This document shows, piece by piece, positions 1 to 48,317 of a stretch of DNA of 48,317 bases (position 1 is its first letter; each line of letters begins with the position of its first letter). The stretch is from an uncultured Bacilli bacterium. GTDB lineage: Bacteria; Bacillota_I; Bacilli_A; RF39; UBA660. Position numbers and translations under genes: made by a program. Where the stretch lies: assembly GCA_947632545.1 (NCBI GenBank), contig CANRPP010000007.1, positions 1-48,317 of the forward strand, written 5' to 3'. The notes beneath the pieces are model-generated. The model saw only the letters and a program-made list of their open reading frames with translations, was not told where the DNA came from and did no database searches.

Positions 1-1
1 G

Positions 2-733
2 AATACATTAGTAGTACAAATAAATATAAGTTATGGACTAAATTATGAAGAATTAATAAGGAAATATATGGTCCAAGATGAAGATAAAAATAGATATATA
101 AATAATTTAATAATATATGAAATAAATATGGAAAAATATATGGAAATTTGGTACAATAAAGATGAAAAAGAGATAGAAGAAAATAAATATATAATGATGT
201 TAAACTTACAACCAGAAGAGTTAAAGGATCTATCAAAAAAAGATAGGATGGTGTTAAAGTATATGAGTGAAATAGAAAGGGTAAATGAAGAAGAAGAGTT
301 TAGAGAATACATGAGTGCCGAAGAAGATAATAGAAAGATAGAAAATTCAATAAGAGATGAATATATAGGGAAAGGAATAGAAAAAGGACAAAAAATAGTA
401 GCCAAATCTCTACTAAAAAGAGGAATGGATAAAAAAATGATATCAGATATAACAAAGTTAGATAAAAAGAAAATAGAAGAAATAGCAAAAGATATAGAAC
501 CAGATGAGTATAGGGAATACATGAGTGCGGAAGAAGATAATAGAAAGATAGAGAATTCAATAAGAGATGAATATATAGGAAAAGGAATAGAAGAAGGACG
601 TAAGGAAGGATTAGAACAAGGTAAAAAAGAAAACTCTATATCTATAGCCAAAAAGATGAAAAAAGATAATATTGATATAGAAACAATATCAAAATATACA
701 GGTTTAACTAAAAATGAACTAGAAAACCTATAG
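2..733 (+). CDS. Rpn / PD-(D/E)XK nuclease family transposase-like protein, C-terminal part, truncated by the left window edge
   Basis: Frame is open from the first bases (NTLVVQINISYGLNYEELIRKY...). Its C-terminal 'GKGIEEGRKEGLEQGKKE...IAKKMKKDNIDIETISKYTGLTKNELENL' tail is typical of this family. The ATG at 68 is internal. Confidence 0.7.
   Translation, partial: NTLVVQINISYGLNYEELIRKYMVQDEDKNRYINNLIIYEINMEKYMEIWYNKDEKEIEENKYIMMLNLQPEELKDLSKKDRMVLKYMSEIERVNEEEEFREYMSAEEDNRKIENSIRDEYIGKGIEKGQKIVAKSLLKRGMDKKMISDITKLDKKKIEEIAKDIEPDEYREYMSAEEDNRKIENSIRDEYIGKGIEEGRKEGLEQGKKENSISIAKKMKKDNIDIETISKYTGLTKNELENL
296..592 (+). repeat. In-frame internal duplication, copies 296-382 and 506-592, 210 bp apart
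   Basis: About 87 bp repeated with roughly 5 mismatches, encoding E(F/Y)REYMSAEEDNRKIENSIRDEYIGKGIE twice. Confidence 0.9.
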
Positions 734-742
734 TATATATAA

Positions 743-771
743 TTGACAAAATAATAGTTATATAGTATTAT
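743..771 (+). promoter_or_regulatory. Putative promoter for the glyS leader
   Basis: TTGACA (743-748), 17 nt spacer, TATTAT (766-771). Confidence 0.5.
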
Positions 772-777
772 TTTAGT

Positions 778-894
778 AAGTTGCGATGACCGAGGTGGAA
801 TCTCGATAAGCAGTATATTTAAAGTGATTCTTCTAGAATAAATAAGGTGGAACCGCGGAGAAATTCGTCCTTATATTAGTCTAGGAGTTTTTTT
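778..894 (+). promoter_or_regulatory. T-box leader upstream of glyS, unusually short
   Basis: T-box core AAGGTGGAACCGCGG...TTCGTCCTT at 844-872. Flanking complement CTTCTAGA (830-837)/TCTAGGAG (880-887) followed by T7, then glyS. Confidence 0.8.
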
Positions 895-919
895 ATTAAG
901 AAAGGTGAATAATATTAAT

Positions 920-2296
920 ATGGAAAAATTGACAATGGAAAAACTAGTAAATTATTGTAAGCAATATGGTTTTATATTTCAAGGTAGTGAAATATATGGA
1001 GGTTTATCTAATACTTGGGATTATGGCCCTCTAGGAAAAGAATTAAAAGAAAATGTAAAAAAAGCGTGGTGGAAAAAATTTATTCAAGAAGAAAAAAATA
1101 ACTATGGTTTAGATGCAGCTATCTTAATGAATAAGGAAACTTGGGTAGCATCAGGTCATGTTTCAAGTTTTGCAGATCCTTTAATAGATTGTAAAAGTTG
1201 TAAAACTAGACATCGTGCAGATAAATTAATAGAAGAATATACTAATGGAGAAGAAACAGGCGATGGTTGGAGTAATGAAAAACTAGAAGAATATATTAAA
1301 GAAAATAATATTGTATGTCCAAATTGTAAGAAAAATGACTTTACTCATATTAGACAATTTAACCTTCTTTTTGAAACACATATTGGAGTAGTTGAAGATT
1401 CTTCTAGTAAAGTATATTTAAGGGGTGAAACTGCTCAAGGTATATTTGTTAATTTCCCAAATGTGTATCGTTCTATGCGAGCTAAATTACCTTTTGGAAT
1501 AGGACAAATAGGTAAAGCCTTTAGAAATGAAATAACACCAGGTAATTTTATTTTTAGGACTCGTGAATTTGAACAAATGGAATTAGAATTTTTTTGTAAA
1601 CCAGGTGAAGATTTAGAGTGGTTTAATTATTGGAAAAATAATTGTATGGAATTTTTATATAGTCTCGGTTTATCTAAAGATAATTTAAGATATAGAGATC
1701 ATGAAAAAGATGAATTAGTATTTTATAGTAAAGCAACTACTGATATTGAGTATAATTATCCAATGGGTTGGGGAGAATTATGGGGAGTAGCAGATCGTAC
1801 AGACTATGATTTAGGAGTGCATGAAGCTCATTCGAAAAAAGATTTAAAATATCTAGATCCAGAGACCAATGAAAAATATTTACCATATGTAATAGAACCA
1901 TCAGTTGGAGTTGATAGATTAATACTTGCAATACTATGTGATGCCTATAGGGAAGAACAGTTAGAAAATGATACTAGAGAAGTATTAAAAATAAACCCCG
2001 CTTTAGCGCCATACAAAGCAGCTGTATTACCACTTGTAAAAAAATATCATTCAGAAAAAGCAGATGAAATATATAAAATGTTATCAAAAAAATTTATGGT
2101 AAGTTATGATGAGGCTGGTTCTATTGGTAAAAGATATAGAAGATGTGATGCTATTGGAACACCTTTATGTATAACTATAGATGATGATACACTAAATAAT
2201 AATACTGTAACTATAAGAGATAGAGATACTATGGAACAGATAACATTAAATATTGATGAAGTAGAAAACTATATAAATGAAAAAATAAATTTTTAA
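920..2296 (+). CDS. glyS: Glycyl-tRNA synthetase (single-chain class II)
   Basis: [55 protein letters not shown]. Track start 905 is a GTG inside the SD AAGGTG; ATG at 920 is preferred. Confidence 0.93.
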
Positions 2297-2305
2297 GGAG
2301 AAATT

Positions 2306-3013
2306 ATGAGACCAGTAATAGGAGTACCATTAAGATATGAACATTCAATAGAAGGTAAACCAATTATTTATATAAATGAATATGTTAGAAGAACATTTCA
2401 AAAAGCAGGAGCGATAGTATATCCTATACCACCTGTACAAGATGTAGACTATATTGAAACTAAAGGTAATTCATTTAAACCTTTAACAGAGGAAGAAAAA
2501 GAAATAATAGAAATGAGTCTAGATAAAATAGATGGTATATTTTTTCAAGGAGGATATAAATTTGTTCCCTATGATAGATATCTTTTAGAAAGAGCAATAG
2601 AAAAAAATATTCCCATATTAGGTGTATGTCTAGGTATGCAAATGATGAGTTGTTATAAAGAAGATATTGTTATAGAATTAAATGAAGAATATAAAAATCA
2701 TAAACAAGATGATGAAAATATACTAAGTCATAAAGTAAAGATAGATAAAAATAGTAAATTATATAAAATTATAGGTAAAGAAGAATTTATGGTTAATAGT
2801 TTTCATAAACGTCATGCAACTAAAAATCATATATATAAAACAGTAGGTTATAGTGAAGACGGTCTAATAGAAGCAATAGAGTATCCTTCTGATACATTTA
2901 ATATAGGAGTTCAATGGCATCCTGAAATAAGTTATAATTTTGATGAAAATTCTAAAAAACTAATAGATTATTTTGTAAATTGTGCTAAAAAATATAAAAA
3001 TACAGGTAAATAA
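2306..3013 (+). CDS. Gamma-glutamyl-gamma-aminobutyrate hydrolase-like class I glutamine amidotransferase
   Basis: GIFFQGGYKFVPYDRY, LGVCLGMQMM nucleophile elbow, VNSFHKRH, GVQWHPE. Confidence 0.85.
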   Translation: MRPVIGVPLRYEHSIEGKPIIYINEYVRRTFQKAGAIVYPIPPVQDVDYIETKGNSFKPLTEEEKEIIEMSLDKIDGIFFQGGYKFVPYDRYLLERAIEKNIPILGVCLGMQMMSCYKEDIVIELNEEYKNHKQDDENILSHKVKIDKNSKLYKIIGKEEFMVNSFHKRHATKNHIYKTVGYSEDGLIEAIEYPSDTFNIGVQWHPEISYNFDENSKKLIDYFVNCAKKYKNTGK

Positions 3014-3027
3014 ATACTTGTATTTTT
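2997..3027 (+). terminator. Rho-independent terminator
   Basis: AATACAGGTA/TACTTGTATT stem followed by TTT. Confidence 0.6.
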
Positions 3028-3029
3028 AA

Positions 3030-3059
3030 TTGACATAATAATCATATATACTATATAAT
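3030..3059 (+). promoter_or_regulatory. Promoter
   Basis: TTGACA (3030-3035), 18 nt spacer, TATAAT (3054-3059). Confidence 0.6.
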
Positions 3060-3101
3060 ATATGACTACCAGAAAAATATATAAATAAAGGTGATATAGG
3101 T

Positions 3102-4586
3102 ATGAATTATATATCAATATTTATGCTGAAAGATAAAGAATACTATTATGATTGTAAATATTCATTTAAAGAAATAGGTAAAGGTAATTTTAATCTTACT
3201 ATATTAGCATATAAAGACTCTGACTATAAATCGTTAATATCTAATTATAAAGAAATACGAAGAGAAATAAAAAACTATTATGAATCATTATTTGACTGTA
3301 ATAATGAAGATAATAATCATTATAAAAAATATAGTAACTTAACGGACAATGAGTATAAAGATTTATTAGATAATGTAGATGATATTATTTTATCTGGAGA
3401 ATCTTTATTAATAAGAAATTTTATAGACAATAATAAAGAATTATTAAATAAAAGAATAATTATTGATAATAGATTTGATTATGATGAAAATGAATATAAT
3501 AATATAATGACTAATTTTGGTGATATTAAAAAATTATCTTTAATATCAGAAGGTAATATAGAACCTATATCTATTACTGAATATAAACAAACTATTGACA
3601 TAATAAATCAAATTGTAAATAAAGTAAATCAATATAATTTTAGTCCATTAGAAAAACTAATATATGTATATGATATTGTTAGAGATAAAATATATAAGAA
3701 AGAATCTAGTTTTGAAAGTGCCAGATCATCTAGAGATATAACCAAGTCTTTATTAGGTGAAAATATAGTTTGTGAAGGTTTTTCAAGAATATTTAATGAA
3801 ATAGTAACTAAACTAGATATTAGTTCTAACATAATAATTATTGGTGATGAAAAAAGAAAATCCTATCATGCCAGAAATAAAGTTTATATTAACGATCCAA
3901 AATATAAAGTAGAAGGAATATATTATTTTGATACTACATGGGATAGTAAAAAAAGAAAAGATAATATAAAATATATTAATAGTTATAAGTATTGTGCTAA
4001 AACTCTTAAAGATATGGAAAAATACAATAAAGAACATAATAGAGATTATAGTGAAAGTACTTTATTGAATAAGGAGTTTATAGATTACATAAATAGCATT
4101 GATATTAGTAATCGATACAATTTATGTTTAAATTTAGAACTTGAATATATTAAAATAATAAATCATCATTCCATGTTAGTAGATAAAAAAATAATTATTG
4201 ATAATTTAAAAATAACTGAACCTAGCAATATGATAATTAGTGATTTAAATAGATATTTGGATTTATATGATAAACCAATACCTGCAGAAACATTTTTAAA
4301 TGCATTTTACACAGTTAGAAAACAGGAGTATTATGAAAATCCCGACAAGTTTTTATTTAATAGAAATATATTTGAACAAGTGCTTATTTTATCTGATTTT
4401 TTAGGTGATATTTCATATAGTGAATATGTTCTTAAGAGAATCTTTAATGAGCCGTTGGCTGTAGAAAATAAAATGAATGAATTATTAAATAACTTATATG
4501 ATTCTAATAATGCAGAAGTTGATATTCAAAGAACAAAATTAACTAAAATTTTAAGTAAAATACGTGATAATAAAAAAAATAGTTGA
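3102..4586 (+). CDS. Uncharacterised protein with a transglutaminase-like cysteine-protease core
   Basis: Ordered candidate Cys-His-Asp residues: NIVCEGFSR, KSYHARNKVY, YYFDTTWDS. No signal peptide seen. Confidence 0.5.
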   Translation: MNYISIFMLKDKEYYYDCKYSFKEIGKGNFNLTILAYKDSDYKSLISNYKEIRREIKNYYESLFDCNNEDNNHYKKYSNLTDNEYKDLLDNVDDIILSGESLLIRNFIDNNKELLNKRIIIDNRFDYDENEYNNIMTNFGDIKKLSLISEGNIEPISITEYKQTIDIINQIVNKVNQYNFSPLEKLIYVYDIVRDKIYKKESSFESARSSRDITKSLLGENIVCEGFSRIFNEIVTKLDISSNIIIIGDEKRKSYHARNKVYINDPKYKVEGIYYFDTTWDSKKRKDNIKYINSYKYCAKTLKDMEKYNKEHNRDYSESTLLNKEFIDYINSIDISNRYNLCLNLELEYIKIINHHSMLVDKKIIIDNLKITEPSNMIISDLNRYLDLYDKPIPAETFLNAFYTVRKQEYYENPDKFLFNRNIFEQVLILSDFLGDISYSEYVLKRIFNEPLAVENKMNELLNNLYDSNNAEVDIQRTKLTKILSKIRDNKKNS

Positions 4587-4611
4587 CTTTTTAAAAGTTT
4601 TATCATATAAT
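4583..4611 (+). promoter_or_regulatory. Promoter of the infC-rpmI-rplT operon
   Basis: TTGACT (4583-4588), 17 nt spacer, TATAAT (4606-4611). The -35 overlaps the upstream TGA stop. Confidence 0.7.
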
Positions 4612-4614
4612 TCT

Positions 4615-4758
4615 AGTAGTCAAGAAAAGGAAAGCGATTTGATATCCACCTGATTAGCAAGTAGCAATAGGTAAAAGGCCGAAAATAAAATATATATAAT
4701 TATTTATTATAATTATTTATGGTTTTTTAGTGGATATCTTATGGTATCCACTTTTCTT
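4615..4758 (+). promoter_or_regulatory. L20-type ribosomal protein leader/attenuator upstream of infC
   Basis: GATATCCAC near 4639 is complementary to GTGGATATC near 4730. The latter can instead pair in a GTGGATA...TATCCAC hairpin followed by TTTTCTT. Positioned before infC-rpmI-rplT. Confidence 0.75.
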
Positions 4759-4778
4759 AATTTATGGAGGTGTTAGTT

Positions 4779-5309
4779 ATCGCAAAAAATAATGATAACT
4801 TGATGATTAATGAACAAATTAAAGCACGTGAAGTTTTAGTTATTGGTCCTAATGGAGAACAAGTAGGAATAAAACCAATAGAAGATGCAAGAACTTTAGC
4901 AACTTATGCATCACTTGATTTGGTACTTATTAGTCCAAATGCAAATCCACCGGTTTGTAAAGTAATGGATTATAACAAGTATCGTTATGAAAAACAAAAA
5001 AAAGCTAAAGAAGCTCAAAAGAAACAAAGAGCAAATATGTCTGAATTAAAAGAATTTAGATTATCACCCGTAATAGATGTAGGAGACTTCGAAACTAAAC
5101 TTAGAAATGCTACAAAATATTTACAAAAAGGTGATCGTGTTAAATTAACAATTAGGTTTAAAGGTCGTCAAATGGCTCATACAGAATTAGGAAAAGAGGT
5201 ACTAATGCGTTTTGCTTCACGAGTTAGTGAATATGCAGAAGTTAAAGATCAACCAAAACTTGATGGTAGAGTAATGACTATGATGTTAGACCCAAAAAAA
5301 GATAAATAA
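4779..5309 (+). CDS. infC: Translation initiation factor IF-3, probable AUC start
   Basis: NEQIKAREVLVIGPNGEQVGI, KFRLSPVIDVGDFETKLRNA-type core. SD GGAGGTG (4766-4772) is 8 nt before ATC at 4779. The track ATG at 4764 overlaps the SD. Confidence 0.9.
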   Translation: MAKNNDNLMINEQIKAREVLVIGPNGEQVGIKPIEDARTLATYASLDLVLISPNANPPVCKVMDYNKYRYEKQKKAKEAQKKQRANMSELKEFRLSPVIDVGDFETKLRNATKYLQKGDRVKLTIRFKGRQMAHTELGKEVLMRFASRVSEYAEVKDQPKLDGRVMTMMLDPKKDK

Positions 5310-5323
5310 TAGGAGGAATTGAT

Positions 5324-5512
5324 ATGCCAAAAATAAAATCACATAAAGGAACACAAAAAGTATTTAGAACTAATAAAAATAAAGTTACAAAGATTGGTAA
5401 ACCAAGTAGTAGACATAATACTGGAAAAAAATCTACTAAATTCAATAGAAGTTGTAGAAAAGGTTCAACATTATCAAAAGCAGATTACAACAGATTAAAA
5501 AATATTATTTAA
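5324..5512 (+). CDS. rpmI: 50S ribosomal protein bL35
   Basis: MPKIKSHKGTQKVFRTNKNKVTK...; position between infC and rplT. Confidence 0.93.
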   Translation: MPKIKSHKGTQKVFRTNKNKVTKIGKPSSRHNTGKKSTKFNRSCRKGSTLSKADYNRLKNII

Positions 5513-5535
5513 TAAAAAATTAAGGAGGAAATAAA

Positions 5536-6153
5536 ATGGCAAGAGTAAAAAATGGAGCAGTAACAAAAGCTCGTCACAAAAAAGTATTGAAACAAGCTAA
5601 AGGTTACTTTGGTAGTAAACATAGATTATATAAAACTGCTAAAGAACAATTAATGCATTCAGGTCAATATGCGTATAGAGATAGAAAACAAAAGAAAAGA
5701 GAATTTAGAAAATTATGGATAACTAGAATAAATGCAGCTTGTAGACAAAATGGAATAAGTTATTCAAGATTTATAGAAGGATTAACTAAAGCAGGTGTTG
5801 AAGTAAATCGTAAAATGCTATCTGAAATTGCAATTAATGATGAAAAAGCATTTAAAGAATTAGTTAAAGTAGCTTTAGATGGTAAAGCAGGAAAAATTAC
5901 TAAAAATGAAAAAGTAGTAGAAAATGAAGTAACTATTAAAGGTAGTGGAAAGAAAACTACAGTTAAAAAGACTGATCCAAAAAAAGTAGAAAAGAAAGAA
6001 ACTACTAAAACAGTAAAAAAAGAAACTAAAGCCGAAGTAAAAGAAGATTTATCTAAATTATCATTAGCTGACTTAAAAGCTAAAGCAAAAGAAAAAGGAA
6101 TAAAGGGATATTCTACAATGAAAAAAGCAGATTTAATTGATGCTTTAAAATAA
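5536..6153 (+). CDS. rplT: 50S ribosomal protein bL20 with a long C-terminal extension ending in a Rho_N/SAP-like domain
   Basis: [38 protein letters not shown]... followed by a Lys-rich linker and [35 protein letters not shown]. Confidence 0.95.
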
Positions 6154-6156
6154 ACA

Positions 6157-6211
6157 TATTAGTGAATTTATTTATCTAGTGCCGATAGGTGATAAATATT
6201 AGAAACTAATA
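6157..6211 (+). promoter_or_regulatory. Candidate structured RNA leader upstream of rpsB
   Basis: Nested perfect 7-bp helices: TATTAGT (6157-6163)/ACTAATA (6205-6211) and ATTTATC (6170-6176)/GATAAAT (6191-6197), enclosing TAGTGCCGATAGGT. Confidence 0.45.
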
Positions 6212-6239
6212 GAAGAAAAAACGAAAAGGAGAAAATAAA

Positions 6240-7238
6240 ATGACAGTAATATCAATGAGTTATTTATTAGAAGCAGGTGTACATTTTGGACACCAAAAAA
6301 GAAGATGGAATCCAAAAATGAAGGAATACATCTATACAACAAGAGATGACATTTATATAATCGATTTAGCAAAAACAGTAAAAAAATTAGAAGAAGCATA
6401 TCAAGCTTTAAAATCTATTGCAGAAGCTGGTGGAAAAGTTATATTTGTAGGAACTAAGAAACAAGCTCAAGAAGCAGTAGAAGAAAATGCTACAAGAACT
6501 AACATGTACTTTATGAATGAAAGATGGTTAGGTGGAACATTAACAAACTTCAAAACTATTAGAGGAAGAATTAGAAGATTAGAAGAAATCGAAAAGATGG
6601 AAAAAGACGGAACTTTTGATTTATTACCTAAAAAAGAAGTAGTTAAAATAAAAAAAGAATATGATAAATTAAATAGAAACTTAAGAGGAATTCGTGAGAT
6701 GAAAAAAGCTCCACAAGCTATGATAATAGTTGATCCTCGTAAAGAAGAAATAGCAATTAAAGAAGCACATATTTTAGGTATACCTGTATTTGGTATAGTT
6801 GATACTAACTGTGATCCAGATGTTGTTGATTATGTAATACCTGGAAATGATGATGCAGTTCGTGCTGTTAAATTATTAATTGGTGCCTTAACTAATGCTA
6901 TAGCAGAAGTTAATGGTAATGAAGTTATAGATTACGTAAATGAAGAAGATAAAAATAAAACTAAAAAAGAAAAAACAAAAGTAATTGAAAAAGAAAAAGA
7001 ATCTAAAAAAGAAGATAAAAAAGATGTAGTGGAAAAACCTAAAAAAGAAGAAAAAGTTGAAGAACCTAAAAAAGAAACAAAAAAAGAAGTAGCAGAAAAA
7101 CCTAAAAAGGAAAAAGAAGTAAAAGAAGATTTATCAAGTCTAACTTTAGCTGATTTAAAATCAAAAGCAAAAGAATCTGGATTAAAAGGTTATTCAACAA
7201 TGAAAAAAGCTGAATTAGTAGAAGCTTTAAGTAAGTAA
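6240..7238 (+). CDS. rpsB: 30S ribosomal protein uS2 with a C-terminal extension ending in a Rho_N/SAP-like domain
   Basis: [57 protein letters not shown]. Extension ends [36 protein letters not shown]. Confidence 0.95.
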
Positions 7239-7240
7239 TT

Positions 7241-7270
7241 AAAGAGGGTTTATAAATTTGCCCTCTTTTA
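7241..7270 (+). terminator. Terminator/attenuator hairpin between rpsB and tsf
   Basis: AAAGAGGG (7241-7248) / CCCTCTTT (7261-7268), then TA-rich. Confidence 0.6.
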
Positions 7271-7297
7271 TAAAATAAAGGATAGGAGGATATAAAT

Positions 7298-8170
7298 ATG
7301 TATAAAGCAAGTGATGTTAAGGACTTAAGAGAAAGAACTGGAGCAGGAATGCTAGATTGTAAAAAAGCATTAGAAGCATGCAATGGGGATATAGAAAAAT
7401 CAATAGATTGGTTAAGAGAAAAAGGAATTTCTAAAGCTGCTAAAAAAGAAGGAAGAGTAGCTGCAGAAGGATTATGTGAAATAAAAATTGATGGTAATAA
7501 AGCTGTACTTATTGAAGTTAATTCAGAAACAGACTTTGTTGCTCAAAATGAAGAATTTACAAGTTTTGTAGAATACTTAGCTACACTAATTTTAAATAAT
7601 GATTTTAAAACAAAAGAAGATGTATTAAATTATAAAGATGAAGATGAAACTGTTAATGATAAATTAGTTTCTAAAATTGCTAAAATTGGTGAAAAAATTG
7701 ATTTTAGACGTTTCGTAAAAATAGAAAAGAAAGAAAATGAAGTATTTGGATCATATAAACATATGGGTGGAAGAATTGGTGCTTTAGTTGTATTATCTGA
7801 TACAACAGAAGAAGTAGCAAAAGATGTTGCTATGCATGTAGCAGCAATGAATCCAACTGCAATAAAAAGAGATGAAGTTCCAACTGATTTAGTTGAAAGA
7901 GAATCTAAAGTAATTAAAGAACAAGTTATGCAAGAAGGGAAACCAGAAGATATCGCAGAGAAAATGGTTACTGGAAGACTTAACAAATTCTATAAAGAAG
8001 TATGTTTAGAAGAACAACAATTTATAAAAGATAATAGCCTAACAGTAAAACAATTTGTAGAAAATGCTGGTGGTAGTATCATATCAATGAATAGATTTGG
8101 TGTTGGAGAAGGAATAGAAAAAGAAGAAGAAAATTTTGCACAAGAGGTTATGAATCAAATTAAAGGATAA
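7298..8170 (+). CDS. tsf: Elongation factor Ts
   Basis: DVKDLRERTGAGMLDCKKALEACNGDIEKSIDWLREKGISKAAKK. Confidence 0.96.
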   Translation: MYKASDVKDLRERTGAGMLDCKKALEACNGDIEKSIDWLREKGISKAAKKEGRVAAEGLCEIKIDGNKAVLIEVNSETDFVAQNEEFTSFVEYLATLILNNDFKTKEDVLNYKDEDETVNDKLVSKIAKIGEKIDFRRFVKIEKKENEVFGSYKHMGGRIGALVVLSDTTEEVAKDVAMHVAAMNPTAIKRDEVPTDLVERESKVIKEQVMQEGKPEDIAEKMVTGRLNKFYKEVCLEEQQFIKDNSLTVKQFVENAGGSIISMNRFGVGEGIEKEEENFAQEVMNQIKG

Positions 8171-8182
8171 TAATGTAGTTAT

Positions 8183-8734
8183 ATGAAAAAATTAATAATT
8201 ATTATATTGTGTTTATTTATAATAACTGGTTGTTCTGTAAAAAAAGTAAAAGAATTAACAGATGCTGAAAAATTTGCAACTGAATATAATATAAGTGATA
8301 AAAATCCATTTATTTATGCAAGTTATGAAGAAATTGATAGCATATTTAAAAGCAATGGAATTATCTTTTTAGCGAGTCCAGATTATGCTGGTTCACAAAA
8401 AGCTGCCAAAATATTAAATGAAGTTGCTAAAACAACTAAAACAGATAAAATATATTACTATAATTCTACAAAAATCAGAGAAAAAAATTCAAAAAAATAT
8501 AAAAAATTAGTTAAATATTTAGAAAAATATTTAAAAAAATCAAAAGATGATGAAGTCTCATTAAGTCTTCCTATTGTTATATCAGTAAAAGATGGTAAAA
8601 TAATGGGTTATAGTAATTATTTTTCTAAAGAAAGCCATTTATCAGAAGAAAAATTAACAAAGAAAAAAATAAATATAATAAAAAATGAATATAAAAAAAT
8701 ATTAAATAAAGAAGAGTGTTCTAATTGTAATTAG
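8183..8734 (+). CDS. Lipoprotein, possible thioredoxin-fold with altered active site
   Basis: Lipobox ITGC. 'GIIFLASPDYAGSQKAAKILNEV...DKIYYYN...PIVISVKDGKIMGYSNY' resembles Trx-like lipoproteins but lacks the N-terminal CxxC. Confidence 0.55.
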   Translation: MKKLIIIILCLFIITGCSVKKVKELTDAEKFATEYNISDKNPFIYASYEEIDSIFKSNGIIFLASPDYAGSQKAAKILNEVAKTTKTDKIYYYNSTKIREKNSKKYKKLVKYLEKYLKKSKDDEVSLSLPIVISVKDGKIMGYSNYFSKESHLSEEKLTKKKINIIKNEYKKILNKEECSNCN

Positions 8735-8750
8735 ACACTTTTTTTCTTTA
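8711..8750 (+). terminator. Terminator overlapping the 3' end of the lipoprotein gene
   Basis: AGTGTtCTAATT...AATTAGaCACT followed by T7. Confidence 0.7.
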
Positions 8751-8803
8751 CATAGATTTAAAATTATTATAAAATGTATATAGAATATGAGAAGGTGGAT
8801 TAT

Positions 8804-9766
8804 ATGAAAAAAAATAAAAACAAAGAAGAAGATATGAGTCAAACTTTCATTGCAGAAGTAGGACAAAAATCAGCTATTGTAGATGAAGATGACATAGAAG
8901 AAATTAAACCTAAAAAAGAAGAAAAAGAAGAACAAGAAAAAAATAAAAAAACCAAAGATACTATTGATATATCTAATAAACCTGAAAAGAAAAGTACTAA
9001 TAAAGTAGTGTTAGTAATTTTAATTATTTTATCATTAATAATAGGAGCAGGAGGCGGCTATTATTTCTTCAACTTAAAAAATGCCAAAGAAACTCAAACT
9101 ACACCTAAAGCTGAAACTAAAGAAAAAGTAAAGCAAGAAGAATTTAATCCAGATGGATTATTTATTAAATCACTAATTAATAGATATGATTTTTCAGTAA
9201 TATCAGAAGTAGAAATATATAATTATTTATATAGTGAAGATAAAATATCTGCTAAAGAAATAGATAAGGATTATTTAAGATTAGTATCAGCTTCTAATAT
9301 TAAAAACAATTTAATTACGGGAAGTTTTAAAAGTGATGAATTAAAAGATTCAATTACTATGCTTTTTGGTGATAAAATATCATTAGAAGATAAAAACTTC
9401 GAAATAGGTTGTACTACATATAAATATAGTAATATAAATAAAGAATATACAAGAGAAGAAAAAGATGGTTGTGGTGGTGCAACATCATTAGAAATGCAAA
9501 GAAAAATAGTAAAAGCTACCCTTAAAACAAATAAAACTCTTGAAGTTAATGTTGCAGTCGCTATAATAGATAATGATGATGATAAAGTATATAAAGAATA
9601 TAATGAGGATGAAGAATCACATGGAGAAGATGAATTAGATAATGTTGATGCAACATCATTTGATATTGATATAGATTATAAAGACTTAAATCAATATAAA
9701 TATACATTTAATTATGATAGTGAAAATAATAATTACTATTTAGTTAGTATAGAATTAATAAAGTAG
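8804..9766 (+). CDS. Single-TM protein with charged cytoplasmic N-terminus and Cys-containing extracytoplasmic domain
   Basis: TM VVLVILIILSLIIGAGGGYYFF. SD GAAGGTGG supports ATG 8804 over 8774. C-terminus YYLVSIELIK. Confidence 0.7.
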   Translation: MKKNKNKEEDMSQTFIAEVGQKSAIVDEDDIEEIKPKKEEKEEQEKNKKTKDTIDISNKPEKKSTNKVVLVILIILSLIIGAGGGYYFFNLKNAKETQTTPKAETKEKVKQEEFNPDGLFIKSLINRYDFSVISEVEIYNYLYSEDKISAKEIDKDYLRLVSASNIKNNLITGSFKSDELKDSITMLFGDKISLEDKNFEIGCTTYKYSNINKEYTREEKDGCGGATSLEMQRKIVKATLKTNKTLEVNVAVAIIDNDDDKVYKEYNEDEESHGEDELDNVDATSFDIDIDYKDLNQYKYTFNYDSENNNYYLVSIELIK

Positions 9767-9783
9767 AATAATTACTACTTTTT
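9757..9783 (+). terminator. Terminator
   Basis: AAGTAG...CTACTT stem followed by TTT. Confidence 0.5.
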
Positions 9784-9833
9784 CTTTAATATTTCAAATA
9801 TTTATAATATAATTATGTTAAGGAGAGATGAAA

Positions 9834-10376
9834 ATGAATGATATTATTAATGGAATAAAAGAAAAGATGGATAAATCAATAACCTCATATGAAGAAAGAT
9901 TAAAAACAGTACGTGCAGGACGTGCTAATCCTTCAAGTTTAGATGGAGTTTCAGTAGATTATTATGGTACATTAACTCCATTAAAACAGCTAGCAACAAT
10001 ATCTGTACCAGAAGCAACACAACTTTTAATAAAGCCATTTGATAAAAGCATTTTAAAAGATATAGAAAAAGCTATATTTGAATCTAATTTAGGATATACA
10101 CCAAATAATGACGGAGAATCTATTAGAGTTGTTATACCAGCATTAACGGAAGATAGAAGAAAAGAATTAACTAAACAAGTTAAGAAAATCGCAGAAGATG
10201 CTAAAGTATCAATTAGAAATGCTAGACATGATGGATTAGATAGTGCTAAAAAACAAGAATTACCTGAAGATGAAAAAAAACAAGTAGAAAAAGAAATTCA
10301 AGATATAGTAAATGAATATAACAAAAAAATAGATACAATGTTAAAAGCTAAAGAAGAAGAACTACTTACTGTATAA
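9834..10376 (+). CDS. frr: Ribosome recycling factor
   Basis: LKTVRAGRANPSSLDGVSVDYYGTLTPLKQLATISVPE; EDRRKELTKQVKKIAEDAKVSIRNARHD. ATG 9828 is an alternative start. Confidence 0.96.
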   Translation: MNDIINGIKEKMDKSITSYEERLKTVRAGRANPSSLDGVSVDYYGTLTPLKQLATISVPEATQLLIKPFDKSILKDIEKAIFESNLGYTPNNDGESIRVVIPALTEDRRKELTKQVKKIAEDAKVSIRNARHDGLDSAKKQELPEDEKKQVEKEIQDIVNEYNKKIDTMLKAKEEELLTV

Positions 10377-10449
10377 TATGAGTAGTAAAATTATAAAATA
10401 TATGCTAAAATAAACATGTAATAGCTCAATTTAAAAGTGAGGAATAAGT

Positions 10450-10539
10450 ATGGAAAAGAAGAATAAAAATGGTATTACTATAGGTTTAATATTAGTAGTA
10501 ATTGGTATTGCAATGATATCAATAGGCTTGATTATTTAA
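10450..10539 (+). CDS. 29-aa single-TM small protein
   Basis: MEKKNKNGITIGLILVVIGIAMISIGLII, preceded by GAGGAA. Not in the supplied ORF track. Confidence 0.5.
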   Translation: MEKKNKNGITIGLILVVIGIAMISIGLII

Positions 10540-10559
10540 AAAAAAATGTTATAATATTG

Positions 10560-10773
10560 ATATCGACTTTGATTAAGAAGTAGTAATAAATGATTTATTT
10601 ATAGAGAGATTGTGGTTGGTGTAAACAATTAATAATAGTTTATGAATTCGTCTTAGGAGTTCTTATTAATAGTAAGCGTATATCTTGCGTTAAAAGATTA
10701 GAGTGTATAGTAATAACTATAAATTAAGGTGGTACCACGGAACAATTCGTCCTTAAATTATAGTTATTTTTTT
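10560..10773 (+). promoter_or_regulatory. T-box leader, Phe-type, upstream of HAD-pheS-pheT
   Basis: AAGGTGGTACCACGG...TTCGTCCTT core. AATAACTATAA/TTATAGTTATT outer stem then T-tract. Specifier-like TTC in ATGAATTCGTC. Confidence 0.9.
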
Positions 10774-10784
10774 TAGGGGGATTT

Positions 10785-11405
10785 ATGGAAAGATTTATAT
10801 TTGATTTAGATAATACTTTATTATTTAGTGATTATAAGGAAGAAAAAAGATATTTTAATGAAGTCTTTAAAGAAAAAGGTGAATACTTTAATACTAATAT
10901 AAATAATTGGTTAATAGAATATGAAAAAACTCATATAAGATATGATAAAGAGCTATTAAGAAAATTTCTAGAAGAAAAGTCTAATTTACCAGTAACAGAA
11001 ATAGTTATAGATAATTGGTTAGATATTTCTAAAAATATAAATTATGAAATAGAAGATACTGCAATAGAAGTTTTTGAATATTTAAAACGAAAAGGTAAAA
11101 ATATAGCTATATTAACTAATTTTATAAGAGAAGTACAAGAAAAAAGAATTAAAAATAGTGAACTTTTTCCATATATATCAGATATATATTGTGGTAATTA
11201 TCTAAAACCAAATAGTAAGAGCTATTTTGAAGCTATAGGAAGCTATGATATTAAAAAATGTATAATGATAGGTGATAGTTATGAAAATGATTATCTAGGA
11301 CCAAGAAATATTGGTATGAATTCATTATTATATGATAAAGATGATCAATATAAAAATATAAAAGATAAAGTAAAAAGTTTAAATAAAATAAAAGAATTAT
11401 ATTAA
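10785..11405 (+). CDS. HAD family hydrolase
   Basis: FIFDLDNTLLF, AILTNF, KPNSKSYFEAI, IMIGDSYENDYLGPRNIGM. Confidence 0.88.
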   Translation: MERFIFDLDNTLLFSDYKEEKRYFNEVFKEKGEYFNTNINNWLIEYEKTHIRYDKELLRKFLEEKSNLPVTEIVIDNWLDISKNINYEIEDTAIEVFEYLKRKGKNIAILTNFIREVQEKRIKNSELFPYISDIYCGNYLKPNSKSYFEAIGSYDIKKCIMIGDSYENDYLGPRNIGMNSLLYDKDDQYKNIKDKVKSLNKIKELY

Positions 11406-11416
11406 GGAGGATTGTT

Positions 11417-12484
11417 ATGAAAAATGAAAAGATTGAAGAGGTAAAAAACTTATTAGAAATAGATAAAAATAATATTTCTAATATGAATGAACTTAATGAT
11501 TTAAAAGTAAAATATTTAGGAAAGAAAGGATTAATTACAGAATTAAATAGTCTTATAAAAGATATTCCAAATGAAGAAAAGAAAAATTTTGGACAAAGTG
11601 TAAATGAAATTAGAACTATATTTAATGATTTTTATGAAGAAAAGAAAAACTTATTTGAAGAAGAATTATTAAATAAAAAACTAGAAAAAGAAACTATTGA
11701 TATTACTTTACCAGGTGATAAGATAAAAAGAGGTAGTAAACATCCTGTAAATAGAATGATTGAAAAAATTGAAGATTTATTTGTATCTATGGGTTATGAT
11801 GTTATGACAGGACCTGAACTAGAAACAGATGAATTTTGTTTTGAAAGATTAAATTTACCTAAAGGACATCCAGCAAGAGATATGCAAGATAGCTTTTATA
11901 TAACTGATGAATATTTACTTAGAACACAAACTAGTGCAGTACAAGCTAGAACATTACTTGCTAATAAAGATGAACCAAAACCAATAAGAGAAATAGTACC
12001 AGGTAAGACTTATAGAAAAGAAGATGATGCTACTCATTCACATCAATTTTGTCAATGTGAAGGCCTAGTTATTGATAAAAAAGAAAATCATGTATCACTA
12101 GCAGATTTAAAAGGTACACTAGAAATCTTTGTTAAAGAAGTAATTGGAGATAATTTAGATTTAAGATTTAGACCAAGTTATTTTCCATTTACAGAACCAT
12201 CTTATGAAGTAGATGTATCTTGTTTTAAATGTGGAGGTAAGGGTTGCCCATTATGTAAAGATACAGGTTGGATAGAAATTTTAGGTGCTGGTATAGTTCA
12301 TCCTAACGTTTTAAGAATGAATGGATATGATCCAGAAAAATGGGGAGGATTTGCTTTTGGTCCTGGATTAGAAAGACTTACTATGTTTAGATATGGAATT
12401 CCAGATATGAGATATTTATATACAAACGATATAAGATTTTTAGAAGAATTTGATAGAAAGGATGATTGTGATGCTATTAAGTAG
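11417..12484 (+). CDS. pheS: Phenylalanyl-tRNA synthetase alpha subunit
   Basis: LPGDKIKRGSKHPVNRMIEKIEDLFVSMGYDVMTGPELETDEFCFERLNLPKGHPARDMQDSFY; GFAFGPGLERLTMFRYGIPDMR. Confidence 0.96.
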   Translation: MKNEKIEEVKNLLEIDKNNISNMNELNDLKVKYLGKKGLITELNSLIKDIPNEEKKNFGQSVNEIRTIFNDFYEEKKNLFEEELLNKKLEKETIDITLPGDKIKRGSKHPVNRMIEKIEDLFVSMGYDVMTGPELETDEFCFERLNLPKGHPARDMQDSFYITDEYLLRTQTSAVQARTLLANKDEPKPIREIVPGKTYRKEDDATHSHQFCQCEGLVIDKKENHVSLADLKGTLEIFVKEVIGDNLDLRFRPSYFPFTEPSYEVDVSCFKCGGKGCPLCKDTGWIEILGAGIVHPNVLRMNGYDPEKWGGFAFGPGLERLTMFRYGIPDMRYLYTNDIRFLEEFDRKDDCDAIK

Positions 12485-14840
12485 AAAATTTGTAAGCGAT
12501 TATATCGATATTCCAGAAGATGTTGATATTAAAAATTTAGCATTAAAACTTACTGATGTAGGTAATGAATTTGATAGTGCTGAAAAATTAATTAATGCTA
12601 CTAATTTAGTTATTGGTGAAATAGTAGAATGTGAAAAACATCCAGATAGTGATCACTTAAAAGTATGTAAAGTAAATATTGGTAGTAATATCCTTCAAAT
12701 AGTTTGTGGAGCACCTAATGCTAGAGTTGGAATCAAAGTAATAGTTGCACTAGATGGAGCTAAACTTCCAGGTGGAACTATAAAAAAAGGTGTAATTCGT
12801 GGAGTAGAATCAAATGGTATGATGTGCTCAATAGAAGAACTAGGATTAGATCATAAATTTTTAAAAGATGAAGATATTAATGGTATAAAAGAATTAGCAA
12901 GTGATGCGCCGGTTGGAGAAGATCCTATAAAATATTTAGAGCTAGATGATGAAGTAATAGATTTTGATCTAACTGCAAATAGAGGAGATTTATTATCTAT
13001 TTTAGGTATGGCTTATGAAATAGGTGCTATCTATGATAAAAAAGTAAAAGATATTGATCTATCTCATAAAGAAAATAATGAAGATATTAATGATATCTTT
13101 AATGTTGATATTAAAACAGATAATTGTAGTTTATTTTTAGCAAAAAAAGCCTTAAATGTAGAAATAAAAGAAAGTCCAACTTTTATAAAAAATAGATTAA
13201 TAGCATCAGGAATAAGACCTATAAATAATGTTGTAGATATTTCAAATTACGTTATGTTAGAAACAGGTCAACCCCTTCACTTTTATGATGCTGATAGATT
13301 AGGTGATACTATAGTAGTTAGAATGGCTAAAGAAAATGAATTACTAACTACACTTGATAATGAAAAAAGAGTATTATCAGAAAATGATATTGTAATAGCT
13401 GACAAAACTAAACCAATAGGTTTAGCAGGTGTTATGGGTGGACTTTCTACAGAAGTAGAAAACGATACAAAAAATATTATTATAGAATCAGCTATATTTA
13501 ATAATGTACTAATAAGAAAAACCTCTAATAAGATTTTAAGAAGTGAAGCTTCTAATCGATTTGAAAAAGGAATTGATCCAAATAGAACTTATATGGCGAT
13601 AGAGCGTGCTGCAGCATTACTTGAAAAGTATGCTAATGCAACTATTATGGGAAATACTGTAGTATATGATAAAACTGATAAAAAAGAAAAAGAAATAGAT
13701 ATTACAGTAAATAATATAAATGAAGTTTTAGGTTCTAATCTAAAATTAGAAGAGATAATAGATATATTTAGAAGATTAGGATTTAAAACAAATGTTTATA
13801 AAGATATTATAAAAGTAGTAGTGCCTACTAGAAGATTAGATATTTCTATAAAAGAAGATTTAATAGAAGAAGTAGGAAGAATATATGGAGTTAATAATAT
13901 AAAAGGAAAACTTCCAATAGTACCAATGAAAAAAGGAAGTTATGATGTAACAACAAGAGAAATAAGAAATAAAATGATTTCTTTAGGTTTAAATGAGGTA
14001 TTATCTTATATTTTAATTAATGATAAAGATGTTCATAAATATACAAATGATAAATTTGAAGAAGTAAAATTATTAGATCCTCTAACAGAAGATAGAAATA
14101 CATTAAGATATTCAATGATTCCATCTTTAATGAAAATATTTGAATATAATAAAAAAAGAAATATTAAAGATATTTCAATATTTGAAATAGGTAAAGGTTT
14201 CTATAAAAAAGATACTTATTCCGAAAATAATAAATTATGTGCATTAATGTATGGTAACTATTATTTTGGAATCAATAATAAAAAAAGTGTAGACTTTTAT
14301 ATAATAAAAGGAATAGTAGAAGAACTACTTGATTACTTAGGTTATTCTAACAGATATAGTTTTACAAAAGAAGATATACCTAAAGAATTACATCCGGGTC
14401 AATCTGCATCTATAGATGTAGCAAATGATATAGTTGGTGTTATAGGAAAAATTCATCCAAGTATTACTAAAGAAGATGTTTATGTATTTGAAATAAACCT
14501 AGATAAATTACTAGAGAAAAAAGTAAGCAAAATGAAATATAAAGAAATATCTAAATTCCCTGGTGTAACTAAAGATTTAGCCTTTATTATAGATAAAAAT
14601 ATATATGCAGAAGAATTAATAAAGACCATTAAAAAAGCAGGAGGCAAGCTTCTTAAAGATATTAATATCTTTGATATATATACAGGAGAAAAAGTAGAAA
14701 TAAATAAAAAATCAATTGCATTTTCACTATATTTTGAAGATTCTAAAAAAACATTAAATGATGAAGAAGTAATGCAAGTATTTAATAATATTATAGAAAA
14801 AGTAGAAAAAACTTATAATGCACAATTAAGAGATAAATAA
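12471..14840 (+). CDS. pheT: Phenylalanyl-tRNA synthetase beta subunit
   Basis: tRNA-binding N-domain (VCKVNIGSNILQIVCGAPNARVG), GVMGG...ENDTKNIIIESA, SEASNRFEKGIDPN. ATG 12471 has upstream SD AAAGGA; track start 12450 lies inside pheS. Confidence 0.95.
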   Translation: MLLSRKFVSDYIDIPEDVDIKNLALKLTDVGNEFDSAEKLINATNLVIGEIVECEKHPDSDHLKVCKVNIGSNILQIVCGAPNARVGIKVIVALDGAKLPGGTIKKGVIRGVESNGMMCSIEELGLDHKFLKDEDINGIKELASDAPVGEDPIKYLELDDEVIDFDLTANRGDLLSILGMAYEIGAIYDKKVKDIDLSHKENNEDINDIFNVDIKTDNCSLFLAKKALNVEIKESPTFIKNRLIASGIRPINNVVDISNYVMLETGQPLHFYDADRLGDTIVVRMAKENELLTTLDNEKRVLSENDIVIADKTKPIGLAGVMGGLSTEVENDTKNIIIESAIFNNVLIRKTSNKILRSEASNRFEKGIDPNRTYMAIERAAALLEKYANATIMGNTVVYDKTDKKEKEIDITVNNINEVLGSNLKLEEIIDIFRRLGFKTNVYKDIIKVVVPTRRLDISIKEDLIEEVGRIYGVNNIKGKLPIVPMKKGSYDVTTREIRNKMISLGLNEVLSYILINDKDVHKYTNDKFEEVKLLDPLTEDRNTLRYSMIPSLMKIFEYNKKRNIKDISIFEIGKGFYKKDTYSENNKLCALMYGNYYFGINNKKSVDFYIIKGIVEELLDYLGYSNRYSFTKEDIPKELHPGQSASIDVANDIVGVIGKIHPSITKEDVYVFEINLDKLLEKKVSKMKYKEISKFPGVTKDLAFIIDKNIYAEELIKTIKKAGGKLLKDINIFDIYTGEKVEINKKSIAFSLYFEDSKKTLNDEEVMQVFNNIIEKVEKTYNAQLRDK

Positions 14841-14863
14841 GATGTTTTACATCTTTTTTCTTA
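14840..14863 (+). terminator. Terminator
   Basis: AGATG TTTTA CATCT then TTTTT. Confidence 0.6.
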
Positions 14864-14896
14864 TGTGCTATAATAATTGAAATTCAGGGGGACAAT

Positions 14897-15844
14897 ATGA
14901 TAAAAACTAATGTATATGAAGATATAAAACAAGCAAAAAGAATGATACAAGATAAAAATAATGGAATTTATAATAACAAATATCCTTTTACAAATAATAG
15001 TTCTGTATATAGATTTTCAAATGAATATATTGAAAAGTATAAAAAATATCTATATGAAAAGAAAAAAAGCCTTATAATAACTGCATCATCAGATGCAATA
15101 CTATCTAGTATTTTATATGGAGCAAAAGAAATAGATAGTATTGATATAAGTAGATTTCCAAAGTATTATTATGAATTAAAAACGGCTGCCATAAAAACAT
15201 TATCACTAAAAGAATACATTAATTTTTTCATTCCAGAAATTATTTTTAAAAATGATATATTAAAATTAAATAATAATATAAATGGAATTAATGGAAAAAT
15301 TGCTATAACTGTTTTTTTAAATAATCTACCTAAAGAAATAGATAAATTAGATTTATTACAATTATATTATGCTATAAATAAAAATTTAGATGGAGATAAC
15401 AAAATATTTTGGGATAAATTATTTAAAGAATTTTCTCCTAGTATGATATTTAAAAGTAATTTATTTAAAGAAACAAATATTTCTTCAATATATCCTATTA
15501 TAATAGATAATTACTATAATACTCCATATTTACAAAATGAAGATTGTTATAATAACTTAAAATCTAAAATAAATGATTGTACGATCAATCATTATATTGG
15601 TAATATATTTGATATGGTAGAACAATTTCAGGATAAATATGATTTAGTTAATTTATCAAATATAATAGATTATAATGATCCAAAAGAATATAAACAACTA
15701 CTAGATAAATTTAATTTAGCTAAAGATGGAATTATATTAACTTATTTATTTGCAATTGATGATGATACCTATAATATATTTAAAGATGATAAGTATGAAA
15801 TTACTGATTTTTATGATGGAAGTGTAATGATATATAAAGGATAA
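14897..15844 (+). CDS. Uncharacterised protein, possibly DUF3419/SAM-dependent transferase-like
   Basis: SLIITASSDAILSSILYGAKEIDSIDISRFPKYYYELKTAAIKTL resembles a nucleotide/SAM-binding region. Weak assignment. Confidence 0.4.
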   Translation: MIKTNVYEDIKQAKRMIQDKNNGIYNNKYPFTNNSSVYRFSNEYIEKYKKYLYEKKKSLIITASSDAILSSILYGAKEIDSIDISRFPKYYYELKTAAIKTLSLKEYINFFIPEIIFKNDILKLNNNINGINGKIAITVFLNNLPKEIDKLDLLQLYYAINKNLDGDNKIFWDKLFKEFSPSMIFKSNLFKETNISSIYPIIIDNYYNTPYLQNEDCYNNLKSKINDCTINHYIGNIFDMVEQFQDKYDLVNLSNIIDYNDPKEYKQLLDKFNLAKDGIILTYLFAIDDDTYNIFKDDKYEITDFYDGSVMIYKG

Positions 15845-15849
15845 AAAAA

Positions 15850-15885
15850 AATAAAGAAATAGAATTAACTATTTTCTTTATTTCC
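15850..15885. terminator. Bidirectional terminator between convergent genes
   Basis: AAATAAAGAAATAG / CTATTTTCTTTATTT inverted repeat. Confidence 0.55.
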
Positions 15886-16086
15886 TTCTGCAACTCGATT
15901 TTTAATAATTTCAAGCATTTCATTTTTTAATTTTTGATCTGCACCAGTCCAAACTATTTCAAAAAATACTCCCATACCTGGTAATGTTACTTCGTCTTTG
16001 TCATCAATCGATTCATTAATAGCTTTTTGTAAACTATCATAATCATCACCCTTAAAATTATTTATTATATATTCTCTTATACTCAT
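15865..16086 (-). CDS. sspI: Small acid-soluble spore protein SspI-like
   Basis: LPGMGVFFEIVWTGADQKLKNEMLEIIKNRV matches the SspI pattern (LPGLGVLFEVIW...KNEML). SD AGGAGGA supports the internal ATG (MSIREY) at 16086 over 16101. Confidence 0.85.
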   Translation of the reverse strand: MSIREYIINNFKGDDYDSLQKAINESIDDKDEVTLPGMGVFFEIVWTGADQKLKNEMLEIIKNRVAEGNKENS

Positions 16087-16223
16087 ATTTATCCTCCTCA
16101 TACTTATAGTGTTATAATTAATAAATTTTTATACAATAATATTAAAAAATGTAAATTTACACTATACTTATTAAGTAATATAAATAAAATAATTAAATAA
16201 AAAAATATAATATAATTAATAAC

Positions 16224-16252
16224 TTGAAATAATAAAAATATATTGATATAAT
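16224..16252 (+). promoter_or_regulatory. Promoter of the 6S RNA candidate
   Basis: TTGAAA (16224-16229), 17 nt spacer, TATAAT (16247-16252). Predicted start falls at about 16259. Confidence 0.65.
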
Positions 16253-16258
16253 TAAATT

Positions 16259-16435
16259 GTCTAGAAGATGCGAAACTAGCAACTTATAAAACCGACTAAA
16301 TTGACGATACGGGAGTTCGGATCTATCAGTGGTGTTGAATACCTTTAATTAGGGATCCTAAAACTGATGTATGGACACCCACCTGTAATAATGCAGGTTT
16401 TATCGTTTTGCCAAGACGCACTTTTGGACTTTTTT
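16259..16435 (+). ncRNA. ssrS: Candidate 6S RNA
   Basis: Closing helix GTCTAGAAG(A)TGCG (16259-16272)/CGCACTTTTGGAC (16417-16429) then T6. Further helices GCAA/TTGC and ATAAAACC (16286-16293)/GGTTTTAT (16396-16403), small 3'-side hairpin CCTG...CAGG, upper arm ATCAGT/ACTGAT. Lies two genes from tcdA/yrvM. Confidence 0.7.
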
Positions 16436-16488
16436 GTTGCATAAATATAAAATATATGATATAATATCAAGACGGAGAGGTGATATAC

Positions 16489-17334
16489 ATGATGGTAATA
16501 CCTATGGTAAATAAAAATAGAAAAGGCGATTCAATAATATATAATATCGAATTAGAATTAAAAGGAGAAAGTCATTCTAAAATTAAAGAGGGTACTATAA
16601 TAAAAGGGTATGAAGAAAGTGATATTATTATAAATGGTACATCATATAATAATTCAGTATTTAATATTCCTAATGGTGAGGCAAATAAAACAGTTAATTT
16701 TTTAAGATATTTTAATACAAAAAGTAATAAAAAGAATTTTTTAATAACTACTAAAGAATATCCTGATTCAAATTTATATGATGTATATAGTGTAGAAATG
16801 CCTCCTAGAAAAATAAGTGGTGGACTAGATAACTTATATGGTAGCGCTATTCTTGATATGAAAAATGAAATACCTGGAGGTAAACCAAAAGGAAGAGTTA
16901 TATCACTAAAGAAACTTGGTATTGATAGACATATTACAGAAAATAAGATAGATAAATTAAAAGAAATAATAGCAGTAGAAAAAAATGAAGAAAGAAGACA
17001 AAATTTAATGCAATTAAATGGAGTCAGTGACTTACAAACTACAGTAGATTACGTAAAAAAATTTAAATATACAATTTTAAATACTATACAAGAAGAACAA
17101 TTTAAAAATATATTAGATTTTCTTGAATTAGCAAATACAAAAGAATATAAAAATTTATTAAAATATTATGAAACAGCTAAAGATAATATGGATGTATATA
17201 AAAAACTTACAAGAATAAATAAAATACTTTATGGTAAACCAATTGATTTAATTGAAAGTAAAAAGAAATCTAAAGTTTTAGTTAAAACTATAGAAAAAAC
17301 AAAAGATATGGAAAATAAAAAAGATGCAGCATAA
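16489..17334 (+). CDS. Conserved-looking hypothetical protein
   Basis: SD GGAGAGGTGAT before ATG 16489; long ORF, no recognised family. Confidence 0.7.
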   Translation: MMVIPMVNKNRKGDSIIYNIELELKGESHSKIKEGTIIKGYEESDIIINGTSYNNSVFNIPNGEANKTVNFLRYFNTKSNKKNFLITTKEYPDSNLYDVYSVEMPPRKISGGLDNLYGSAILDMKNEIPGGKPKGRVISLKKLGIDRHITENKIDKLKEIIAVEKNEERRQNLMQLNGVSDLQTTVDYVKKFKYTILNTIQEEQFKNILDFLELANTKEYKNLLKYYETAKDNMDVYKKLTRINKILYGKPIDLIESKKKSKVLVKTIEKTKDMENKKDAA

Positions 17335-18007
17335 TTACTTTAATAGATTAATATCTTTAATAGGTAAAGATAAAGTAGAATTATTAAAACAAAAAACTAT
17401 TCTAATTATAGGAATAGGTGGAGTAGGAGGTTATGTATTAGAATCTCTTATAAGAAGTAATATTGGTACAATTATTATAGTTGATAATGATATAATAGAT
17501 GAAACTAATATAAATAGACAAATATTAGCCTTAACATCAACAATTGGAATGAAAAAAGTTGATGTAGCAGAAAAAAGAATACATGATATAAATCCTGATT
17601 GTAAAGTTATTAAGTATGATAAATTTTTTGATATTAATACAAAAGATGAAATATTAAATAATAAAATAGATTTTATAATAGATTCATGTGATACTATTAA
17701 AAGTAAAAAACTTCTTATTAAAGAAGCCTTAAATAGAAATATAGAATTTATAACTTGTATGGGTACTGCTAATAAATTAAATCCTAGTATGTTAGAAATA
17801 GTTGATATAAGAAAAACTATAAATGATCCTGTAGCAAGAATTATTAGAAAGTTTGTAAAAGATGAAAAAATAACTAAAAAAGTAATGGTTCTATCATCTA
17901 AAGAAGTACCAATATCTAACGGAAATATTTTAGGATCTAATTCTATTGTACCATCCAGTGCAGGACTATTAATAGGATATTATGTAATAGATAAATTAAT
18001 TAAGTAA
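17324..18007 (+). CDS. tcdA: ThiF/E1-like tRNA threonylcarbamoyladenosine dehydratase
   Basis: ILIIGIGGVGGYVLESLIRSNIGTIIIVDNDIIDETNINRQILALTSTIGMKKVDVAEKRIHDINP. Confidence 0.92.
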   Translation: MQHNYFNRLISLIGKDKVELLKQKTILIIGIGGVGGYVLESLIRSNIGTIIIVDNDIIDETNINRQILALTSTIGMKKVDVAEKRIHDINPDCKVIKYDKFFDINTKDEILNNKIDFIIDSCDTIKSKKLLIKEALNRNIEFITCMGTANKLNPSMLEIVDIRKTINDPVARIIRKFVKDEKITKKVMVLSSKEVPISNGNILGSNSIVPSSAGLLIGYYVIDKLIK

Positions 18008-18027
18008 TTCATATGAATTACTTTTTA
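18003..18027. terminator. Bidirectional terminator
   Basis: AGTAATTCATATGAATTACT followed by TTTTT. Confidence 0.6.
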
Positions 18028-18372
18028 TATGTAAAAAATAGGTTTATTTTCATTAATATTAGTATATGTATTTGTAGTAGTTTTACTATTAGAAGAAGTA
18101 TTATTGTATTCACTATCTGATGAATTTCTTACTGCACCAGCAATTTTAAACATAGTTTTAGCATTATTTATCATAGGTTTTACTTGATACACAATAGGTA
18201 TTGCTTGATTAATTATACCTAAAGATTTTTGAGTATTACTCAAAAGAGTTCCCCAATTAATTCCTGTTCTAGTAGCCGCTCCAATACCACCTGCAGCACG
18301 TGCCCCACCAAATAATCTTGATAATAGACCACCTCTAGCGACATTTTGATATAAATAAGGATTATTGAACAT
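18025..18372 (-). CDS. YqfQ/VrrA-like protein (spore-associated in Bacilli)
   Basis: GGLLSRLFGG...WGTLLSNTQKSLGIINQAIPIVYQVKPMINNAKTMFKIA resembles the YqfQ pattern. Confidence 0.5.
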   Translation of the reverse strand: MFNNPYLYQNVARGGLLSRLFGGARAAGGIGAATRTGINWGTLLSNTQKSLGIINQAIPIVYQVKPMINNAKTMFKIAGAVRNSSDSEYNNTSSNSKTTTNTYTNINENKPIFYI

Positions 18373-18484
18373 ATAAATCCACCTCTAATACAATATATGA
18401 TATTATGATTATAATGTTAATAAAAATATTGTTGTAGAAATTGTTTTATGTTATAATAAAATAGAATAATAAGGAGGGAATACT

Positions 18485-19897
18485 ATGGATAATATTATGA
18501 AACCATTTATTGCAATATATCATGTAGTAAGTAAAGTACTTAGTTTCCCTTCTAAATTACTTAAAAAGACTAGTGAAGATGTAGCAGTAAATATTGAACA
18601 AAAAAGACTTAATAACGATATAAAAAATGATAGTATAGGAATTAATGATAATAGTTTTGAAGGTATTGCTAAACATGAAGAAGAAAAAAAATTAATCTCA
18701 TACAGATATACAATCCAAGCAGCAAATAAAAGAAAAGAAACGGGAATATTTGATGCTGAAAGTGAAAGTGATGTTAAAGGTTTTTTTGAAAGTCAAGGTT
18801 ATAAAGTTTTAAAAGTAGAAAAGAAAAAATCATATGATATTGAATTAGGTGGTAATGGTCCATTAAAAGCCGGAAATTTATCTTTTTCACTAACTCAACT
18901 ATCAACATATATAAAAGCAGGAATTCCTTTAGTTGATGCTGTAAGAATTCTTGCAAGACAATCTCATAAACTAAATGAAAGAAGAGCTTATGAAAGATTG
19001 GTATATGATTTATTAAAAGGTGAAAATTTATCTGATGCTATGATAAGACAAGGAAAAAAATTTCCAAAATTATTAATTAATATGATAAAAACAGCTGAAA
19101 TGACAGGAGATTTACCTACTATATTAGATGATATGGCTGATTATTATACATCAATTGAAAAAACAAGAAAACAAATGATTAGTGCTATGACTTATCCTGC
19201 AGTTGTAATTTTATTAGCAATAGGTGTACTTATATTTATGTTAGTATATTTAGTACCACAATTTGTTCAGTTATTTGAAAGTCAAGATGCTACACTTCCT
19301 GCTATAACATTATTTGTTATAGGTACAAGTGAATTTTTAAAGAATAATTACATAATTATAATTATTATAACTATAATAACAATTTTACTATTTTATTATT
19401 TATATAATAATATAAAACAATTTAGATGTTTTATTCAAAAGATATTAATGCATATTCCTGTTTTTGGAAATATAATTATATATAATGAAATAGCTAACTT
19501 TACAAAAACCTTCGCATCACTTTTAAATCATGGAGTCTTTATAACTGATAGTATGGAAATATTATCAAAAATTACTAATAATGAAGTATATAAATCAATA
19601 ATTGCTAAAACCTTAAATAATTTAGGAAAAGGAGACTCTATATCATCAGCTTTTAAAGGAGAATGGGCAATACCAATTGTTGCTTATGAAATGCTGGTAA
19701 CTGGAGAAAAAACAGGTCAATTAGGTTTAATGATGGAAAAAGTTGCTGATCATTTTCAAGAATTACATAAAACAATGATTAATCAAATGAAAAGTTTATT
19801 AGAACCACTTATGATAATAGTCCTAGCAGTAATAGTAGGTATTATCTTATTATCAATAGTTGTTCCAATGTTTGATATATATAGAAAGATTCAATAG
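18485..19897 (+). CDS. Type II secretion/type IV pilus inner-membrane platform protein (GspF/PilC family)
   Basis: Duplicated GspF domains: LSFSLTQLSTYIKAGIPLVDAVRIL...MIKTAEMTGDLPTILDDMADYY and EIANFTKTFASLLNHGVFITDSMEIL...MLVTGEKTGQLGLMMEKVADHF. Confidence 0.92.
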   Translation: MDNIMKPFIAIYHVVSKVLSFPSKLLKKTSEDVAVNIEQKRLNNDIKNDSIGINDNSFEGIAKHEEEKKLISYRYTIQAANKRKETGIFDAESESDVKGFFESQGYKVLKVEKKKSYDIELGGNGPLKAGNLSFSLTQLSTYIKAGIPLVDAVRILARQSHKLNERRAYERLVYDLLKGENLSDAMIRQGKKFPKLLINMIKTAEMTGDLPTILDDMADYYTSIEKTRKQMISAMTYPAVVILLAIGVLIFMLVYLVPQFVQLFESQDATLPAITLFVIGTSEFLKNNYIIIIIITIITILLFYYLYNNIKQFRCFIQKILMHIPVFGNIIIYNEIANFTKTFASLLNHGVFITDSMEILSKITNNEVYKSIIAKTLNNLGKGDSISSAFKGEWAIPIVAYEMLVTGEKTGQLGLMMEKVADHFQELHKTMINQMKSLLEPLMIIVLAVIVGIILLSIVVPMFDIYRKIQ

Positions 19898-19905
19898 GTG
19901 TATTT

Positions 19906-20673
19906 ATGGAAAACGTTATGTATTATATTTTATTTTTTATACTAGGAACATATATGGGATCATTTTATACTTTAGTAGGACTTCGTATACCTAAAAATGA
20001 ACCTTTTATATTTGCAAGATCAAGATGTGATGACTGTAAACATAAATTATCATTATTAGATATGATTCCAATATTTTCTTACATATTCTTGCGTGGTAAA
20101 TGTAGATACTGTAAGAGTAAAATAGATATTTTATCAACATATATAGAATTTTTTACAGGATTATTATTTCTAGTATCATATCACAGTTTTGGTATGTCTA
20201 TAGAATTATTATTAGCATTAGGAGTAGTATCATTACTTGCCATTGTAATTGTTAGTGATTTAACTTATTTAATTATACCTGATGAAATTTTAATATTTTT
20301 TGGAATATACTTTATAATAATTCAATTTTTATTATTAGGCTTTAAAGGAGTAATATCTCATTTAGCAGTTGGTATATTTTTATTCATTATCATGTATTTA
20401 ATTATGATTATTGGAAATAAAGTATTTAAAAAAGAAAGTATGGGTGGCGGAGATGTTAAAATGATGTTTATATTTGGTCTAGTTTTAGATCCGCTATTAG
20501 GTGTCTTAACAATATTTTTAGGTAGTTTATTTGCTCTACCTATATCGATATTATTATATATTTCAAATAATGAAAAAGTTATACCATTTGGACCATTTCT
20601 TTTATTAGGATTTGCATTTATATTTTTTACTAAAATAACAAGTCTAGATATAATAAATTGGTTAGGTCTATAA
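19906..20673 (+). CDS. Prepilin peptidase (A24 family)
   Basis: RCDDCKHKLSLLDMIPIFSYIFLRGKCRYCKSKI zinc-like motif; SDLTYLIIPDEI; MGGGDVKMM. Confidence 0.94.
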   Translation: MENVMYYILFFILGTYMGSFYTLVGLRIPKNEPFIFARSRCDDCKHKLSLLDMIPIFSYIFLRGKCRYCKSKIDILSTYIEFFTGLLFLVSYHSFGMSIELLLALGVVSLLAIVIVSDLTYLIIPDEILIFFGIYFIIIQFLLLGFKGVISHLAVGIFLFIIMYLIMIIGNKVFKKESMGGGDVKMMFIFGLVLDPLLGVLTIFLGSLFALPISILLYISNNEKVIPFGPFLLLGFAFIFFTKITSLDIINWLGL

Positions 20674-20697
20674 GAAAGTTATACTTTCTTTTTTTTA
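20673..20697 (+). terminator. Terminator
   Basis: AGAAAGT/ACTTTCT followed by T8. Confidence 0.65.
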
Positions 20698-20731
20698 AAT
20701 TTTAGTTTATTATATAGAAAAGGTGATATTA

Positions 20732-22036
20732 ATGAAAAATTTAACAATTCTTCCAGCTGATACTTATACTGTTGTAAATAAAACTATAATAAATAGTAAT
20801 GATAGAAAAATAATTACTATGTTATATCAACCTATTATTGGTTATACTGCAACAAGTCTTTATTTTACATTAATAGATGATTTAGATAAATTAGAACTTA
20901 TAAGTGATGATTTAACACATCACCATTTAATGGCAACAATGCAGTTAAAATTAGAAAGTATAGTTAATGCAAGAGAAAAATTAGAAGCTGTAGGTTTATT
21001 AAAAACATATGTAAAAAAGTCTAATGTAAATCATTATGTTTATTTATTATTTTCACCAATATCAGCTAATGAATTTTTTAATCATCCTATTCTTAATATT
21101 GTATTATATAATAATTTAGGAAAGAATGAATATGATAAATTAATTTCTTATTATAAAGTACCAAGATTAAGCTTAAAGAATTATGAAGATATAACTTCTA
21201 AATTTGATGAAGTATTTACTACAGTTCCAAATAGAAGTATTGAACTTAATGAAGATATAGCTAGTAAAAATAAAAATGAGTTATATTTAGAAAAATGTAT
21301 TGATTTTAATATGTTAATCTCAAGTATTCCAACTAGTATGGTAAATGATAAATGTTTTACTGAAGATGTAAAAAACTTAATTAATGCTTTAGCTTTTACA
21401 TATAATTTAGATGATAATGTAATAATATCTTTAGTAAGAAATTCTATAAATGAAAAGGGATTAATAGATAAAACTATTTTAAGAAAAAGTGCTAGAAATT
21501 ATTATCAATTTGAAGAGTCAGGAAAACTTCCAACACTTATTTATAATAAACAACCAGATTATTTAAAAAAGCCTGAAGGTGATAATAGTAAATGGGCTAA
21601 AATGGTATATACTTTTGAAAATATTACTCCATATGATTTTTTAAAAGCAAAATATAAAGGAGCAGAACCTACTACTAGAGATTTAAAATTAGTAGAAAAC
21701 TTATTAATAGATCAGAAATTATCTCCAGGTGTTGTAAATGTTTTACTAGCGTATGTATTAAAAGTAAATAACCAGAAATTAAATAAAAATTTTATTGAAT
21801 CAATTGTAGGACAATGGAAAAGATTAAATATTGAAACAGTAGAAGACGCTATGAAAATAACAGAAAAAGAACATAAGAAAATGAAAAAGATAATGAATAA
21901 AAATACTACACCTAAAACAACTAAAATAGTTAAAGAAGAACCATTACCTGCATGGTTTGATAAAAATATAGAAAATGAAAATCCAACAGAAGAAGAAAAG
22001 GAAGAATTAGAAAGTATCTTAAAAGAACTTGTCTAA
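20732..22036 (+). CDS. dnaB: Replication initiation/membrane attachment protein DnaB-like (DnaD-fold)
   Basis: NDRKIITMLYQPIIGYTATSLYFTLIDD; DRDLKLVENLLIDQKLSPGVVNVLLAYVL-type DDBH2 region; C-terminal LPAWF. Confidence 0.82.
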   Translation: MKNLTILPADTYTVVNKTIINSNDRKIITMLYQPIIGYTATSLYFTLIDDLDKLELISDDLTHHHLMATMQLKLESIVNAREKLEAVGLLKTYVKKSNVNHYVYLLFSPISANEFFNHPILNIVLYNNLGKNEYDKLISYYKVPRLSLKNYEDITSKFDEVFTTVPNRSIELNEDIASKNKNELYLEKCIDFNMLISSIPTSMVNDKCFTEDVKNLINALAFTYNLDDNVIISLVRNSINEKGLIDKTILRKSARNYYQFEESGKLPTLIYNKQPDYLKKPEGDNSKWAKMVYTFENITPYDFLKAKYKGAEPTTRDLKLVENLLIDQKLSPGVVNVLLAYVLKVNNQKLNKNFIESIVGQWKRLNIETVEDAMKITEKEHKKMKKIMNKNTTPKTTKIVKEEPLPAWFDKNIENENPTEEEKEELESILKELV

Positions 22037-22082
22037 TTCTTTATTTTATGGTATAATATCAAACGTTTTAAGGAGTATTATA

Positions 22083-22619
22083 ATGAATAAACTAAAAAAT
22101 ATGATTTCTTATTTTATGTCTATAAAAGAAGTAAGAAATAGAGTATTATCAATTATATATATTATAGTATTTTTAATCTTTTCTACATGGTTTATATTTG
22201 GCCCTAGAGAAAAATTAGTATATGCTGCTATTAATATAAATAATTCTAGAGTAAAAAATAAAAATATAGTAATTACTAGTAATGATACATTAAAATATAA
22301 TAAAGAAGCATATAATTTTAATGTCATTAATAAGACTAATAAGAAAACTGATTATGAAATTATTTTAGTAAATGATTATACTAAAAGTATTTTAAAAAAA
22401 TGTAAAATATTGTCAAATAATTATTTGAAATTTCGTATAAAATCAAATGATAGTTATAGTGTAGATAGAAATGTAAGAATTAATGGTATTATTTATAAAA
22501 GCACGTTAAATCCAAATGAATCAAAGAAAATGTCAATTAAATTATGGTTAGATAAAGAAAAAGAAGATAATGAATGTTATTACCCATTACTAAAAATAGA
22601 GGATAAAATTGACAAATAA
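22083..22619 (+). CDS. Membrane-anchored hypothetical protein
   Basis: SD AAGGAG precedes ATG 22083; single N-terminal TM. Confidence 0.65.
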   Translation: MNKLKNMISYFMSIKEVRNRVLSIIYIIVFLIFSTWFIFGPREKLVYAAININNSRVKNKNIVITSNDTLKYNKEAYNFNVINKTNKKTDYEIILVNDYTKSILKKCKILSNNYLKFRIKSNDSYSVDRNVRINGIIYKSTLNPNESKKMSIKLWLDKEKEDNECYYPLLKIEDKIDK

Positions 22620-22691
22620 TTTACTTGTATTTTACAAATACATATGTTATCATTAAAAAGTAGTCAAAAAATATAAAGGGTGAATTAATAA

Positions 22692-23189
22692 ATGTTAGAT
22701 AGATACAGGAAGGAATTTATAGATATTATAAATCCCATAACGAATAATAATGAGTTTTTAAAAACTAAAAAAGAAACTCATCATGGTATAAATAGATTTG
22801 ATCATTTAATTAGGGTATCATATTTTTCATATATAATTACTAGATTTCTAAAATTAAAATATAAAGAAACTGCACGTGCAGGACTTTTACATGATTTTTT
22901 TACAAATGAAACTAAAGGAGAATCACAGATTAATGCTTTAAAAAATCATCCAACATACGCATTAGAAAATGCTAAAAAGTATTATAAGTTAACAGAAAGA
23001 GAAGAAGATATAATAAAAAATCATATGTTTCCTGTTACTAAAACTCCACCAAAATATATAGAGAGTTGGATAGTTGATATAGTTGATGATGTTGCTAGTA
23101 TTTATGAAAGATGTAAAAGTAGTTGCATTCATTCTAAAGCAGCTATCAATTTCTTATTAATATTACTTATAAATTTTATTCAAAGATAA
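22692..23189 (+). CDS. HD-domain putative phosphohydrolase
   Basis: RFDHLIRVSYFSYII...TARAGLLHDFF; IIKNHMFP; VDIVDDVASI. Confidence 0.8.
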   Translation: MLDRYRKEFIDIINPITNNNEFLKTKKETHHGINRFDHLIRVSYFSYIITRFLKLKYKETARAGLLHDFFTNETKGESQINALKNHPTYALENAKKYYKLTEREEDIIKNHMFPVTKTPPKYIESWIVDIVDDVASIYERCKSSCIHSKAAINFLLILLINFIQR

Positions 23190-23252
23190 GCTAGGCTTAT
23201 TTTTTTTTGAAAAAATAAATAATATATGTTATTATTTATATACAGTTATTAC

Positions 23253-23329
23253 GTTTTCGTAGCTCAGTAGGATAGAGCAATCGCCTCCTAAGCGATAGGT
23301 CGGGAGTTCGAATCTCCCCGAGAACACCA
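23253..23329 (+). tRNA. tRNA-Arg (anticodon CCU), CCA encoded
   Basis: Acceptor GTTTTCG/CGAGAAC, D arm GCTC...GAGC, anticodon arm ATCGC-CTCCTAA-GCGAT, T arm GGGAG-TTCGAAT-CTCCC, ACCA. Confidence 0.97.
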
Positions 23330-23365
23330 GATAGATAGGAAACTCGAACTTTGGAGTAAAAATAG

Positions 23366-23396
23366 AAAACGTACTTAATAAAAGTGCGTTTTTATA
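23366..23396 (+). terminator. Terminator downstream of tRNA-Arg
   Basis: ACGTACT/AGTGCGT stem (one G-T pair) followed by TTTTT. Confidence 0.65.
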
Positions 23397-23536
23397 ATTA
23401 TTCGTATATTACAAACAAATAAAATCAAAATAATAATATAAGTATTGTCTAAATAAGTAAAATTAGATAATTATTAATTGAATTTATTGCAAAATAGATA
23501 TAGTATATTAATAGAAAAGATAAAGTTGGTGATTAT

Positions 23537-24907
23537 ATGAATAATACAAAATCAATATTATTTTTAATTAATGGATTAGGTGTAGCATCAAAAGATTCAT
23601 TTGATATTAAATTTAATGATATGATGCCTAATTTAAGTATGTTAATGAAAAATTATATTTTTGCCCATTTAGAAAATAAAAGTTATAATTATAGAAATGG
23701 TTTTAGAAACTTTAGTTTAGGTAGTGATTTATTGCCAACATATCATATACTAGAAAATGATGTTAATTTTCAAAATAATCAAATAGTTAATAATATTGCA
23801 GTAGATGCGATTGCTAACAATACTAAAGTACAATTATATTGTTTTTTAGATAATATACAAGTAATTAATCAAATTGTAAAAATAGTTAACGTCTTAAGAC
23901 CAAAAGGAACATTTGGAATTTATATTCATATTGTTATTAGGCAAAAAGATATACTTAATTATGATGATATTATAAAGATGGTTAAACAATTAGAAGATAA
24001 AATAACCTTATCTAAAAATGTACAAATTGGTACTGTAGTAGGAGAAAGAAAAATAAATTCTGATAAATATTATGAGTTACTACTAAAACAAATGGGAGAA
24101 AAATGGCCAGACTATACTAGAAAGTTTAATTATGAAAAAACAACAGGAACAATACCACGTGATATAGAACCATTCTATATGAATACAGGTTTTAAACTAG
24201 AAGCAAATGATATTGCATTGTTTTTAAACTATGAAGATGTAGATTGCGATGGTTTTATAAAAAAATTATCAAAAGTTAAACTATATACATTATTTCCTAT
24301 GAAATTATATCCATATGCTATAAATATATATAAAGATATACCACCAAATGATTACTTTTCTAAAACTTTAGAAACTAATCACTTAAAATGTTTAATTTTA
24401 ACAACAGAAGATAGAATTCCTACAATAACATATAATTTATGTGGACTAAAAGATACTAAATCACCAAATATTGATTATCTAAATATAAATGATAAAGACT
24501 TAAATATAACAGAATTATTAAATAGAACTTATCAATATATTATATTTGATTATGATATAGGTATTTATAAAGAAATTGGTAAAATAAAAGACTTTTTAAT
24601 GATACTAGATAATCAAATAGATGAAATATATAAAAGTTGTGATCAAAATGGTTATAATTTATATATATCATCTTTATATGGACTATATAAAGAATATATA
24701 GTAGGTATAGATAAAAAAGTAATATTAGATTATTCAAAAGAAGTACCTGCTGTTATAATAAATAATAATTATCCAGCATCAAAATATACCTTAAAATATG
24801 GTGATACTCATGATTTATCAAATACAATTTTTAATTCTATTACAAATGATATAAATATAAAAACTTTATTTAGAAAAAGAGGTATACTGGCATTTTTTAA
24901 AGATTAA
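23537..24907 (+). CDS. Degenerate alkaline-phosphatase/iPGM-superfamily protein
   Basis: N-terminus SILFLINGLGV...MMPNLSMLMKNYIFAHLEN parallels iPGM. Middle LYCFLDNIQVINQIVKIVNVLRPKG...GIYIHIVIRQKDI...GTVVGERKINSDKYYELLLKQM parallels the iPGM inserted domain. Metal/Ser motifs are not preserved. Confidence 0.45.
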   Translation: MNNTKSILFLINGLGVASKDSFDIKFNDMMPNLSMLMKNYIFAHLENKSYNYRNGFRNFSLGSDLLPTYHILENDVNFQNNQIVNNIAVDAIANNTKVQLYCFLDNIQVINQIVKIVNVLRPKGTFGIYIHIVIRQKDILNYDDIIKMVKQLEDKITLSKNVQIGTVVGERKINSDKYYELLLKQMGEKWPDYTRKFNYEKTTGTIPRDIEPFYMNTGFKLEANDIALFLNYEDVDCDGFIKKLSKVKLYTLFPMKLYPYAINIYKDIPPNDYFSKTLETNHLKCLILTTEDRIPTITYNLCGLKDTKSPNIDYLNINDKDLNITELLNRTYQYIIFDYDIGIYKEIGKIKDFLMILDNQIDEIYKSCDQNGYNLYISSLYGLYKEYIVGIDKKVILDYSKEVPAVIINNNYPASKYTLKYGDTHDLSNTIFNSITNDINIKTLFRKRGILAFFKD

Positions 24908-24930
24908 TGTAAAACTATATGTAAAATAGA

Positions 24931-24959
24931 AGAAAGAGTGTAAATATCTTTCTTTTTTT
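24931..24959 (+). terminator. Terminator
   Basis: AGAAAGA (24931-24937)/TCTTTCT (24947-24953) then T-tract. Confidence 0.6.
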
Positions 24960-24984
24960 ATGATAAAATAAAAATGGTGATTAT

Positions 24985-25599
24985 ATGCATAATTATAAAT
25001 TATATAGAAATTTAAAAGATATTATAGTTCCTTCAATATCTAGAAAAAATATCTCAAACTATAAAGTAGTAATTGATAATGATATTTTACCAATAGAAGT
25101 ATATTATCCAAATAAAAATATAAAATTAGAAAATATTATTATATATATTCCTAGAGACAATAAAACAACTAATTTATATAATGATTTAGCTATAAATACT
25201 AACAATTTAGTTATTGTATTAGATTATGATAGTAATAAGAAAAATTATTATAATACCATAAAATATATATATAATAATACTGATAATATAAAAATAAAAG
25301 CAGATAATATAACAATAATGTCAGATAATGAAGGTAGTGATATAGAAAAATATATTATAAATAAATCAATAGAGACTTCTGATTTCAAAATAAATAAATC
25401 GATATTGTTAGAGCCTACTATTTCACTAAAAGATAAAAATTTAAAGAATAGTTTAATAGTTATAAATCAAGATAATGATAATAAAAAATTATTTAACTGT
25501 AATTGTACAAAAATGTATTTAGATGATTTCTTTAATGGTAATAGTACTGCACTTAATAATCGTATATATAGTGAAATTAATGATTATATAGGAGGATAA
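24985..25599 (+). CDS. Possible degenerate alpha/beta-hydrolase-fold protein
   Basis: NLVIVLDYD...YYNTIKYIYNNTDNIKIKADNITIMSDNEGSDIEKYII resembles an HSL-like hydrolase with GDSAG replaced by SDNEG. Confidence 0.4.
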   Translation: MHNYKLYRNLKDIIVPSISRKNISNYKVVIDNDILPIEVYYPNKNIKLENIIIYIPRDNKTTNLYNDLAINTNNLVIVLDYDSNKKNYYNTIKYIYNNTDNIKIKADNITIMSDNEGSDIEKYIINKSIETSDFKINKSILLEPTISLKDKNLKNSLIVINQDNDNKKLFNCNCTKMYLDDFFNGNSTALNNRIYSEINDYIGG

Positions 25600-25600
25600 A

Positions 25601-26125
25601 ATGGATAAAAGAAAAACCAAAAAAGAAATAGTTAAAATGTTATTAAATGTTGATTTGTTAGAACAAGATGAAGAAGAATTATTAGATTTATTAATAGATC
25701 AACCAATCGCAATAGATGTAGATAAACAAGAAGAACAAAAAATGACTTTTGGAGATAAAGTGGCTGATAAAATAAGTGCGATAGCAGGTAGTTGGGGTTT
25801 TATATTAATGTTCATAATATTTTTATTAGGTTGGATAATCTTAAATACTGTTATTTTAACAAAACAAGATCAAATAGATCCATACCCATTTATTTTACTA
25901 AACTTGGTTTTATCATGTATCGCAGCACTTCAAGCTCCAATAATTATGATGAGTCAAAATAGACAAGCTGAAAAAGATAGTTTACGAAACCAAAATGATT
26001 ATAGAACAGATTTAAAAAGTGAATTAATATTAGAATCACTTCATGATGATTTAGATAAAATATCTAAAAATCAGAAGAAAATATTAAGATTATTAGAAGG
26101 AGAACAAGAAAATGAAGAAAAATAA
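25601..26125 (+). CDS. DUF1003 family membrane protein
   Basis: TFGDKVADKISAIAGSWGFILMFIIFLLGWIILNT...DPYPFILLNLVLSCIAALQAPIIMMSQNRQAEKDSLRNQNDYRTDLKSE. Confidence 0.92.
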   Translation: MDKRKTKKEIVKMLLNVDLLEQDEEELLDLLIDQPIAIDVDKQEEQKMTFGDKVADKISAIAGSWGFILMFIIFLLGWIILNTVILTKQDQIDPYPFILLNLVLSCIAALQAPIIMMSQNRQAEKDSLRNQNDYRTDLKSELILESLHDDLDKISKNQKKILRLLEGEQENEEK

Positions 26126-26636
26126 ATTAATATATATCATACTTATACTTTTTGTAGCGTTATTAATAACAGGATGTAATAGTAAGAAAAATGAATCATC
26201 AGTAAAAGGAATTGATACTAATAAATATAAAACAGATGGATTAAAGTTAATAAATTGTAAAACAGATACAGATACATCAGATGGCGTAGATATAGATATA
26301 AAAATGAAAGTATATTATGATAAAGATGGATATTTATCAATATTAAAAAGAAATGAGTCTGTTACTAGTACAAATGAAAGCGTTATAAAAGAATATAAAG
26401 ATGCATATAAAAAATTGTATTCAGCATATGAAAATTTAGAATATTATGATAACGTTATAGAAGAAAAAGAAGATAATGTAACTAGCATTACCTATATAAA
26501 TTATAGTAAAATTAATATGGATGAACTTTTAAAAATAGAAAATATAGAAGATTATCTTACTATAACAAATGGTAAAATAAAAATATCAGATTGGAAGGAA
26601 TTTGCTAAAAAATACGGTACAACATGTGAAGAATAG
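26112..26636 (+). CDS. Lipoprotein
   Basis: MKKNKLIYIILILFVALLITGC lipobox. Confidence 0.75.
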   Translation: MKKNKLIYIILILFVALLITGCNSKKNESSVKGIDTNKYKTDGLKLINCKTDTDTSDGVDIDIKMKVYYDKDGYLSILKRNESVTSTNESVIKEYKDAYKKLYSAYENLEYYDNVIEEKEDNVTSITYINYSKINMDELLKIENIEDYLTITNGKIKISDWKEFAKKYGTTCEE

Positions 26637-26662
26637 AAGTGTATTTAATACACTTTTTTAAA
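26637..26662 (+). terminator. Terminator
   Basis: AAGTGTATT/AATACACTT then T-tract. Confidence 0.65.
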
Positions 26663-26682
26663 TTATAAATAGGAGTTAGATA

Positions 26683-27075
26683 ATGAAAAAAATAATAAAG
26701 AATATACATTATATAATCATTATGTTAGTAGCAGTAATTTTATTAGTATATGGTTTAATCTATCATATAAATAAAATTAATTATAATAAAAATGCAATTA
26801 TAACTTCTGCTAAAATATATCAATTATCTAATAATAATGGTATAAAAACATTATATTTAAAATATGTTATAAACAATAAAAATTATAATAGTGTTTTATC
26901 TACTAAAGATAAAAATATAAAAATGGGTACTAAAATTAAAATATATTGTGATAGGAAAAATCCTAAATTCTGTACAGATGGTAAAATATCAAATTATGGC
27001 TTATGCTTAATAATATTAGGAACAATAATTTTAATTATTGATATATTAATGTATCTAAAAAATAAATTGAAATAA
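26683..27075 (+). CDS. DUF3592-like membrane protein
   Basis: Two TMs flanking a beta-rich segment with KIYCDRKNPKFC. Confidence 0.5.
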   Translation: MKKIIKNIHYIIIMLVAVILLVYGLIYHINKINYNKNAIITSAKIYQLSNNNGIKTLYLKYVINNKNYNSVLSTKDKNIKMGTKIKIYCDRKNPKFCTDGKISNYGLCLIILGTIILIIDILMYLKNKLK

Positions 27076-27114
27076 ATATTAAATTATGCTATAGTTAGGA
27101 TAGGGTGATTGACT

Positions 27115-27597
27115 ATGAGTAATTTGATATTTTCAAATGACATGTTTACTAGCATGATTTTAAAAATTTTTTTACCAATATTAGTTATTGTAATAGTAGT
27201 AAAGATAGTAATAGATATATACGCTATACGTGCAAGAAAAAAACAAATAGAAAATATTGATGAAAAAATTAAATTTCATTCTACATTAATTTCAATAGTT
27301 ATAACAATAATATTACTAGCTATTGCAGTAAGTTTTTCTGTTAATTTCTTTAATCTTATATTAAAAAATAAAATAGTAGGTAATAAATATATTCTATATA
27401 CTATTGCAATTATATGTCCTTTAATACCAATTTTATTTTTAGTATATCTTATACCTAAATTTGTTAAATTAGTAATAAATGAAGATAATCATAATAAAAA
27501 AATAAAAAATCATAGTAATAAAAAAATAAATAATAGTATAATTAGTGATAATATTTCTACTAAAAAAGAAGTAGATGATGAAATTGAATGTATATAG
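27115..27597 (+). CDS. Membrane protein, uncharacterised
   Basis: Multiple hydrophobic segments; ATG 27115 preferred over 27109. Confidence 0.6.
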   Translation: MSNLIFSNDMFTSMILKIFLPILVIVIVVKIVIDIYAIRARKKQIENIDEKIKFHSTLISIVITIILLAIAVSFSVNFFNLILKNKIVGNKYILYTIAIICPLIPILFLVYLIPKFVKLVINEDNHNKKIKNHSNKKINNSIISDNISTKKEVDDEIECI

Positions 27598-27606
27598 GAG
27601 TTAAAA

Positions 27607-28119
27607 ATGAAAAAAAGTAAACCCCCTGTATTAGTTATTTTATGTATGTTTTTATTACTATTATTAATAGTAGTACCACCCATTTTTAGAAAATATATTC
27701 CAAAAGAAAATCAACAAATTAATAATAAAGTTAATACTATACAAATTTTAAGTTGTAATAAAACATTTTCTGATAATATACATAAAGGAAGTAGTACAAG
27801 TAAATATATTAATGATGAAATTATTACTAATACTATTAATTTTACTATAATAAATAATCCAACTACCAATAACACTCCATATCAAAATAATAATCAAAGT
27901 AGTAGTGATACAACTTATGAACAGGAGTATCAAAAATTAACAACTTTAAAAGATATAAATATAAAAGTTAATGATAATGTAACAAATATGGTAATTGATA
28001 AAAAAATATATAATAAAAATAAAAATAATGAAAATATAGATAATTATTATAATCCAATAGAAATACAAAAAGAAAATTACGAATTATTAGGTTATAAGTG
28101 CCAAATAATAGAAGGCTAA
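27607..28119 (+). CDS. Signal-anchored hypothetical protein
   Basis: N-terminal TM PPVLVILCMFLLLLLIVVPPIF; SD AGGAG. Confidence 0.6.
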   Translation: MKKSKPPVLVILCMFLLLLLIVVPPIFRKYIPKENQQINNKVNTIQILSCNKTFSDNIHKGSSTSKYINDEIITNTINFTIINNPTTNNTPYQNNNQSSSDTTYEQEYQKLTTLKDINIKVNDNVTNMVIDKKIYNKNKNNENIDNYYNPIEIQKENYELLGYKCQIIEG

Positions 28120-28886
28120 TTCTTTAGTCTTTTTATTATGTCTTTTCCTATAAAAAATATTAAGGATAAAGTTATTGTATATTCAAATAAATATATAAAT
28201 GAAAATAGTTTATCTATATGATTAATAAAATTAAAGAAGTTAAGAATTTTTAATATTGATATACCTGGGAACTTATAAGTTAAAATAAGTTTAGTACCTA
28301 AACATCCTATTAATAAAACATTATCTATAAAAGCTGAAATAGAACCTATTATATATCCAAATATAATGTTATTATGTCTAATATAATATAAAATAAATAT
28401 AATTAAAGCAGGAATAATATTAATAGATAATTTACTTATATTAATATAGGTATTATAGTTTTTAATATCTATTAATGAAATAAGACCTATATATATAATA
28501 ATAGAAGTAATTACAAATATAATCATAAATATTTCACTAATAGATCCAATAGTTTTAATATCATTCTTACCTAAAATATATGTAAGTAATAATAATGATA
28601 ATAGTACTACAAAATAATTATTATACTTAAAATAATTCATATTTATAAATAAAATAGTATTATTTAAAATTATTATAAATATAAAAAATATTATTAATAA
28701 ATATATTATCTTTAAAATCTTACTACTTAATAAATCTATATTTATCTTTTTTATTATAATTATAGAAATTAATATAGATATAAACATAATAATATAACTA
28801 TAAATATTAGTATAGTTATATAGACTAAAGAAAGTTCTAGTTAAAAAGAATATTAATGCTACCATAGAAATATCTCTTTTAATCAT
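28116..28886 (-). CDS. GerAB-like spore germination membrane protein, shortened
   Basis: Follows GerA- and GerC-like genes. GSISEIFMIIFVITSIIIYIGLISLIDIKNY and FPGISILKILNFFNFINHIDKLF resemble GerAB motifs. Confidence 0.6.
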   Translation of the reverse strand: MIKRDISMVALIFFLTRTFFSLYNYTNIYSYIIMFISILISIIIIKKINIDLLSSKILKIIYLLIIFFIFIIILNNTILFINMNYFKYNNYFVVLLSLLLLTYILGKNDIKTIGSISEIFMIIFVITSIIIYIGLISLIDIKNYNTYINISKLSINIIPALIIFILYYIRHNNIIFGYIIGSISAFIDNVLLIGCLGTKLILTYKFPGISILKILNFFNFINHIDKLFSFIYLFEYTITLSLIFFIGKDIIKRLKN

Positions 28887-29445
28887 TTATATCACCTAGA
28901 TTCTTATACTTTATAAATACTAAATTATTACTTTTCATACCAATAACAGGTATCATAGTTTTTCTATTTTCATATTTATTTATTTTAACTTTTTTATAAG
29001 TTATTTTTTTATCTACTAAATTATTAATATATTTATAATTATTACCATATTTTATAATATTTTTTACTTTATCATCTGTAATATAAATATTAAAGTTATC
29101 TCTTTCATTATCAAAAACATTATTAAGATTAAGTATAAGTTTATTACTATCAGTATTTATAATTACATTTTCTAAATGCTCTAAATATATTTTTTTAGTT
29201 ATTTTATCATCTAATTTTTTCATACATTCTTCTATACTATTACCAGAAGAAGAATAATATTTATATTTATTTTTTATACTATCATCTTCTCTTATAGGTA
29301 TTATTTCTTGATAAATTAAATTATAATTATCTTTATTTTTAGTTATACCAATATTAGTAATAATAGAAATACTATTTAATTCTTGATAATTATTAGTACC
29401 AAATACTAAACATAAAAATATTATTATATATATTATTTTTTTCAT
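28879..29445 (-). CDS. Ger(x)C-like spore germination protein, shortened and without an evident lipobox
   Basis: YQELNSISIITNIGITK..., YSSSGNSIEECMKKLDDKITKKIYLEHLENVIIN resemble GerAC domain 1. 188 aa. Confidence 0.65.
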   Translation of the reverse strand: MKKIIYIIIFLCLVFGTNNYQELNSISIITNIGITKNKDNYNLIYQEIIPIREDDSIKNKYKYYSSSGNSIEECMKKLDDKITKKIYLEHLENVIINTDSNKLILNLNNVFDNERDNFNIYITDDKVKNIIKYGNNYKYINNLVDKKITYKKVKINKYENRKTMIPVIGMKSNNLVFIKYKNLGDIND

Positions 29446-30851
29446 TTATATCTACCTCGATATTTATTTTTTGTTAAAATAGGATTTCTATATTTATTAG
29501 TAGTATTTGCTTCTTTATATATTGAGTCCTTTATTTCACTTTTTATAAAAGGAGAAAAAGGTGCGAGATAGGGTTTATTTAGAGAGGTTAAAGTAATTAA
29601 TTTATAAAGAAGATATACTGCTCCTAAATATATTCCATATAAACCTAAAATACAAGAAAGTATTAGAAATATAATACGATACATTCTAATAGCATTAACT
29701 AATTCAATTGATGTAAATACAAAACCAGCAATTGATGATAAAGCAATAATAATTATCATAATAGGGGACATTATTCCAGCTGATACTGCTGCATCACCTA
29801 AAATTAAACCACCAAGAATTGATATTGCACTACCAGTAGTTGATGACATTCTAAGATCACTTTCTCTAAGTATTTCAAATGATATAATCATAAATAACGC
29901 TTCAACTACAGCAGGAAAAGGAACAAATGACCGTTGAGCTTTTAATAAAAGAAGTAGAGAAAGTGGTATTGCATCTTGATTATAAGTAGTAACTGCAATA
30001 TATGCAGCAGGTAAGAATATAGCAATAAAAAATGCAAATAAACGTATTATTCTAACAAATGTTGTATTAATAGATTTTTGATAATAATCATCTACAGTAT
30101 GAAAAAAATCTATAAAAAAATTAGGTAATATAAGTGCATATGAAGACATATCAATTAGTATCGCAACTTTTCCTTCAAGTAGAGCCATAGATACTTTATC
30201 AGGTCTTTCCGTAGACATAATAGTAGGAAAAAAACTATCATTATTATCTTCTAAAATATCTTTTAAATATGATGAATCAATAATCGCATCTATATCTATT
30301 TTAGATAATCTATTTTTTACTTTATCTACTAAATCTTTTTCAACAATATCATTCATATATAAAATACCAACTTTAGTTTCACTACTTTTACCAATATTTA
30401 TTTCATCCCACCATAAATTACTAGATTTAATTCTTCTTCTAATAAGTCCTAAATTAGTATTAAAATTTTCAGAAAAAGAATCTTTAGGGCCACTTATAGA
30501 TAATTCACTCTCTATTGTAGTAATACCACGCTCTAGAATTTTTTTAACTTCAATTGCTAAAATATTATTATTAACTAAACATACTATAAATCCCTTATTC
30601 ATATATGATACTATTTCATCTTCTTTAATATTTTTAATATTATTATCAGGTAATATATTAATAATTTTTTTTAAATCTTTTTTCTTAATATGAGAAAACT
30701 TTTTTAAGATAAAATCATTTATATCACTACCACTACATAATACTTCACTAAACATAAAATAAATTTTTTTATTTTCAATATCAATTTCTTTAAAAATATA
30801 ATCTTTACTATAACCAACTATTTCTTTAGTTTTATTAACAATTTTATCCAT
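29442..30851 (-). CDS. GerA family spore germination protein (A subunit)
   Basis: SGSDINDF, RRRIKSSNLWWDEINIGKSSETKVGILYMNDI, VSMALLEGKVAILIDMSSYALILPNFFIDFFHTVDDYY, RSFVPFPAVVEALFMIISFEILRE. Confidence 0.95.
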   Translation of the reverse strand: MDKIVNKTKEIVGYSKDYIFKEIDIENKKIYFMFSEVLCSGSDINDFILKKFSHIKKKDLKKIINILPDNNIKNIKEDEIVSYMNKGFIVCLVNNNILAIEVKKILERGITTIESELSISGPKDSFSENFNTNLGLIRRRIKSSNLWWDEINIGKSSETKVGILYMNDIVEKDLVDKVKNRLSKIDIDAIIDSSYLKDILEDNNDSFFPTIMSTERPDKVSMALLEGKVAILIDMSSYALILPNFFIDFFHTVDDYYQKSINTTFVRIIRLFAFFIAIFLPAAYIAVTTYNQDAIPLSLLLLLKAQRSFVPFPAVVEALFMIISFEILRESDLRMSSTTGSAISILGGLILGDAAVSAGIMSPIMIIIIALSSIAGFVFTSIELVNAIRMYRIIFLILSCILGLYGIYLGAVYLLYKLITLTSLNKPYLAPFSPFIKSEIKDSIYKEANTTNKYRNPILTKNKYRGRYK

Positions 30852-30919
30852 ATAATCACCTATAATTAGTATGGTAAAAAAAAGATATTGTATGCTATAA
30901 TTAAGTAGAGGAAAGTATT

Positions 30920-32119
30920 ATGAAAATAGATAAATTAGATTATTATGGTAGAGGAATATTAAAACTTAATAATAAAATTATATTTGTAGAAAATGCTTTA
31001 AAAGATGAAGATGTTGATATAAAAATAATTAAAGAAAATAAAAAATATAATGAAGCAGTAGTAACAAATTATAATAAAAAATCGAATATTAGAGTAACTC
31101 CTAAATGTAGGTATTATGATATTTGTGGAGGATGTAATATTTCTCATATAAAAGATTTATATCAAGAAGAATTTAAAGAAAATAAAATAAAAGAATTATT
31201 TAGAAATATTAATGTATGTGAATATAAAAAAATTGAATATAATAAATTTTATAATTATCGATATAAAATAGTATTACATATAAATAAAGATAAAATAGGT
31301 TTATATAAAAAAAGAAGTAATGATTTAATAGAAATAGATAAATGTATGTTAGTACATGATAAAATAAATGATGTAATTAAGGTATTAAAAGAGGTTGTAA
31401 AAAAAGAAACTAATTTAAATAAAGCTACTATAAAATTAGGAAATATTACTAATGAAGTAATGCTAGTATTAGAAGGTGTGATTAATGATTATAGTGAATT
31501 ATTAAAAGTAGTAGATGTATTAATTATTAATGATAAGAAAATAACTAAAAAGGATTATATTATATCTAATATAGGCAATATGAAATATAAGATTAGTAAA
31601 AATTCTTTTTTTCAAGTTAATCCTTATATTACAGAAAAAATATATAATGATATCAAAAGTATTATAAAAAAATTAAATTCAAAAAATGTATTAGACTTAT
31701 ATTGTGGTACAGGTACAATTGGTATTTATATTTCTCAATTAGTAGATAAAATAATTGGTATAGAAGTAGTAAATGATGCGATAGTTGATGCAAGATACAA
31801 TAGAAAAATAAATAATATAGATAATATTTCATTTATATTAGGAAAAGTTGAAGATAAAATAAATAATACTTATAAAGATATAGATACAGTTATAGTAGAT
31901 CCACCAAGAAGTGGACTAGATAAAAATGTAATAGAAGTAATTAATAAATTAAAAGTTAAAAATATTATATATGTATCATGTAATCCAAATACTTTAGTAA
32001 GAGATATAAAGTTATTAAAAGATAATTATAATATAAATTATATAAAACCATATGATATGTTTCCAAATACTTATCATGTTGAATGTTTGAGCTTATTAAG
32101 TAGAAAAAGCAGTTGTTAA
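30920..32119 (+). CDS. RlmCD/RumA-type 23S rRNA (uracil-C5)-methyltransferase
   Basis: PKCRYYDICGGCNISHI Fe-S motif; VLDLYCGTGTIGIYIS; VDPPRSGLDKNVIE; IIYVSCNPNTLVRDI. Confidence 0.93.
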   Translation: MKIDKLDYYGRGILKLNNKIIFVENALKDEDVDIKIIKENKKYNEAVVTNYNKKSNIRVTPKCRYYDICGGCNISHIKDLYQEEFKENKIKELFRNINVCEYKKIEYNKFYNYRYKIVLHINKDKIGLYKKRSNDLIEIDKCMLVHDKINDVIKVLKEVVKKETNLNKATIKLGNITNEVMLVLEGVINDYSELLKVVDVLIINDKKITKKDYIISNIGNMKYKISKNSFFQVNPYITEKIYNDIKSIIKKLNSKNVLDLYCGTGTIGIYISQLVDKIIGIEVVNDAIVDARYNRKINNIDNISFILGKVEDKINNTYKDIDTVIVDPPRSGLDKNVIEVINKLKVKNIIYVSCNPNTLVRDIKLLKDNYNINYIKPYDMFPNTYHVECLSLLSRKSSC

Positions 32120-32137
32120 GAAATTCTTAACAACTGC
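32109..32137. repeat. Perfect 13-bp inverted repeat with 3-nt loop
   Basis: GCAGTTGTTAAGA-AAT-TCTTAACAACTGC, spanning the rlmCD stop codon. No T-tract follows. Confidence 0.9.
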
Positions 32138-32250
32138 GGAAGATGGGTAAAAACAATAAGAATATAAAAAGTGCTTGCCATCACACAGTTACTATATTTT
32201 ATTAATAATAATTTTTAGTATAAAAAATAAAAAAAGGATGTGGTATATTT

Positions 32251-32664
32251 ATGAATGGAAATAGAATTATAGTTCATACTTTAATAAAAATAGATGATAA
32301 ATATTTAGTTACAAAAAGATCAAAAGAAGAAACAACCTTCCCTGAATATTGGGATATACCAGGTGGTCTTGCTGATTATGGTGAATTACCTAAAGATGCT
32401 GTTATAAGAGAAACAAAAGAAGAAGTTAATCTAAAAATAATACCAACAAAAGTAATACATGAAGATAGTAATCATGATAAAGAAAAAGATATGATTTTTA
32501 TTAGGTTAGTATATCTATGTATTTTAGATGATAATATCAATAATATAAAATTACAAGAAGCTGAACATAGTGAATATAGATTAATAAATTCTTTAAACAA
32601 TTTAGAAGGAGAATTAATCTCACCTTTTTTAAAAGAATTATTTTTGATAGATATAAAAGAATAA
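32251..32664 (+). CDS. NUDIX hydrolase
   Basis: WDIPGGLADYGELPKDAVIRETKEEVNL Nudix box. Confidence 0.93.
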   Translation: MNGNRIIVHTLIKIDDKYLVTKRSKEETTFPEYWDIPGGLADYGELPKDAVIRETKEEVNLKIIPTKVIHEDSNHDKEKDMIFIRLVYLCILDDNINNIKLQEAEHSEYRLINSLNNLEGELISPFLKELFLIDIKE

Positions 32665-32697
32665 ATTAGGTATTTAACAAAATAGGAGAAGATGTAA

Positions 32698-33212
32698 ATG
32701 ATATTTAGTATTTTGGCATTATTAGCTGTATGTGTTAGTATTAGCATTAAAGATAGAAAAAATCTTTATATATTCAATCATTAAATTGTCTTTTTGAAGC
32801 AATATATGATTTTATAATATCAGCTTTTACAGGTGCAATTTTAAGTATAATAAATTTAATAAGGACATTTATATTTATAAATAAAAATAGATTTAATAAA
32901 TTAGTATATTTAATAATTTTATTTTTATTTGAAGGATTAATTATAGTTAATTGTTATTTTTCATGGGCAGGTTGGATTTCATTATTGCCAACTATAGGTT
33001 CAATTATTAGAGCGTACTGTTTATGGCAATCAAACATGAAATTAGTTAGAATATCTGGAATAACAACAGGTATATTCTATGGTTCATATTATATTTATTA
33101 TCATAGCTGGTTTATGGTAGGAGGAGATCTTATTTTATTAATAACAGCAATTATGGCACTTTTAAAAAATGATATTAGGAGGAATATAAAAAATGAAGTT
33201 GTATGTAATTAG
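32698..33212 (+). pseudogene. YgjV-like inner-membrane protein, disrupted by a 1-nt frameshift in an A-tract
   Basis: Frame 32698 gives MIFSILALLAVCVSISIKDRKN...* . A different frame continues SLYIQSLNCLFEAIYDFIISAFTGAILS...WAGWISLLPTIGS to 33212. Adding one A at 32757-32762 restores a single ORF. Confidence 0.75.
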
Positions 33213-33426
33213 ACATGGTGAAACAAATAGTAATGTTTTAGATATATACAATGGAAGTTTATTAGATGAAATAAAAGAAAAATATAAAAATAAAAATATA
33301 CTTCTAGTAACACATGGTGGTGTAGCAAGAGCAATTCATTTTTATTTTAATGAATTACCAAAAGATGGCTAAATTGAAAAATACTTGCCAAATAATTGTG
33401 AGATAAAAGAATATATTTTGAATTAA
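33193..33426 (+). pseudogene. Histidine phosphatase (phosphoglycerate mutase-like) remnant
   Basis: MKLYVIRHGETNSN... directly joined to LLVTHGGVARAIHFYFNELPKDG*IEKYLPNNCEIKEYILN*. Large central deletion plus in-frame TAA at 33370. Confidence 0.75.
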
Positions 33427-33442
33427 AAATAAATTAGGTGAT

Positions 33443-34660
33443 ATGATGAAAAAAATTAATATCGTTATAATTCTTATTTTCTTATTTTTAATAACTACTA
33501 ATGTATCTGCATTAGAAATTAATAGTAAGTATGCTTTATTATATAATCTAGAAGATAATAGTGTAGTATATTCTAAAAATAAAGATGAGAAAACAAGTAT
33601 TGCAAGTCTTACCAAGATTATGACTTTATTAGTGGCTATTGAAAATATTGATAATTATCAAGAAGAAATTATTATAAAAAAAGAAATGTTTGATAGTTTA
33701 AATGGTACAGGTGCCTATGTAATTGGTTTAACTGATGGAATGAAGTTAACTTATAATGATTTACTATATGGCATGTTTTTAACAAGTGGCGCTGATGCTA
33801 CTATGGCAATTGCCACATCTATAGCAAGTAGTAAAGAAAATTTTGTGAAATTAATGAATAAAAAAGCAGAAGATTTAGGACTTAAAAATACTTCTTTTGA
33901 AAATCCAATAGGATTAGATTCTAATAATCATTATTCTACAGTAAATGATGTTGCTATATTATTAAAAGAAGCCTTAAAAAATAAAAAATTTAAAAAAATA
34001 TACGAAACTAAAAGTTATACATTTAAAAATTATGATATAACTGTAAAAAACTCATTTCGTAAATCAGCAACTAAATATAATATAGATGATAGTTATATTT
34101 TGGGTGCTAAAACAGGATATACTGGTGATTCCTTATATTCACTATCAACAACAGCTATAGATAAAAAAAATAACATAAATTATTTATTAATAACTACTAA
34201 TGCAGATAGTATAGAAGAATATCTTAAAGATGCAACTAATATTTATAACTATTATTTTAAAAATTATAAATATTATAACTTAATTAATAAAGGTGAACTA
34301 TTAGTAACACTTAAAACTAAATATGCAACAAAAGATAAAATAAATATATATGCAAAAAAAGATATAAAACATTATTTAAAAAATGATTTTTCTAAAGATA
34401 AAATTAAATATAAATATAAAGGTATAAAAGTACTAAATCCAAGTATAAAGAAAAATGAAAAAATAGGTAGTCTAGATATTTTATATAATAATAAAAAGAT
34501 AGATACTATAGATATACTATTATCTGATACTATAAAATTTTCACTAATTAATTATCTTATTACTAATTATAAATTATCAATAGTTATATTAATATCTATT
34601 ATCATAATAATATATTTAATAGTAAAATTTAAAAATAAGAAAAAATTATTTAAAAAATAA
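33443..34660 (+). CDS. D-alanyl-D-alanine carboxypeptidase (DacA/DacF family)
   Basis: KDEKTSIASLTKIMTLLVA (SxxK), LTSGADATMAIA (SGA-type SxN region), ILGAKTGYTGDS (KTG). Confidence 0.92.
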   Translation: MMKKINIVIILIFLFLITTNVSALEINSKYALLYNLEDNSVVYSKNKDEKTSIASLTKIMTLLVAIENIDNYQEEIIIKKEMFDSLNGTGAYVIGLTDGMKLTYNDLLYGMFLTSGADATMAIATSIASSKENFVKLMNKKAEDLGLKNTSFENPIGLDSNNHYSTVNDVAILLKEALKNKKFKKIYETKSYTFKNYDITVKNSFRKSATKYNIDDSYILGAKTGYTGDSLYSLSTTAIDKKNNINYLLITTNADSIEEYLKDATNIYNYYFKNYKYYNLINKGELLVTLKTKYATKDKINIYAKKDIKHYLKNDFSKDKIKYKYKGIKVLNPSIKKNEKIGSLDILYNNKKIDTIDILLSDTIKFSLINYLITNYKLSIVILISIIIIIYLIVKFKNKKKLFKK

Positions 34661-35416
34661 CATAAATATAAATCCAATTATAAAGAATAAAATCGTAACC
34701 TTTTTATTTTTATAACCAAATGCTGTAGGAAGAAGTTCATATATTGATATATATGACATAATACCCACAGTAAGAGATAGTATAACTCCTATAAATGAAT
34801 TAGTAATATATTTATATAAAAATATATAAGTTATAACAGCACCAAGTATTTCAGAAAATCCAGATATAAATGTATATATAAATGCTTTAAATTTACTTTT
34901 AGTAGAATAATATATAGGTACTGATATACTTATACCTTCAGGAATATTATGAAAAAGTATTGATAGTGCTAGAGTAATACCTAAACCTACATTTACTGTT
35001 GTAGTACTAAAAGTTAATATACCTTCAGGAATATTATGTAACATTAAAGCTAGACTATTTATTATTCCAAGTTTATATAATTTATTATCAATACGTTTAA
35101 ATACTTTATCAATAAAACTTGCTAAAAAAAGACCTATTATTACAAATAATAAAACTACTACAAATATTCCTTTGTTATTATATTTTTCACTAAGAAGAGA
35201 TAAACTTTCTGGAAATAGAGAAAATAAAGATACTGAAAGCATTACACCACTAGCAAAAGATAAAGATGCATTAATAACATTATCTTTATTTTTTATTTTT
35301 AAAAATATTGGTATCATTCCAAGCATAGTAGATAACCCTGCTATGGAAGTAACTAAAAAAGAAAATTGTATATTATTCATAGTTAATACTATGATTTTTA
35401 TTGTTAAAAATTCCAA
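34646..35416 (-). CDS. ZIP family divalent metal transporter
   Basis: LMLHNIPEGILTFS and ILFHNIPEGISISVPIY motifs. Confidence 0.92.
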   Translation of the reverse strand: MEFLTIKIIVLTMNNIQFSFLVTSIAGLSTMLGMIPIFLKIKNKDNVINASLSFASGVMLSVSLFSLFPESLSLLSEKYNNKGIFVVVLLFVIIGLFLASFIDKVFKRIDNKLYKLGIINSLALMLHNIPEGILTFSTTTVNVGLGITLALSILFHNIPEGISISVPIYYSTKSKFKAFIYTFISGFSEILGAVITYIFLYKYITNSFIGVILSLTVGIMSYISIYELLPTAFGYKNKKVTILFFIIGFIFMLFFK

Positions 35417-35456
35417 AATATGTTAGAATACAAATACTTATTTAGGAAGTGGTTAT

Positions 35457-36050
35457 ATGAACTATAATTTACTAATGGAAGAAGAAATAAATAAAATAGG
35501 AGAAGGAAAAACTTTACTCTTACATGCATGCTGCGCTCCATGTTCATCTGCTGTATTAGAAAGACTTGGAAATATATTTAAAATAACAATACTTTATTAT
35601 AATCCAAATATAACAGAAGAAGTAGAATATCAAAAAAGATTAAATGAAATACATAAATTCATAAAAAAATTTAAAACAAAATATAAAATAAATATTATAG
35701 ATGGTAGATATGAACCTAAAGAATTTTTCTCTATAGCAAAAGGTTTAGAAAATGAAAAAGAAAGAGGAAAAAGATGCTATAAATGTTATGAATTAAGATT
35801 AGAAGAAACAGCTAAAATTGCAAAAGAAAAAAACTTTGATTATTTTACAACTACTTTATCTTTAAGTCCTTATAAAAATAGTAATTGGATAAATGAAATA
35901 GGAAAAAATTTAAAAGAAAAATATAATATAAATTATCTATATTCAGATTTTAAGAAAAATAATGGTTATAAAAGAAGTATAGAATTATCAAAAGAATATA
36001 ATTTATATCGACAAAATTATTGTGGCTGTATTTATTCAAAGAGGGATTAA
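35457..36050 (+). CDS. queH: Epoxyqueuosine reductase QueH
   Basis: LLLHACCAPCSS, RGKRCYKCYELRLEETAKIA, FTTTLSLSPYKN, YRQNYCGC. Confidence 0.92.
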   Translation: MNYNLLMEEEINKIGEGKTLLLHACCAPCSSAVLERLGNIFKITILYYNPNITEEVEYQKRLNEIHKFIKKFKTKYKINIIDGRYEPKEFFSIAKGLENEKERGKRCYKCYELRLEETAKIAKEKNFDYFTTTLSLSPYKNSNWINEIGKNLKEKYNINYLYSDFKKNNGYKRSIELSKEYNLYRQNYCGCIYSKRD

Positions 36051-36052
36051 TT

Positions 36053-37225
36053 ATGAAGTTATTTTTAGGAAATGTAAAAACTATAGAAAAAGAATTAGAA
36101 AATATTATAGATAAAATTAATAACTGTAATGAAATAGATGATGCAATTATATTAATTGCATCATATGAATTATTACAAGAAATATATAAATCATATACTA
36201 ATCAAGAATATAATGAAAAAGAATTAAATTATGATGAATCATTATTCGATAAAGCTACTAATATATATAATTCTATATATAAAAAAAGAGATATTAATTA
36301 TATTAAAAATAAAAAATATTTTTTAGACTTTTCATCACTTATACTATCAATAATACTAGATGACATATATTATTTAGAACAACCAGTATATGAAAAATTA
36401 GATGAAGACAATATATATAAAATTATTAGTGATTATTATAAATATAAAAATGATACTGAAGGTTTAGAAATATTTAACTCATTAATTAAAAATAGGAGAA
36501 TCCATAATTATAATTATAATGATGATTCTGTTTTTGCATCAACAATATATAATTATAGTGAATTAAAGCCATATGTTCTTTTATTTAATAATAATATGAC
36601 TACTATAGTTTTGCCTTCATTAATTCATGAGATAGAACATATAAAAGATTTTGATAATTTAATAGAAAATAAATCTTTACTTGATTCAATTAATTATCAA
36701 CTTATTAGTATATATCCAGAAGTTTTAGCATTAAAAAAAGAATTAGATTTTATAGAATATTTATATGATAATAATATTCATAAAGAAGAAGCAAAAGCTA
36801 TGTTAGATAAATTTTATATAGATATATTTATGTATTTAAATCAATTAGTAATACTATCACTTTTAGATGAAGAATATTTAAATGATAATAAATATATGGA
36901 CTTAACAAAAGAAGAATTAATAAATAATATTAAAAAGAAAAATATAGATATTGATCCAACTTCTATAAATATGAATTATGATATTGATGATGAATTATTA
37001 TATGGTATTGGTGGTGTTTTAGCAGTATTTTTTTCATATTTAGAAAAAAATGATAATGAAAGATATGAAATATGTTTTAATAATTTTATGAATTTAAGAT
37101 ATGATGAATTTCATATAAATGATTTAGAAAAAATCGGTACTACAGTAGAAGAATTAGGAAATATTTTATCTAATCAAATAAAAAATAATCAAAAAGATTA
37201 TAAAATATCTAAAATAAAAAAATAA
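36053..37225 (+). CDS. Putative HExxH zinc metallopeptidase, M3-like fold suspected
   Basis: VLPSLIHEIEHIKDFDNL followed by YPEVLALKKELDF. ATG 36053 is preferred over 36020, which lies inside queH. Confidence 0.5.
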   Translation: MKLFLGNVKTIEKELENIIDKINNCNEIDDAIILIASYELLQEIYKSYTNQEYNEKELNYDESLFDKATNIYNSIYKKRDINYIKNKKYFLDFSSLILSIILDDIYYLEQPVYEKLDEDNIYKIISDYYKYKNDTEGLEIFNSLIKNRRIHNYNYNDDSVFASTIYNYSELKPYVLLFNNNMTTIVLPSLIHEIEHIKDFDNLIENKSLLDSINYQLISIYPEVLALKKELDFIEYLYDNNIHKEEAKAMLDKFYIDIFMYLNQLVILSLLDEEYLNDNKYMDLTKEELINNIKKKNIDIDPTSINMNYDIDDELLYGIGGVLAVFFSYLEKNDNERYEICFNNFMNLRYDEFHINDLEKIGTTVEELGNILSNQIKNNQKDYKISKIKK

Positions 37226-37264
37226 TATTTTTATAAATTTATATTGTTCAATAAAAAAAAATAA

Positions 37265-37470
37265 TGTATAATAAAAGTATATTCTAGTAAGAATAGTAAA
37301 AATTATTAATCTTTTAGAGAAAATGTGGTTGGTGAAAACATTTAGAGAGATATTTTGAAGACACTTACATAAAATAGAAGCGTGTAACTACGTTATAAGT
37401 ATAATGAGAAAAAATAAGGTGGCACCGCGATATATTCGCCCTTTGGAATGTCATCTTTTTATTTTTAGGA
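37265..37470 (+). promoter_or_regulatory. T-box leader, His-type, upstream of hisS
   Basis: AAGGTGGCACCGCG...TTCGCCCTT core; AGAGAAAATGTGGTTGGTG stem I element; specifier-like CAC in GAAGACACTTA. Confidence 0.9.
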
Positions 37471-37478
37471 GGAATAGT

Positions 37479-38816
37479 ATGATAACAAAACCAAAAGGAT
37501 GTAAAGATATTTATGGAAGAGAAGCAAAAGTATGGAAATATATTGATACAGTTATTGATTCTGTAATGGAAAAATATAACTATAATTATATTCGTACTCC
37601 GATATTTGAATCTACTGAATTATTTCATAGAGGTGTAGGCGAAACTACTGATATAGTAACTAAAGAAACATATGATTTTAAAGATAGAGGAGATAGAAGT
37701 ATAACCTTAAGACCAGAAGGTACTGCAGGAGTTGTTAGAAGCTATATTGAAAATAAAATGTATGGAGAAAATAATCCTGTAAAATTATATTATAATGGAA
37801 CAATGTATCGTTATGAAAGACCTCAAGCCGGTAGAGAAAGAGAACTTACTCAATTTGGGGTTGAAGTATTAGGTAGTGATGATCCTTTAATTGATGCAGA
37901 AGTTATTTCACTTGCTGTAAATATTTATAAAATGCTAGGCCTAAAAGGTATTAAAGTAAATATAAATACACTAGGTGATGTTGAATCAAGAAATAAATAT
38001 CATGATGCATTAGTTAAGTACTTTGCGCCATATATAAATGATTTTTGTGATGACTGTAAAAATAGAATTGATAAAAGTCCTTTAAAAATATTAGATTGTA
38101 AAGTAGATAAAGATAATGAAGTATTAAAAAATGCTCCTACTACTCTTGATTATTTAAATGATGAAAGTAAAGAAAGATTTGAAAAAGTAAAAGAATATTT
38201 AGATTTATTGCAAGTTGAATATGTAGTTAATCCTAAAATTGTAAGGGGACTAGATTATTATAATCATACTGTCTTTGAAATTGAAGCAGATATAGAAGGT
38301 TTTGGAAGTAATAATGTAATAGGTGCAGGGGGAAGATATAATGGTTTATGTGAAATGTTAGATGGACCACAAACACCTGGTATTGGTTTTGCAACAGGAT
38401 TTAGTCGACTAGCACTTGCCCTTGAATTAGAAAATGTAAATATTCCTATAAAAGAAGATATAGATTTATTTTTACTATATGTAAATGAAGATGAAAAAAA
38501 ATATGCAGCCTACTTATCTCAAGAATTACGTATGGCAGGATATGTTGTTGATACAGAATATACATCTCGTAGTCTAAAAGCTCAATTTAAACAAGCAGAT
38601 AGATTAAAGGCAAAATATACTATAGTATTAAATAGTAAAGAATTAGATAATAATGAAGTAACTATAAAAAATACAAAGACTAAAGAAGAAGATACAATTT
38701 CATTAGATGCATTAATTTATTATTTAGATGAAAAATTAGCTGATGATATGGATGAATATAACTATGAATGTGATGATAGTGGATGTAGTTGTCATAGTAA
38801 TGAGGAGGATTTATGA
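37479..38816 (+). CDS. hisS: Histidyl-tRNA synthetase
   Basis: KGCKDIYGREAKVWKYI, TLRPEGTAGVVRSYIE, MYRYERPQAGRERELTQFGVEVLG, VRGLDYYNHTVFE. SD AGGAGG before ATG 37479; track start 37404 lies in the T-box. Confidence 0.96.
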   Translation: MITKPKGCKDIYGREAKVWKYIDTVIDSVMEKYNYNYIRTPIFESTELFHRGVGETTDIVTKETYDFKDRGDRSITLRPEGTAGVVRSYIENKMYGENNPVKLYYNGTMYRYERPQAGRERELTQFGVEVLGSDDPLIDAEVISLAVNIYKMLGLKGIKVNINTLGDVESRNKYHDALVKYFAPYINDFCDDCKNRIDKSPLKILDCKVDKDNEVLKNAPTTLDYLNDESKERFEKVKEYLDLLQVEYVVNPKIVRGLDYYNHTVFEIEADIEGFGSNNVIGAGGRYNGLCEMLDGPQTPGIGFATGFSRLALALELENVNIPIKEDIDLFLLYVNEDEKKYAAYLSQELRMAGYVVDTEYTSRSLKAQFKQADRLKAKYTIVLNSKELDNNEVTIKNTKTKEEDTISLDALIYYLDEKLADDMDEYNYECDDSGCSCHSNEEDL

Positions 38817-40132
38817 AAAAAATATACGTAAATGAATTAAAAAATCACTATGGAGAGGAAATTGAATTTAGTGGTTTTGTAGATAATATAAGAGATCTTC
38901 AATGGGTTCAATTTGTAATTTTAAAAGACAATACAGGAAAAGTTCAAATGACTATTGAAAAAAGTGAAGAACAAAATAAAGAAATGGTAGAACTAATTAG
39001 TAATCTACCACTAGAAAGTACAGTAAAAGTAACAGGAGTAATAATGGAATCTCCTAAAGTAAAATTAAATGGAATGGAAATTATTCCAACTAATATTGAA
39101 GTTACTAGTACTAGTGCTTTAGAATTACCATTTAATTATAAGAATTTAGATGGAGTTAACCTAGATACTAGGCTTGATTATCGTTTCATTGATTTAAGAA
39201 ATGATAAGAACATGCTTATGTTAGAAATACAAAGTAAATTAGTAAAATATATGAGAGAATATCTATATAATAATAATTTTACTGAAATACATACTCCTAA
39301 ATTTATTGATACAGCTAGTGAAAGTGGTGCAGAAGTATTTGAAGTTAAATATTTTGATAGAAAAGCCTATCTTGCTCAATCTCCTCAATTTTATAAACAA
39401 ATGGCTATGGCAAGTGGTTTATCTAAAATATTTGAAGTAGCTCCAGCTTTTAGAGCAGAAAATTCAAATACTAATAAACATGCTACAGAGTTTACTTCAT
39501 TTGATGTTGAATTTTCTTATGTAGAGTCATATCATGATGTTATGAATTTAGAAGCAGAAATGCTTACATATAGTCTTTCTAAATTAAAAGAAGATTATAA
39601 TGATACTATAAAAGAAATGTTTGGAGTAGATTTAAATGTTCCAAAATTACCATTTCCTATTATGACATTAGAAGATGTTTATAAAGAGTTAGAAGAGAGA
39701 TATAATTTTAAGGTAGAAGACTCTGAAAAGACAGATTTAACTACAGAAGCAGAAAGACTTTGTTACAAGCTTTCCAAAGATAAATTTAATCATGAATTCT
39801 TATTTGTTGTTGACTATCCTGCAGATAAACGTGCTTTTTATCATATGAGAGATAAAGATAATAAATTACAAGGATATGATTTAATATGGAAAGGTGTTGA
39901 AATAACAACAGGTGCACAAAGAGAACATCGTTATGAAGAAATTGTAAAAAATGCCAAAGAAAAAGGTTTAGACAAAGATGTTAAATTTTATTTAGAATTT
40001 TTTAAATATGGTTGTCCTCCCCATGGTGGTTTTGGAGTAGGTATAGATAGACTTACTATGTTACTTTTAAATATTCCTAGTGTAAAAGAAACACAATTCC
40101 TATTTAGAGGGCCAAATAGACTTAATCCATAA
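38813..40132 (+). CDS. aspS: Aspartyl-tRNA synthetase, archaeal/eukaryotic-type (AspS2-like)
   Basis: 439 aa. AESGAEVFEVKYFDRKAYLAQSPQFYKQM, FEVAPAFRAENSNTNKHATEFTSFDVEFSY, KRAFYHMRD, YGCPPHGGFGVGIDRL. No room for a bacterial GAD insertion. Confidence 0.92.
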   Translation: MKKIYVNELKNHYGEEIEFSGFVDNIRDLQWVQFVILKDNTGKVQMTIEKSEEQNKEMVELISNLPLESTVKVTGVIMESPKVKLNGMEIIPTNIEVTSTSALELPFNYKNLDGVNLDTRLDYRFIDLRNDKNMLMLEIQSKLVKYMREYLYNNNFTEIHTPKFIDTASESGAEVFEVKYFDRKAYLAQSPQFYKQMAMASGLSKIFEVAPAFRAENSNTNKHATEFTSFDVEFSYVESYHDVMNLEAEMLTYSLSKLKEDYNDTIKEMFGVDLNVPKLPFPIMTLEDVYKELEERYNFKVEDSEKTDLTTEAERLCYKLSKDKFNHEFLFVVDYPADKRAFYHMRDKDNKLQGYDLIWKGVEITTGAQREHRYEEIVKNAKEKGLDKDVKFYLEFFKYGCPPHGGFGVGIDRLTMLLLNIPSVKETQFLFRGPNRLNP

Positions 40133-40133
40133 T

Positions 40134-40898
40134 TTATTTTAATAAAAGAAAATCACTTATTAATTTATTAGTATATGTGGGATAATCTAAATAAGAAAAA
40201 TGTCCTGCTTTTGCTAAAACAACATATGATGATTTTCTTATTTTTTTATGTAAATATTTACCATATCTTAATGGAGTATCACGATCTAATTTTCCCCAAA
40301 TAATTAATGTAGTAGTATCAATATTTTTAATATAGTATTTTAAATCTTCATTAACAATATTTTTAAAACTATTATACATATTACTATTAAGATTTCTATA
40401 GTCACTTGATCCAAATATTTTAATTAACTTCTTTAAATAAAGATTTCTTTTTCTTTTAGGAATAAAAATATTTAATTTTTTTAAAAACTTATAAATATAT
40501 TGTTTTAATAATTTAATAGGACCTTTAAAAGATTTAATACCTGCAGTATCAATCATAATAAGTTTATCTATTTTATCTTTGTAATATCCAGATATTAAAG
40601 TTGCTATTCTACCTCCAAAAGAATGCGCTATAATAATGGGATTATTAATATTTTCATTTTTTATAAAATCTCTAATAATATTTGCATAATCATAAATAGT
40701 TAAATCTTTATCTGGAAAAATACTTTTACCAAAACCAGGATAATCAACTATATAGACAGAATAATTATCTTTTAAAGAATTAATCATAAAATTAAATGTT
40801 TTTCTAGTATCTCCCCATCCAGGTAATATAATAATAGATTTATTACCATCCCCATATTTTTCATAGTACATAGAAATATCATCTTTATTATAATACAT
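40134..40898 (-). CDS. Alpha/beta hydrolase
   Basis: IIILPGWGDTRKTFNFMI, VYIVDYPGFGKS, IIAHSFGGRIAT, KAGHFSYLDYP. Confidence 0.9.
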   Translation of the reverse strand: MYYNKDDISMYYEKYGDGNKSIIILPGWGDTRKTFNFMINSLKDNYSVYIVDYPGFGKSIFPDKDLTIYDYANIIRDFIKNENINNPIIIAHSFGGRIATLISGYYKDKIDKLIMIDTAGIKSFKGPIKLLKQYIYKFLKKLNIFIPKRKRNLYLKKLIKIFGSSDYRNLNSNMYNSFKNIVNEDLKYYIKNIDTTTLIIWGKLDRDTPLRYGKYLHKKIRKSSYVVLAKAGHFSYLDYPTYTNKLISDFLLLK

Positions 40899-41004
40899 AT
40901 AATCACCTATAGTAATTTATGTAGTTATTTATAAGATGTGCTCTTTAAATATATGAAATTGTTTAGTATAATATAGTAAAGCTATAAGAAAAGTGGATGA
41001 TGTT

Positions 41005-41643
41005 ATGGTATTTAATTATAATGATAAAACCTATGATGTAGTAATAGATAAAAAACCTACTAATAAAAATACATATATTAGAGTAAAAAAAGATATGACT
41101 ATATATGTTACAACTAATTATTTTACAAGAGATAAAGAGATAAAAAAATTATTAGATAATAATTATTCAAGTATTGTAAAAATGATAAAACAACAAGAAA
41201 TAAAAAGAAAAAGTAATGAAGGTTTTAACTATTTAGGTAAAAAATATGATATTATATATGTTGATTATTGTGATTTAGAGATGGGTTTAGAAAAAGTATT
41301 TATAAATAAAAATCTAGATATAGATAAATGGTATAAAAAACAAGCTAAAACTATATTTAGAAAAAGACTTGATTATATTTACAATAATTACACTGAAAAT
41401 ATTCCATATCCAGATTTAAAAATAAGAAAAATGACTACTAGATGGGGAGTATGTAATACAAAACTTAAAATTATAACTCTAAATTTAGAATTAATAAAAA
41501 GAGATATAAAATATTTAGATTATGTAATTGTTCACGAATTATCACATTTAATAGAAGCTAATCACTCAAGTAGATTTTGGTCTATAGTAGAAAAAAATTA
41601 TAAAGATTATAAAAAAATAAGAAAAGAAATGAAAGATTTTTAG
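41005..41643 (+). CDS. YgjP-like M48-type metallopeptidase
   Basis: RWGVCNTKLKIITLNLELI...LDYVIVHELSHLIEANHSSRFWSIVE. Confidence 0.88.
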   Translation: MVFNYNDKTYDVVIDKKPTNKNTYIRVKKDMTIYVTTNYFTRDKEIKKLLDNNYSSIVKMIKQQEIKRKSNEGFNYLGKKYDIIYVDYCDLEMGLEKVFINKNLDIDKWYKKQAKTIFRKRLDYIYNNYTENIPYPDLKIRKMTTRWGVCNTKLKIITLNLELIKRDIKYLDYVIVHELSHLIEANHSSRFWSIVEKNYKDYKKIRKEMKDF

Positions 41644-41652
41644 AGGTATTTT

Positions 41653-42381
41653 ATGATAATAACTAGTTTAGATAATAAAGAAATAAAAAGAATATATAAA
41701 TTAAAACAAAAAAAATATCGTGATTTAGAAAAAGAATTTATAATTGAAGGAGAACATTTAATAAAAGAAGCTTATAAGAATAAATTATTAAAAAAAATAA
41801 TTGTATTAGAAAATTATAATATAGATATAGATATTGATATAGAAAAAATAATAGTTAGTTATGAGGTAATGAAAAAATTATCTAGTCTTGATACTCCTCC
41901 TAAAGTAATAGGAATATGTAACATATTAGAAGAAAAAGAAATAGGTAATAAAGTTTTAGTATTAGATAATATTCAAGATCCTGGTAATTTAGGAACTATT
42001 ATTAGAAGTTCAGTTGCTTTTAATATTGATACTATTATTATGTCAAATGATACTGTAGATTTATATAATCCTAAAGTAATTAGAAGTACTCAAGGTATGA
42101 TGTTTTATATTAATATTATTAAAAGAGATATAAAAGATGAATTAATTAAGTTAAAGAGTAAAAATATACCTATTTATACAACTAATGTATCAAGTGGTAT
42201 TGATGTTAAAGATATAGGAAAATGTGATAAATATATCTTAATAGTTGGTAATGAAGGAAATGGTGTAAGTAGAAAAATAGAACTTCTAGCAGATAAATCT
42301 ATAACAATAAAAACAAATAAAAATGTAGAAAGTTTAAATGTAGGAGTTGCTACTAGTATATTATTATATGAATTAGGGTGA
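41653..42381 (+). CDS. TrmH/SpoU family RNA 2'-O-methyltransferase
   Basis: VLVLDNIQDPGNLGTIIRSSVAFNIDTIIMSNDTVDLYNPKVIRSTQGMMF; IVGNEGNGVS; ESLNVGVATSILLYEL. Confidence 0.95.
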   Translation: MIITSLDNKEIKRIYKLKQKKYRDLEKEFIIEGEHLIKEAYKNKLLKKIIVLENYNIDIDIDIEKIIVSYEVMKKLSSLDTPPKVIGICNILEEKEIGNKVLVLDNIQDPGNLGTIIRSSVAFNIDTIIMSNDTVDLYNPKVIRSTQGMMFYINIIKRDIKDELIKLKSKNIPIYTTNVSSGIDVKDIGKCDKYILIVGNEGNGVSRKIELLADKSITIKTNKNVESLNVGVATSILLYELG

Positions 42382-42385
42382 TATT

Positions 42386-42871
42386 ATGGAAAAAATATAT
42401 ATAGGAAAAGTAGTTTCAACACATGGTATAAAAGGAGAGTTAAGAATACTTAGTGATTTTCAGTTTAAAGATAAAGCTTTTAAAGTAGGAACTAATTTAT
42501 ATATAAAGGATGAAATTCATACTATAAAGTCATATAGAAGACATAAGAATTATGATATGATTACTATAGATGATTATAATAATATAAATGATGTATTATA
42601 CTTATTAAAAGAGAATGTATATAAAGAAAAGGATGAATTAAATCTATCTGATGATGAAATTCTAGATAGTGAATTATTAACTTATAAAGTTATTGATAAA
42701 AATAAAAAAAGTGGTATAATAAAGGAAATATTTCTAGCTAGTAGTTCTAATAAAATAATTAGAGTATTATTTGATAAAGAAATATTAATACCTCTATCTT
42801 CTCCAATGATTAAAAAAATAGATAAAGATAAAAAAATAGTAGAAGTAGAATTAATAGATGGGATGATGTAG
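42386..42871 (+). CDS. rimM: Ribosome maturation factor RimM
   Basis: IYIGKVVSTHGIKGELRILSDF; immediately upstream of trmD. Confidence 0.94.
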   Translation: MEKIYIGKVVSTHGIKGELRILSDFQFKDKAFKVGTNLYIKDEIHTIKSYRRHKNYDMITIDDYNNINDVLYLLKENVYKEKDELNLSDDEILDSELLTYKVIDKNKKSGIIKEIFLASSSNKIIRVLFDKEILIPLSSPMIKKIDKDKKIVEVELIDGMM

Positions 42872-43540
42872 ATGAAAATAGATATATTATCATTATTTCC
42901 AGATATGTTTAAAGGTGTATTTTCAGAATCAATTATAAAACGTGCAATTGATAATAAATTAGTAGAAATAAATATTCATAATTTTAGAGATTATACTAAA
43001 GATCCTCATAATAAAGTTGATGATACACCTTATGGTGGAGGCTGTGGTATGGTACTTACTCCTCAACCAATATTTGACTGTGTAGAAAAATTAAAAACTA
43101 AAGATTCTAAAGTTATATTATTAACACCATCAGGTAGACCATATAAACAAAAATTAGCCTATTCCTTATCACATGAAAAACATTTAATTATTATATGTGG
43201 TCATTATGAAGGTTTTGATGAGAGAATAAGAACTCTTGCAGATATAGAAATAAGTATAGGTGATTATATCTTAACAGGTGGCGAAATAGCTTCTATGGTA
43301 TTAGTTGATTCCATTACAAGATTAATACCTGGAGTTATTAAAGAACAAAGTCATCTAGAAGATTCATTTAATAATAATTTCTTATTAGATTATCCAACAT
43401 ATACTAAACCAAGAGTTTATAAGGGTATGGAAGTTCCAGAAGTATTACTATCAGGAGATCATAAGAAAATAGAAGAATATCGTAAAAATGAAAGTATAAA
43501 AAAGACAAAAGAATTAAGACCAGATTTATTAGAAAAGTAG
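42872..43540 (+). CDS. trmD: tRNA (guanine-N1)-methyltransferase
   Basis: [63 protein letters not shown]. Confidence 0.97.
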
Positions 43541-43549
43541 GTGTATTTT

Positions 43550-44002
43550 ATGTATATTATAGAAAATAAAAAAGTAAAATATAAACTAGAAGACAAAAAA
43601 GCATTAGAAAAAATAGAAGGTTATCAATTTGGTTCAAATAAAAAAGTACATAAAATTAATGGTAATGATATAACAAAACTTATAATATATAATAAAAAAC
43701 TTGCAAATCCCATAGTAAAAAAACAAGTAGATAAAAAATATAAAAAACTAGTTTCAATGATTACAGAATTATTAGTAAGTGATGATGATACCGGAAGAAG
43801 TCAAATTGAAGCTTTAACTGAAATTGAAAAATTTAGACAAATCATAAAAAATAAATACAGAGAATACTTAACAAAAAAAGATTTAGAAGCTATGTCTAAA
43901 CAATTAACTATAATTCAAAAAGAAGCTAAAAATAAAATTATAGAATTACAAAATGCTCTATATGAAAATCAACTATCAAGAAATAGATCTTCAAGTAAAT
44001 AA
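43550..44002 (+). CDS. Hypothetical helical protein
   Basis: ORF downstream of trmD; ATG 43550 preferred over GTG 43541. Confidence 0.6.
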   Translation: MYIIENKKVKYKLEDKKALEKIEGYQFGSNKKVHKINGNDITKLIIYNKKLANPIVKKQVDKKYKKLVSMITELLVSDDDTGRSQIEALTEIEKFRQIIKNKYREYLTKKDLEAMSKQLTIIQKEAKNKIIELQNALYENQLSRNRSSSK

Positions 44003-44007
44003 ATGTA

Positions 44008-44040
44008 AATAAGTTGTAAATTAGACAACTTATTTTTTTA
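44008..44040 (+). terminator. Terminator
   Basis: AATAAGTTGT / ACAACTTATT followed by T-tract. Confidence 0.7.
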
Positions 44041-44096
44041 TTTATATAGAATATATAATAATTATATGATATTTTCTATATAGAATAGGTGGTTGT

Positions 44097-44870
44097 ATGG
44101 AAGAGAGAGTAAAAGTAGTTTATAAAGAAAAAAAGTCTACTGGAAAAACAATTTCGATTATAATATTAATTATTTTATTACTATGTTCACTATCATATAT
44201 TGGATATAATGAATATCAAAAACTTATTACAGATAACGAAAAAGAAAAAGTAGTTGAAGAAAGACAATTATATTATAGTGAAGTAGAAACTATGATGAAG
44301 CAAATTGAATTATATAATTATATATTTAAAGATGCTTATCCAATAGAAGATATTAATAGTATTGATAATCAATTAAAATTAAAATTTGGTATATATGCTT
44401 TAAAAGAAGTAGAAAATATTAATAATTATTATAAAATAGAAGATATGGAAGAAATATATAATGATTATTTTGTAGATGGTTTTAATGCTATATATGAAGA
44501 TATAAATTGTGATGCTAAAGATGATGTATTATATGAATTAAACGATCAAACAAAAACCTATACAGAAAAGTCAGGTCATGAACATGATAATCCTACAGTA
44601 GATATAGATACTTATTTCGTAAAAGGAGAAATAGATAATAACGAATATATTATAGATACACATATTTTATATAGTAATTATTGTAATGGAACATGTAATC
44701 CTATGGGTGGTTATTATAAATCATATAATGATGTCGTAAAAGGTACTAATCCTGTTACATATAGAAGAAGTGAATATAAAAATATAAAAGATACACTACC
44801 TACAACAGTATATACATTTGTAAAAGAAAAAAATAGATTTAAATTAAAAAATATAGATACTAATTATTAG
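44097..44870 (+). CDS. Single-TM protein with Cys-containing extracytoplasmic domain
   Basis: N-terminal TM TISIIILIILLLCSLSYIGY; NYCNGTCNPMGGYY. Confidence 0.65.
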   Translation: MEERVKVVYKEKKSTGKTISIIILIILLLCSLSYIGYNEYQKLITDNEKEKVVEERQLYYSEVETMMKQIELYNYIFKDAYPIEDINSIDNQLKLKFGIYALKEVENINNYYKIEDMEEIYNDYFVDGFNAIYEDINCDAKDDVLYELNDQTKTYTEKSGHEHDNPTVDIDTYFVKGEIDNNEYIIDTHILYSNYCNGTCNPMGGYYKSYNDVVKGTNPVTYRRSEYKNIKDTLPTTVYTFVKEKNRFKLKNIDTNY

Positions 44871-44879
44871 GAGAAGATT

Positions 44880-45788
44880 ATGACAAAAGAAAATATTAAA
44901 AAAAATAATAAAAAAAATAAAGGCTTAATTATAACAAATATAATATTAGTAATAATTATATTAGTAGTAGCACTATTAATATATATAGCAATAGATGAAG
45001 ATATAATTATATTTAATAAAGATAATTATGAAAAAGTTAATATAAATAAAGTAGTAAATAATAATACTAATAAAGAAAAAACAATAACAGATAGTAATAC
45101 AATTTTAGAATTAAAAAATAAAGTTAACTATTTAAATGCAACTAAAATATATTTAGATCATATTATACCTAATTTATATAAAGAAGAAAAAATAACTTAT
45201 ATTAGAGAAGAAGATAAATTAAATATAGTTTTAGAATCTTTAAAAAATGATTATACAGATATAACTATACCACAATCTGAAATAGAAAAAAGTTTAGGTC
45301 TATACTATGTAGATAGTATTATAAAAGATAATAAACAAATATCTATTGATAAAGTAAAAGAAAGATATAATGAATTATTTGGAAGTAATATTAATAATTT
45401 TTATAATATCGAAGGTTGTCCTACATTCTTATATGATTCAATTAATAATTTATACTATGAAGTTAGTAAATGTACTAAAGGTGAAACTATTAATAAAGAA
45501 TATAGATATGATATTAAATATACTATGGATAATAATTTAGCATATGTATATGTAAGTATTGGTACTGCTTTTGAATCAGATATAAATAATAATGATATTG
45601 ATAAAAAATTAAATATATATAAAGGTTATACTAAAGCTATATATAAAGAAGAAGTAACTATAGATGATGTAAAAAACTTTAAAATAGATAAAGATAATTA
45701 TAAAGAATTTGATATATATAAATATAAATTTTTTAAAGATACTAGTAGTAATAATTATTATTTTATAAGTGTAGAAAAAATAAAATAG
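44880..45788 (+). CDS. Single-TM protein related in layout to the 44097 and 8804 products
   Basis: TM LIITNIILVIIILVVALLIYIAI; GCPTFLYDSINNLYYEVSKC; C-terminal NNYYFISVEKIK. Confidence 0.65.
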   Translation: MTKENIKKNNKKNKGLIITNIILVIIILVVALLIYIAIDEDIIIFNKDNYEKVNINKVVNNNTNKEKTITDSNTILELKNKVNYLNATKIYLDHIIPNLYKEEKITYIREEDKLNIVLESLKNDYTDITIPQSEIEKSLGLYYVDSIIKDNKQISIDKVKERYNELFGSNINNFYNIEGCPTFLYDSINNLYYEVSKCTKGETINKEYRYDIKYTMDNNLAYVYVSIGTAFESDINNNDIDKKLNIYKGYTKAIYKEEVTIDDVKNFKIDKDNYKEFDIYKYKFFKDTSSNNYYFISVEKIK

Positions 45789-45817
45789 ATTCCATATAGA
45801 CGAATCTATTTTTTATG
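45786..45817 (+). terminator. Terminator
   Basis: ATAGATTC / GAATCTAT followed by TTTTT. Confidence 0.7.
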
Positions 45818-45849
45818 GTATAATTATACTAGAAGAATAGAGGGATAAG

Positions 45850-48192
45850 ATGAAGACGTTAACTAAAGAAGAAATAATAAATATAAATGATTATTGGAAT
45901 GCTGCTAATTATTTATCTGTAGGACAATTATATTTACTTGATAATCCACTACTTAGAAGAAAACTTAGTATGAATGATATTAAACCTAATATAGTAGGTC
46001 ATTGGGGAACTGCACCAGGACAGAATTTTATATATGTACATTTAAATAGAATAATAAAAAAATATAATTTAAAAATGATTTATGTATCAGGTCCAGGGCA
46101 TGGTGGAGAAGCTATGGTTGCTAATAATTATTTAGATGGAACCTATAGTAAATTTTATGATGATATAACAGAAGATATAGATGGTATGAAAAAACTATTT
46201 AAACAATTTTCCTTTCCAGGCGGGATATCTTCACATGTAGCACCAGAGACTCCAGGTAGTATTAATGAAGGTGGAGAATTAGGTTATAGTTTATCCCATG
46301 CAGCAGGAGCAGTTCTTGATAATCCAGATTTAATCGCTGCTTGTGTAGTAGGTGATGGAGAAGCAGAAACAGGACCACTAGCGACAAGTTGGCATATTAA
46401 TAAATTTTTAAATCCAAAAACTGATGGAGTAGTTTTACCAATATTACATAGAAATGGTTATAAAATCGCAAGCCCTACTGTATTTGGAAGAATGAGTGAA
46501 ATGGATTTAGATTACTTCTTTACAGGATGTGGTTATAAGGTATATCATGTATCAGGTTCAGAACCATATAAAATGCATGAAGCAATGGCTAAAACTTTAG
46601 ATATGGTAGTTAAAGATATTAAAAAAATTAAAAGTGGAGAAGTAAAAAAAGTTATGTATCCAATGATAGTACTAACTACCCCAAAAGGTTGGACAGGGCC
46701 AAAGAATATAGAAAAAAAACAAATTGAGGGAAGTTTTAGATCACACCAAGTTCCAATTGCAGTAGATAATCTACATATTGATAATATTTCATTACTTGAA
46801 AATTGGTTAAAAAGTTACCATCCAGAAAAATTATTCGATGAAAAAGGAAGATTAATTAAAAGATTAAAAGATTTGGCACCTTCTCCTTCTAAATGTATGG
46901 GTGCAAGCATGTATGCTAATGGAGGATTATTACTAAAAGATTTAGAATTACCAAATTGGGAAGATTATGCTATAAAAGTACCAGCACCAGGTGTGATAAT
47001 TAGACAAGATACAATGGAGTTAGGGAATTATATACGTGATGTATTTAAAATGAATAATAAAAATAAAAACTTTAGATTCTTTGGTCCCGATGAAGCATTA
47101 TCTAATAGATTTAATCATGTTTTTGAAGAAGAAAATAGAACTTGGAATTCTAAAGCCTATAGAAGTGATGAATTTTTATCATCAACAGGTAGAGTTATGG
47201 ATTCATTTTTATCTGAACATGTATGTGAAGGGATGTTAGAAGGTTATTTATTAACAGGAAGACATGGTTTTATTCATAGTTATGAAGCATTCGCAAGAAT
47301 TGTTGACTCTATGGTTTCACAACATGCTAAATGGTTAAAAGTATCTAAACAAATTCCATGGCGAAAAAGTATATCTTCTCTTAATTTCTTACTAGTATCA
47401 CATGTTTTCCAACAAGATCATAATGGATATACCCATCAAGATCCAGGCTTTTTAAATCATTTAGTAACTAAAAAAGCAGATATTGTAAGAATGTATTTAC
47501 CACCAGATACTAACTGTTTACTATCATGTTTTGATCACTGTATTAGAACTAGAGATTATATAAATGTAATAGTAGCATCTAAACATCCTAGACCTCAATG
47601 GTTAACAAGAGCGCAAGCTAAAAAACATTGTACTAAAGGAATAGGTATTTGGGAATTTGCCAGTGATGATACTGAAAATCCTGATATAGTAATGGCTTGT
47701 TGTGGGGAAACTCCAACATTAGAGACCCTTGCAGCAGTAGATATTTTAAAAACAGCAGTAAAAGATATAAAAGTTAGAGTAGTAAACGTAGTAGATTTAA
47801 TGAAACTACAGTCAAATACTGAACATCCTCATGGTATGACAGATGAAGAATATGATAAAATATTTACAAAAGATAAACCAATATTATTTAATTTTCATGG
47901 ATACCCATCATTAATACATCAATTAACATACAAAAGAAATAATAGAAATATACATGTACATGGTTATAAAGAAGAAGGAACAATAACAACTGCATTTGAT
48001 ATAAGAGTTCAAAATGAAATAGATAGATTCCATTTAGTAATATCTGCCTTAAAAGAAATGCCAAGATATAAGAAAAACGCTAATGTATTAATAGATTGGT
48101 GTAATGATATGCTAGAAAAACATAATAAATATATAAAAGAATTTGGTGAAGATATGCCATATATAAAAGATTGGGTATGGAATAAGAATTAA
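45850..48192 (+). CDS. xfp: Xylulose-5-phosphate/fructose-6-phosphate phosphoketolase
   Basis: GHWGTAPGQNFIYVHLNR, GPGHGGEAMVANNYLDGTY, GGISSHVAPETPGSINEGGELGYSLSHAAGAVLDNPDLI, GDGEAETGPLATSWH. Confidence 0.97.
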   Translation: MKTLTKEEIININDYWNAANYLSVGQLYLLDNPLLRRKLSMNDIKPNIVGHWGTAPGQNFIYVHLNRIIKKYNLKMIYVSGPGHGGEAMVANNYLDGTYSKFYDDITEDIDGMKKLFKQFSFPGGISSHVAPETPGSINEGGELGYSLSHAAGAVLDNPDLIAACVVGDGEAETGPLATSWHINKFLNPKTDGVVLPILHRNGYKIASPTVFGRMSEMDLDYFFTGCGYKVYHVSGSEPYKMHEAMAKTLDMVVKDIKKIKSGEVKKVMYPMIVLTTPKGWTGPKNIEKKQIEGSFRSHQVPIAVDNLHIDNISLLENWLKSYHPEKLFDEKGRLIKRLKDLAPSPSKCMGASMYANGGLLLKDLELPNWEDYAIKVPAPGVIIRQDTMELGNYIRDVFKMNNKNKNFRFFGPDEALSNRFNHVFEEENRTWNSKAYRSDEFLSSTGRVMDSFLSEHVCEGMLEGYLLTGRHGFIHSYEAFARIVDSMVSQHAKWLKVSKQIPWRKSISSLNFLLVSHVFQQDHNGYTHQDPGFLNHLVTKKADIVRMYLPPDTNCLLSCFDHCIRTRDYINVIVASKHPRPQWLTRAQAKKHCTKGIGIWEFASDDTENPDIVMACCGETPTLETLAAVDILKTAVKDIKVRVVNVVDLMKLQSNTEHPHGMTDEEYDKIFTKDKPILFNFHGYPSLIHQLTYKRNNRNIHVHGYKEEGTITTAFDIRVQNEIDRFHLVISALKEMPRYKKNANVLIDWCNDMLEKHNKYIKEFGEDMPYIKDWVWNKN

Positions 48193-48226
48193 TATAATTA
48201 AAACTTATATATAAATTACATTGATG

Positions 48227-48251
48227 AGAAGCTATAATGCTTCTTTTTTTT
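48227..48251 (+). terminator. Terminator downstream of xfp
   Basis: GAAGC TATAAT GCTTC followed by T8. Confidence 0.75.
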
Positions 48252-48264
48252 GAGAAAAATTTTA

Positions 48265-48294
48265 TTGACAAATTGGCTCGGGGGGGGGTAGAAT
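48265..48294 (+). promoter_or_regulatory. Putative promoter with a G9 homopolymer in the spacer
   Basis: TTGACA (48265-48270), 18 nt spacer ending in G9 (48280-48288), TAGAAT (48289-48294). Downstream gene is outside the window. Confidence 0.65.
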
Positions 48295-48317
48295 TGTATT
48301 ATAAGATAAAAAAAATA

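Follow-up and report, generated by a model that had tools for sequence, protein, structure and literature searches.

Promoters in which a poly-G tract is situated between the −35 and −10 hexamers are described for the Treponema pallidum gene tp0126, an OmpW homolog, and for porA of Neisseria meningitidis (PMC7864442). In both cases the device is experimentally established. tp0126 is transcribed best when the two hexamers are 17 nt apart, and porA follows the same spacing rule (PMC7864442). T. pallidum carries additional variable poly-G tracts at the paralogous surface protein genes tprE/G/J and tprL; tprE/G/J are transcribed when the tract has at most 8 Gs, and the tprL tract varies from 7 to 11 in vivo with a majority of 9 (PMC7864442).

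The promoters reported here are similar to tp0126 in having a poly-G of variable length in the spacer of a surface protein gene, to porA in having the poly-G in the spacer, where transcription of the surface porin depends on spacing, and to tprE/G/J and tprL in the combination of variable poly-G with paralogous surface proteins (PMC7864442). However, tp0126 belongs to a spirochaete pathogen, whereas in this case there are 23 promoters in one genome of low-GC Bacilli, associated with two paralogous surface families. porA is a single gene of a Gram-negative organism and not a family-wide gene-cassette design. The tprL tract spans part of the −10 and adjoins the start site, and is thus not a spacing switch. 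Mycoplasma hyorhinis, a reduced-genome relative of the Bacilli, has homopolymer promoters for the vlp set of paralogous surface lipoprotein genes. The vlp system differs in that the tracts are poly-A instead of poly-G and are found in one gene cluster.

The mechanism is already known from porA and tp0126; what seems to be new is its scale in uncultured Bacilli. Within the limits of the library searched, no literature linking RF39 with phase variation was found, and therefore the occurrence at this scale appears new for the lineage. Further literature searches yielded known systems and nothing else.

The poly-G promoter at the contig end

The window, i.e. the whole stretch of 48,317 nt that was analysed, is the entire contig C7 of genome G000 (1.05 Mb in 42 contigs) and ends at position 48317. 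The features at its right edge are as follows.

45850..48192, + strand: xfp (phosphoketolase), the upstream gene, outside the switch; stop at 48192
48226..48251, + strand: intrinsic terminator of xfp, stem GAGAAGC/GCTTCTT and then a T-run; hairpin 48226-48245 by the promoter/terminator scan
48265..48270, + strand: −35 hexamer TTGACA, read directly; every class A sibling in the genome also has TTGACA
48271..48279, + strand: fixed 9-nt sequence AATTGGCTC forming the left part of the spacer; C14:10080 has the identical 9 nt, the other class A siblings have AAACGCTCT or similar sequences
48280..48288, + strand: G9 homopolymer, the final 9 nt of the 18-nt spacer (48271-48288); proposed slippage site
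48289..48294, + strand: −10 hexamer TAGAAT; TAGAAT, TATATT and TATGAT among the siblings
48295..48317, + strand: beginning of a conserved 5′ leader (TGTATTATAAGATAAAAAAAATA), cut by the contig end

A sequence-only reading of this DNA had described TTGACA, an 18-nt spacer ending in G9 and TAGAAT, had placed the tract behind the xfp terminator, and had seen no comparable G run in the rest of the window. The promoter description is exact, with coordinates 48265-48294, and the terminator hairpin is found after the xfp stop. After the G9 tract, the second-longest G/C run of the window has a length of 5. The RNA fold of the terminator region gives z = −3.8. The contig ends 23 nt after the −10 TAGAAT and 29 nt after the end of the G9 tract.

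The TTGACA/TAGAAT site scores 11/12 in the promoter scan, the top score of the region. The scan of the window finds 3 promoter-like matches where 2.5 are expected, and TTGACA-N14-20-TANNNT is found 7 times where 7.8 are expected. Since hexamer pairs in the window are no commoner than in shuffled sequence, the hexamers prove nothing alone and the weight is on the G tract. The exact string TTGACA-N9-G9-TAGAAT is present 3 times in the genome, with 0 in the reversed control. At the window site and at its siblings a homopolymer is found between a recognisable −35 and −10. The window tract lies wholly between intact hexamers, overlaps neither −35 nor −10 and is not downstream of the −10; thus the opc/tprL-type feature is absent.

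The window shows two other features. Three minus-strand genes at 28116-30851 appear, by eye, to form a GerA/B/C-type spore-germinant receptor operon, which is notable in a 1-Mb genome. An open reading frame at 68-733 has an internal near-perfect duplication in which EYMSAEEDNRKIENSIRDEYIGKGIE is found twice.

Poly-G promoters in the genome

The sequence-only reading had suggested a search for similar poly-G promoters elsewhere in the genome, and 22 siblings of the window site are found. A search for G7 in the 1.05-Mb genome gives G/C runs of 7 or more at 23 places, all of them 8–11 G, and all 23 sit in the −35/−10 spacer of a promoter. The 134 kb of DNA around the tracts has a GC content of 24% and contains 15 G/C runs of length 5, none of length 6 or 7, and 23 of length 8–11. 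The tract length (8 or more G) is long enough for slippage and far above background. The promoters display two architectures.

Class A: TTGACA-N9-Gn-TAGAAT/TATATT/TATGAT; the tract abuts the −10; n = 9 or 10; spacing 18 or 19
Class B: TTGAC(T/C)-(0-1 nt)-Gn-TAGTTATYG-TATAAT; the tract abuts the −35; n = 9-11; spacing 18-21

At four tracts a contig end intervenes (C7, which is the window copy, the end of C14, C24, and the start of C42). The other 19 show a start codon 37–40 nt downstream (70 nt in one), and the class A siblings display a ribosome-binding site and an ATG 37–40 nt past the tract. Every tract with a complete gene (19 of 19) precedes an open reading frame with a signal peptide or an N-terminal membrane segment; these consist of 9 class A proteins, 9 class B proteins and one other anchored protein. 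No assembled gene has the tract inside its coding sequence, and thus the feature of translational (in-frame) phase variation is absent. Neither the promoter nor any class A relative is present in the viral contigs searched.

One class A and one class B promoter (L044:1-200 and L047:1-200, reverse strand) have approximately 110 nt of sequence in common on their upstream side. This shared stretch holds an inverted repeat, AACGTCACTATAGATAAAAAACGTGACGTT, and is possibly a dispersed element adjoining the cassettes.

Spacer length and number of Gs

In the DNA fetched from this genome, which is all that the count covers, ordinary TTGACA promoters peak at a spacing of 17 nt, with 8 cases versus 0–3 at each other spacing. 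The poly-G promoters of the genome have spacings of 18–21 nt and none is exactly 17 nt. For the window copy, G8 corresponds to 17 nt, G9 to 18 nt and G10 to 19 nt; 17 nt is reached at G8 in class A and at G7 in most of class B. Because ordinary promoters peak at 17 nt and the poly-G promoters are at 18–21 nt, the assembled majority state is predicted to be weak or OFF. The poly-G promoters are predicted to turn ON by loss of 1–4 Gs. The lack of a 17-nt tract in the genome means either a weak or OFF majority state for nearly all of these promoters, or tolerance of 18–19 nt spacings by the organism.

The number of Gs is unequal among copies that have identical flanks. In the genome itself, C10:33669 and C37 have G9 and C14:29882 has G10. 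G099 displays three neighbouring copies with identical flanks and tracts of G9, G10 and G11. Identical-flank copies with G10 and G11 are found in G112 and G064, and several such cases in G134 and G097. These copy-to-copy differences appear to be, in part, what slippage leaves behind; homopolymer consensus in assemblies can be off by one, and some of the difference may be noise of this kind.

Proteins encoded downstream of the tracts

The class A proteins comprise 9 complete sequences, 2 truncated at the 5′ end where C27 and C33 end, and 1 without a tract, situated directly behind another gene. The common N-terminal sequence, MKKIVKKNYKILIGIVIGIIISTT...AIDELYEKA, shows a mean identity of 73% and the bodies 28%. 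The class A proteins could not be assigned with confidence to any family by searches of Pfam and NCBIfam. Class B proteins resemble one another in the signal peptide and in the C-terminus, which is of the sortase type (NPNTSDINLYLLLSLIAVSGCGIAYTVKRRFN, 78%); the bodies show 22% identity. The sortase-type C-termini carry NPNTSD, or VPNTG in one case. One class B member tested is a right-handed beta-helix. The constant ends and variable bodies suggest a resemblance to surface antigens or adhesins.

The genome has 7 sortase genes. Sortase genes adjoin class B surface genes at G000 C10:17324, C10:40538 and C13:1454. The orders RFN20 and ML615J-28 are without srtA/B (PMC10868615). With its size, low GC and sortase genes, the genome would thus be better placed in order RF39 than in either of these.

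The gene that belongs to the window promoter is situated beyond the contig end. The window promoter and the class A locus C14:10080 share the 9-nt left flank as well as the preceding hairpin, and the signal peptide subtype of that locus (IVYSAEN) recurs in the orphan genes of C27 and C33. These shared features point to one of the two orphans as the gene of the window promoter, which would most likely be a class A membrane-anchored paralog whose 5′-truncated copy is found on C27 or C33. Contig C7 probably ends at this point because the leader and signal peptide sequence is repeated.

Occurrence in the genus, the family and other taxa

G017, of the same genus, shows approximately 73 class A matches, many of them in tandem. 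Five G017 loci that were read (L230, L237, L242, L247, L252) all display a G9 promoter with TTGCAA as the −35 and TATAAT directly after the G9; the G017 tracts were missed by the TTGAC search because of this −35. The poly-G tract is also found in G200, G197 and G201 of the genus. Directly after xfp, the poly-G promoter is found in 0 of 8 other species of the genus, where two contigs end 100–216 nt past xfp. Thus the cassette behind xfp seems to be a peculiarity of this species. At L232 (G196), approximately 50–80 nt before position 974, TTGACT and the −10 of a class A homolog are separated by a TA dinucleotide repeat. This repeat is a possible alternative slippery spacer.

The pattern TTGAC-N1-12-G8 is present in 66 of 196 genomes of the same family versus 7 genomes with the pattern reversed. 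In the family, GGGGGGGGTANNAT gives 385 matches in 47 genomes versus 9 matches in 5 genomes for the reversed control. Tracts with their flanks were taken from 44 family genomes among the matches listed, and the −10 was picked by sequence score alone at no more than 13 nt after the tract. Among the matches listed, 88 genome-by-architecture classes from 36 genomes show a left flank of 0–12 nt and a right flank of 0–11 nt. Over these 88 classes and 36 genomes, the left and right flanks are correlated with r = −0.73 (permutation p 5e-5). The sum of the flanks (the non-G remainder) is mostly 7–11 nt, with a mode of 10, in the 88 classes, and in 20,000 trials with shuffled right flanks the variance of the sum was never as small as observed. 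Family spacers are mostly 15–21 nt, a range that straddles the 17-nt optimum. As the flanks are anticorrelated and their sum is near-constant, the total spacing is kept while the position of the tract drifts.

Across the class, a narrow pattern is found in 13 of 396 genomes, with 0 for the reversed control. Across GTDB, the pattern is present in at least 119 stretches, including records of Treponema, Clostridia, Lachnospiraceae and Saccharibacteria. Where downstream open reading frames are recognised among the GTDB matches listed, 50 of 64 have a signal-peptide-like or membrane N-terminus by a simple hydrophobicity rule, not SignalP, versus 6 of 30 open reading frames of the window taken as a control.

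Among the matches listed, L079-L158 display the same architecture before lipoprotein or secreted protein genes in uncultured Treponema, Spirochaetaceae, Clostridia, Lachnospiraceae and Lentisphaerae. Loci from other genera and records (L052, L059, L073, L078, L094) show the poly-G promoter before type IV prepilin-like genes (FTLIELLAVIVIL) and elsewhere before proteins with a signal ending in SYAxF, which look TasA-like by eye.

Proposed mechanism and alternative explanations

In the proposed mechanism, the promoter is of the sigma-70 type and the slippery G tract would set the −35/−10 spacing. On replication, the tract would gain or lose Gs and the spacer would shift around the 17-nt optimum, and this shift would raise or lower transcription of the next gene. 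Single-base slippage would probably switch the coat proteins on and off. With 23 such units of two architectures acting on two paralogous families of surface proteins, surface composition would become a mosaic that differs from cell to cell. The window site is very probably a slippery-G spacing-switch promoter and one unit of the 23-promoter surface-protein set; slippage within the population and the effect on transcription are what we infer from the sequence comparisons. The original interpretation, that of a candidate promoter made phase-variable by its homopolymer and serving a surface or secreted product, is supported at that level by the siblings, the conservation of spacer length and the copies that differ in the number of Gs.

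The poly-G might instead be a binding or structural element, e.g. a regulator site or a G-quadruplex, and not a spacer-length switch. There are precedents in the opc poly-C and in tprL of T. pallidum, which has its tract at the −10; for both, a mode of action other than spacing is assumed (PMC7864442). However, a bound factor leaves unexplained a tract that drifts from abutting the −35 to abutting the −10 with total spacing kept. In addition, an intramolecular quadruplex is impossible from a single G8-G10 run. An element of this kind is considered very unlikely.

The siblings are evident duplicated cassettes with tens of nt of flank in common. The repeats could thus be copies of one ancestral cassette having a constitutive promoter and a conserved G tract that does not slip, the number of Gs being without a regulatory role. 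This is very unlikely indeed. The two architectures of the genome, like the many of the family, keep G8-G11 in the spacer, and the number of Gs differs where flanks are identical. Furthermore, a long G run in DNA of 24% GC is expected to decay without selection.

The promoter scan also shows an overlapping pair with 9/12 matches, consisting of TTGGCT (48273), 18 nt, and TATTAT (48297-48302), with the G tract in mid-spacer. It is extremely unlikely that this pair represents the true promoter. Most class A siblings lack TTGGCT at the corresponding position, whereas TTGACA is the same in every one of them. At C8, TATTAT has been lost but the −10 TATGAT directly after the tract is kept. A TTGGCT/TATTAT promoter would be the same switch anyway.

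An artefact of sequencing or assembly, in the form of two-colour poly-G where a read or contig ends, was a worry raised in the sequence-only reading and is suggested by the position of the window tract 29 nt before the contig end. It is scarcely credible, as most tracts are well inside contigs with normal flanks and are invariably enclosed by the same promoter hexamers, and dozens of assemblies made independently show the pattern while reversed controls are near-empty.

Significance

With the spacing switch as the preferred reading of the window site, we lean slightly toward a broader view of this uncultured, reduced-genome, gut-type Bacilli lineage, in which surface variation would depend mainly on slippery poly-G spacer promoters. 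Paralogous coat-protein cassettes, numbering in the tens (23 tracts in this genome and approximately 73 class A genes in a sister species), would be mostly OFF at 18–21 nt and turned ON by losing 1–4 Gs, and the tract would have arisen or moved repeatedly within the spacer.

Genomes of this kind break at these repeats and, as a result, assemblies frequently miss or divide their surface genes. Phase variation by homopolymer promoters is known mainly from pathogens, e.g. Neisseria and Treponema. If the mechanism proposed here is true, it would be a major and widespread means of surface diversification in uncultured gut-type Bacilli, with relevance to adhesion, host immunity and phage receptors.
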